Origin: Limisphaerales bacterium
Lineage (GTDB): Bacteria; Verrucomicrobiota; Verrucomicrobiia; Limisphaerales; UBA11358
Assembly (NCBI GenBank): GCA_003139955.1
Contig: PLHK01000087.1
Span: 41,234 to 84,250, forward strand
Direction of reading: 5' to 3'
Length of the DNA: 43,017 bases
The notes beneath the pieces are model-generated. The model was given only the letters and a program-made list of their open reading frames with translations. It was not told where the DNA came from and ran no database searches. Shown here piece by piece: positions 1-43,017 of the stretch. How positions within the stretch are numbered: position 1 is the stretch's first letter; each line of letters opens with the position of its first letter. The translations under genes were made by a program, and so were the position numbers.

Positions 1-282
1 TGCTTCCGTTTCATTTTGCCGCGCCAGGAAATCATGATCGCCGGCGGCCGCACCGTGAACCTGCGCGACGCGCAAAGCATGATCTTCATGGCCGGCGCGA
101 GCGCGCTGATGGTGGGGAACTATCTCACCACGCTGAACCAGCCCGTGGAAAAAGATCTGCAAATGCTCAAAGACCTCGGCCTCGACCCGAACTGGGACAG
201 CCACGATTTCAGCGATCAGGAAGAAGATGGGTGCGGGTGTGCAAAGGAAAATTGCGAAACGGAAATAACACTGGCGAAATGA
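1..282 (+). CDS. bioB: Biotin synthase, C-terminal fragment (5' end outside window)
   Basis: The reading frame is open from the first base and gives about 93 residues that match the C-terminal end of radical-SAM biotin synthase, which inserts sulfur into dethiobiotin in the last step of biotin synthesis. Visible family signatures are LPRQEIMIAGGR, where the Arg belongs to the conserved segment near the [2Fe-2S] cluster, then NLRDAQS, AGASALMVGNYLTT and DLQMLKDLGLDP. The radical-SAM CxxxCxxC motif lies upstream of the window. After the family core there is a short acidic tail ending in a Cys-rich CGCAKENC patch. The stop codon overlaps the next start as ATGA, so the downstream gene is probably translationally coupled. 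BioB supplies the cofactor of the AccB protein encoded at 16.5-16.9 kb. Confidence 0.93.
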   Translation, partial: CFRFILPRQEIMIAGGRTVNLRDAQSMIFMAGASALMVGNYLTTLNQPVEKDLQMLKDLGLDPNWDSHDFSDQEEDGCGCAKENCETEITLAK

Positions 283-1013
283 AAGAGCCACCGACAAGTG
301 TCTATTTAATAACAATTGTTGCCTTATTTATATTTGGGTTGACGATTGCGGTGTTGTTTCACGAAACACAAAGGAGGCCTGATGATATTACTGTTCGCGG
401 ATTAGATACGAACCGTCCCGATTTCAAACCACAATTGGTTATTCTTTCGGGCACTAATAGCAATGGGTATTTTCAAATACGCATGAGGGGCGCAGATTAC
501 TATTATTGTAGGAAGTGGAATAATCAGAAATGGGAAAACGGATCGTGGTTTACTATGGAATTGGACATTAGTCCTGATGTCGCATTTGTTAGAGGGTTAC
601 ACTGTAATGGTTTTGGAAGTGGCGGCGGCGGCGGTTTTTCTGCCGGCCTCCCAAATGATTTGGTGCTTGCCCGACGTTTATGGAATGGCACAAATTTCAT
701 TGGCGCAAACACCAATGAACTGATCGCAGAAGAGCGTCGTTGGGATCGCAAGGAAGAATTTCAAAAACTGGACAAAGTTGGGCCATTTCTTATTCCCAAA
801 CAGATTAAATTTTCGAATCACAACAGTTCGGATCAGGACAGAAAGGTTGAAACTTACACGATCTTGCAAATAGAATTTTCAGACGAGCCCTCTACAAATT
901 GGTTTTGGGATGTGAAACGCAAATACTATGATCACAGTTTGACCACAGATTTGGATGAACCCGGACCTTTTCTTGGAGAGAGAAAAATCTTTGGCATTTT
1001 TCCAGCGCCGTAG
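279..1013 (+). CDS. Unknown membrane-anchored protein, 244 aa
   Basis: I do not recognise this family. The ATG at 279 overlaps the bioB stop (ATGA); a longer reading from 231 would run inside bioB and is less likely. The N-terminus is short and polar, then one hydrophobic helix at about residues 6-28 (TSVYLITIVALFIFGLTIAV), so a signal anchor with a large extracytoplasmic C-terminal part is likely. A Gly-rich stretch (FGSGGGGGFSAGLP) lies near the middle, followed by a charged region with several Trp and Tyr residues. The base composition is clearly more AT-rich than that of its neighbours, and codon use is looser, which suggests a recent acquisition. Its last codons run into the intergenic repeat that begins around 1000, so the true C-terminus may have been altered by that repeat. 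Confidence 0.6.
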   Translation: MKEPPTSVYLITIVALFIFGLTIAVLFHETQRRPDDITVRGLDTNRPDFKPQLVILSGTNSNGYFQIRMRGADYYYCRKWNNQKWENGSWFTMELDISPDVAFVRGLHCNGFGSGGGGGFSAGLPNDLVLARRLWNGTNFIGANTNELIAEERRWDRKEEFQKLDKVGPFLIPKQIKFSNHNSSDQDRKVETYTILQIEFSDEPSTNWFWDVKRKYYDHSLTTDLDEPGPFLGERKIFGIFPAP

Positions 1014-1117
1014 GCGCGCCATCTTTGTAGAAACCCAAACCAAAAATTCCCCAGCCCCGTCGGGGCGGCATCATCGGTTGTAGCGGCGCTGTGTCAGTGC
1101 CGTCGCCGGTCACCAAT
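1000..1117. repeat. Dispersed intergenic repeat with CCCCGTCGGGG core
   Basis: This AT/GC-patchy segment holds the small palindromes GGCGCGCC (1014-1021 region) and CCCCGTCGGGG (about 1054-1064). It resembles multi-copy intergenic elements that I know from Verrucomicrobia and Planctomycetes genomes, but only one copy is visible here, so its repeat status is inferred. It starts inside the end of the preceding gene. Confidence 0.4.
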
Positions 1118-1222
1118 CGTGAAATACGCCAAATACACGAAATTGATTTGAAATTTCCGTTCGCATATTTCGCGTAGTTCGCGGTCAACGCATCCGTGTT
1201 TATCCGTGTCCATCCGTGGTTA
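1118..1222. repeat. Imperfect inverted repeat plus three 10-bp ATCCGTG tandem units
   Basis: Arms at 1118-1141 and 1160-1183 pair imperfectly (CGTGAAATACGCCAAATAC against the complement of TATTTCGCGTAGTTCGCG) and would form a long hairpin. Directly after it ATCCGTGT, ATCCGTGT and ATCCGTGG stand at 1192, 1202 and 1212, a regular 10-bp spacing, followed by TTAAAAA. There is no coding potential that I would trust. The element sits just beyond the end of rluD. Confidence 0.6.
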
Positions 1223-1226
1223 AAAA

Positions 1227-2192
1227 TCACGGCGCGGACGGCTTATTTTTCAGCCGTAATAATTTCAACGCCTGTTTGAAATCGTCCGGCAGCGGGGCGG
1301 AAAATTTCAGCGGCTTTTCCGTGCGCGGATGTATGAAGCTCAATTCTTTCGCGTGCAGCAACACGCGCGGCGCGGCGTAGTTGGCGAGTTCCTTCAGCCG
1401 CTTGTTTTTTTGCGCGCCGTAAGTGTCGTCGCCCACGACGGGATGGCCGAGGTGCTGGAAATGCACGCGGATCTGATGCGTGCGCCCGGTGTGGATCTGC
1501 GCCTCGACGAGCGTGGCATGGTGCAATTGCTCCAGCACGCGCCAGCTCGTATGCGCGGCGCGACCGTCGCTGTCGTCGTGGACGGCCATGCGTTTGCGGT
1601 GCGTGGGATGACGGGCGATGGCGGCGCGGATTTCGCCGGCGGCGCGCGGAACTTCGCCGCAGACGATGACGTGGTAAATTTTTTTTACGACGCGGCCGGC
1701 GAATTGTTCCGAAAGCGCGATGTGCGTCTCGTCATTTTTGGCGACGACGAGGCAGCCGCTGGTTTCCTTGTCGAGCCGGTGGACGATGCCAGGTCGCGCC
1801 ACGCCGCCGATGCCGCTCAACGAACCGGCGCAATGATGAAGCAGCGCGTTGACGAGCGTGTGTTCCTCGTGGCCGGCGGCGGGATGCACGACGAGTCCGG
1901 CGGGTTTGTTGACGACGAGCAGCGATTTGTCCTCAAATAAAATATCCAGCGGAATTTCTTCTGGCTGCGCGGCGGCGGATTTTGGTTCGGGAAAATGAAT
2001 CTCAATTTTTTCGCCCGCGCGCGGACTGTGCGTCGGCTTGACGGTCTGGCCGTTGACGCGGACGTGGCCTTGTTCGATAAGGCGCTGCATCGCGCCGCGC
2101 GAGACGGCGGGAAATTTAGTTCGCAGAAAAATGTCGAGTCGCTCGGAGGGCAGCGATTGTTCGACGGTAAAATGTTCCGTGCGCGCGGGCAT
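1227..2192 (-). CDS. rluD: RluD-family 23S rRNA pseudouridine synthase
   Basis: The 321 residues have the full RluD layout. An S4 RNA-binding domain lies at about residues 15-70 (RLDIFLRTKF, VRVNGQTVK), followed by a pseudouridine synthase domain from about residue 83. The catalytic motif is HRLDKETSG with the nucleophilic Asp at residue 141. Other family blocks are VVNKPAGLVVHPA, HTGRTHQIRVH and HLGHPVVGDDTYG. RluD converts uridines of 23S rRNA helix 69 to pseudouridine. The start at 2192 lies 5 nt after the lspA stop, and the lspA-rluD order on one strand is a widespread arrangement. The RluD assignment within the RluA/C/D superfamily rests on the S4 domain and this neighbour, so RluC-like specificity is not fully excluded. 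Confidence 0.92.
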   Translation of the reverse strand: MPARTEHFTVEQSLPSERLDIFLRTKFPAVSRGAMQRLIEQGHVRVNGQTVKPTHSPRAGEKIEIHFPEPKSAAAQPEEIPLDILFEDKSLLVVNKPAGLVVHPAAGHEEHTLVNALLHHCAGSLSGIGGVARPGIVHRLDKETSGCLVVAKNDETHIALSEQFAGRVVKKIYHVIVCGEVPRAAGEIRAAIARHPTHRKRMAVHDDSDGRAAHTSWRVLEQLHHATLVEAQIHTGRTHQIRVHFQHLGHPVVGDDTYGAQKNKRLKELANYAAPRVLLHAKELSFIHPRTEKPLKFSAPLPDDFKQALKLLRLKNKPSAP

Positions 2193-2197
2193 GAATT

Positions 2198-2734
2198 TTA
2201 ATTCACCGGCGGCTTCGGCGCGTGCTCGTTGCGCCAGGTGATGAGGAAAATCAAGCCGACGCCGGTGCAGATGGCGGTGTCGGCGACGTTGAAGGCGGGA
2301 AAGCCGATTTCGCCGCCGCCGCGCTGCTGCATAAAGAAATAAATGAAGTCAATGACCTCGTGGCGGCCGGGCAGCAGGCGGTCGGTGAGGTTGCCGGCGA
2401 TGCCGCCGAAGATGAGGCCGAACGCGATCTGGCCGGCCAGCGTGTTGGAATTGAAATGATGTCGGGTGAGAAATAGCGCGACGAACGCGAGCACCGCGAC
2501 GAGCGCGAGCACGCCGTTGTTGCCGCGAAAGAGACTCCACGCCGCGCCGGTGTTGCCCCAGTGGACGAACTTGAAGAAGCCGTTGATGATGACTTTTTCG
2601 TCGCCTTTTTCGAGCAGGTTCAGCACGAGCCATTTGGTGAACTGGTCGAGGATGAACACGCTCGCCGCGATGATGGCGATGTGATAGTTGGAGCGTGCGG
2701 ACGGCGATTCGTTGACCGGCATAATTTCATTCAT
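2198..2734 (-). CDS. lspA: Signal peptidase II (prolipoprotein signal peptidase)
   Basis: This 178-residue membrane aspartyl protease removes the signal peptide of lipid-modified prolipoproteins. Four hydrophobic segments are visible. The two catalytic blocks are intact: GNLTDR with Asp118 and FNVADTAI with Asp152, separated by a loop with VIDFIYFF. HWGNTGAAWSL is the third conserved block. The ATG at 2734 was chosen because the longer frame up to 2956 would run antiparallel through the NYN gene; an inner ATG at 2722 (MPVNES) is also possible. The gene is co-transcribed with rluD, 5 nt apart. Likely substrates nearby include the lipoprotein cyclophilin at 4453. Confidence 0.93.
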   Translation of the reverse strand: MNEIMPVNESPSARSNYHIAIIAASVFILDQFTKWLVLNLLEKGDEKVIINGFFKFVHWGNTGAAWSLFRGNNGVLALVAVLAFVALFLTRHHFNSNTLAGQIAFGLIFGGIAGNLTDRLLPGRHEVIDFIYFFMQQRGGGEIGFPAFNVADTAICTGVGLIFLITWRNEHAPKPPVN

Positions 2735-2740
2735 GCTAAA

Positions 2741-2817
2741 GCCCAAAGTACAAAGTCCAAAGTCCAAAATTAAACCGCGCGCGACTTTGGACTTTGGACT
2801 TGGCAGTCTTTGGACTA
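2741..2817. repeat. AAAGTCC heptamer repeats arranged as an inverted repeat
   Basis: Tandem units CAAAGTAC, AAAGTCC, AAAGTCC lie at about 2744-2767. Their complement GGACTTT occurs repeatedly at about 2783-2817. The long arms (2754-2768 and 2786-2801) would form a hairpin around an AAATTAAACCGCGCGCGAC loop. The element fills almost all of the divergent gap between lspA and the NYN gene, so both promoters must overlap it or lie in it. Confidence 0.75.
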
Positions 2818-2827
2818 ATTTCCGCGC

Positions 2828-3298
2828 ATGGCGTTGGTGCGAATTCTCGTAGATGGCTACTCGCTGCTCCACAACTGGCCGGAGTTGGCGGAAGGTGCGC
2901 CGCGTCATTCCGAGCTGGCGCGCGACGCGTTGGTGGAAATGCTCACGCAGTATCAAGATGCGTGCGGCACGCCGGTGACAATTTTTTTTGACGGGCGCGG
3001 CGCACGCCGGACGAAGCCAAAAAACAATTCGGGCAAGTCGGTGGAAGTTTTATTTTCCAACGCCGGCCAGACGGCGGATGATTTGATTGAGCGCGCGGCG
3101 CTGCGGTTTCAACCTTACGGCGAAGTGCTGGTGGTGACGGACGATTTTGCGGAACGCGACACGGTGAGCGGCTTCGGCGGCTCGGTGGCGAGCTGCGGCA
3201 ATTTCATCGCGATGATCCAGAATGCGCTGGCGAACCTGGCGGAAAACCTCAACAATCACAACCGCTCCGAGCGCAACAAATTTTTCCGCTCGCGTTGA
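2828..3298 (+). CDS. NYN/PIN-fold ribonuclease, YacP/Rae1-like
   Basis: This 156-residue protein has the NYN (YacP) layout: LVDGYSLLHNWP at residues 7-18 carries the first metal-binding Asp. TIFFDGRGARR follows, then TADDLIE and VVTDDFAERD with the acidic residues expected for a PIN-like nuclease centre. Bacillus subtilis Rae1 (YacP) is a ribosome-associated endoribonuclease, and most bacterial members are uncharacterised. The substrate here is unknown. The ATG at 2828 follows the heptamer repeat directly. The next gene starts 3 nt after the stop, so the two may form one transcript. I am confident of the family and not of the biological role. Confidence 0.8.
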   Translation: MALVRILVDGYSLLHNWPELAEGAPRHSELARDALVEMLTQYQDACGTPVTIFFDGRGARRTKPKNNSGKSVEVLFSNAGQTADDLIERAALRFQPYGEVLVVTDDFAERDTVSGFGGSVASCGNFIAMIQNALANLAENLNNHNRSERNKFFRSR

Positions 3299-3301
3299 AC
3301 C

Positions 3302-4402
3302 ATGAATCATTTCCGTCGCCAAAAAAATTTCTCCGCTGCGGCGCGCTGGCTGTGTGCGCTGCTGGCGGCATTGGCTTTGCCGGTAAATGTTTTTGCCCAA
3401 CCGAAAAACCCGGAGCGCTGGCTGCTGATTTTTGATTTGTCCGCGCCGATGAAAAAGCGCCTGCCCGCGACGGAAGAGGTCTTGAAAAACTTTTTTGCGA
3501 CCGGTGCCGAAGGGCGATTGCAGGACGGCGACAACATTGCCGTCTGGACTTACGACCAAAAAACGCACGGTCGGCAATTTCCGCTGACGGTTTGGGATCC
3601 GCAGCAGGCGACGGCGCTGACGACCAATCTGATCGCTTTCCTGCGTTCGCGGACGTTCACGGTTGACTCGCGGCTGGCCGCGCTGCAGCCGGCGCTGGGC
3701 GGCGTAGTCGCCGATTCGGAACGGCTGACCGTCATCATTTTCTGCGACGGCGAAAGCGAGATCAGCGGGACGCCTTACGACCGCGGCATCAATCAAAGTT
3801 TTCTGGACGGCCGGGCGGAACGTAAAAAGAGCCAGCAGCCATTTGTGGTTTTGCTCCGTTCGCTGTCGGGAAAATTTATTGGCTGCACGGTGAATTTTCC
3901 GCCGGGCACGATCAACATCCCGCTATTCCTCGCGCCCGCGCCGCCCGCCAACATTTCGCCGCCCGTGGCCATTGCGCCCGTCAAGCCGCCAGCGGTCGTT
4001 CCCGATTTGGTCATCGTCGGCACTCATGTCAACACGGGGACAAACGCATTGCCGGAAATTGCTCCGCCGCCGAGCAGCCCGATAGTTGTCGAGCCGCCAA
4101 AAGCAATCGCCGCGCCCGTGGTCATTTCGGTGCCGGCGCCAATACCGGTTCAACCGGCAACGAATCCCGTCACTCCGCCAACGGCAAAAATAGAAACGCC
4201 GCTTGCGCCCACAATCACGAACTCTCCGGTCGTCGCCGCCACAAACCATGACTCCGGTTCGGGAACGCGGCGGTTAATTTTTGTCGGCGGCGGATTGCTC
4301 GCCGCCGTGGTGCTGGTGGTGATTTGGCTGATCCGGCCCGGTCGGCGATCGCAGAGCAGCCTCATCACGAGTTCCATGCAGGACGATCCGCGTCGAAAAT
4401 GA
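3302..4402 (+). CDS. Secreted or anchored protein with degenerate vWA domain and Pro-rich linker
   Basis: The 366 residues begin with a Sec signal peptide (WLCALLAALALPVNVFAQ, cleavage near residue 33). A von Willebrand A-like domain follows at about residues 38-195, with WLLIFDLSAPM as first strand, GDNIAVWTYDQ, and TVIIFCDGESE as the later Asp-Gly turn. The metal site DxSxS is degenerate (DLSAP), so metal-dependent ligand binding is doubtful. Residues about 205-315 are a Pro/Ala/Thr/Val-rich linker. Near the C-terminus one helix (LIFVGGGLLAAVVLVVIWLI) is followed by basic RPGRR, so the C-terminus is probably cytoplasmic and the vWA domain periplasmic. No function can be assigned from sequence. 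Confidence 0.72.
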   Translation: MNHFRRQKNFSAAARWLCALLAALALPVNVFAQPKNPERWLLIFDLSAPMKKRLPATEEVLKNFFATGAEGRLQDGDNIAVWTYDQKTHGRQFPLTVWDPQQATALTTNLIAFLRSRTFTVDSRLAALQPALGGVVADSERLTVIIFCDGESEISGTPYDRGINQSFLDGRAERKKSQQPFVVLLRSLSGKFIGCTVNFPPGTINIPLFLAPAPPANISPPVAIAPVKPPAVVPDLVIVGTHVNTGTNALPEIAPPPSSPIVVEPPKAIAAPVVISVPAPIPVQPATNPVTPPTAKIETPLAPTITNSPVVAATNHDSGSGTRRLIFVGGGLLAAVVLVVIWLIRPGRRSQSSLITSSMQDDPRRK

Positions 4403-4452
4403 TTTCATTCCGCGCGTGACTTTTGACCGCCGGTCTGGAAAATTTTGCGGCC

Positions 4453-5088
4453 ATGAAAGCCTTTAACTTATTTTTTGCCGGGACGATGGCTCTGCTGTTC
4501 GCCGCCGGTTGTTCCAATGAAAATACCGCCGCTGCGCCGGCCACCAACACGGTTGCCGCCACGAACCCCGCACCGTCCGTTACGAATACGAACGAAGTCG
4601 CCGTCATCACTACGAGCGAAGGCGTGATGGTGGTAGAATTTTATACGGACGTCGCGCCGAACCACGTCGCCAATTTCAAGAAGCTCGCGCGTAGCGGATT
4701 CTATGACGGCACGGCTTTTCACCGCGTCATCCCCGGCTTCATGATTCAAGGCGGCGATCCGAACACAAAAAATGATTCCGCGAAAGACACCTGGGGCATG
4801 GGCGGACCGGGTTACACTATCAATGCGGAGTTTAATTCCAAACACCATGCGCGCGGCATTCTTTCGATGGCGCGCACGTCGGATCCGAATTCCGCCGGCT
4901 CGCAATTTTTCATTTGCCAGGCCGACTGCGGCCAGCTTGACGGGCAATACACGGTGTTCGGCAATCTTATCAAGGGCTTTGACGTGCTGGACAAAATCGC
5001 CAATACGCCGACGGAATCGCCGGATCGCCCGATTAAACGCGTCAATGTTGATAGCATCAAAATCGTTCCTGCCGACAGCGTGAAATAA
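4453..5088 (+). CDS. Lipoprotein cyclophilin-type peptidyl-prolyl isomerase
   Basis: The start at 4453 (MKAFNLFFAG) was preferred over 4423 because it gives a clean lipoprotein signal ending in FAAGC, with the lipidated Cys at about residue 19 and a Thr/Ala/Pro-rich linker to about residue 45. The cyclophilin domain follows. It keeps the active-site Arg in FHRVIPGFMIQGG and the segment DPNSAGSQFFI, which form the proline-isomerase pocket. The protein therefore probably acts on periplasmic or outer-membrane protein folding. It is a close paralogue of the next gene, which lacks the signal, and the pair lies 21 nt apart, so it looks like a tandem duplication with a change of compartment. Confidence 0.9.
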   Translation: MKAFNLFFAGTMALLFAAGCSNENTAAAPATNTVAATNPAPSVTNTNEVAVITTSEGVMVVEFYTDVAPNHVANFKKLARSGFYDGTAFHRVIPGFMIQGGDPNTKNDSAKDTWGMGGPGYTINAEFNSKHHARGILSMARTSDPNSAGSQFFICQADCGQLDGQYTVFGNLIKGFDVLDKIANTPTESPDRPIKRVNVDSIKIVPADSVK

Positions 5089-5109
5089 TCAACCAACCAA
5101 AATAAATTT

Positions 5110-5610
5110 ATGAGCGAAGTTGCAATTTTAACCACCAGTGCCGGCGAAATGATCCTCGAATTCTGGCCGGACGTCGCGCCCGGCCACGTCAAGAATTTCA
5201 AGGAGCTTGCTAAAAAAGGTTTTTACGACGGCACGGCGTTTCACCGTGTGATCAAAGGTTTCATGATCCAAGGCGGCGACCCGCTGACGAAGGATGACTC
5301 CAAGCAGCGCGCGTGGGGCACGGGCGGCCCCGGCCACCAGATCAAGGCCGAGTTCAACGACAAGGCGCACACGCGCGGCGTGCTCTCGATGGCGCGTTCG
5401 CAGGATCCGAATTCCGCCGGCTCGCAATTTTTCATCTGCCACGGCGACCCGCGTTTTCTGGATCGGCAATACACCGCGTTCGGCAAGCTCATCAAGGGCG
5501 ACGACGTGCTCGAAAAAATCGCCACCACACCCACGCTTCCCGGCGACCGGCCCGTGACCAAGCAAAGCCTCATCAGCGTGAAAATCGTCCCGGCGGATAC
5601 GGTGAAATGA
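5110..5610 (+). CDS. Cytoplasmic cyclophilin-type peptidyl-prolyl isomerase
   Basis: The 166-residue protein is almost only a cyclophilin domain, close to the length of E. coli PpiB. FHRVIKGFMIQGGDP and DPNSAGSQFFICH carry the conserved Arg, Gln and Phe of the active site. No signal peptide is present, so it is cytoplasmic. It shares most positions with the preceding lipoprotein cyclophilin, including the ends IKIVPAD(S/T)VK. A strong intrinsic terminator follows 30 nt after the stop, which ends the transcription unit. Confidence 0.92.
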   Translation: MSEVAILTTSAGEMILEFWPDVAPGHVKNFKELAKKGFYDGTAFHRVIKGFMIQGGDPLTKDDSKQRAWGTGGPGHQIKAEFNDKAHTRGVLSMARSQDPNSAGSQFFICHGDPRFLDRQYTAFGKLIKGDDVLEKIATTPTLPGDRPVTKQSLISVKIVPADTVK

Positions 5611-5640
5611 TTTTCCGGCGACGGTTCGGACAAAATTTAA

Positions 5641-5668
5641 GGCGCGGAGAAATCCGCGCCTTTTTTAT
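5641..5668 (+). terminator. Rho-independent terminator after cyclophilin pair
   Basis: GGCGCGGA - GAAA - TCCGCGCC (5641-5660) is a perfect 8-bp stem with a GNRA tetraloop followed by six T. A-rich sequence lies on its left, so it may also stop transcription coming from the DUF2892 gene on the other strand. Confidence 0.93.
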
Positions 5669-5722
5669 TTCCGTCCGTCGGTGGCAAAAATGATTTGGCC
5701 AATCGTCGGCGATTCGCAGAAT

Positions 5723-5935
5723 TCAAAGTTTTGTCTTGATGCCGCATGCGCGGGCGACGCACCAACCGCTCAAGGCTTCGTAAATCGCAAACAGTCCGGC
5801 GGCGATAAAAATCCAGCCGAACCAGTATTCGCAATCCACGCAGATCACGATGCCGGCGATGAGGCAGAGCGTCCCGATGACGCCGCGCGCGATGCGACCG
5901 TTGCGCTTGAGATTGGGGCGGAAAAAATTCCTCAC
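5723..5935 (-). CDS. DUF2892-type small inner-membrane protein
   Basis: This 70-residue protein starts with GTG at 5935. NGRIARGVIGTLCLIAG at the N-terminal side and a C-terminal GWCVARACGIKTKL, in place of the usual CPLY...GI(S/N)T, match the DUF2892 (YgaP transmembrane) pattern. Two helices are visible, at about residues 17-34 and 39-57. Family members occur alone or fused to rhodanese domains, and their function is unknown. The gene converges on the cyclophilin terminator and is divergent from the histidine kinase gene. Confidence 0.72.
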   Translation of the reverse strand: MRNFFRPNLKRNGRIARGVIGTLCLIAGIVICVDCEYWFGWIFIAAGLFAIYEALSGWCVARACGIKTKL

Positions 5936-6135
5936 TGCAGGAATCTAACACAGAGTTTTTGCGTGGCAAGCGGCGTGAAGTTATGCGGTGCTGCCTTCTT
6001 CCCATTGTCCGCGTCGAGAAATTCCAAGGCGAAAGCGCGACCGGCAGAGGCGGGAGGGAAATTTGATTTTGAAAATGCGCCAATTATTTTTTCTTTAGCT
6101 TGTTTGCGCTCTAAAAACCCGCCACATTTTTGCGC

Positions 6136-7185
6136 ATGGCAAAATCCAGCCAGCCACAATCGAAAGCCGTCGGCATCATCGTTGGCCTGTTTTTGCTGGC
6201 CGTGGTGGGCTTCATTGATTACATCACCGGATACAAAATTACGGTGCTGGTTTTTTATCTGGTTCCCATACTTTATGTTCTGCGTTATGTAGGACAAAGC
6301 TTTGCCTTCGCCATGGCCGTGATGTCGGCAGTAATGTGGTTGGTCGCGGACGTTGGAGCGGGAGATCAGTATCCGGACATATTGACTCCGATTTGGAATT
6401 TGGTTGTCCGTATGTCAATTTTTCTCCAAGTGGTCATTTTGGCTTCGGCACGGGATGGCTTGAAGATTCAGGTGCGCGAGCGGACGGCGAAATTGCAGCT
6501 TGAGATTGAGCAACGCATCCGTCTGGAAAAAGAACTGCTGGAGGCCGGCGAACGTGAACAGCGCCGGATCGGCCATGATCTGCACGACAGCTTGGGACAA
6601 CATTTGACCGCGACCGCGCTGGCGGGAAAAGTTCTGGTAAAAAAGTTGGCTGACAAATCATTACCCGAAAGCGCTGCGGCCGACCACTTGGTGGTCATGA
6701 TGGAGCAGTCCATCGAACTTACTCGCAAACTCGCCCGCAGTCTGCATCCCATCGAGCTGGAAAGAAACGGACTGACCAGCGCGCTGCAAAATCTCGCCGC
6801 AAACATTTCCAACGCGTTCAAGGTTTCTTGCCGGTTTGAAAATTCCGGCGAGACCGGTTCAATCGGGCCGGAAAAGGAAATTCATTTGTATCGCATCGCG
6901 CAGGAGGCGGTGAGTAATGCCATCCGCCATGGTCGCGCCCGTAACGTGATCATTTCGCTCGACTCCGTCGGCGAAAAAACCATGCTTGCAGTCACCGACG
7001 ACGGCGCGGGCTTTCCGCCGGATGCCCGTGCGAAACAGGGCATGGGTTTGCGGATTATGGAGTATCGCTCCGACATGATTGGTGCGACCTTTGATATTCA
7101 AAATCTCCCGGCAGGTGGCGTGCGGGCGGTTTGCGTTTTGAATCCCAACCCGTCGCCCATGAAAATTGACGCCGATGAAAACTAA
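6136..7185 (+). CDS. Membrane sensor histidine kinase, NarX/DegS (HisKA_3) type
   Basis: The ATG at 6136 was preferred over a TTG two codons upstream. Residues about 10-110 form three or four membrane helices with no large periplasmic loop, so the signal is probably sensed in the membrane. A coiled linker (VRERTAKLQLEIEQRIRLEKE) leads to the HisKA_3 H-box GHDLHDSLGQ, with phospho-acceptor His150. The ATPase domain carries AQEAVSNAIRHG (N-box), DDGAGFP (G1) and GMGLRIM (G2). Length and layout are normal. The response regulator starts inside this gene's last codons (11-nt overlap), so the two are a cognate pair. Confidence 0.9.
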   Translation: MAKSSQPQSKAVGIIVGLFLLAVVGFIDYITGYKITVLVFYLVPILYVLRYVGQSFAFAMAVMSAVMWLVADVGAGDQYPDILTPIWNLVVRMSIFLQVVILASARDGLKIQVRERTAKLQLEIEQRIRLEKELLEAGEREQRRIGHDLHDSLGQHLTATALAGKVLVKKLADKSLPESAAADHLVVMMEQSIELTRKLARSLHPIELERNGLTSALQNLAANISNAFKVSCRFENSGETGSIGPEKEIHLYRIAQEAVSNAIRHGRARNVIISLDSVGEKTMLAVTDDGAGFPPDARAKQGMGLRIMEYRSDMIGATFDIQNLPAGGVRAVCVLNPNPSPMKIDADEN

Positions 7186-7825
7186 AGTTTTGCTGGTGGA
7201 CGACCATCCACTTGTGCGCGAGTGGCTCACAAACCTGATCAACGAAGAAACTGATTTTGAAGTCTGCGGTCTGGCCGCCAGCGCACGCGATGGGCTCGAA
7301 TTGGCTGGCAAACTGTCGCCGCGCATCGCGGTGGTGGACATTTCCCTCGACGGCAGTTCCGGACTCGAACTGATCAAGGACCTCAAGGCGCAGTATCCGA
7401 AAGTAGATGTCCTGGTTTTGTCCATGCACGACGAGACGCTTTATGCCGAGCGAGCCATGCGTGCCGGCGCTTCAGGTTACATCATGAAACGCGAAGCCAC
7501 TGGCAGGGTGTTGGACGCCCTGCGGGCGGTGCTGTCGGGCGGACTTTTCTTCAGCAATGCTGTCAACGCCCAGCTCGCCCAAAAACTGGTGCAAGGCACC
7601 ACCAACAAACCAACGATGATTGAGGCCTTGAGCGACCGCGAACTGGAAGTGTTTCAATTGCTGGGGCGCGGTTACAGCACGCGCCAAATTTCCGAGCAGA
7701 TGAACATCAGCTTCAAAACCGTCCAAGCCTTTTGCGCCCGCATCAAGGATAAGCTTAACCTGACCAACATCAACGAACTGATTTTTCATGCCGTTCGCTG
7801 GCACGAAAGCCAGCAGCCACGCTGA
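7175..7825 (+). CDS. NarL/LuxR-family response regulator
   Basis: The ATG at 7175 gives 216 residues; a TTG at 7166 is a possible longer start. The receiver domain has the acidic pair Asp9-Asp10 (LLVDDHPLV), phospho-acceptor Asp55 in AVVDISLDG, then VLSMHDE and GYIMKREA with the conserved Lys. The C-terminal GerE helix-turn-helix covers about residues 153-212, with LSDRELEVFQLLGRGYS and the recognition helix near ISFKTVQAFCARI. It pairs with the upstream kinase. The nearest candidate target is the pilin gene 200 bp downstream, whose upstream region holds a perfect dyad; this link is inferred from position only. Confidence 0.92.
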   Translation: MKTKVLLVDDHPLVREWLTNLINEETDFEVCGLAASARDGLELAGKLSPRIAVVDISLDGSSGLELIKDLKAQYPKVDVLVLSMHDETLYAERAMRAGASGYIMKREATGRVLDALRAVLSGGLFFSNAVNAQLAQKLVQGTTNKPTMIEALSDRELEVFQLLGRGYSTRQISEQMNISFKTVQAFCARIKDKLNLTNINELIFHAVRWHESQQPR

Positions 7826-7844
7826 AAAATTCACGGCCCGCATC

Positions 7845-7861
7845 GTAGGGTATTTCCCTAC
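7845..7861. promoter_or_regulatory. Perfect dyad GTAGGG-N5-CCCTAC, possible operator
   Basis: Six-base arms flank TATTT without mismatch. The dyad lies 20 nt after the NarL-type regulator gene and about 40 bp upstream of a sigma54-like element in front of the pilin gene. Size and symmetry suit a dimeric helix-turn-helix regulator. It is too short and lacks a T-run, so it is not a convincing terminator. Confidence 0.45.
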
Positions 7862-7901
7862 ATCATAATTAGGCCGATTCACACGGCCAAATTCTTCGCT
7901 T

Positions 7902-7917
7902 TGGTTTTGCGCTTGCT
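7902..7917 (+). promoter_or_regulatory. Sigma54-like -24/-12 promoter upstream of pilin gene
   Basis: TGGTTTTGCGCTTGCT has GG (7903-7904) and GC (7915-7916) with exactly 10 bases between them, and matches TTGC(A/T) at the -12 part. The CAC of the -24 consensus is not kept. Pilin genes in many bacteria are transcribed by sigma54, which supports the call, but no sigma54 activator is encoded in this window. Confidence 0.4.
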
Positions 7918-8025
7918 ACATTGGGGGCGACGCGGTTGCGTCAGGCAATACCGGAACTAAAAATTGTAATCATATAACCCGCCTGATGCGCAGTTCCGCC
8001 GCGTAAAAACAGAAAGCAAAACAAA

Positions 8026-8397
8026 ATGAAACAGACCAAAAACATCCGTAAAGCGGGTTTCACCCTCGTTGAAATCATGATTGTCGTGTCCATCATCGGC
8101 CTGTTGGCGGCGATTGCGATTCCCAACTTCGTGAAGGCCCGTGCCACCTCGCAGGCCAACGCCTGCATCAACAACCTGCGCCAGATTGACGCGGCGGCCA
8201 ACCAGTTCGCGCTGGAAAAGGGCAAAACGACCGGTGCGACCATCGTGTTGACCACCGACCTGACGCCCTATATCAAGCTGAACACGAACCAGAGCCTGCC
8301 TCCGTGTCCGGCTGGCGGCACGTATGCCCTCACGCAGGTCGGCACGAACCCGACCTGTACGTTGAGCTCGCTCACGCCGGCGCATAGATTGCAATAA
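8026..8397 (+). CDS. Type IV pilin/type II pseudopilin-like prepilin
   Basis: The 123-residue protein has a short basic leader and a prepilin peptidase site KAG/FTLVEIMIVV, with the conserved Glu at position +5 of the mature protein. The hydrophobic helix IVVSIIGLLAAIAIPNF continues to the Verrucomicrobial signature KARATSQANACINNLRQID. The C-terminal half is small and polar, with two Cys residues (PPCPAGG and NPTCTL) that could form the D-region disulfide. It is processed at the inner membrane and could be a minor or major subunit of a pilus or secretion pseudopilus. No other assembly gene is in the window. The transcript ends at a strong terminator. Confidence 0.92.
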   Translation: MKQTKNIRKAGFTLVEIMIVVSIIGLLAAIAIPNFVKARATSQANACINNLRQIDAAANQFALEKGKTTGATIVLTTDLTPYIKLNTNQSLPPCPAGGTYALTQVGTNPTCTLSSLTPAHRLQ

Positions 8398-8420
8398 TTC
8401 GTTTAAGCTGGGGAGCTAAG

Positions 8421-8445
8421 GCCGCTGCTTCGGCAGCGGCTTTTT
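8421..8445 (+). terminator. Rho-independent terminator with UUCG tetraloop after pilin gene
   Basis: GCCGCTGC - TTCG - GCAGCGGC (8421-8440) forms a perfect 8-bp stem closed by the extra-stable C(UUCG)G loop, followed by five T. Confidence 0.93.
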
Positions 8446-8456
8446 GTCTAACTTGA

Positions 8457-8494
8457 TGTCCTAAAATAAGTCGCGTGCTTCTTAAAATAGGACA
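8457..8494. repeat. Interrupted inverted repeat upstream of opgG
   Basis: TGTCCTA (8457-8463) pairs with TAGGACA (8488-8494), and AAG (8468-8470) pairs with CTT (8481-8483). The 4-nt A-rich internal loops are symmetric, around a TCGCGTGCTT loop. It lies between the pilin terminator and opgG and may be an operator or leader hairpin. Confidence 0.4.
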
Positions 8495-8615
8495 CTATTG
8501 CTGGTCTAAAACAACAGAGACTTGTCGCCAGCAGCGGGGGGGGGCCGACCAAAACCGGTTCATCAATTCCACTGCTGAACTTGCAAGTCTCGCCTTTTTC
8601 AGTTCTCATGGCGGT

Positions 8616-10181
8616 GTGTCGCGACCTTTTGGGCTGCTGATTTTAATCGCAAGTTTGTTGACCGCGAGGGCAAGCCTCGGCGCGGAGTCCGCCGACGTCA
8701 ACCTTGATTACGTCGCGCAACGCGCCCTCGAACGTGCCAAGTCGCCTTTCCATTCGCCGCGCGCCGACCTGCCCAAAGTGTTGCGTCAGGACAATCTTGA
8801 TTACGACAAATACCGCGAAATTCGTTTCCGCCGTGACCGCGCACTCTGGTCAAAGGATCAACTGCCTTTCCGCGTGGAATTTTTTCATCCCGGCTATCTT
8901 TATCAAGAGCCGGTTCATGTGAACGAGTTCACGTTGACGCACACGCAACCCATCCGCTTCGTGCAGGATTTTTTTGACTACGGCAAACTGGACATCGCCG
9001 ACGAAATCCCGACGAAGACCGGTTATGCCGGATTCCGCGTGCTTTATGCGCTGAACCAGACCAACCAACTTGACGAGCTTGGCGCATTTCTCGGCGCGAG
9101 CTATTTCCGGCTGCTCGGAAAAGATTTGCGGTATGGCCAGTCGGCGCGCGGTCTCGCGCTGGATTCCGGCGAAGGCGACCGGGATGAAGAATTCCCCATT
9201 TTCACCGACTGGTGGCTCGGCAAGCCGCAGCCTGAAGACACCGAACTGCGCCTTTACGCGATTCTGGACAGCCCAAGCTGCACGGGCGCGTATGAGTTTT
9301 TCATCCACCCCGGCGAGACCACCACCGCAAACATCCGCGCGATTTTATATTTTCGCGAGACGAACAATGTCTCTGCCGTGCTCAAACATCGGAAACCGAT
9401 TAAGACCATCGGTCTCGCGCCGCTGACGAGTATGTTTTGGTTCGGTAAAGATACGGAGAGAAAGTTCGACGACTACCGCACGGAAGTCCACGACAGCGAC
9501 GGCTTGCTCGTCCACATGGGCAACGGCGAAGTTTTCTGGCGACCGCTTGACAACCCGCCCGCGACGCGCCATCAGGTTTTCCACGCGCCCGACATCAAGG
9601 GTTTTGGTTTGTTGCAACGCGAGCGGAATTTTTCCGCGTATCAGGACACGTTCAATCTGTATCACCAAGTGCCGAGCGTCTGGGTTGAACCCGACGGCAA
9701 TTGGGGCGACGGCGATCTGCACCTTGTCGAATTGAGCACCAGCTACGAAGGCCTTGATAACATTGTCGCTTTTTGGGATCCAAAAAATAAACCCGCGCCG
9801 CTCCAGCCGTATCGTTTCGGCTACACGCTGTATTGGGAAGGCGGCGATGCCGATTTGAAACGTTCCGAAAACCGCGTCGTCTCCACGCGCATCGGGCCGG
9901 ACGCGCAGTTCGGCGGGCGACAATTTGTGATTGATTTCGACGGCCCGCAACTCGACGCGATTCCTGAAAACCAGCCGCCGGTGGCCATCGCCAATTGTAG
10001 TGGCGGTGCGCGCATCGTGGACTGTTTCGTCACGCGCAATGAATTTCTCGGAACGTGGCGCGTGATTCTTAAAATGATTCCGCCCGCCAGCAGCAAGGAC
10101 GCGATTGACCTGCGTTGCTCGTTGCAGCAGGGCACGAACGTCGTCGGCGAAACCTGGGTTTACCAATGGAGCCCGCCGTGA
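8616..10181 (+). CDS. opgG: Periplasmic glucan biosynthesis protein OpgG/MdoG
   Basis: OpgG is a periplasmic protein needed to build or branch osmoregulated periplasmic glucans with the membrane glucosyltransferase OpgH. The open frame extends up to 8475, but the GTG at 8616 gives a normal signal peptide (PFGLLILIASLLTARASLGA) and avoids an unlikely N-terminus that reads through a 9-G run, so I chose it. Family blocks include FRVEFFHPGYLY near the mature N-terminus, GYAGFRVLYALN, FLGASYFRLLGKDLRYGQSARGLAL, FPIFTDWWLGKP, LTSMFWFG and HDSDGLL. Total length of about 521 residues is normal. It overlaps the next gene, and opgH follows in the same operon. Confidence 0.93.
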   Translation: MSRPFGLLILIASLLTARASLGAESADVNLDYVAQRALERAKSPFHSPRADLPKVLRQDNLDYDKYREIRFRRDRALWSKDQLPFRVEFFHPGYLYQEPVHVNEFTLTHTQPIRFVQDFFDYGKLDIADEIPTKTGYAGFRVLYALNQTNQLDELGAFLGASYFRLLGKDLRYGQSARGLALDSGEGDRDEEFPIFTDWWLGKPQPEDTELRLYAILDSPSCTGAYEFFIHPGETTTANIRAILYFRETNNVSAVLKHRKPIKTIGLAPLTSMFWFGKDTERKFDDYRTEVHDSDGLLVHMGNGEVFWRPLDNPPATRHQVFHAPDIKGFGLLQRERNFSAYQDTFNLYHQVPSVWVEPDGNWGDGDLHLVELSTSYEGLDNIVAFWDPKNKPAPLQPYRFGYTLYWEGGDADLKRSENRVVSTRIGPDAQFGGRQFVIDFDGPQLDAIPENQPPVAIANCSGGARIVDCFVTRNEFLGTWRVILKMIPPASSKDAIDLRCSLQQGTNVVGETWVYQWSPP

Positions 10182-10780
10182 AAATTCTGCCGGACGTTTC
10201 CGGCGAAATCGCGGGACGTTCGCTGGAGGAATGGAACGCGGCTTATGTGAAGGTGGAAAATTATTTCCACGCGCTGCGCATCCGCAACAAACCGCTGCTC
10301 GGCCAGCTCGTTCTGCGCGTGCTCGAACGCGCCCAGCGTCGCGCGCCTGCCGAGCCGCAGCGCAGCGCCACGGAAATCGCCGCCGAGGAAATGGATCGCA
10401 TCGTCACCGACTGGTTTGGCGAAGTGCTGCAAACCTCGCCGATTGGCAGTGAACAAACGCTTTCTACGCGCGGTCGCCTCGCGCTGCTGCTCGCCGATAT
10501 GCCAGGCAAATGGCAGGATCAATTCCTGCGCCCCGGCCCATGGCCGCAGGAATTCGTCGAGTCCATGCGCGAAAGTTTTTTTCTTGCCGGACCGGATTTT
10601 CAACTTTCCAAAATGACGCCGCGCCCGCTCGATCTCGGCCCGTTAACTACGCTGACCAATTTTAGCCGACTGCCTTACGTCCGCATGGCGCTGGTCTGGC
10701 TTTTTTTTGCGCTGTTGCTCATCGCGGTTTTCTGGCTCACGCACGGCGGCTTCGAGCAGGTGAAATCCTGGTTCGACTAA
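10166..10780 (+). CDS. Unknown protein inside the opgG-opgH operon, one C-terminal membrane helix
   Basis: The 204-residue protein starts with ATG at 10166 (16-nt overlap with opgG); a GTG at 10178 with a GTGA overlap is equally good. I do not recognise a named family. The first 165 residues are soluble and probably helical (RSLEEWNAAYVKVENYF, LLGQLVLRVLERAQRR). A block LADMPGKWQDQFLRPGPWP follows, and then a single helix at about 177-197 (MALVWLFFALLLIAVFWLTH). opgH starts directly after its stop. E. coli OpgH has a long cytoplasmic N-terminal extension that the OpgH here lacks, so this could be a separate partner doing a similar job. That is inference from position and layout only. Confidence 0.78.
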   Translation: MEPAVKILPDVSGEIAGRSLEEWNAAYVKVENYFHALRIRNKPLLGQLVLRVLERAQRRAPAEPQRSATEIAAEEMDRIVTDWFGEVLQTSPIGSEQTLSTRGRLALLLADMPGKWQDQFLRPGPWPQEFVESMRESFFLAGPDFQLSKMTPRPLDLGPLTTLTNFSRLPYVRMALVWLFFALLLIAVFWLTHGGFEQVKSWFD

Positions 10781-12925
10781 ATGTCTGACGCGCCCAACAT
10801 TTCCGTGGTAACGCCGTCGCGTCTCCGGCGCGGCTGGCGGCTATTTTTATTTTTCTCGTCAGCGGTGCTGTTGACGGGTTTTGTCTCGATGTTGTTTGCC
10901 GATTTGCTTTGGCGCACTGGCTGGAGCGCGTCGCGCACGGTGCTGCTTGTGCTGTTCATCATTTTGTTTCTCCTCACGGCCATCGGCTGTATGCACGGTG
11001 TCTATGGATTTTTCATCCGCACCTTTGGCACGAGCCGCCGCCTCACCGCGCTGAAACCTTTCAAGGATCAAAAAATTGACGGCACGAGCACCGCCATCAT
11101 TTTTCCAATTTACAACGAGAATTCTGTCCGCGTGCTTGAAGGTTTGCGTGCGACCTACGAATCGCTCGCTCGCACCGGCCAGCTCGACCGTTTCGATTTT
11201 TTCATCTTGAGCGATTCGACGAATCCTGACCGCTGGGTCGAGGAAGAGGCGCGCTGGTCCGAACTCGTGCGCGACCTCGACGCGCTCGGAAAAATATACT
11301 ATCGCCGTCGCCTGTTCAACGACGCGCGCAAGAGCGGCAACATCCGCGATTTTCTCAATACCTGGGGCAAGCGCTATCGCTACTTTATCTGCTGCGACGC
11401 CGATAGCGTGATGCGTGGCGAAACGCTCGTGGACTTGGTGAAATTGATGGAAGCGCACCCGCCCGTCGGTCTGATTCAGACCGTGCCTTCGCTTGTGAAT
11501 GCGGAAAGTTTATTTGGCCGCATCCAGCAATTTGCCAACCGCCTCTACGCGCCAGTTTTTATTGCGGGACTGAATTACTGGGCGCTCGATTTTGGAAATT
11601 ACTGGGGGCACAACGCCATCATCCGCACCGAACCTTTTATGCAGTTTTGTGATTTACCGTCGCTGCCCGGTCGCAAACCTTTTGGCGGACAAATTCTGTC
11701 GCACGATTTTGTCGAGGCCGCGCTCATGCTTCGCGAAAATTGGGCCGTCTGGCTCGCTTACGATTTCGAAGGCAGCTACGAAGAAGCTCCGCAGGCGCTC
11801 ATCGAAAACGCCCAGCGTGAACGCCGCTGGTGCCAGGGAAATTTGCAACACGGCCTCGTATTGTTTGCCAAAGGCCTGCGCGGCGTGAGCCGGATGCACC
11901 TAATCCTCGGAATTTTTGGTTACATCGCCAGTCCACTCTGGCTTGCATTTCTCATCACGTTCGATTGGATTTGTTGGTATCAAAAATACACCGGGCTTAC
12001 CGAGTTTGCCGGGCATTCTTCTATCCTAAACTACAGCGTCACGGCGGAGGCGTTCCTGATTTTCATGATTTGCATGGTCGTCATCATGCTGCCGAAATTT
12101 CTTTCGCTCATTGACCTCGGCAACGACTGGCCGCGCCGCAAACTTTTCGGCGGGTTGCTCAACGCCACCGGCGGCGTGATCTGCGAAACCATTTTTTCCA
12201 CGCTGCACGCGCCGCTGCTGATGCTCTGGCACACGCGGTTTGTGGTGACGAACATCGCCGGCATCAGCGTCGGTTGGACGACGCAAAAACGTTCAGCCGA
12301 CGGCACGGACTGGCTTTACGCCGCGCAACGCCACTGGGGTCACACGCTTATCGGTCTCGTGTGGGGCTGGTTCACCTGGGAACTCGATCCTGGACTTTTT
12401 TGGTGGTTCACGCCGCTGCTCGCGGGAATGGTTTTTTCCATTCCGTTGAGCATGCTGACGAGCCGCCGCAGCCTCGGCTTGCGCGCCAAAAGCGCCGGAC
12501 TTTTTCTGACGCCGGAAGAAACGAAGCCGCCGGTAGAACTTGTCTCGCTCCGGTCGCGCATGAAAATCCACGAGTTGACGGAAGACAATTCGCCTCGCTG
12601 CCGAGTTCATGCCGGCCTCGCCGCTGCCGTGCTTGATCCGTATGTGAACGCGATTCACGTCACGCTGCTCCGCGAAAAACAATTGAATCCCGTTTATGCG
12701 GAACATTTCACCAAAATCGGCGCGGGCACGGACGCGGCGCGTGAGCTGGCTGAAAAACTTCTGGCGGGCGGACCGGAAAAATTGCTGCCGTCCGAGCGCA
12801 TGACCGTGATGGCCGACCAACGCGTGATGGTGTGGCTGCATCAGCAAGCGTGGCTGCGCCCCGAAGAAAAACTTGCGCCGTGGTGGCGCGCGATGATTCG
12901 CGAGTTCAGCCACCGGGAAAATTAA
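10781..12925 (+). CDS. opgH: Glucan glucosyltransferase OpgH/MdoH
   Basis: The 714-residue inner-membrane GT2 enzyme makes the beta-glucan backbone from UDP-glucose. After a short cytoplasmic start two membrane helices appear (about residues 23-45 and 52-78). The GT2 domain follows with PIYNENSVRVLEGLRATYES, FFILSDSTNPD, CCDADSVM (DxD-type metal/UDP site), HNAIIRTEPF, LSHDFVEAALM with the catalytic Asp, and RERRWCQGN, the Q/RxxRW motif. Several more membrane helices and a soluble tail complete it. The E. coli protein is longer at the N-terminus by over 100 residues. The ATG abuts the preceding stop, so translation is coupled. Its end overlaps the convergent aminotransferase gene by 4 bp. Confidence 0.94.
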   Translation: MSDAPNISVVTPSRLRRGWRLFLFFSSAVLLTGFVSMLFADLLWRTGWSASRTVLLVLFIILFLLTAIGCMHGVYGFFIRTFGTSRRLTALKPFKDQKIDGTSTAIIFPIYNENSVRVLEGLRATYESLARTGQLDRFDFFILSDSTNPDRWVEEEARWSELVRDLDALGKIYYRRRLFNDARKSGNIRDFLNTWGKRYRYFICCDADSVMRGETLVDLVKLMEAHPPVGLIQTVPSLVNAESLFGRIQQFANRLYAPVFIAGLNYWALDFGNYWGHNAIIRTEPFMQFCDLPSLPGRKPFGGQILSHDFVEAALMLRENWAVWLAYDFEGSYEEAPQALIENAQRERRWCQGNLQHGLVLFAKGLRGVSRMHLILGIFGYIASPLWLAFLITFDWICWYQKYTGLTEFAGHSSILNYSVTAEAFLIFMICMVVIMLPKFLSLIDLGNDWPRRKLFGGLLNATGGVICETIFSTLHAPLLMLWHTRFVVTNIAGISVGWTTQKRSADGTDWLYAAQRHWGHTLIGLVWGWFTWELDPGLFWWFTPLLAGMVFSIPLSMLTSRRSLGLRAKSAGLFLTPEETKPPVELVSLRSRMKIHELTEDNSPRCRVHAGLAAAVLDPYVNAIHVTLLREKQLNPVYAEHFTKIGAGTDAARELAEKLLAGGPEKLLPSERMTVMADQRVMVWLHQQAWLRPEEKLAPWWRAMIREFSHREN

Positions 12926-14070
12926 AGGAGTTCCAGCACGCGCTGCAATTCCGCATCGGTCGTGTAAAAGTGCGGCGAAATGCGGATGTAATTTTGTCCT
13001 CTGCGGTCGGTGCGCAGCGAGGTGATGACGCCCGCGTCCGCCAGTTTTTGATTCAACTCCGCCAGATTTTTTCCCGGCGTAAAAAAAGTTGTGATGCCAC
13101 TGGCGTTCTCTGTTTTTGGCTCCGCGTTCAACACCGCAAAACCCTTGGCCTGCAATGCGGGAACGAGCCACGCGCGTTTACGGAGCAGTTCAGCGGCGAT
13201 GTTGTCTACGCCGATTTCCAGGCCGAGTTCCATCGCCGCAAGCAAACCGACAAGGCCAATTAAATTGTGCGTGCCCGCTTCAAATTTGGCTGCGCCGCTG
13301 CGGAACTCGATTTTTTCCTGCGCGACAAAATTCGGATTGCGCACGTTGTGCCAGCCGTAAATTGGTGGATTCAATTTTTCCTGCAAATCCTTTTTGACGT
13401 AAAAAATTCCCGCACCGCACGGGCCGAGCAGCCATTTGTGCGAATCGGCGGCGAGGAAATCAACATTTTCCACGGTCGTCGGAAACGCGCCGAGCGTTTG
13501 GATGGCATCGAGGCAAAATAAAATTCCACGTTCGCGCAAAAATTTCCCGATGGCATTGTGGTCGAGCCGGTAGCCGCTAATGAAATGATTGGAACCGAGC
13601 GCGACGAGCCGCGTGTTCTCATCCACCTGACCCATCACGTCTATCGCGCGGATGAGGCCAAGGCCTCGCGTGTTGAGGAGGCGGACTTTTACACCGTGTT
13701 CGGCCAGCGCCATCCACGGATAAACATTGGACGGATAATCGTCGTGATAAATCAGGATGTTGTCGCCTTTGCGAAATTTTAATCCGGCGGCGACAAGGCT
13801 CAACGCGAGCGAAGTCGGGCCGACGATTGAAACTTCGTCTGGCTCGCAATTCAACAATTTTGCGCCGGCCTTGCGCGCGTCGGCAATCTTGTGCATGACG
13901 AAGGCTTCCTGATCGCCGAGGGTGCCTTCGCTGGTGCAATCCATCATCGCCTGCGCGACGCGGCGCGGTAGCGGACAGACGCCGGCGTGGCCGAGAAAAA
14001 TTTTATTTTTCGAAACTGGAAATTCGTGCTGGCGCAGTTCCTCGTTGGTAAGGATTTTGGACAAAGTCAT
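12922..14070 (-). CDS. Class V PLP-dependent aminotransferase (cysteine desulfurase/isopenicillin N epimerase-like)
   Basis: The 382 residues have the fold-type I class V pattern. FLGHAGVCPLPRRV lies at the N-terminus and GPTSLALSLVAAGL is the cofactor phosphate region. FCLDAIQTLGA carries Asp188 and Gln191, and AADSHKWLLGPCGAG carries the Schiff-base Lys212 after His211. FEAGTHNLIGLVGL and the C-terminal domain LRTDRRGQNYIRISPHFYTT follow. The HKWLLGP type resembles isopenicillin N epimerase-like and SufS-related proteins rather than true IscS, and I see no SUF or ISC partners, so the substrate is open. The gene is monocistronic and converges on opgH. Confidence 0.85.
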   Translation of the reverse strand: MTLSKILTNEELRQHEFPVSKNKIFLGHAGVCPLPRRVAQAMMDCTSEGTLGDQEAFVMHKIADARKAGAKLLNCEPDEVSIVGPTSLALSLVAAGLKFRKGDNILIYHDDYPSNVYPWMALAEHGVKVRLLNTRGLGLIRAIDVMGQVDENTRLVALGSNHFISGYRLDHNAIGKFLRERGILFCLDAIQTLGAFPTTVENVDFLAADSHKWLLGPCGAGIFYVKKDLQEKLNPPIYGWHNVRNPNFVAQEKIEFRSGAAKFEAGTHNLIGLVGLLAAMELGLEIGVDNIAAELLRKRAWLVPALQAKGFAVLNAEPKTENASGITTFFTPGKNLAELNQKLADAGVITSLRTDRRGQNYIRISPHFYTTDAELQRVLELL

Positions 14071-14093
14071 GCGGAGAATTTAACGCAAAAAGA

Positions 14094-14128
14094 AAAACGG
14101 CAAAGCGGGAAATCCGCTCTGCCGTTTT
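14094..14128 (-). terminator. Intrinsic terminator after trxA
   Basis: AAAACGGCA (14094-14102) pairs with TGCCGTTTT (14120-14128), with an inner AGCGG/CCGCT pair. Read on the minus strand the stem is followed by a T-rich run (TTTTTCTTTTT), so it terminates the transcript coming from trxA. Confidence 0.85.
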
Positions 14129-14142
14129 GCGTGGAAATTAAT

Positions 14143-14475
14143 TTAAGCGGTGGCGCGGTCGAGGCTGGCCTTCAAATCGCGTTTGCTTTTCGCCCCGACC
14201 ATCTGTTCGGCGACTTGGCCATTTTTGATGACGAGCAAAGTTGGAATTGCGCGGACACCAAACTGCGCGGCGAGACCTTGATGCTCGTCAATGTTGACCT
14301 TGCCGATTTTGACCTTGCCCTGAAATTCCGTGGCGAGTTCATCCAGCACGGGCGCGATCATCTTGCACGGGCCGCACCATTCGGCCCAAAAATCCACGAG
14401 CACGGGCGTAGCGGACTTCAATGCTTCGGTTTCAAAATTGTCTTGCGTGAGAGTGACGATCAAGGGTGAGGCCAT
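14143..14475 (-). CDS. trxA: Thioredoxin
   Basis: The 110-residue protein is a standard small thioredoxin that reduces cytoplasmic disulfides. The active site is [10 protein letters not shown] with Cys34 and Cys37. The buried Asp (VLVDFWAEW), the cis-Pro in VRAIPTLLV and the C-terminal Gly in MVGA are all present. There is no signal peptide. It starts 6 nt after the stop of the Pro-rich membrane protein gene and ends at a clear terminator, so it is the last gene of the unit that probably begins at accB. Confidence 0.96.
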
Positions 14476-14481
14476 ATTTAT

Positions 14482-14961
14482 TTAGCTAGAAAAATTTTCG
14501 ACGAGGGGTTTCAAAACAAAAAAGAAAACGTAAAAATTATAGCCGACAGCGACGAGGCTGGCGACGGCGGCACTGTAAATTAAAATTTTGTCGAGTGACT
14601 TGATGGCCGGCACAACGGCTGGCGCGGCAGCGCGCGGGGCAACAGGTGCGGGCCTTTGAGTTGCGGCTGGCGCAGCCCCGCTTTTAACCGGCGCGGCGGA
14701 TGCCGCAGGTGCTGCCGCCGTTCTCATGATGGGAGCGGGACCTGCCGCCGGTGCGCCGATGGACACAGGACTGGGAGCGCCAGTTGGACCGCCCGGCGGA
14801 AGTGTCGGCAGTTTAATCGTGGGTGCTGCCGTCGGCTTGGGCGGCAAATTGATGCGGACGGTTTCCTTTTTTGGTTGGACCTTACCGGTCTCTTTTTTTG
14901 GCGGTAGCACCGCGCCGGTCAAGTTTGGCGTGGGAACTGGATTCGGAGGAATGTCAGCCAT
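14482..14961 (-). CDS. Pro/Ala-rich protein with one C-terminal membrane helix
   Basis: The 159 residues consist of a low-complexity stretch rich in Pro, Ala, Thr and Lys (about 1-118; repeated PPKKET, PPKPTAAPT and APAA-like pieces) and one helix near the C-terminus (ILIYSAAVASLVAVGYNFYVFFFVL). It looks like a tail-anchored protein with a disordered cytoplasmic region. No enzymatic motif is visible. It lies between accC and trxA with short gaps (93 and 6 nt). The reading frame is supported by its position, by the transmembrane segment and by gene-like base composition. Function is unknown. Confidence 0.75.
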   Translation of the reverse strand: MADIPPNPVPTPNLTGAVLPPKKETGKVQPKKETVRINLPPKPTAAPTIKLPTLPPGGPTGAPSPVSIGAPAAGPAPIMRTAAAPAASAAPVKSGAAPAATQRPAPVAPRAAAPAVVPAIKSLDKILIYSAAVASLVAVGYNFYVFFFVLKPLVENFSS

Positions 14962-15054
14962 AATGTTTGCAGTTCAAGATAAACTGGGCAGGGGTGCTGT
15001 CAAATTTAATTCCAAAACAAAACCGGTCGCCGGTGGCTTGCTGAAGCAACTGGG

Positions 15055-16437
15055 TCAGGTTTTTTCCTCGATCAATTCGCGCCGTGCGCCGCCAAGCAGT
15101 TGGTCAACGAAGTTGGTCGAATACACGCCGCGCCGGAAATTTGGATCCTGCATGATGGCCTGTTGAAATGAAATGGTGGTCTTCACGCCGGTAATCATGA
15201 ACTCGTTCAATGCGCGGTTCATACGGTCAATCGCGTCGCGGCGGTCTTTGCCCCGGACGATGAGTTTGCCGATCATTGAGTCATAGTTCGGCGGAATCGT
15301 GTAGCCAGCATAGGCGTGCGTGTCCACTCGCACTTCGCGACCGCCCGGTTGATAATACATTTCGATACGACCGGGGCTGGGGCGGAAATCATTAAATGGA
15401 TCTTCCGCATTGATGCGACACTCGATGGCGTGACCTTTCATCTCAATGTCGCCTTGTGAATAACGCAGCGGCTCGCCCATTGCGATTTCAATTTGGGCGC
15501 GCACCAAGTCAACGCCCGTGACTTCTTCTGTGACTGGATGTTCCACCTGGATGCGCTTGTTGACTTCGAGGAAATAAAAATTGCCGTGGTCGTCCACGAT
15601 GAATTCCACCGTTCCTGCGTTGGTGTAACGCGCCGCCTCGGCAATGCGGATGGCGGCCTTGCCAATTTTATCACGCAGCTTGCGGAATTTCTGCTCCAGC
15701 AACGGTGAAGGAGATTCTTCGATTAACTTCTGATTGCGTCGCTGCACGGAACAGTCGCGCTCGCCAAGATGGATGATTTTTCCTTTGGTGTCGCCAAGGA
15801 TTTGAATCTCGATGTGGTGCGGATTTTCAATGAATTTCTCGATGTACACACCAGAGTTTCCAAAAGCCTTTTCCGCCTCCGTGCGGGCGGTGTGATAGCC
15901 CTTGACCAGCGAGATGTCATTATGGGCAATGCGCATTCCACGTCCGCCGCCACCCGCCACGGCTTTGATCATTACCGGATAGCCGATTTTTTTGGCGATA
16001 ACCAGTGCATCTTTCTCGTTTTCAACCGTGCCTTCGGAACCCGGCGGAATTTCCACGCCCGCCTTTTTGGCGAGTGCGCGACTGACCGCTTTATCTTCCA
16101 AAGCGCTCATCGCGCGCGGACTGGGACCGATGAAACGAATGTTACAGCTCTCGCAAACTTCCGCGAAGTGTGCATTCTCTGACAAGAATCCGTAACCCGG
16201 ATGAATCGCGTCCACATCGGCGATTTCCGCCGCACTGATGATCCGGTCAATGCGCAAGTAGCTTTCCGAAGATGCCGCCTTGCCAATGCAGATTGCCTCG
16301 TCTGCCATCTGGACGTGCATCGAGTTTGCATCTACCTCAGAATAGACTGCGACCGTGCGGATGTTCATTTCCTTGCAGGCACGGATGATGCGGACGGCGA
16401 TTTCTCCGCGATTGGCGACCAAAACTTTTTCGAACAT
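15055..16437 (-). CDS. accC: Acetyl-CoA carboxylase, biotin carboxylase subunit
   Basis: The 460-residue ATP-grasp enzyme carboxylates the biotin on AccB using ATP and bicarbonate, the first step of malonyl-CoA formation for fatty acid synthesis. It has the N-terminal domain start [20 protein letters not shown] and the Gly-rich ATP loop [37 protein letters not shown] is followed by the catalytic block [16 protein letters not shown]. That block reads FLEVNKR where E. coli has FIEMNTR. The C-terminal domain contains [13 protein letters not shown]. Its length is normal. It lies 23 nt downstream of accB. Confidence 0.97.
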
Positions 16438-16460
16438 GATGAATGCGGTTTGAAAACCGT

Positions 16461-16934
16461 TTAAGCCGGACGAATTTTGAATAATGGCTGGCCAAATTCA
16501 ACCGGCTTGCCATTTTCTACGAGAATTTGGGTAACGACACCCTTAACTTCGGCTTTGATTTCGTTCATTACCTTCATTGCCTCAATAATGCAAACAACAG
16601 AATCAGGGCTCACTTCAGTGCCGACTTCAAGGTAAGATGCGGATTCCGGTGAAGGTGAACGATAAAAAGTTCCGATCATCGGTGATTTAATGTCAATTTC
16701 GCCAGAATTAGCCGCTAGAACGGTTGACTGTGACATTGTAACCGCTGGCGAAGGTGTTGAAACGGAGGCTGTCGGCGAAATTATTTGAACAGTATCGTCA
16801 GCCTGCGGCACTGGTGAAGAACCGTTCAATCCACGTTTCAAGCGGAGTTTCGAGTCTTTTTCTTCCAATTCAAACTCCGTGATGGAGTTTTTCTTCATCA
16901 AATCAATGATGGCTTTTATATCTTTTAAGTCCAC
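16461..16934 (-). CDS. accB: Acetyl-CoA carboxylase biotin carboxyl carrier protein
   Basis: The 157 residues start with GTG at 16934. The N-terminal segment ([25 protein letters not shown], about 1-35) is typical of BCCP. A Pro/Ser/Thr linker leads to the biotinyl domain from about residue 80. The biotinylated Lys121 lies in [13 protein letters not shown]. The C-terminal [15 protein letters not shown] closes the hammerhead fold. AccB is biotinylated by BirA and carries CO2 from AccC to the carboxyltransferase, which is not in this window. The accB-accC pair is classical. Confidence 0.96.
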
Positions 16935-17020
16935 GATGCGTTTTCGTTAAAGCGAATTTAATTTTACGAATTTAGACAAAACAGCAGCCGAAAAATGGCT
17001 TCGTTAAAATCTGGCAATAG

Positions 17021-17032
17021 CTTATTAATAAG
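17021..17032. promoter_or_regulatory. Palindrome CTTATTAATAAG upstream of accB
   Basis: This perfect 12-bp palindrome lies in the AT-rich 187-bp gap between aroQ and accB. A related TTATTAATAA occurs at 17119-17128, over the aroQ stop. It could be an operator or part of an AT-rich promoter. No regulator can be named. Confidence 0.25.
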
Positions 17033-17121
17033 TTGGACAACCGTCAAGAGTCAAAAACAGAAAATTATGACTCCATAAAAAACTCCAAAAAGACTCGTAA
17101 AATCACCGATTAAATTATTTA

Positions 17122-17556
17122 TTAATAATCTTTAACGTCAACGGCTGCTTCCAGGCCGAGAATGTAGGATTTCTGACCGAAGCCTGTAATTTGCCCTCGA
17201 CAAACCGGTGCGATTAAAGATTTATGGCGGAACTCTTCGCGGGCATGGACGTTGGAAAGATGAATTTCAATTGTCGGCACCCCGCCGGCGGCAATCGCAT
17301 CTCGTAGCGCAATGCTTGTGTGAGTGTAAGCGGCGGCGTTAATAACGATTACGTCAAATTGTCCTTTGGCCTGCTGAATCCAGTTCACCAATTCGCCTTC
17401 CAAATTGGATTGCCGAAACTCGATTTGCACCTTCAATTCAGCGGCACGTTCGCGCACTTTGGCCTCGATGTCCGCCAAAGTCGTGTGGCCGTAAATTTCC
17501 GGCTCGCGCTGGCCGAGCAGGTTCAGGTTCGGGCCGTTGAGTAATAGTATCTTCAT
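17122..17556 (-). CDS. aroQ: Type II 3-dehydroquinate dehydratase
   Basis: The 144-residue enzyme dehydrates 3-dehydroquinate to 3-dehydroshikimate in the shikimate pathway. [23 protein letters not shown] carries the catalytic Tyr22 and the flexible-loop Arg17. [31 protein letters not shown] (catalytic His) and CRGQITGFG are the other family blocks. The usual NPGAYTHTS reads NAAAYTHTS here, a mild variant. It lies 14 nt after the O-antigen-ligase-like gene and precedes accB-accC, an order also found in Firmicutes and other phyla. Confidence 0.95.
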
Positions 17557-17570
17557 TTACGATCAAAAGG

Positions 17571-18962
17571 TTAGTTTGCCACTACCGACTTGTCTATTTG
17601 ATTTCGCGGCAGATCGAGCACACATCCAAGCAAAGTAAAAGCTGTCCAAGCCAAGGCTGGAATGTAAAGTCCGAACTCACCGAGCCCCTGAATGAACCAG
17701 CCGAGTAGTCCGGCAAAAATGGCGAAATCCAGCGGGCTGCCAAAATTCCAAACTCGACGGCTCATGGTGGTCAAGGCCGTCAAAATCCAAGCGGCATAAA
17801 AAATTCCACCCGCCACTCCTGAATCTGAAAATTGTTCAAGGTAATCGTTGTGCGTAAGCCGCGCCATTTCAGCTTCGGACGATTTGATTCGAGCGTAGGG
17901 ACGCTGAAAAGTTCCCGGCCCCGTGCCAAAAACGGGATTTGCCGCCGTGGTTTGAGTGGCCGCCCGCCAGTAGTCGAACCGCGCGCCAAGGCTCGTAGCT
18001 CCGGCGGCAAAATAATTATGGAAGCGGACGGCGAAAACACCGAGGCCAAGAATTAAAAAGATGGCGACCGCCGTCAGTTTGATTTTTTTTGGCCATTGCA
18101 GCCGCAGCAAAAATAGTCCGACAATCGCGATGCCGATCAGCCAGCCCAGCTTCGAGCTGCTCCAGAAGAATGCCGCGCCGCCGAGAAAAATTGTCAATGC
18201 AATCGCCGCGAATCGAATCGGCAGCTTCATTTTTCTGGTAGTGTCAAAGGCCAGTGTCAGCGCCAACGGCCAAAGCAGAAGAATGATTCCCGCCAGCGCA
18301 TTCGGATAGACGAGTGTGCCGGCGACGCGGCCTTTTTTGAGTTTTTCGAGGATGGCTGGGTTCGTCATGTCCACGCCGTTGGTGGTGATGATGCTGTTTT
18401 CGTTTTTCATTTCCGCGACGACTTCGGGTGGAAAATTTGTCCATCCGTCACGTTGGCCTTCGACGAGCATTTGATAACTTTGGGGAAATTCAAAGACGCG
18501 CTGGTCAATCCCACGCACGAGGCAAAACGCGAAGGCGGCGAGCAGGCCGGGCAGCAGCCAGCGCCATAATTTGTCGCGGGCAAAAATGAGTGCGCCAAAA
18601 AAATAACAGACGACGCAGCCGGAAAATTGCCAGAGCGTGGCGCGCGTCAAATCCGTGTCCACGGTTTGCGTGGCGGAACAAAATTGCCAGCTGAGCCACG
18701 CCAGCGGCAGCAGCCAAAGCCATTTGGTTTGCGTCCACGAAAATTTTTTTTCAAAAATAAAAATTGCGCCGATGGCGGCGAGCGGCAGCAAAATCCAGTT
18801 GGCCCAGTGCGGCGGCCACGGATCGTTGAGAAATTTGGATAGTGTGGCGGGCGCGGAAATCTTGCGGTCGAGGATGACGGGATTGCCAAACTTCCAGATG
18901 CAAAGGCCGAGAAAAATTCCGAACGCGAGCGCGTAAAGTTTCGTCGCGGAAAAATTTTTCAT
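17571..18962 (-). CDS. O-antigen ligase/polymerase-like (Wzy/WaaL superfamily) membrane protein
   Basis: The 463 residues contain about ten to twelve hydrophobic helices, with a larger extracytoplasmic loop at about residues 160-205. The C-terminal region has the superfamily pattern, FGTGPGTFQRPYARIKSS followed by LTHNDYLEQFSDSGVAGGIFY, which resembles the HNxYL(E/Q) and GxGLG blocks of O-antigen ligases. Members join or polymerise undecaprenyl-linked glycans at the periplasmic face; some are ligases for other polymers. No glycan cluster lies around it, so the substrate is unknown. It is tightly spaced with holB (4 nt) and aroQ (14 nt), an unusual housekeeping-type setting. Confidence 0.82.
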   Translation of the reverse strand: MKNFSATKLYALAFGIFLGLCIWKFGNPVILDRKISAPATLSKFLNDPWPPHWANWILLPLAAIGAIFIFEKKFSWTQTKWLWLLPLAWLSWQFCSATQTVDTDLTRATLWQFSGCVVCYFFGALIFARDKLWRWLLPGLLAAFAFCLVRGIDQRVFEFPQSYQMLVEGQRDGWTNFPPEVVAEMKNENSIITTNGVDMTNPAILEKLKKGRVAGTLVYPNALAGIILLLWPLALTLAFDTTRKMKLPIRFAAIALTIFLGGAAFFWSSSKLGWLIGIAIVGLFLLRLQWPKKIKLTAVAIFLILGLGVFAVRFHNYFAAGATSLGARFDYWRAATQTTAANPVFGTGPGTFQRPYARIKSSEAEMARLTHNDYLEQFSDSGVAGGIFYAAWILTALTTMSRRVWNFGSPLDFAIFAGLLGWFIQGLGEFGLYIPALAWTAFTLLGCVLDLPRNQIDKSVVAN

Positions 18963-18966
18963 CGCG

Positions 18967-19992
18967 TCAAAGCTGCAATTTCAACAGGCCGACTTCGAGC
19001 GCGAGCGCTTCCTGCACGTTGCTGTGGAGCAGCCGCTGGGTTTGTTCGAGCACCGACAAATTTTCCTGCGCCTGCCGTGGATTGATCCGCTTGGCGACTT
19101 CATCCGCACCGGCGATCTGCGGTAGATGCAGCAGTTCTTGGCCGACGGCAAGCGTCCAGAACCAGACATCACGCAACCACCATTGCAGGAGTAATAAAAT
19201 TTCACCGCGCTGGCGGCGGTATTCGGCCTCAATGCCGGCCTTCAATTCCTCCTCCCACTTTTCGCGCAGATTTTTTTCCGCGTCGCCATATTTTTCCAGC
19301 GGCGAGCGCGCGGTCAAAGTTTCATCCACGCGGGCGCGCAGCGTGTTCAGATGTTGCAGCAATGAGTCGAGCAGGCGGTAGCGGCCGAACATACTTTTTT
19401 GCTCGCCGGCGGCGGCGGCACTGAATTGCTGGAGCCAGACGGCCTGCTCGGCAGAAATTTTGCGGGCGGTTTCGGCGGAAAAATTCAGCCGCAGGCAGCG
19501 GGACAAAATGGTTTCCAAAATCCGCGACGGCTCGGTGGTGAGCAGGATTAAAATGGATTTCGGCGGCGGTTCTTCCAGCGTTTTCAGAAACGCATTCGCC
19601 GCCTGCGCGTTGAGCCGGTCGGCACCGGCGACGATGGCGATCTTGTAGCCGGCCTCGGTGGGCTTGAGCTGGATTTCGCGTGTGAGTTCGCGGGTCTGGT
19701 CAACGGAGATGATGCGTGACTTGGATTCCGCCCGCGCCCAATGGAGGTCGGCGTGGCTGTCGTTCTCGATTTTTTGGCAGTTCAGACATTCGTCGCAACA
19801 GTCGGTGGCGACCCCAGCAGTTTTAATTGGATTCTGGCAATTCAGTGTCTTCGCCAGAGTGCGGGCGATGGTTTCGAGTTCTTCGAGCTGATGGCCGGTG
19901 AACAGATAGGCATGGCCGAGCCGGCCACGCGTGAGCGAACGCTGCAAAAGCTGGACGCCTTGGGAGTGGGCGGGGAAATTTTTGAAGGCCAT
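18967..19992 (-). CDS. holB: DNA polymerase III delta' subunit
   Basis: The 341 residues match the HolB clamp-loader subunit. The start is QGVQLLQRSLTRGRLGHAYLFTGHQ; the Walker A is degenerate (no GKT), as in delta'. A zinc motif follows with Cys residues in CCDECLNCQKI. RIISVDQTRELTREIQLKPTEAGYKIAIVAGADRLNAQAANAFLKTLEEPP contains the sensor region, and ILETILSRCLRLNF carries the SRC motif. The C-terminal collar region is longer and less conserved. The protein loads the sliding clamp during replication. It is the first gene of the holB-ligase-aroQ unit. Confidence 0.92.
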   Translation of the reverse strand: MAFKNFPAHSQGVQLLQRSLTRGRLGHAYLFTGHQLEELETIARTLAKTLNCQNPIKTAGVATDCCDECLNCQKIENDSHADLHWARAESKSRIISVDQTRELTREIQLKPTEAGYKIAIVAGADRLNAQAANAFLKTLEEPPPKSILILLTTEPSRILETILSRCLRLNFSAETARKISAEQAVWLQQFSAAAAGEQKSMFGRYRLLDSLLQHLNTLRARVDETLTARSPLEKYGDAEKNLREKWEEELKAGIEAEYRRQRGEILLLLQWWLRDVWFWTLAVGQELLHLPQIAGADEVAKRINPRQAQENLSVLEQTQRLLHSNVQEALALEVGLLKLQL

Positions 19993-20080
19993 GGGATTTT
20001 CAGCGGTCGCTAAAGTCGGCTTTTATCTGGTCATCGGTCAAAAATTGACGCCGATGGACGGTGTCAAAAAATCGTAAATT

Positions 20081-20108
20081 TATTTAACTTGTTAACGGAC
20101 GGATGCAA
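20081..20108 (-). promoter_or_regulatory. Possible sigma70-type promoter for holB unit
   Basis: On the minus strand TTGCAT (20108-20103) and TAAATA (20086-20081) are separated by 16 bases, about 90 bp before the holB start. The 241-bp gap 19993-20233 shows no other gene or strong hairpin. Confidence 0.35.
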
Positions 20109-20233
20109 AAAAACACTGTAATTGGAAGCTATTAGATACGTTTCGCAGCGTCAATCAAATTGGCCCGCCATGAAGAACTTCGGTCGTGGTGTCAATTTTT
20201 TGCCCGCCTTTGTTTCCCAAATTATCTGGTTAC

Positions 20234-21031
20234 TTAATTACTCGCCAACATCAGATTTTTGATGGTCGGTGAAGCAACTCCGCCTTTAACTTCTTCGGTG
20301 ACGCAAAATTTGCCAGCGGTCTTGATGGCTCGGCTCGGCTTGAATTCTACCCGGACGGCCCCGTTTTGATCCATGTGGAAAACGCCCGCCGCCACGGGAT
20401 TTTGATTTTCATCCATGACCCACAGTTCGTAATCCTTGTCCGCCGGCAGCGTCTTGAGATTTTGCGCAACGAGGATGCCGTCCTGTTTTTCATTGTCCCA
20501 CAGCGAAACGGCGATGGCCTTTGGCGCGTCGGCGATGAGCGAGTTCAACATCGCGATCCGCAAGCCGGCCAGCCGGTTCGTCTCCTGCAACGCCAGCACC
20601 GTCTGCTGCAAAGAATTTGTTGCGGCGGATAGTGACTGCGCGAGCTGGTTCAAGCTGCTGATCTGTTGCGCCTGCTCGCCAACTGTCTTCTGCAAATGCG
20701 AGTCCTGCACGTTTAGCAAAAGACACAGCGCGGCAAAGCCGGTGGCCAACGACCACGATAGCCACGCCAGCGGGTTGAATTTTTTGTCCGGCAGCGAAAC
20801 TGTTTTTTGCGGCGGCGCGATCTGCGCCAGAATTTTTGCGCGCAATTGCCGCGGCGGTTTCACCACTGGCAACGCGCCCGCGAGCGCACTGGTGGCGGTG
20901 CTCAAACGGGCGACATATTCCTGTAATTCAAGATTGGCGCGCAATTTCTGCTTGAACTCGCGCGCCTCGGTGTCGCTCAACGCGCCCAAGACATGCAGTG
21001 AAGCCTGCTCTTCGAGACGTTCGTCAATCAT
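20234..21031 (-). CDS. RskA-type transmembrane anti-sigma factor
   Basis: The 265 residues start with a typical anti-sigma domain (LEEQASLHVLGALSDTEAREF, about 1-70) that would clamp the ECF sigma factor. One membrane helix follows at about 110-130 (LAWLSWSLATGFAALCLLL), then a predicted coiled coil rich in Gln, Leu and Asn (about 130-170). The periplasmic C-terminal RskA domain contains VSLWDNEKQDGILVAQNL and DYELWVMDENQNPVAAG. There is no zinc HxxxCxxC motif, so it is not a ChrR/ZAS type. Release would be by regulated proteolysis, as in other RskA proteins. Its start overlaps the sigma gene stop (ATGA). Confidence 0.9.
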   Translation of the reverse strand: MIDERLEEQASLHVLGALSDTEAREFKQKLRANLELQEYVARLSTATSALAGALPVVKPPRQLRAKILAQIAPPQKTVSLPDKKFNPLAWLSWSLATGFAALCLLLNVQDSHLQKTVGEQAQQISSLNQLAQSLSAATNSLQQTVLALQETNRLAGLRIAMLNSLIADAPKAIAVSLWDNEKQDGILVAQNLKTLPADKDYELWVMDENQNPVAAGVFHMDQNGAVRVEFKPSRAIKTAGKFCVTEEVKGGVASPTIKNLMLASN

Positions 21032-21687
21032 AGAACGCCCTCCAGTTGGTCGCGCAGTTTCAGCAAACCGCGCCGGATGCGCGCCTTGATGGTGCCGAGC
21101 GGCGCGTTTAATTTTTTTGAAATCTCGTCCTGCGTCAGGCCGGAAAAATAGGCCAGTTCAATCGCCTGCCGCTGTTCCTCCGGCAGTTCAACGATGGCCG
21201 AATGGATGAACTTCGCCTTGTCGTGCCCGTAAAAAATTTCATTGGCCGAATCAGCCACTTCGGACGCGATGTTGTGCGCCACGCCGGCTTGCTCCGCGAG
21301 GCGCGTGCGCCGTTGCGAGGCGCGGATGCGGTCAATCGCCTTGTTGCGCACGAGAATTACGGCCCAGCTCGCGGCTTTGCCAAGTTTCGGATCGAAGCGC
21401 CCGGCTTTTTCCCAGATTTGCACGAACGCTTCCTGCAAGACATCTTCCGCCTCGCCCGCGTCATTCAGGATTTTGGAGGCGACCGAAAACATCAGTGTGG
21501 CGTGGCGGTCGTAAAATTCGGCGAACGCCCCACGATTTCCGTCCGCGATCCGTCGCAGCAACTCGATGTCGTCGTCTTGGATTTCCGGTTCGTTCACGGG
21601 CTGGCTTAAAGTTATGAAATGGCGCGCCGGATGCGCCGGAAATTCCGGCCACATCCGCACAAAATGAGTTTGCGCACACACGCTCAT
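21028..21687 (-). CDS. ECF RNA polymerase sigma factor, SigK-like
   Basis: Region 2 is visible as AFAEFYDRHATLMFSVASKILND and EDVLQEAFVQIWEKAGRFDPKLGKAASW, and KAIDRIRASQRR completes it. Region 4 runs through VELPEEQRQAIELAYFSGLTQDEISKKLNAPLGTIKARIRRGLLKLR. The pairing with an RskA-type anti-sigma factor points to the SigK-like ECF group. The ATG at 21687 lies about 36 nt after the expected transcription start of the divergent promoter; a GTG at 21597 (before NEPEIQDDD) would give a more usual ECF N-terminus. Autoregulation is likely, because a matching promoter element precedes it. Confidence 0.9.
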   Translation of the reverse strand: MSVCAQTHFVRMWPEFPAHPARHFITLSQPVNEPEIQDDDIELLRRIADGNRGAFAEFYDRHATLMFSVASKILNDAGEAEDVLQEAFVQIWEKAGRFDPKLGKAASWAVILVRNKAIDRIRASQRRTRLAEQAGVAHNIASEVADSANEIFYGHDKAKFIHSAIVELPEEQRQAIELAYFSGLTQDEISKKLNAPLGTIKARIRRGLLKLRDQLEGVL

Positions 21688-21729
21688 ATCAAAACAGCCG
21701 GCAATTTACAAGTTGGCACTTCAATGGAA

Positions 21730-21757
21730 CAACGCGCGCGGCGGCAAAACGGATGCA
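21730..21757 (-). promoter_or_regulatory. ECF-type promoter of the sigma/anti-sigma operon
   Basis: On the minus strand TGCATCC (21757-21751) is followed after 16 bases by CGTTG (21734-21730). The layout matches SigK-type promoters (CATCC, 16-17 bp, CG-rich -10), which would make the sigma operon autoregulated. Confidence 0.5.
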
Positions 21758-21768
21758 AAAAGATTCTG

Positions 21769-21796
21769 TGCATCCAAAGACACGCGACATACGATT
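21769..21796 (+). promoter_or_regulatory. ECF-type promoter of the desaturase operon
   Basis: TGCATCC (21769-21775) is followed after 16 bases by CGATT (21792-21796). The start point expected 6-8 bp later falls on or next to the desaturase ATG at 21803. Together with the minus-strand element it makes a back-to-back 7-bp inverted repeat (21751-21775). Confidence 0.5.
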
Positions 21797-21802
21797 TAAC
21801 CT

Positions 21803-22822
21803 ATGAAACAGAAAATGAGCCACGCCACAAAAACAAAATCAGCCGGTGGGGGAAACGTTTTGCGGTCGGTCGTGCACTGGTTCGACTCGGATTACGGTAA
21901 CGAAAATCTCGCCGCCATCCGCGCCAAGCCCGACAAAATTGAAGTCATGCGGGTGCTGCCGTTTCTGCTGTTGCACCTCGGTTGCCTCGGAGTTTTTGTC
22001 GTCGGCTGGAGCTGGACGGCGGTTGCGATCGCCGTGTTTTTATATCTCGTGCGGATGTTCGCCATCACCGGCTTTTATCACCGCTATTTTTCGCACAAGA
22101 CGTTTCACACTTCTCGCCTCGCACAATTTATATTTGCCCTCATCGGCGCAACCGCCGTGCAGCGCGGCCCGCTCTGGTGGAGCTATCAGCATCGCCATCA
22201 CCACAAACATTCCGACGACGAAGAAGATGTCCACTCGCCGACGCTGCGCGGCTTCTGGTGGTCGCACATCGGCTGGATCACCAGCGCGCGAAATTTTCCG
22301 ACCGATTATTCGCAAGTGCGCGACTTGGCAAAATTTCCCGAACTGGTTTTCCTGAACCGTTTCGATTCGCTCGTGCCGGCGTTGTTTGCCGTCGCGCTGT
22401 TCACGCTCGGATATTTTCTCGGTGAATTTTCCCCGTCGCTCGGCGTGACTTCGTGGCAATTGCTCGTCTGGGGATTTTTCATCAGCACGACGGTTTTGTT
22501 TCACGCGACTTCCAGCATCAATTCTCTCGCGCATCTCCTCGGCAAACGTCGTTACGAAACCAAGGACAACAGCCGCAACAGCCTTTTCCTCGCGCTCATC
22601 ACGCTCGGCGAAGGCTGGCACAACAATCATCACCGCTACATGAACGCGACGCGTCAGGGTTTTTACTGGTGGGAAATTGACATTTCCTACTACCTGCTCA
22701 AGGCGCTTTCGTGGACCGGTCTCATCTGGAACCTCAAACCCGTCCCGCTCACCGCTTATGAAAATGACCATCCAATTCGCACCGGAAAAAATCTTTCTGC
22801 CAACCATTCGCATCGCGCGTGA
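21803..22822 (+). CDS. Membrane acyl desaturase (delta-9 acyl-CoA/acyl-lipid desaturase family)
   Basis: The 339 residues have the three His boxes of the di-iron membrane desaturases: HRYFSH (about residue 93), HRHHHKHSDDE (about 132) and HNNHHRY (about 274). Two pairs of membrane helices surround them (LPFLLLHLGCLGVFVVGW, and the pair near 195-240). Such enzymes put a cis double bond, usually at C9, into acyl-CoA or lipid-bound acyl chains with O2. The ATG at 21803 lies at the expected transcription start; MSHATK at 21815 is an alternative start. It is the first gene of the remodelling operon, and its product is the natural substrate for the methyltransferases downstream. Confidence 0.93.
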   Translation: MKQKMSHATKTKSAGGGNVLRSVVHWFDSDYGNENLAAIRAKPDKIEVMRVLPFLLLHLGCLGVFVVGWSWTAVAIAVFLYLVRMFAITGFYHRYFSHKTFHTSRLAQFIFALIGATAVQRGPLWWSYQHRHHHKHSDDEEDVHSPTLRGFWWSHIGWITSARNFPTDYSQVRDLAKFPELVFLNRFDSLVPALFAVALFTLGYFLGEFSPSLGVTSWQLLVWGFFISTTVLFHATSSINSLAHLLGKRRYETKDNSRNSLFLALITLGEGWHNNHHRYMNATRQGFYWWEIDISYYLLKALSWTGLIWNLKPVPLTAYENDHPIRTGKNLSANHSHRA

Positions 22823-24087
22823 AACGGGTCGCCATCATTGGAACCGGTATTGCCGGCCTGGGCTGCGCGCATTTTCTGCATCGCCGGTTCGACCTGACGC
22901 TTTACGAGAAGAACGACTATGCTGGCGGCCACTCGAACACGATCACCGTCGCTGAAGAAAATCGCTCCGTACCGATTGACACCGGCTTCATGGTGTTCAA
23001 TGAAGTGACTTATCCCAATCTCACGCGGCTCTTCCGCGAACTTGGCGTCGCCATTAAGCCGACAAACATGTCCTTCAGCGTGCAGCATCTGCCGACCGGT
23101 TTGGAATTTTGCGGCACGAGCCTGAATCACATTTTCGGCCAGCGCAAAAACATTTTCCGCCCGCGTTTCTGGAAAATGATTTTGCACATCAACCGTTTCA
23201 ACATGGAAGCCATTGAAGCGTTGTCCTCGGCGAACTTTCAACACTACACGCTCGGCGAATACGTCCGCGAACGCAAATACGGCGACGACTTCCTGAATTT
23301 TTATCTTGTGCCGATGAGTTCCGCCGTCTGGTCCACGCCGCCGGAATTGATGCTGGAGTTCCCCGCCATCACGCTGCTGCGATTTTTTCACAATCACGGT
23401 TTTCTCGGCCTGCACACGCAGCATCCGTGGCTCACGGTCGTCAACGGCGCGAAATCCTACGTCGAAAAAATCACCGCGCCATTCCGCGAAAAAATAAAAC
23501 TAAGATCCGGAGCGGTCAGCGTCCGCCGTGAGAGTGGTGGCGTGAAAGTCACCGACGTTTCCGGCGCGACAGAAAGTTTCGATCACGTCATTTTCGCCAG
23601 CCACGCGGACGAAACCTTGAAACTTCTCACCGACGCCGATGAGTCGGAAAGGAAATTGCTCGGCGAATTCAAATACCAACCGAACTCCGCGCTGCTGCAT
23701 ACCGACGCCTCCGTGATGCCGGAAACAAAACTGTGCTGGTCGTCGTGGAACTATCGGATTGATCGCGCCGTGAACGGGAAATTTTTGCCCTCGACGATTT
23801 ATTGGATGAACCGTTTGCAAGACGTCTCTGACCGGCAGAATTATTTTGTCTCCATCAACGGCGAGGATTCCGTGAATCCAAACTTGATTTTGAAACGTAT
23901 TCAATACGAGCATCCGTTGTTCAGCCTGGGTGCGACCCGGGCGCAACGCGAGTTGCCGAAACTGAACGAGCGCATGACCAATGTCTTTTTTTGCGGCAGT
24001 TATTTTCGCTATGGCTTCCACGAGGACGCCTTCACGTCCGCGCTTGACCTGTGCCGCGTCCTGACCGGGGAAAGGATTTGGGCATGA
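22819..24087 (+). CDS. FAD-dependent amine-oxidase-like oxidoreductase
   Basis: The 422 residues start with GTG overlapping the desaturase stop (GTGA). The Rossmann start is VAIIGTGIAGLGCAHFLHRR, with Glu in LTLYEKNDYAGGHSNTI binding the FAD ribose. PIDTGFMVFNEVTYPNL follows, and the FAD-binding C-terminal segment is VFFCGSYFRYGFHEDAFTSAL. Proteins of this type stand next to DUF1365 and CFA-like genes in many bacteria; flavoproteins of such clusters include the desaturase-like enzyme of the Rhodobacter furan fatty acid pathway. The reaction here is not known; oxidation of a methylated or unsaturated acyl chain is a fair guess. Confidence 0.88.
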   Translation: MKRVAIIGTGIAGLGCAHFLHRRFDLTLYEKNDYAGGHSNTITVAEENRSVPIDTGFMVFNEVTYPNLTRLFRELGVAIKPTNMSFSVQHLPTGLEFCGTSLNHIFGQRKNIFRPRFWKMILHINRFNMEAIEALSSANFQHYTLGEYVRERKYGDDFLNFYLVPMSSAVWSTPPELMLEFPAITLLRFFHNHGFLGLHTQHPWLTVVNGAKSYVEKITAPFREKIKLRSGAVSVRRESGGVKVTDVSGATESFDHVIFASHADETLKLLTDADESERKLLGEFKYQPNSALLHTDASVMPETKLCWSSWNYRIDRAVNGKFLPSTIYWMNRLQDVSDRQNYFVSINGEDSVNPNLILKRIQYEHPLFSLGATRAQRELPKLNERMTNVFFCGSYFRYGFHEDAFTSALDLCRVLTGERIWA

Positions 24088-24878
24088 ACTCCTGCCTCTA
24101 CGAATGTTCCGTGATGCACCACCGGCTGGCGCCGAAGGTTCACCATTTTTCGCACGATATTTTCATGTTCTACCTGGATCTGGACGAACTGGAAATCGTC
24201 GCGCAGAAAATTTTTCTGTTCAGCTACAACCGCAAAAATCTTTACAGCTTCCGTGACACCGACCACGAACCCGCCGGAAAAAATCCGCTCAAGGAACGCA
24301 TCGTCGGCTTCCTGCGCCAGAACGGAATTGACCTCGGCCCGTTCGGCCGCGTGATGCTGCTGACCTTGCCGCGCGTCGCCGGCTACATTTTCAATCCCGT
24401 CTCGATTTACTATTGTTTCAACGCCGGAGGCTCGCCCGTCTGCTCCGTCGCCGAGGTCGGCAACACGTTTCGCGAGATGAAATTATTTTTGCTCCGCCGC
24501 GAAGAACTTAACGCGGGCACGACCTTCGCCAAAATCGTCCCGAAACATTTTTACGTCTCGCCGTTTTCCAGCCTTGATTTGAGTTTCGATTTCAAACTGA
24601 AAATTCCCGGCGACAAGCTGGACATCAAGATTGACGACCGCGACGGCGCGGACAAAGTTCTCATCAGCACGCTCACTGGCAAACGCGCCGCGCTCACGAA
24701 TAAAAATCTCGCGTGGTTCACGCTCAAGTATCCGTTCGTCACGCTCAAGGTGATTTTCCTGATCCACTGGCACGCGCTCCGGCTCTGGCTCAAGCGCGTC
24801 CCGTTTTATCGCAAGGTGGAAAACGCCGCATTGCAACGCGAAGTGTTACGCCCACACTCAACCCTATCTTCAAAATGA
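24084..24878 (+). CDS. DUF1365 family protein
   Basis: The ATG at 24084 overlaps the previous stop (ATGA) and gives 264 residues. Typical blocks are SCLYECSVMHHRLAPKVHHFSHDIFMFYLDLDEL at the N-terminus, then GRVMLLTLPRVAGYIFNPVSIYYCF, VGNTFREMKLFLL and KHFYVSPF. The C-terminal WFTLKYPFVTLKVIFLIHWHALRLWLKRVPFY ends in a hydrophobic stretch. DUF1365 has no proven function. It is nearly always found next to an FAD amine-oxidase-like gene and a CFA-like gene, as here, so it is thought to act on the same lipid. Confidence 0.9.
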   Translation: MNSCLYECSVMHHRLAPKVHHFSHDIFMFYLDLDELEIVAQKIFLFSYNRKNLYSFRDTDHEPAGKNPLKERIVGFLRQNGIDLGPFGRVMLLTLPRVAGYIFNPVSIYYCFNAGGSPVCSVAEVGNTFREMKLFLLRREELNAGTTFAKIVPKHFYVSPFSSLDLSFDFKLKIPGDKLDIKIDDRDGADKVLISTLTGKRAALTNKNLAWFTLKYPFVTLKVIFLIHWHALRLWLKRVPFYRKVENAALQREVLRPHSTLSSK

Positions 24879-26152
24879 ACCAGCCAATCGCAGCCTTGAG
24901 CCCAGCACTCGCCCATCCGCGCGCCGAAAAATCCGGCGGCTTTTACCAGCGCGTCGTCATGCAATCGCTCGCGCAAATGACGCTCGGCTGCCTGCACCTT
25001 GAACTGCCCGGCGGCACAAAAAAAACCATCGGCCAGCCCGGCGCGAAAATTTCCGCCAACGTCCGAATCGTGAACTGGAATTTTTTCAAGCGCTGCGTTT
25101 TGTTCGGCGACGTCGGCTTCGGCGAGGCGTTCGTGGACGGCGATTGGGACACCGACGACATCACCAAAGTCATTTCGTGGTTTATTCTCAACGTGGAAAA
25201 TTCGCCCGCGATGTCCGGATCGCGCGGTAAAAAATTTCTGGTCAACCTGCTTGGAAAATACAACCGGATCCTGCATTTGCTCCGGCCGAACAGTTTGGAG
25301 ACCAGCCGCCGCAACATTGCCGAGCATTACGATTTGGGAAATGATTTCTATAAATTGTTTCTCGACCCGACGATGACTTATTCATCTGCATTGTTTGACG
25401 CCGCTATGCAGACTTTGGAAGAAGCCCAGGTCGCCAAATACGACCGCCTCTGCCGCCAGCTCAAATTAAAACCCGGCGAACACGTGTTGGAAATCGGCAG
25501 CGGTTGGGGTGGATTCAGTTTACACGCCACGAAAAATTACGGCGTCCGCACCACGACTGTCACCATTTCCGAAGAGCAATTCAAATACGCCCGCGAACTT
25601 TTTCAGAGAGAAAATCTCGCCGACAAAATTGAGATCAAGCTGATGGATTATCGTTTGTTGACCGGCCAGTTCGACAAAATCGTTTCCATCGAAATGCTCG
25701 AAGCCGTCGGCGATGCGTATCTCGAAACCTATTTCGCCAAGTGCCACGAGGTCTTGAAACCCGGTGGCCTGCTCGCGTTGCAGATGATCACCTGTCCCGA
25801 TTCGCGCCACGATTCGCTCCGCAAAAATGTGGACTGGATTCAGAAGCACATTTTTCCTGGCTCGCTGCTGCTGTCCGTCCATCGCGTCAACGAGGCGCTG
25901 CGCAAAACCGGCGATTTGTTTTTGCACGACTTGAAAGACCTCGGCCTTTCCTACGCCGAGACGTTGAAACGCTGGCGCATCGCGCTCAATCAAAACGAAA
26001 CCGCCGTGCGCGCGCAGAATTTCGACACGCGCTTCCTCCGCAAATGGAATTACTACTTCAGCTACTGCGAAGCCGCGTTCGCCATGCGGAACATCACCGT
26101 GGTGCAGGCGATTTACACGCGACCGAACAATCCAACCTTGCAACTGCCATGA
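24875..26152 (+). CDS. Cyclopropane-fatty-acid-synthase-like methyltransferase (first copy)
   Basis: The ATG at 24875 overlaps the DUF1365 stop; the longer frame from 24713 runs inside that gene. The 425 residues have an N-terminal lipid-binding-like region (GDVGFGEAFVDGDWDTDD) and the SAM domain with EHVLEIGSGWGGFSLHA, VTISEEQF and IVSIEMLEAVG. Compared with E. coli Cfa, the Glu of the bicarbonate site is kept (EMLEAVG), but the position of the His in LLHTIG reads Gln here (LALQMIT). The same change occurs in DUF1365-linked relatives. This could mean methylation without ring closure, but that is inference. It transfers a SAM methyl to an acyl double bond. Confidence 0.92.
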   Translation: MNQPIAALSPALAHPRAEKSGGFYQRVVMQSLAQMTLGCLHLELPGGTKKTIGQPGAKISANVRIVNWNFFKRCVLFGDVGFGEAFVDGDWDTDDITKVISWFILNVENSPAMSGSRGKKFLVNLLGKYNRILHLLRPNSLETSRRNIAEHYDLGNDFYKLFLDPTMTYSSALFDAAMQTLEEAQVAKYDRLCRQLKLKPGEHVLEIGSGWGGFSLHATKNYGVRTTTVTISEEQFKYARELFQRENLADKIEIKLMDYRLLTGQFDKIVSIEMLEAVGDAYLETYFAKCHEVLKPGGLLALQMITCPDSRHDSLRKNVDWIQKHIFPGSLLLSVHRVNEALRKTGDLFLHDLKDLGLSYAETLKRWRIALNQNETAVRAQNFDTRFLRKWNYYFSYCEAAFAMRNITVVQAIYTRPNNPTLQLP

Positions 26153-26484
26153 TCATTTTTCTCCGCTGCGCGTTCACCTTCGTCCTCGTCACCATGCTTT
26201 GCGCGACGAGTTGGGCGAGCTACCAATGCCCGATCTGGAAAACGCCGCAGGCGCTCGTCACGCATCCGTGGTTCATCGCCACGCTGTTCGATTGCTACTT
26301 TGGTTTCCTAACATTTTACGTTTGGCTTGCCTACAAAGAAACATCCAACGTCGCGCGCATCGCCTGGCTGATCGCGATTCTGCTGCTCGGCAACATCGCG
26401 ATGTCCAGCTACATGCTCCTCACGTTGTTCCGGCTGCCTACGAGCGCCACGATTGACCAAGTTTTGCTCCGCGCGAAAAAATGA
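26149..26484 (+). CDS. Small membrane protein, DUF1475-like
   Basis: The 111 residues start with an ATG overlapping the CFA stop (ATGA). Three hydrophobic segments are visible: IIFLRCAFTFVLVTMLCATSW, FIATLFDCYFGFLTFYVWLAY and IAWLIAILLLGNIAMSSYMLL. The motifs WFIATLFDCYFGF and YKE match what I remember of DUF1475, a family of about 110 residues known from plants and from bacterial lipid clusters. Its role is unknown. The ATGA overlaps at both ends argue that it is a true member of the operon. The family name is less certain than the gene itself. Confidence 0.75.
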   Translation: MIIFLRCAFTFVLVTMLCATSWASYQCPIWKTPQALVTHPWFIATLFDCYFGFLTFYVWLAYKETSNVARIAWLIAILLLGNIAMSSYMLLTLFRLPTSATIDQVLLRAKK

Positions 26485-26987
26485 ATCCCTGCGCCATGCC
26501 ACAAACCGAAAATCCCTCGCGCCTGATAAAATTCTGGCGCGAACGCGTGGTCGGGCTGATCGGTTCGCAACTGACGCAGGGCGTGACGCCGCAAAAAATC
26601 GCGCTCACCATCGCGCTCGGCATCAATCTCGCGATGTTCCCGATTCTTGGCTCGACCACGTTGCTGTGCGCCGCCGTCGCCTTCTGGCTCAAGCTGAACC
26701 AGCCCATCATCCAGCTCGTCAACTGGCTCGCTTATCCGTTGCAGTTCGCCATGCTGCTTCCGTTCATCCGAATCGGCGAATGGCTCACACGCGCCCCGCA
26801 AGTGACTTTTTCCATTCCGCAAATGTTGCAAAAATTCCACGACGCGCCGGGGAAATTTTTGGGCGAATTCGGGATGACGGGCGTTCACGGCATCATCGCG
26901 TGGCTGCTCATCGCGCCGATTTTGTCGGCGCTGATTTATTTCGTGTTGTTGCCGCCGCTGAAAAAACTGTCGCAACTCAAAAAATGA
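26481..26987 (+). CDS. DUF2062 membrane protein
   Basis: The 168-residue protein starts with an ATGA overlap; MPQTEN five codons later is an alternative start. QGVTPQKIALTIALGINLAMFPILGSTTLLCAAVAFWLKLNQPIIQLVNWLAYPLQ is the DUF2062 hallmark, with helix-breaking Gly and Pro residues in two membrane segments. A third helix is at the C-terminus (IIAWLLIAPILSALIYFVLL), followed by a basic tail. DUF2062 proteins are uncharacterised and often fused or linked to glycosyltransferases and lipid genes. Confidence 0.85.
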   Translation: MNPCAMPQTENPSRLIKFWRERVVGLIGSQLTQGVTPQKIALTIALGINLAMFPILGSTTLLCAAVAFWLKLNQPIIQLVNWLAYPLQFAMLLPFIRIGEWLTRAPQVTFSIPQMLQKFHDAPGKFLGEFGMTGVHGIIAWLLIAPILSALIYFVLLPPLKKLSQLKK

Positions 26988-26988
26988 A

Positions 26989-27780
26989 ATGCTGACTGAA
27001 TTTTTCAATGCGTTGTGGCCGACTTGCGTTTTTGCAATCGCGCTGATGCTCTTCATCTGGTGGCTCGCGCTGCGGATCAACAACCTTGGCATCGTAGACA
27101 TCGCATGGTCGTATGCGTTCGCGCCCGCGGCCATTTTTTTTGCGGCGACGGCGCACGGCGATTTGACGCGACGCTGGCTTATCGCCGGCATGGCGACGCT
27201 GTGGAGCGTGCGCCTGGGCACGCATCTTTACATCCGCGTCATGGGCCACCATCCGCGCGAAGACGTGCGCTACGCCAAGATGCGCGAGAAGTGGGGCAAG
27301 AATCTGAAATCGCAGGTGCTGATTTTTTTTGAACTTCAAGCCGTTTTGATCGTGCTGCTCGCGATTCCGTTTCTGGTCATCTGCCTCAACGACCGTCCCG
27401 GAATTTCGATTTTAGAATGGCTGGGCGTGGCGATTTGGTTCGTCGCCGTGGTGGGCGAAGGCGTCGCCGATTGGCAGTTGAAACAATTTCGCGCCAACCT
27501 GGAAAACAAAGGGAAAATCTGCGAGCTTGGATTGTGGAATTATTCGCGCCATCCAAATTATTTTTTCGAGTGGCTGGTTTGGGTCGGATTTTTTGTGTTT
27601 GCGCTCGGCTCGCCGCTCGGTTGTGCGACGATTTATTGCCCGGCGCTGATGTTGTTTTTTCTTTTACGCGTCACCGGCATTCCGCTGACCGAGGAACTTT
27701 CCGTGAAAAGCAAAGGCGACGCGTATCGCGAATATCAACGCACCACGAGCGCGTTCGTGCCGTGGTTCAAGAAAAAATAA
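26989..27780 (+). CDS. DUF1295 membrane protein, steroid 5-alpha-reductase fold
   Basis: The 263 residues form about six membrane helices. Family blocks are [18 protein letters not shown] near residue 28, then [29 protein letters not shown]. The reductase-like C-terminal block is [25 protein letters not shown], with a final [33 protein letters not shown]. The HPNYF and EYQ..TSAFVPW motifs match the NADPH-binding end of the steroid 5-alpha-reductase superfamily. The family could reduce an activated C=C bond in a membrane lipid, for example a methylene or enone intermediate; that is inference. It starts 1 nt after the previous stop. Confidence 0.9.
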
Positions 27781-27781
27781 T

Positions 27782-28900
27782 ATGAGTGCTGAACAAACTT
27801 TGACGCTGAAACCGGCCACGACGACAAATCATCTCGCGCTGCCGAAGCCGACGCTGACGCTGGACCGGTTGCTGGAAAAAAATCTGCTGCCCGACTGGTT
27901 GATCCGCATCGGCATCCGCCGGTTGTTGCACGAGCGGCTGCGCGAGGAAAATCACGGCAGCGCCGAGGCGCAGCAGGCGCACTTGCTGAAGCTCGTCACG
28001 GAATTGAAACAAAGTCCAATCGCCGTTGAGACGAAGGCCGCGAACGAGCAGCATTACGAAGTGCCGACGCGGTTTTATCAGCTTTGCCTTGGCGCACGGT
28101 TGAAATACAGCGGCGCGCTTTGGCCGGATGGCGTGACGACTTTGGACGCGGCGGAAGAAACCATGCTCAAGCTGACGTGCGAACGCGCGCAACTGGCCGA
28201 CGGACAAAACATTTTGGAACTCGGCTGCGGCTGGGGTTCGCTGTCTTTGTGGATGGCGGAAAAATTTCCGAATGCGCGCATCACCGGCGTTTCCAATTCG
28301 GCGACGCAGAAGCTGCACATTGATGCCGAGGCGCAGAAGCGCGGTTTGAAAAATCTCCGCACCATCACATGTGACATGAATCGCTTCGAGGCTTTGGAAC
28401 ACGGCGCGGAAAAATTTGACCGCGTGGTTTCGGTGGAAATGTTCGAGCACATGAAAAATTACGAGCGGCTTATGGCGAACATTTCGCGCTGGCTCAAGCC
28501 GGACGGAAAATTGTTCGTCCACATTTTCACGCACAAGGAATATGCGTATCACTTCGTCGCGCGCGATGAGTCCGACTGGATGGCGCGTTATTTTTTCACT
28601 GGGGGCATCATGCCGAGCGACGATTTACTCCTCTATTTTCAACGCGATTTGAGCATTGAAAATCATTGGCGCGTGAACGGCACGCATTACGAAAAAACAG
28701 CCGAGGCTTGGCTGGCGAACATGGATGCGCATGAAAAAGAAATCCGCCCGCTCTTCGCGCAAACCTACGGCGCGGAAAACGAAACGCGCTGGTGGGTTTA
28801 CTGGCGCGTGTTTTACCTGGCGTGTGCGGAGCTTTGGGGCTTTCGCGGCGGCGAGGAGTGGCTGGTGTCGCACTATTTGTTTCAGAATAAAAATAACTGA
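27782..28900 (+). CDS. CFA-like SAM methyltransferase, coclaurine N-methyltransferase-like branch (second copy)
   Basis: The 372 residues differ clearly from the first copy. The N-terminal half has [27 protein letters not shown], typical of the branch that includes plant coclaurine N-methyltransferase. The SAM motif is [35 protein letters not shown] and [11 protein letters not shown] keep both the Glu and the His that bind bicarbonate in Cfa. The C-terminal [18 protein letters not shown] is usual for the branch. It starts 1 nt after the DUF1295 stop, a common pairing. The acceptor could be an acyl double bond or an amine group; sequence alone does not decide. Confidence 0.9.
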
Positions 28901-28909
28901 ACAGACATC

Positions 28910-29713
28910 GTGTTTTCTTTTTTCACCCAAATCCAACCGCCTGCGCGATTTTTCCGAGTCGGGTTTCTTTTGGCGATTTGCTTCGGGCTTATCGCCGTAA
29001 AAAGTTTTGCCGCAGATCTGTGTTTCATCAATTTGTTGGAGCAAGGCAATCAGGCCGCGCAACGCGGAGCGGTGGCCAACGCATTAAAATTTTATTCCAC
29101 CGCCGAACCGCTGGCGGCGACGAACTGTGCTGATCTATGCCTGTTGACCAAGCGTTATTGTGATCTCATGCACATAACCGCTTCGCCGGAAGTTCAAAAA
29201 AATCTGGCCGAACGCGCGCTATCGGTGGCGTTGCGGGCGGAGTCGGTGAATTCGACGAATGCCACGGCTCGTCTCTGCGTCGCGGTTTGTTATGCCAAGA
29301 ACTTTCCCTACGTCGACACCGAGACGAAAGTAAAATGGTCGCGGGCCATCAAGTCCGAGTGCGAGACTGCCATCGCCTTGGATCCAAAGCAGGATGTCGG
29401 CTACTACCTGCTTGGCCGCTGGCATTTTGGCGTGGCCAACATGAACATATTTCTGAAGGGACTGTTAAGGATTGTTTATGGCGGCCTGCCGGCAGCCAGC
29501 AACGCGGAGGCCATCAGTAATTTCAAGAAAGCCATTGATCTGGCGCCGCACCGCATTATTCATCATTTTGAACTGGCTCGGGTCTATGAAGCCATCGGGA
29601 AAGAAAAACTTGCGCGCGTGGAATTGGAAAAATGCCGCGACCTAAAACCGGTTGACCTCGATGACGCAGATGCGCAGAGCGCGGCGGAAAAAAATTTGAC
29701 GGAACTTCGGTAA
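28910..29713 (+). CDS. Secreted TPR-like protein
   Basis: The 267 residues start with GTG 9 nt after the previous gene. A signal peptide is present (FRVGFLLAICFGLIAVKSFAA, cleavage near residue 39). The mature protein is helical with TPR-like pairs, for example NQAAQRGAVANALKFYSTAEPLA, then AERALSVALRAESV, AIALDPKQDVGYYLLGRWHFG and ISNFKKAIDLAPHRIIHHFELARVYEAIGKEKLARVELEKC. Four Cys residues lie in the first half. The arrangement resembles RMD1-like or regulator-of-microtubule-dynamics-type TPR proteins of bacteria, but I would not name a function. It may be the last gene of the lipid operon or a separate unit with the next gene. Confidence 0.78.
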   Translation: MFSFFTQIQPPARFFRVGFLLAICFGLIAVKSFAADLCFINLLEQGNQAAQRGAVANALKFYSTAEPLAATNCADLCLLTKRYCDLMHITASPEVQKNLAERALSVALRAESVNSTNATARLCVAVCYAKNFPYVDTETKVKWSRAIKSECETAIALDPKQDVGYYLLGRWHFGVANMNIFLKGLLRIVYGGLPAASNAEAISNFKKAIDLAPHRIIHHFELARVYEAIGKEKLARVELEKCRDLKPVDLDDADAQSAAEKNLTELR

Positions 29714-29725
29714 TCACATATTTGC

Positions 29726-30643
29726 ATGATGGTAATCTTCACTCAAGTCACACGGCGCGGTTTGCTTGTGATGCCACTGATCGCAAGCCTGTTCTGCGGT
29801 TGCGCCGGACGGCTGCCCCATTCAGTCAAGGTGGATCGGAACATTCAATACGCAAAAGTCGGCGACCAGTCGTTGCGGCTCGATATTTATTCCCCGAAGA
29901 AACCCGTTGGCAAACTGCCGGTCGTGGTGTGGATTCATGGCGGTGCGTGGAATAGCGGCAGCAAGGATTTTTGCCCGATTGGTTTCATGGCGGCGCAAAA
30001 TCTGGCGATTGTCAGCATGGATTATCGGCTCGATACGGTCGCGCCGTTTCCTGCGCAGCTTTATGACTGCAAGGGTGTCATCCGCTGGCTACGCGCGAAT
30101 GCGGATAAATATAATCTGGACGCCAATCACATCGGGGTTTTTGGCGCGTCGGCGGGCGGCCATTTGGCGTTGCTGCTGGCGACAACGGCGGATAATCCGA
30201 AAATGGAAGGCGATGTGGGCGGCAACTTGAATTTTTCCAGCCGCGTGCAATGCGTCTGCGCATTTTATCCGCCGACGGATTTGAACCGGCTGGTTGCCGA
30301 TCCGAAGTTCCGCGCGGATGCCAATGGTGAAGTGGCCAAACTGCTCGGCGGCGCAGTGGCGCAAAATGTGGACAAGGCAAACTTTGCCAGCCCGTTGTTT
30401 TATGTGGACAAGAATTGCGCGCCAGTTTTTCTGCTGCACGGCGGTGCGGACACGCTGGTGCCACCCGAACAAAGCCAGATTTTTTACGCCGCGCTCCAGC
30501 GGGTCGGCGTGGAGGCGCATTTGGAAATCATTCCAAACAAAGGCCACGGCATCATTGCGCCGCCTGCGATTGCACAGGAGATTTATCGTTTTTTCGCCGG
30601 GCAATTGAACCGTACCACCCATCCGGCGACCATACCGAACTGA
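29726..30643 (+). CDS. Exported alpha/beta hydrolase (BD-FAE/carboxylesterase type)
   Basis: The 305 residues begin with an export signal (RRGLLVMPLIASLFCGCAG). It could be a lipoprotein signal, although the box SLFCGC is atypical. The hydrolase domain has the oxyanion motif VVVWIHGGAWNSGSK (His71) and the nucleophile elbow GVFGASAGGH (Ser142). The likely acid is in HGGADTLVPPEQS and the catalytic His in IPNKGHGI. This is the hormone-sensitive-lipase-like/BD-FAE pattern used on acetylated sugars or short acyl esters. It acts outside the cytoplasm. It lies 12 nt after the TPR-like gene, so the two are probably co-transcribed. Confidence 0.87.
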   Translation: MMVIFTQVTRRGLLVMPLIASLFCGCAGRLPHSVKVDRNIQYAKVGDQSLRLDIYSPKKPVGKLPVVVWIHGGAWNSGSKDFCPIGFMAAQNLAIVSMDYRLDTVAPFPAQLYDCKGVIRWLRANADKYNLDANHIGVFGASAGGHLALLLATTADNPKMEGDVGGNLNFSSRVQCVCAFYPPTDLNRLVADPKFRADANGEVAKLLGGAVAQNVDKANFASPLFYVDKNCAPVFLLHGGADTLVPPEQSQIFYAALQRVGVEAHLEIIPNKGHGIIAPPAIAQEIYRFFAGQLNRTTHPATIPN

Positions 30644-30761
30644 CTTCGAACGGGGTTGTTTTCATTTGTAAAAAGCTCCCGCCCCACTATATTCTCCTAA
30701 TACCAGCCCAATGTAAAATCGCCCAACGACGCCAAAGGTCTGATTTTCAAGATTACCCGTC

Positions 30762-33700
30762 ATGAACCAATTGATTTTTTCTGTCTGTTCAATATTTAAA
30801 TCTCGCATTCTCGTCTTGGTAACTTCGTTCCTGATTGCGGGTATCAGCACCGGTTTTAGCCAGTCTAATGCAATTCCAATCACCACGCTGATCAATGGCG
30901 ACTTCGGGTCTGCCGCCACTCAAACCGGTGCTGCAGTTTTGGGTTCTGCCGGTGATGCGTGGAATGCTCTCAACGGCAATGCCAACACCATTTTTGATTC
31001 ATCCAACAACGTCGTCAGCGGTGTCCGGCTTACGTTGGTCAACGCCAGCCAGCTTTATACCGATGCCGGTGGAATCGCCATGGATGCCAACACCACTGCT
31101 TTGATGGAGGATTATGCCTTTGGCTATAACAATCCAAATTACACGGCGACGGTCACAGTAAGCCTCACCGGTTTGACGAAATATACCAACAGCGCTTTCA
31201 ACTTGGTGGTCTACGCCGCCGGCGACCAAAACGGTCAAGGTGCCATTCTCAATTTGACGGCGGGGGCGACGGGCGGAAACTCTGCCAGCACCTTAGCCAC
31301 CACCGCCACCACGCGGCAAATTTCTACAGGCCTGGGAGTCGCCTACAATACTTTCACGGGCATCCTGACCAATGGCACGCTTTCGTTCGCAGCCACCGAG
31401 AGCGCGGGCCAGATGTTCACGGTTGTGAATGGTTTTCAGCTTCAGTTCAGTCCAATCATCATTGCGACGCAACCCATTTCTCAAACCAACTCGGGCGGCA
31501 GCACTGTTTCGCTAAGCATCGCTGCCATTGCCTCGTCGCCTTTGAGCTATCAATGGCAGGCCGGAGCCGTGGGCAGCGGCCTCTACACCAACTTGACGGA
31601 TGGCGGCCCGATTTCCGGCTCGATCGGCAATGTCCTGTCGATTTCCGGCTTGAACACCAATTGGGCGCTGGCCTATCGGGTGATTGTGGCCAGCGGTTTC
31701 AACTCCATCACCAGCGCGGTGGCGACAGTCACCGTGTTGCCGCCCGTGCCGCCGACGGTCATTGGCGTTTTTAACCTTGGGACGACAAATGTTGAAATCG
31801 TTTTTTCAAAACCCGTCACGGTCGCCAGCGCCACTAACGTCGCAAATTATGCCTTCTCAAACGGACTGGCCATAACCAATGCGTCATTGGGCGCGGATAA
31901 TATGACGGTGACGCTTACGACGGTGCCGCTGGCGTATGGCAGCAATTATGTCATCGTCATCAATAACATTTTTGATCTGGCCATTCCGCCGGACAGCATC
32001 GCGACCAATACGCTGGCCGGTTTCACGGCTTCGCCTTATGCGTCGCAAGACATCGGCGCTCCGCCCATTCCTTCCACTTTTACGCTTACGACCAACGGCG
32101 TGAATGTCAGCAGTGCCGGCAACTACATCGGCGGCACCAACGATCAATTCAATTTTCAGTATCAATTGCAGAACGGCAATTTCGACGTCACCGTCTGTCT
32201 GGCCGGATTGGGTTTGTCCGACCTGTGGGCGCAGGCCGGCTTGATGGCGCGCGCGAGTCTGGTGACGGGCAGTCCGTTCGCCGCCACACTGGCCACGCCG
32301 GGCATGAACGGCGAATTTTTTGCCGACCGTACGACCACCAACGGCGTGGCCGCCACCTCGGGAAATTTTCCGGTGAATTATCCCAACACCTGGCTGCGGC
32401 TCAATCGCGTCGGCAATGTGTTTACCGGCTTTGGCAGTTATGACGGAATCAACTGGATGCAACTCGGCGCGGTGACGTTGGCGGTGCCGAACCAGATTTA
32501 CCTCGGTCTGGCCATCGCCAGCCATAACACGAACCAACTGACGACGGCGCAATTCACGAATTACGAAACCACGCCGACCAATGCGGTGACGGCCACGATC
32601 ATCAATCCGCACGAACCAATCGGGCCGTCCAGTCGCAAGACGGGCATTGTCTTTTCTGAAATCATGTATAAACCCGTAGCGCGCACCGATAGCAATAACG
32701 TAGAATTTTTGGAACTCTATAATTCCAATCCGTTTTTTCAAGATATCAGCGGCTATCAAGTGACGTGTGCGGACATGAATTATACTTTTCCCGCCAACAC
32801 GTTGATTCCCGGCGGTGCTTATTTTGTTTTGGCCGCCTCGCCGCAAAGCATCGCCAATGTCTATGGCGTCACCTCCAATGTCTTTGGCCCTTACAACGGC
32901 AGCCTGAAAAAATCCGAGACGCTCGAACTGTTTGACGAACAAACCAATGTGCTGCTGACCGTGCCCTACAGCGCCACTTATCCGTGGCCGGTGGCGGCGA
33001 GCGGCACGGGACATTCCATCGTGCTGGCCAAGCCGAGTTACGGCGAGGGCGATCCGCGTGCGTGGGACATCAGCGACACGGTCGGCGGTTCGCCCGGACA
33101 AATGGACGGGTTCACGCCCAGTCCGTTGCGGAATGTCGTCATCAACGAGATTTTGCCGCACTCGGAAAATCCGGCCGTGCCGCAGTTCATCGAACTTTAC
33201 AATCACAGCACGAACAGCGTGGATCTTTCCGGCTGCATTTTGACCGACGATCCGACGACCAATAAATTTGTCATTCCATCCGGCACTGTCATCGGCCCGG
33301 CGAGCTTCATTTCCTTCACGCAATTGCAATTCGGTTTCACGCTCAACGGCATTGGCGAGACGCTTTATTTTATCAAGCCGGATCACAGCCGCATTCTGGA
33401 TGCCGTGCAGTTCGGCGCGCAGGCCAACGGCGTGTCTTATGGTCGCTGGCCGGATGGCGCGAATGATTTTTACGCGTTCACCACCAACACGCCCGGCACG
33501 AACAACAGCGCGATTTTGATCGGCGACATCGTCATCAACGAATTGATGTATGACCCGATTAGCGGCAATGATGACGACCAATACGTCGAGCTTTATAACA
33601 AAGGAACCAACACCATCAATCTGGCCGGCTGGCAATTCACTGCGGGAATCACTTTTACATTTCCAAGCGTCGTGATTGCACCGAACGGCTATCTGGTAGT

Positions 33701-36700
33701 CGCGCGCAACACGACTAATCTGTTCGCCAAATATCCGAACTTGAACAGTGGAAACACGGTGGGCAATTACAGCGGCAAGCTGTCGCACGACGGCGAGCTG
33801 GTGCAGTTGTCCATGCCACAAACGCTCTACACCAACACCGCCATTTTGGTGGCCGAAGATCAGGTCACCTACGGCACGGGCGGACGCTGGGGCGAATGGT
33901 CGGGTGGCGGTGGCAGCAGCTTGGAACTGATTGATCCGCATTCCAATCACCGGCTCGCGTCGAACTGGGCGGACAGCGATGAGACGCAAAAATCCGTTTG
34001 GACCAACGTGGAATTCACCGGCGTGCTCGACAATGGTGCGAATTATGATCCGTCCATTGACTATGCCCAGATCGGCCTGCTGGACGACGGCGAATGTCTG
34101 GTGGACAACATCGAAGTGGATTACAACGGAAACAACTATGTTTCCAACGGCACGTTTGAAAGCGGCACCAGCGGCTGGTCGTTCCAAGGTTGTATGTCGC
34201 GTTCCAGTCTGGAAAACAGCGGGTATCAAAGCAACTATTCGCTGCACATCCGGTGCAGCGACAAGATTTGGACCGGAGACAACTCGTGTCAGGTGGCCTT
34301 GAATCCGAACTCGCTGGTGGCCGGCCAGACTGCGACCTTGCGGTTCAAGGCGCGCTGGTTGCACGGCTGGCCGGAAGCCTTGTTGCGTTTGAATGGCAAT
34401 TGGCTGGAAGCCACGGCGGTGCTGCCGATCCCAACCAACCTCGGTTCGCCGGGCGGACCCAACAGCCAATATGTGACGAACGCTGGGCCGGCAATTTACA
34501 ATGTCACGCACACGCCATCGTTGCCGGCGGCTTACCAACCGGTGGTGGTGATCGCGAATGTTCACGATCCCGAAGGTGTGCAAAATCTGACGCTTTATTA
34601 TCGGCTGGATCCAGCGACGAATTGCACCGCCGTGCCGATGAATGACGGCGGCACGAACGGCGACGCCATCGCGGGCGACGGGATTTACAGCGCGACGATT
34701 CCCGGTCAGGCCGCGAATCAAATCGCCGCGTTTTATATTTCCGCCACGGACAATCTGGGCGCAGCGACACGCTTCCCGGCGATTCGTCCCAATGACAATG
34801 AGCCGGTGCGCGAAGGCGTGGTGATGTTCGGCGACGGCAATCCGGGCGGCAGTTTCGGCGCTTATCATTTGTGGGTCACGCAGACCAATGTGAACCGCTG
34901 GATCAACTTGGCGGACTTGAGTAACGAAGGGAACGACGGCACGTTCGTCAACGGCAGCCGCGTCATTTACAATATGCAGGCGCGTTATGCGGGCAGCCCG
35001 TATCTGCAGTCTTTTGATACGCCGACCGGCAATCTTTGCCATTACAAATGGGAATTCAACGACGACGATAAATTTCTCGGCGCGACAGATTTCAGCAAGA
35101 TTCATCAGCCGGGCAATAATCCGGGCGATGACGCGAGCCTCCAGCGCGAGCAACTGGCCAACAGCTTCCTGCGCGCGCTCCGCGTGCCGTGGCTTTACAA
35201 GCGCTATGTGGCGGTCTATGTGAACGGCAACCGGCGCGGCAGTTTGATGGAAGACACCCAGGTGCCGGGCGGCGACGTGGTGAAGGAAAATTTCCCCAAT
35301 GACACGGATGGCTACCTTTACAAAATGCAGCCGTGGTTTGAATTTCAACCGTTCCCGTCCGGCTACTCGCTGGGCTACAACAATAATGCTTTCTGCAACC
35401 TGCTGCCTTACACGACCACCGGCGGCGTGAAAAAAGTGGCGCGCTACCGCTATAATTATGAAGTCCGTCGCACGCCCGATTCCGACAGCGACTTCACGAA
35501 TGTCTTCTCGGTAATTGACGCCGCCAACTTTTCCAGTTCGCCCAACTATGTCGCGAATCTGGAAAACATGGCGAACATGGAAAATTGGATGCGCGTGTTC
35601 GCGGCCAACCACGCTGCCGGCAACTGGGATACTTTCGGCGCGCAAACGGGCCAGAATCTTTACGGTTACATCGGCACGCTGAGCACGAAGTATTCGCTGC
35701 TGATGTGGGATTTCAACATCGTCATCGGCAACAGTGAATCCTGGGGGCCGGGTCAAAATCTGTTCACCCTGAATCCGCAAGACTATAACTTGGCGGCCAT
35801 CTACAGCAACCCGACTTTTCTGCGGATGTATTGGCGCGCGTTGCAGGAACTGGTCAACGGTCCGCTCAACGTCGCCAACAGCGGGCCTTTGTTGATGTCC
35901 AAATACAATGCCTTCATTGATAATGGCCTGTCCGTCGAAAACCCAACCGCTGCCACCGCGCCCGGCGGAGGTTACCCGGGCATCGAAGCGTGGCTCACCC
36001 AGGCGCAAAGCAGTATCGCGTCGCAACTGGCCGCCGTGAATGCCGCGAGTTTCGCCGTCAATCCCGCCGTGACGACCAGCAACAACGTGGCGTATGTCAC
36101 CGGTCAGGCTCCGGTGAATGTGGCCAACGTCTGGATCAACGGCGCGGCGTATCCGCTGACGTGGACAAGCCTGAATAATTGGAGCATCGCATTGCCGCTG
36201 GCCAGCGGGACAAATAATCTGAGCGTGGTCGGTGTGGACAAAAATAATCAGCCGATCACGGGCGACAGCAACACCGTCAGCGTCGTCTATAACGGAACCA
36301 ATGCGTCACCCGTCGGCAAGATCGTGATCAATGAAATCATGTATGCTCCCGCCGTCAACAACGCGCAGTTCGTAGAACTCTATAATAATTCGACCAATTT
36401 GGCGTTTGATCTGTCGGGCTGGCAGCTTCAAGGATTGTCCTACACCTTCCCGAACGGCTCGGTTCTTGAGCCGACGAACTATCTGGTTTTGGCGGCGAAC
36501 AATGCCGCCTTCGCGGCCGCTTACGGCGCGACTAATCCGGTGTTTGATATTTTCAGCGGAACATTGTCGCCGAATGGCGAAACGCTGACACTGAACCTTG
36601 CCAGCAACACGCCTGTGACCAAGGTAAAATACGAAAATCAGTTGCCTTGGCCAACCAATGCCAGCAGCACCGGCGCGTCTTTGCAATTGATTGATCCCAG

Positions 36701-38678
36701 TCAAGACAACTGGCGCGTTGGCAACTGGACAACGGTGCTCTCCAACGCGCCGGTGACATCGCAATGGACTTATGTCACAGTCACGGGAACGGCGTCGTCT
36801 TCCTTGTTTTATATCTATTTGCAGTCCGCCGGTGATGTTTATGTGGATGACATCCAACTGGTCGCGGGTTCCGTGCCGGGAGCGGGAACGAACACTTTAG
36901 TTGACGGTGATTTTGAATCCGGGTTTCCCGGCCCGTGGACGGTTTCGCCGAATTTGACCAATTCCGTCTTGAGCACCGTGGTCAAACATTCTGGCAACGG
37001 TAGCCTGCATCTGATTTCCACCGCCGCCGGCACGACGCAAAGCAGTGCGATCTGGCAGACGATTTCACCGGCATTGAACAGCGGTGCGACTTACACTTTA
37101 AGTTTCTGGTATCTGCCCAGCACTAACGGCGGCCCGCTGACTTTGCGTTTGTCTGGATCCGGCACGGTCGCGACGGTCAATCCGGCTCCCCCGTCGTCCG
37201 GCTTAATTTCTGCCACGCCCGACGCTTTGAACAGTGTCGCGACTTCCTTGACGCCATTTCCATCCTTGTGGATCAATGAATTGCAAGTGGACAATCTGAC
37301 CGGCATTACCAACCGCGCGGACCAGCGCACCGGCTGGCTCGAACTTTACAATCCCAGCACCAATGTCATTTCCTTGAACGGACTTTATCTCGCCAACAAT
37401 TATACCAACCTATTGCAATGGGCTTTCCCGGCCAACGCGAGCATCAACGCCGGCCAGTTCGAGGTGATTTTCGCCGACGGCGAGACGAATCTTTCCACCA
37501 CCAACGAACTACACACCGGTTTTGTTCTGCCCAGCGGCACGGGTTCGGTGGCGTTGACCCGGCTCGACTCGAATGGTCAGCAGCAGGTGCTCGACTACGT
37601 TGACTACCAGAATATTTATCCGAATGATTCCTACGGCTCGTTGCCGGACGGGCAAAGTTTTAACCGCCAGGAATTTTTCCAGGCCACACCCGGCGCTCCG
37701 AACAACGGCACGGCCACGCCGCTGGCTTCGTTCATTGACTACACCTCGCCGGGTTCCGTCTATGCGCAAAACTTCGATGGTCTGCCCAATCCGGGGGCAA
37801 CTTCGGTCAACGCGGCCAATCCAGTGACAATTAACAGCATAGCCTACTCGCTTAACAATCCTTATGATTTTGCCTTTCCGGTCGCCGCCAATGGCGGGCT
37901 GGGAATTTCCGCGCTGGCTGGCTGGTATGGTTCGGGCGTTTCCAGTTCCAGATTGGGCGCCACGGATGGCGACCAGACCACGGGCGGACAGATCAGTTTT
38001 GGATTGCCGAGCAGTTCCAACCGCGCGCTCGGATTGCTCGCCACCAGTTCCACGGGCGGAACGGCGTTTGGCGTGCGGTTCATCAACGGCACCGCCACCA
38101 CGCTTACGCGGATGAACCTGCAATTCACCGGCGAAGTCTGGCGGCAATCCAACCTGCCAAAAACGTTGAAGTTCGGTTATTACATCGACCCGACCGGCAC
38201 GACGACGTTCCCTGCCAGCGCGACCGCCTTTATTCCCGCGTTGAACGTGAGCATTCCGACGGTCGCTGCGGATTCGGGCGGCGTGGCGGTGGACGGCACT
38301 GCGTCCATCAACCAGACCAACTTGAGCGTGTTGAACCAAACCATCACCAACTGGCCGCCCGGTGCGGCTTTATGGCTGGTGTGGCAGATGACCGATGTCA
38401 CCGGCAAAGCGCAGGGTTTGGGCATTGATAGTTTGAGCTTCTCGGCGAGCGTGCCATTGCCCGTGCCGGTGGGCATTCAGGTTTATGGCACTAATCTCTT
38501 CCTCAACTGGTCCGGTGTGGCGGGACAAACCTATCAACTCGAATCCACGACTAATCTGACGACCCCAGTCTGGACGCCCGTCGGAAGTCCGGTGACGGGA
38601 ACGGGCGGAATCTTGACGCTCACCAACAGCCTTGGTTCTTCGACGCAGGACTTTTTCCGCCTGCGGCTGGTGAATTAG
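30762..38678 (+). CDS. Giant secreted CotH-kinase / lamin-tail-domain protein, 2638 aa
   Basis: A signal peptide (ILVLVTSFLIAGISTGFSQS, about 1-34) is followed by a beta-rich start (to about 230) and an Ig-like domain (232-328; PLSYQWQAG). Next are an SbsA-like Ig domain (327-423) and a concanavalin-like domain (437-603; DGINWMQLG). Five lamin-tail domains lie at about 627-762, 790-903, 920-1063, 1852-1980 and 2167-2320, with repeats of the type VINEIMYxP...FVELYN. Carbohydrate-binding-like domains (1102-1225, 2002-2135) contain NGTFESGTSGW and DGDFESGFPG. A choice-of-anchor-like domain (1243-1343) precedes the CotH-like kinase region (1367-1767; CHYKWEFNDDDKF, SLMEDT, LLMWDFNIVIGN). The C-terminal module (2566-2638) ends in FFRLRLVN and is typical of Verrucomicrobial secreted proteins. 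Substrate and place of action are unknown; cell surface or export is likely. Confidence 0.93.
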   Translation: MNQLIFSVCSIFKSRILVLVTSFLIAGISTGFSQSNAIPITTLINGDFGSAATQTGAAVLGSAGDAWNALNGNANTIFDSSNNVVSGVRLTLVNASQLYTDAGGIAMDANTTALMEDYAFGYNNPNYTATVTVSLTGLTKYTNSAFNLVVYAAGDQNGQGAILNLTAGATGGNSASTLATTATTRQISTGLGVAYNTFTGILTNGTLSFAATESAGQMFTVVNGFQLQFSPIIIATQPISQTNSGGSTVSLSIAAIASSPLSYQWQAGAVGSGLYTNLTDGGPISGSIGNVLSISGLNTNWALAYRVIVASGFNSITSAVATVTVLPPVPPTVIGVFNLGTTNVEIVFSKPVTVASATNVANYAFSNGLAITNASLGADNMTVTLTTVPLAYGSNYVIVINNIFDLAIPPDSIATNTLAGFTASPYASQDIGAPPIPSTFTLTTNGVNVSSAGNYIGGTNDQFNFQYQLQNGNFDVTVCLAGLGLSDLWAQAGLMARASLVTGSPFAATLATPGMNGEFFADRTTTNGVAATSGNFPVNYPNTWLRLNRVGNVFTGFGSYDGINWMQLGAVTLAVPNQIYLGLAIASHNTNQLTTAQFTNYETTPTNAVTATIINPHEPIGPSSRKTGIVFSEIMYKPVARTDSNNVEFLELYNSNPFFQDISGYQVTCADMNYTFPANTLIPGGAYFVLAASPQSIANVYGVTSNVFGPYNGSLKKSETLELFDEQTNVLLTVPYSATYPWPVAASGTGHSIVLAKPSYGEGDPRAWDISDTVGGSPGQMDGFTPSPLRNVVINEILPHSENPAVPQFIELYNHSTNSVDLSGCILTDDPTTNKFVIPSGTVIGPASFISFTQLQFGFTLNGIGETLYFIKPDHSRILDAVQFGAQANGVSYGRWPDGANDFYAFTTNTPGTNNSAILIGDIVINELMYDPISGNDDDQYVELYNKGTNTINLAGWQFTAGITFTFPSVVIAPNGYLVVARNTTNLFAKYPNLNSGNTVGNYSGKLSHDGELVQLSMPQTLYTNTAILVAEDQVTYGTGGRWGEWSGGGGSSLELIDPHSNHRLASNWADSDETQKSVWTNVEFTGVLDNGANYDPSIDYAQIGLLDDGECLVDNIEVDYNGNNYVSNGTFESGTSGWSFQGCMSRSSLENSGYQSNYSLHIRCSDKIWTGDNSCQVALNPNSLVAGQTATLRFKARWLHGWPEALLRLNGNWLEATAVLPIPTNLGSPGGPNSQYVTNAGPAIYNVTHTPSLPAAYQPVVVIANVHDPEGVQNLTLYYRLDPATNCTAVPMNDGGTNGDAIAGDGIYSATIPGQAANQIAAFYISATDNLGAATRFPAIRPNDNEPVREGVVMFGDGNPGGSFGAYHLWVTQTNVNRWINLADLSNEGNDGTFVNGSRVIYNMQARYAGSPYLQSFDTPTGNLCHYKWEFNDDDKFLGATDFSKIHQPGNNPGDDASLQREQLANSFLRALRVPWLYKRYVAVYVNGNRRGSLMEDTQVPGGDVVKENFPNDTDGYLYKMQPWFEFQPFPSGYSLGYNNNAFCNLLPYTTTGGVKKVARYRYNYEVRRTPDSDSDFTNVFSVIDAANFSSSPNYVANLENMANMENWMRVFAANHAAGNWDTFGAQTGQNLYGYIGTLSTKYSLLMWDFNIVIGNSESWGPGQNLFTLNPQDYNLAAIYSNPTFLRMYWRALQELVNGPLNVANSGPLLMSKYNAFIDNGLSVENPTAATAPGGGYPGIEAWLTQAQSSIASQLAAVNAASFAVNPAVTTSNNVAYVTGQAPVNVANVWINGAAYPLTWTSLNNWSIALPLASGTNNLSVVGVDKNNQPITGDSNTVSVVYNGTNASPVGKIVINEIMYAPAVNNAQFVELYNNSTNLAFDLSGWQLQGLSYTFPNGSVLEPTNYLVLAANNAAFAAAYGATNPVFDIFSGTLSPNGETLTLNLASNTPVTKVKYENQLPWPTNASSTGASLQLIDPSQDNWRVGNWTTVLSNAPVTSQWTYVTVTGTASSSLFYIYLQSAGDVYVDDIQLVAGSVPGAGTNTLVDGDFESGFPGPWTVSPNLTNSVLSTVVKHSGNGSLHLISTAAGTTQSSAIWQTISPALNSGATYTLSFWYLPSTNGGPLTLRLSGSGTVATVNPAPPSSGLISATPDALNSVATSLTPFPSLWINELQVDNLTGITNRADQRTGWLELYNPSTNVISLNGLYLANNYTNLLQWAFPANASINAGQFEVIFADGETNLSTTNELHTGFVLPSGTGSVALTRLDSNGQQQVLDYVDYQNIYPNDSYGSLPDGQSFNRQEFFQATPGAPNNGTATPLASFIDYTSPGSVYAQNFDGLPNPGATSVNAANPVTINSIAYSLNNPYDFAFPVAANGGLGISALAGWYGSGVSSSRLGATDGDQTTGGQISFGLPSSSNRALGLLATSSTGGTAFGVRFINGTATTLTRMNLQFTGEVWRQSNLPKTLKFGYYIDPTGTTTFPASATAFIPALNVSIPTVAADSGGVAVDGTASINQTNLSVLNQTITNWPPGAALWLVWQMTDVTGKAQGLGIDSLSFSASVPLPVPVGIQVYGTNLFLNWSGVAGQTYQLESTTNLTTPVWTPVGSPVTGTGGILTLTNSLGSSTQDFFRLRLVN

Positions 38679-38826
38679 GACTGAGATGTGTATTTGCCGG
38701 TAAAAATTCCGGTTCAAATCTTCACAATTACAAATTAAATGTATTGAAGTCGTTGGCATTCCGGTGGCGCGGTTCCACGAGTCGGCGGTAATCCCGCTTT
38801 TTGCGTTAAGCTGGAAATAAAAAATC

Positions 38827-39282
38827 TTACACAGCGTTGCTTTTGAAACTCGCGAGGTCGTCGGCTTCGAGCCAGTCGAATGTGGTGCTTTTCTCCGGTT
38901 CCAGTCCGAGCTTCTTGCATTCCCCAATGAAGAACGCGCGTTTCTCCGGATTTTTCATCGGGCTGCCAGCTTCCACCTCATCCGACCAGGCTTTGATTTC
39001 AGCCGGCGTTTTCTTGGTGCCATTGGCCTGCAACCAGACGCCGATGTTTTCATAAGTTTTCGCGGCTTGGACGGCGGTCTTGAATTGAGCGCCGTTGATG
39101 CCCTTGAAGCTGAAGAGCAGGTTGTCGAGCGGACAATCGTAATGATATGCGCCGAGCTTTCCGGCGATACTGGCGCGGCATTTGTCAACCGTGCGACTGG
39201 CAATGGCAAATCCATCAATGCGTTCGCGCGGGCTGTGCGGAGGTTGTTTGGTCAGGTCGAGATCAAGGATGGGTGGATTCAT
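38827..39282 (-). CDS. DUF5069 family protein
   Basis: The 151-residue cytoplasmic protein starts at LDLTKQPPHSPRERIDGFAIASRTVDKCRA. GAYHYDCPLDNLLFSFKGI and KNPEKRAFFIGECKKLGL are the other conserved blocks of DUF5069, a family without known function that is frequent in Verrucomicrobia and Planctomycetes. There is no membrane segment. It lies 27 nt downstream of the pterin dehydratase gene and is the last gene of the small minus-strand group. The 148-bp gap to the giant gene holds no gene and no strong terminator. Confidence 0.82.
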   Translation of the reverse strand: MNPPILDLDLTKQPPHSPRERIDGFAIASRTVDKCRASIAGKLGAYHYDCPLDNLLFSFKGINGAQFKTAVQAAKTYENIGVWLQANGTKKTPAEIKAWSDEVEAGSPMKNPEKRAFFIGECKKLGLEPEKSTTFDWLEADDLASFKSNAV

Positions 39283-39309
39283 ATTTTTATTTTTTGGAAT
39301 CGGTGTTCA

Positions 39310-39606
39310 TCATGATGTGAAAAACTTGGAAAACACCTCGTCACATTGCTTGGCCAGCGAGAAATCTTTTTCGGTGATGCCGCCTTCATCATGCGTGGTG
39401 AGCGTCAACGTCACCTCGTCAAATCGAACATCAATATCCGGATGGTGATTCATCTTTTGGGCTTTCGCGGCAATTCGGTTGACGAAATCAATAGCCTTTA
39501 AAAATCCCTCAAACTTGAATGTCCGAAAAATGGTTTGCGCGCGTTTCGACCAGTGCGGGACGGCCTGCAAGTGCAGCTTGATTTGTTTGGAATGTAACGC
39601 CGGCAT
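39310..39606 (-). CDS. Pterin-4a-carbinolamine dehydratase
   Basis: The 98 residues match the PCD/DCoH family. The active-site block is AAKAQKMNHHPDIDVRFDEV, with the His-His pair that binds the pterin. The later LTLTTHDEGGITEKDFSLAKQCDEV carries the third His and Asp. The enzyme dehydrates 4a-hydroxytetrahydropterin, normally to recycle the cofactor of aromatic amino acid hydroxylases. No hydroxylase is in the window. Many bacterial members occur without one, and some serve molybdopterin or regulatory roles. Gaps to its neighbours are 9 and 27 nt, so it belongs to one short operon. Confidence 0.92.
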   Translation of the reverse strand: MPALHSKQIKLHLQAVPHWSKRAQTIFRTFKFEGFLKAIDFVNRIAAKAQKMNHHPDIDVRFDEVTLTLTTHDEGGITEKDFSLAKQCDEVFSKFFTS

Positions 39607-39615
39607 AATTTTAAA

Positions 39616-39795
39616 TTAATTTTGGTTGCGACCGGAGCCGCTCTTTTTGCCGCCGCCGGATAGTTTGTTGACCGTGGCCCAGGCGCGGGCTTCGGCGGTT
39701 TTTGTGCTGACACCTTTTTTCTCGTAGCCGACTTCAATGTGTCCGGCCTGACGTTTCTGTTTGTCCGTGTAACTGGATTTATCACCTTGAGGCAT
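39616..39795 (-). CDS. Small hydrophilic stress-type protein, 59 aa
   Basis: The ATG at 39795 is preceded by AAGGA, one of the few good ribosome sites here; the longer frame to 39945 runs antiparallel-shifted through csbD. The protein reads MPQGDKSSYTDKQKRQAGH..., then GYEKKGVSTKTAEARAWATVNKLSGGGKKSGSG. This pattern is known from many short proteins sometimes named plasmid stabilisation protein without experimental support. It is highly charged and probably disordered at both ends. The neighbouring CsbD-like gene suggests a stress setting. Confidence 0.8.
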   Translation of the reverse strand: MPQGDKSSYTDKQKRQAGHIEVGYEKKGVSTKTAEARAWATVNKLSGGGKKSGSGRNQN

Positions 39796-39823
39796 GGGGT
39801 TCCTTGCTTGGTTCGGCAATTGT

Positions 39824-40015
39824 CTATTCGCAGCGACCGGTGGCGGATTTTTTGACGGCATCGTTGATTTCGCCGGTGTGCTGCTGAAGCTGCCCCAGCA
39901 ATTCTTCGGACTTGCCGGCGACGTATTGCATGCCGTTGTCCGCAAGCTTGCCGCGCTTCTGTTTCGACTTGCCCTTGATGATGTTGAGCTCGCCCTTGAT
40001 TTTAAGTGTTGCCAT
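39824..40015 (-). CDS. CsbD-like stress protein
   Basis: The 63-residue protein has the CsbD pattern LKIKGELNIIKGKSKQKRGKLADNG followed by GKSEELLGQLQQHTGEI. CsbD is a small helical protein of unknown biochemical role that is induced by general stress in Bacillus subtilis and E. coli (YjbJ). It is the first gene of the minus-strand group and is divergent from the secreted Gly/His-tailed protein gene. The 243-bp gap between them holds a 7-bp inverted repeat ACAGCGA-N5-TCGCTGT (40079-40097). Confidence 0.88.
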   Translation of the reverse strand: MATLKIKGELNIIKGKSKQKRGKLADNGMQYVAGKSEELLGQLQQHTGEINDAVKKSATGRCE

Positions 40016-40078
40016 AAAATTTCGTGATCTTGTCGTTAAGCGTTCAGCCGCCTGACCTGATGACAGTCTTTAATTTTG

Positions 40079-40097
40079 ACAGCGATGCTTTCGCTGT
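40079..40097. repeat. Inverted repeat ACAGCGA-N5-TCGCTGT
   Basis: The seven-base perfect arms lie in the divergent gap between csbD and the 40259 gene, about 65 bp before csbD. It may be a leader hairpin or an operator. There is no T-run that would make it a clear terminator. Confidence 0.4.
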
Positions 40098-40258
40098 AAT
40101 TTTGTGATTTCACCTTACGCAATCGGCCGGACGAGTTCCATGGGGTGAAACCCGACCGTGGATTTTGGAAGCCCCACGTTGAAAATCTTCCGCCGGACGT
40201 TGACATTTGAAGCATTTCGCTGGATGTTCCGGTGCCTAGTGAAAGGACCTTAAAATTT

Positions 40259-40858
40259 ATGAAAACAAGAAATTGGCAAATGGTGCTGGCGGTCATGGCC
40301 GTCGCCAGTCTGACTTTGTCCACCGCAACGGTGTTGGCACAGAATTCTCTGGCCACCAGCACAGGGCAAACGGCAGCGGCCAACGCCTCCGCAGTGCCAT
40401 TGTCTTATGGCCTGACGCAAGTCTTGCAACTGTCACAAGCGAAAGTCGGCGACAGCACGATCATCGCTTACATCAAAAATTCCGGGAACAGCTATGATTT
40501 GAGCGCGGATCAGATCATTTATCTCCGGCAACAAGGGCTTTCTGACGCTGTCCTCACGACGATGTTGAGCCAGCCCAGACCGGGGCTGGCCGTCGCTGCC
40601 CCGACCACGCCCGCCCCGCCGCCGGAGCCCGTCTCGACCCCGGCTGTAGTAACCAGTTCGACCGTCACGCCGGCAGCAGTTGCGACCACCACGGTTGCGC
40701 CGACGGTGACGTATGTTCAAACCGTGCCGGCGAATACTTACTATTATTCCCAACCTTATTACTACCCGACTTATGCGTGGTTTCCCCCCGTGTCATTTTC
40801 CTTCGGCTGGGGCGGTGGCTGGCATGGCGGGTGGCATGGCGGCGGCTGGCATCATTGA
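40259..40858 (+). CDS. Secreted protein with Pro/Thr linker and Tyr- then Gly/His-rich tail
   Basis: The ATG at 40259 gives a clean signal peptide (WQMVLAVMAVASLTLSTATVLAQ), so I prefer it to 40232. Residues about 45-105 form a small helical module (GLTQVLQLSQAKVGDSTIIAYI, then LSADQIIYLRQQGLSDAVLTTML). It looks like a repeated helix-turn-helix domain common in Verrucomicrobial secreted proteins. A Pro/Val/Thr linker follows, then YYYSQPYYYPTYAWFPP, and the end is GWGGGWHGGWHGGGWHH. The His-rich end could bind metal ions or cell-wall material. No function is known. Confidence 0.82.
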   Translation: MKTRNWQMVLAVMAVASLTLSTATVLAQNSLATSTGQTAAANASAVPLSYGLTQVLQLSQAKVGDSTIIAYIKNSGNSYDLSADQIIYLRQQGLSDAVLTTMLSQPRPGLAVAAPTTPAPPPEPVSTPAVVTSSTVTPAAVATTTVAPTVTYVQTVPANTYYYSQPYYYPTYAWFPPVSFSFGWGGGWHGGWHGGGWHH

Positions 40859-40881
40859 AATGATGCGTCGCTGGCGGTGGG

Positions 40882-41253
40882 TCAGGTAATCTTGCACGGA
40901 ATCACCGCGTCTTCATCAAATGAATAGACCGCGCACATCCGGTGGTAGCCGTCGGCGATGATGACCCGGCCATGGGCCGGATCCCGGATTAGCAGCAGCG
41001 GCGACACGGCGTCGCCCGCCAGGATTTTCTGCTGGTTCGCTTTGACATGGGAATTGGCTATCCCCAGCAAAGGCAGGGCGGCCGCGCGGAATATATCCTT
41101 GGCCTTGAACTCTGCCATCGCCGCCTTTTTAAGGCGGCCCACTAGGCCGACAGCCGTCGTCGGGTCATAGGTCAAAGACAGATAGGACAAGGCCGCCGGA
41201 TAATCATGATCCTCCGGCTGGCTCAACCATTTAACGCTGACTTTTTTTGCCAT
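40882..41253 (-). CDS. ParB-like nuclease-fold protein
   Basis: The 123 residues are cytoplasmic. The segment SPLLLIRDPAHGRVIIADGYHRMCAVYSFDEDAVIPCKI has the ParB/Srx N-terminal pattern (a strand, then a DGYHR motif in place of DGxRR, then a strand with IPC). No DNA-binding helix-turn-helix follows, so it is not a chromosome partitioning ParB. The N-terminal half (VKWLSQPEDHDYPAALSYLSL) is conserved in similar short proteins that I know only as hypothetical. Enzymatic activity, for example an ATPase or CTPase, is not shown by the sequence. Confidence 0.7.
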   Translation of the reverse strand: MAKKVSVKWLSQPEDHDYPAALSYLSLTYDPTTAVGLVGRLKKAAMAEFKAKDIFRAAALPLLGIANSHVKANQQKILAGDAVSPLLLIRDPAHGRVIIADGYHRMCAVYSFDEDAVIPCKIT

Positions 41254-41406
41254 GCTTTTTTAAGTGTGCCTGTGCCGGGAAACTACGCGATTGGACAACG
41301 ACCCGCACGGGGAAAATTTAAATTTTTCCACGGCCATTTAAGGCAGGCGTTTGTTCTTTATTCAAATATTCTTGCCACCCCGTGATTGTCGTTACATTTT
41401 TGCCAC

Positions 41407-42240
41407 ATGAACTTCCCGCAATTCTGGGCCAGAGGAATCAGTGGAAACTTCTTTTGCTGGCGCTGGTCATCCCAAAGCCTTGCCGAGGCTCAGTCTCTCG
41501 CCAACCAAGCCGCTCAACAATTGGCAGACCGTTTTCGGTCGGGCGATTTCCCGCCCAAGCAAGGCGGTTATTATCCCGACCGGCCGTGTCGCGAGCAGGT
41601 CATGCAGGAAATCAAGAACAGTGCTGGTGAAACCGCTGCTGTAGTCACGCGCAATTCCTATGGCTGTCTGGTGCTCAACACCGCTCGCGTGATGTTTGTA
41701 GACATTGACCTGCCCGAATCCAAGCCGCCCGGATTTTTCAAAAGACTTTTTGGCAAACCCGACCTCATGCCACCTGCGAATCACCAAGGCGCGGCGATGG
41801 CAAAGATCGAGACTTGGACGCGCAACCATCCTGAATGGGGCTGGCGGATTTACCGGACTCGTGCCGGCCTGCGATTATTGGCAACCCAAGCTTTGGTGGA
41901 TGCTGACTCGAACGTGGCTGATGGCGTATTTGAGGCACTGGGCGCGGATCCGCTTTATCGGAAACTTTGCAAGACCCAGAAATGTTTCCGGGCCCGGTTG
42001 ACTCCCAAACCGTGGCGCTGCGGCGTTCGTAGCAAACCTCCGCGCTGGCCATGGCTGGATGCCAAGGCCGAAAAGCGATTCGAAAAGTGGGAGGCACAAT
42101 ACCAATCCTTCGCCTTCAACTGGATGACTTGTGAATTGATCAGTCAGATTGGTAATCCCACCATCCATGCGGAGGTGCAAACCGTCGTGAAGCTTCACGA
42201 CGACGCCACGCGGGTGGGATCAAAATTGCAACTGGCTTGA
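41407..42240 (+). CDS. Unrecognised cytoplasmic protein with primase-polymerase-like DID motif
   Basis: The ATG at 41407 (MNFPQFWARGI) gives 277 residues; a TTG at 41386 would add seven. There is no signal or membrane segment. The middle has LNTARVMFVDIDLPESK (a hydrophobic strand ending in DID) and later WGWRIYRTRAGLRLLATQALVDAD. The end has KTQKCFRARLTPKPWRCGV with Cys residues, and HDDATRVG. The hhhDhD strand followed by an (R/S)xxG-type turn resembles the catalytic core order of archaeo-eukaryotic primase-polymerases, but the expected His after the turn is Arg here, so this is only a hint. The protein stands alone with no replication genes near it. Confidence 0.72.
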   Translation: MNFPQFWARGISGNFFCWRWSSQSLAEAQSLANQAAQQLADRFRSGDFPPKQGGYYPDRPCREQVMQEIKNSAGETAAVVTRNSYGCLVLNTARVMFVDIDLPESKPPGFFKRLFGKPDLMPPANHQGAAMAKIETWTRNHPEWGWRIYRTRAGLRLLATQALVDADSNVADGVFEALGADPLYRKLCKTQKCFRARLTPKPWRCGVRSKPPRWPWLDAKAEKRFEKWEAQYQSFAFNWMTCELISQIGNPTIHAEVQTVVKLHDDATRVGSKLQLA

Positions 42241-42572
42241 GTATTGCGCCTTTGCGCATAATTTGTCGGGCTGCTTGGTCTCCGACTTCTAAATTCACGT
42301 AAAAGCGACAGTCAAGTTTTCAACTTATATGTCGATCAAGGTTCGGGAAAAATTACGTTATGCGGAGGCGGCGGACGGTGTCAGATACTACGCGTAACGC
42401 AGCCGGGTATTGAACGTTGATGACACGAGCGCAGAAAGGTTGTTTGGCTTTTTCGGTCGATCCGGAAACTGACGAATATTTCAGACAAAGCGCCGGCAGA
42501 GATAAACAGATTTTGAAAACAAAATAGTTTAGTCAATCTGGGCGTGTCATCCAGTCTAGACCGCCGACCGCG
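42241..42572. other. 332-bp gap without recognisable gene
   Basis: I see no plausible protein, tRNA or strong terminator. The segment is more AT-rich than the core genes. Short inverted or repeated pieces (AGTTTTCAACTT, ATTTTGAAAACAAAAT) are within what chance gives in AT-rich DNA. Confidence 0.5.
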
Positions 42573-42926
42573 TTGCCGTCGGCATGCTATGTCTTTCTTG
42601 TCTTGGCTATCGTCGCTGTTGCTGAAATGATTTACTATATGCTGAATGGTTCGTTGTATTTTCAGTTTAACATACTCGGATTTTGGATTTATTTTGGCCT
42701 CAGAAGATATTCGACGGGTTGGCGCACGTGCGCTTTGGTGCTCATCTGGATTCAGTTGATTGTGTTGCCCATCATGCTTTTTTTTAGCGTTTCGGATGGT
42801 GGCCTCAACTTGGATGCGGTAGTTGACATAGCCTTGTTTTTATTGGAGCTTTGGCTCTATCGAGTTCTTACGAGAACAAACATCAGATATTTGTTTTATG
42901 ACCGGTCACAGTTACCAGCGGCCTAA
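42573..42926 (+). CDS. Small polytopic membrane protein
   Basis: The 117-residue frame starts with TTG, and no in-frame ATG lies near the beginning, so the start is uncertain. Four hydrophobic segments are visible: CYVFLVLAIVAVAEMIYYML, FNILGFWIYFGL, CALVLIWIQLIVLPIMLFFS and VVDIALFLLELWLYRVL. It ends with a short polar tail (YDRSQLPAA). Its AT-rich codon use differs from most of the window, and no family is recognised. It lies between an empty gap and a hairpin, which may mark an accessory insertion. Confidence 0.55.
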   Translation: MPSACYVFLVLAIVAVAEMIYYMLNGSLYFQFNILGFWIYFGLRRYSTGWRTCALVLIWIQLIVLPIMLFFSVSDGGLNLDAVVDIALFLLELWLYRVLTRTNIRYLFYDRSQLPAA

Positions 42927-42943
42927 CCAGATCGCCGGAGCTA

Positions 42944-42995
42944 ATGCCTTGCGCTGTCCCTTCCGCTATCGCGGTTCACGCCGCGAAGAAGGCAT
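42944..42995. repeat. Nested hairpin at window end
   Basis: Outer arms ATGCCTT (42944-42950) and AAGGCAT (42989-42995) enclose an inner perfect stem TCGCGG-TTCACG-CCGCGA (42969-42986). No T-run follows, so it is not a simple terminator. It could be the end of a mobile repeat or a structured RNA; the sequence is cut soon after. Confidence 0.45.
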
Positions 42996-43017
42996 GGCTC
43001 AGCTGCTATGAGTAAAG

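Follow-up and report, generated by a model that had tools for sequence, protein, structure and literature searches.

How is transcription divided between two divergent operons, one encoding a SigK-like ECF sigma factor and its anti-sigma factor, the other headed by a fatty acid desaturase gene? The question arises in a 43,017-nucleotide stretch of DNA from a Limisphaerales bacterium (hereafter the window), in which TGCATCC occurs on both strands between the two genes, each copy being followed by 16 nt and then by CGTTG on the sigma side or CGATT on the operon side. The coordinates given for these elements in the original prediction proved exact when re-checked (Table 1); the operon-side core, CGATT, occupies positions 21792-21796, 16 nt beyond the plus-strand TGCATCC. 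SigK promoters have the consensus CCATCC and CCGAAT, and the elements had been read as back-to-back SigK-type promoters that would induce both operons strictly in parallel, with the inverted repeat as a possible operator for another regulator. From the comparisons below it is very probable that they are two divergent promoters read by a single ECF sigma factor, one promoter serving the sigma/anti-sigma operon and the other the desaturase operon.

Table 1. Genes and predicted promoter elements of the divergent locus. Positions are those of the window.
Feature	Position	Strand	Details
RskA-type membrane anti-sigma factor	20234..21031	-	PF10099 RskA_C, E 5.7e-19; overlaps end of sigma gene
SigK-like ECF sigma factor	21028..21687	-	Pfam Sigma70_r2 and r4_2; start ATG 21687 or GTG 21597
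Sigma operon P2 (probable), sigma70-type, extended -10, TTGTAA-N17-TATGAG	21683..21711	-	TTG-N20-TA in 13/14 loci
Sigma operon P1, -10 element CGTTG	21730..21734	-	16 nt from -35; CGT in 14/14 loci
Sigma operon promoter P1, -35 box TGCATCC	21751..21757	-	TGCATC in 14/14 independent loci, seventh base C in 13/14
Desaturase/ufa operon promoter, -35 box TGCATCC	21769..21775	+	TGCATCCA invariant in 14/14 loci, also in G070
Desaturase/ufa operon promoter, -10 element CGATTTAA	21792..21799	+	CGA at N16 in 14/14 loci
Fatty acid desaturase, first operon gene	21803..22822	+	PF00487
FAD amine-oxidase-like, UfaD-like	22819..24087	+	PF01593
DUF1365 protein, UfaO-like	24051..24878	+	PF07103, E 1.3e-74
Cyclopropane-fatty-acid-synthase-like methyltransferase, UfaM-like	24713..26152	+	PF02353, E 3.4e-85
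DUF1475, DUF2062, DUF1295, second CMAS methyltransferase	26155..28900	+	Conserved rest of operon

The best match of the sigma factor among solved structures is Mycobacterium tuberculosis SigK (4nqw, E 5.7e-33), and the match to Rhodobacter sphaeroides RpoE is weaker (E 1.4e-21). The NCBIfam SigK model PRK09646 is its second-best match, below the cut-off of that model, and the only close relatives in the named-genome collection come from two MAGs of the same genus. The residues that align with the redox cysteines C133 and C183 of SigK are alanine and glutamine, and none of 15 orthologues has cysteine at these positions (the G037 sequence is cut off before the second). The anti-sigma factor had been described as RskA-type, and it does contain an RskA_C domain. 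This domain is its only Pfam match; the protein has no ChrR-type zinc motif, its N-terminal region lacks cysteine, and no RskA of known structure matched it in sequence. The label 'SigK-type' is justified to the extent that SigK is the closest solved structure, but it needs care because the redox cysteines are absent and the RpoE/ChrR consensus TGATCC-N16-CGTA is equally spaced (PMC5507510).

To follow the two boxes among relatives we compared the window with 14 further same-genus genomes that have the divergent sigma/desaturase-operon pair; one near-identical locus was dropped, leaving 14 independent loci. Both boxes are present in all 14 although their flanks have diverged. TGCATCC is found in 14/14 loci on the operon side and 13/14 on the sigma side, the remaining locus having TGCATCT. 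On each side a CG lies exactly 16 nt downstream of the box in every locus; none has CG at offset 15 or at 17-19 on either side, and any other offset between 8 and 25 carries CG in at most eight of the 14. The -10 elements also differ by side without exception: the one facing sigma reads CGT and the one facing the operon CGA (14/14 each). Conservation in front of orthologous sigma operons, on which the original prediction had been staked beforehand, therefore holds for both boxes, with an invariant 16-nt spacer. Of the 49 genomes of the genus, 15 have the sigma gene, the desaturase gene and the DUF1365 gene, always all three together, and the other 34 lack both sigma and operon.

The distance between the boxes is less constant. 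It is 10 or 11 bp in 10 of the 14 loci, and 6, 9, 20 and 108 bp in G038, G018, G039 and G043, respectively, while the distance between an arm and the CG that belongs to it is the same in all. The G043 locus (L146, contig C106) has an insertion of about 100 bp between the boxes, which makes it a natural experiment in separating the two promoters.

Chance occurrence was modelled with 300 simulated sequences (first-order Markov, preserving dinucleotide composition) as long as the window. On average these held 0.09 single matches to TGCATCC-N16-CG[AT]T, compared with two in the window itself, and the divergent pair, present once in the window, did not arise in any of the 300 trials. At the scale of whole genomes the exact string is uninformative: TGCATCC-N15..17-CGWT has nine matches in the draft genome of the window (2.79 Mb, 174 contigs), which is near chance, and TGCATCC-N16-CGAWT occurs about 0-4 times per genome in almost every relative, with sigma or without it. 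Exact-pattern scans of whole genomes were therefore dropped as stand-alone evidence, and the case is built on conservation and position. A separate observation is that TGCATCCGACGAATTTCGCCAGGCGAAT has about 20 copies in the relative G069, many of them about 50 bases from contig ends; it probably belongs to a mobile or repeated element at which the assembly breaks.

Sequences unused in deriving the motif were also searched. In a set of 15 distant sigma orthologues, about 39-63% identical and mostly from other families of the order, NCATCC-N16-CGNA was found within 250 nt upstream in 10, with CG[TG]A at the P1 -10 offset in 10/15; a spacer of any different length between 8 and 25 gave none to two of the 15, and the remaining five orthologues had no match to the pattern in this region. 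The sigma operon is thus preceded by a fixed-spacer -35/-10 pair that is conserved among orthologues, as an autoregulated ECF promoter should be. Sigma copies that lie outside the divergent arrangement carry the pattern in four of five cases; the fifth (G034, contig 19) has TGCATCT-N16-CGTTTC, read by eye and also found by the model search. In G070, from another family, operon and sigma lie on different contigs, and the operon still begins with TGCATCC-N16-CGAATT. Second sigma copies in G034:C19, G012:C27, G008:C251 and G043:C80 (L157-L160) each have a similar box upstream, and an RskA-like partner is recognisable beside two of them.

When the window's genome was searched with a model built without that genome, the two sites ranked first and second, at 18.8 bits (operon) and 15.8 bits (sigma), and the next site scored 12.5. 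Across the 49 same-genus genomes, no site above 15.3 bits was found in those lacking sigma. The genus-wide model was trained on the two sites themselves, so its scores there are partly circular, and the independent evidence comes from the distant orthologues and from the model built without the window's genome; beyond the two sites the genus-wide search returned nothing recurrent that would indicate further regulon members, except upstream of the second sigma copies of G034 and G008. The regulon appears, from these searches, to consist of just two promoters, 11 bp apart. On this comparative sequence evidence both elements are real promoters, with fixed spacing, conserved, and occurring together with the sigma gene; their reader is most likely the adjacent SigK-like sigma factor, to judge from that co-occurrence and from position.

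Might the promoters instead be read mainly by another ECF sigma factor, the local one being only one of several regulators? The genome has about 15 sigma-like matches, and ECF groups can have similar promoters, as the RpoE/ChrR consensus TGATCC-N16-CGTA illustrates (PMC5507510). However, within the genus strong sites are confined to genomes with the window's type of sigma, and the box precedes the sigma factor's own gene even in distant families, and we regard this reading as very unlikely. The inverted repeat could also be seen as an operator through which a separate dimeric regulator would control both genes. It has two perfect 7-nt arms separated by 11 nt (25 bp in total), and in 10 of the 14 loci the arms are 10 or 11 bp apart, about one helical turn. 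Each arm, however, is the 7-nt box alone, ending with the -35 heptamer, and a rigid pair of half-sites does not fit separations of 6, 9, 10, 11, 20 or 108 bp combined with a constant arm-to-CG distance. The box is moreover found before sigma alone in distant orthologues and other sigma copies, and before the operon alone in G070, where the two are split. The operator suggestion is thus contradicted, each promoter standing alone, and we think it highly improbable. It is least probable of all that only one site is a functional sigma promoter and the other a chance or relic copy: the sigma side does score below the operon side, but either side is conserved on its own in 14/14 loci, among them the one with 108 bp between boxes, and autoregulatory boxes lie upstream of distant orthologues.

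Besides P1, the sigma operon probably has a second, sigma70-type promoter, which we infer from a conserved sequence between P1 and the sigma gene in 13 of the 14 loci (P2, consensus TTGTNN-N17-TATNAN with TG before the second hexamer). Counterparts lie upstream of the sigma genes of G070 (TTGTCA-N17-TATGAA) and G067 (TTGTCA-N17-TATAAA), and G044 has a perfect TATAAT as second hexamer; P2 is missing in G039, and it falls short in a stricter consensus scan. A sigma70-like promoter is conserved on the sigma side only. The candidate start codon ATG 21687 overlaps the P2 -10. The 30-codon extension that begins there has a frame unbroken in relatives and a weak codon-position bias, and G044 lacks the corresponding ATG; on account of these observations and of the absence of P2 from G039, the sigma start is given as either ATG 21687 or GTG 21597.

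Taken together, the locus is, as far as sequence can tell, a control circuit complete in itself and for the most part of an ordinary kind. The RskA-type membrane anti-sigma factor would keep the SigK-like sigma inactive until a signal arrives, whereupon the freed sigma would direct RNA polymerase to the two back-to-back TGCATCC-N16-CG[T/A] promoters. P1, on the minus strand, would drive the sigma/anti-sigma operon and so provide autoregulation, the plus-strand promoter would drive the desaturase-UfaD-DUF1365-CMAS lipid operon, and P2 would supply basal transcription of sigma and anti-sigma. The signal and the lipid chemistry, like P2, are inferred steps of this scheme. Strictly parallel induction of the two operons, as originally proposed, is doubtful because the -10 elements differ by side and sigma likely has P2 in addition; the constant contrast of CGT with CGA suggests a selected difference in strength. 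The 14 divergent loci form a natural series in which promoter strength could be related to the -35 spacing and to the sequence of the -10.

The desaturase ATG 21803 lies 6 nt past CGATT. From the position of the -10 the transcript is predicted to start at or near this first ATG, so probably either there is little or no leader or translation begins at the in-frame ATG 21815. The UfaM-like open reading frame as listed in Table 1 probably starts too early. Downstream of the methyltransferase, the order DUF1475-DUF2062-DUF1295-CMAS is the same in nearly all relatives whose contig extends that far. Beyond the operon, positions 30762-38678 (plus strand) encode a protein of 2638 residues in which lamin-tail, CotH and carbohydrate-binding domains are recognised. 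Overall, the operon probably modifies membrane fatty acids. Its UfaD-, UfaO (DUF1365)- and UfaM-like proteins suggest furan fatty acid synthesis, and the products are perhaps furan fatty acids, maybe protective; the Ufa assignments are made at family level only, from neighbouring genes of the CMAS, FAD amine oxidase and DUF1365 families.

Two known systems resemble the locus. In mycobacteria the SigK locus comprises Mb0457c, Mb0456c, UfaA1, Mb0453c, SigK and RskA, and SigK controls a small regulon that includes this locus, with autoregulation through the promoter of its first gene (PMC7509140, PMC10540498); UfaA1 is a CFA-synthase-like gene (PMC10540498). The C133/C183 pair is found in 94% of ECF18 and 56% of ECF19 sigma factors (PMC7509140). 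Likenesses to this system are the closest solved sigma (4nqw), the adjacent RskA-type anti-sigma factor, a CFA-synthase-like gene in the locus, and autoregulation. In contrast to Mycobacterium, where the target operon lies in line with sigma, here it is divergent, a desaturase gene heads it, and the sigma factor lacks cysteines 133 and 183. In the mycobacterial locus Rv0449c is an amine oxidase, Rv0448c a DUF1365 protein and Rv0446c a DUF1295 protein, which would carry the parallel with the present operon beyond UfaA1, the one gene named in the literature searched.

The other system is RpoE-ChrR (ECF11), known for the singlet-oxygen response in R. sphaeroides and Pseudomonas syringae; its conserved regulon has UfaD-, UfaO- and UfaM-type genes (PMC7380195, PMC6852236). 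The R. sphaeroides enzymes UfaM, UfaD and UfaO make a furan fatty acid, and DUF1365 is found in UfaO (PMC7380195); UfaD is RSP1091, which corresponds to a flavin-containing amine oxidase in P. syringae. Members of the P. syringae RpoE/ChrR regulon, with consensus TGATCC-N16-CGTA, are cfa and an amine oxidase gene, among others (PMC5507510). The present locus shares with this system an identical N16 spacing, autoregulation and, at family level, Ufa-type genes. It differs in its promoters (TGCATCC with CGTT or CGAT, versus TGATCC with CGTA), in an RskA_C anti-sigma factor that lacks the ChrR zinc motif, and in a sigma factor nearer SigK than RpoE.

The locus ties an RskA-type anti-sigma factor to a set of furan fatty acid genes familiar from ChrR-controlled regulons. 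What SigK/RskA responds to is reported as unknown (PMC7509140), and the locus points to membrane lipid oxidation as a candidate signal. A bolder reading, which we hold only tentatively and think rather unlikely, is that this lineage (Verrucomicrobia subdivision 3) has a cysteine-less SigK/RskA-type switch whose whole regulon, two promoters in all, serves a furan fatty acid operon and whose consistently unequal -10 elements set the levels of sigma and product differently; if true, it would suggest that membrane lipid damage is what SigK/RskA systems in general sense. Because the cysteine switch is lacking, we do not class the locus as a SigK/RskA system in the strict sense. Judged by sequence, it joins a switch of the SigK/RskA type to a Ufa-type operon and would work as both known systems do, and in the similarity of its sigma and anti-sigma factors it is nearer to SigK/RskA.
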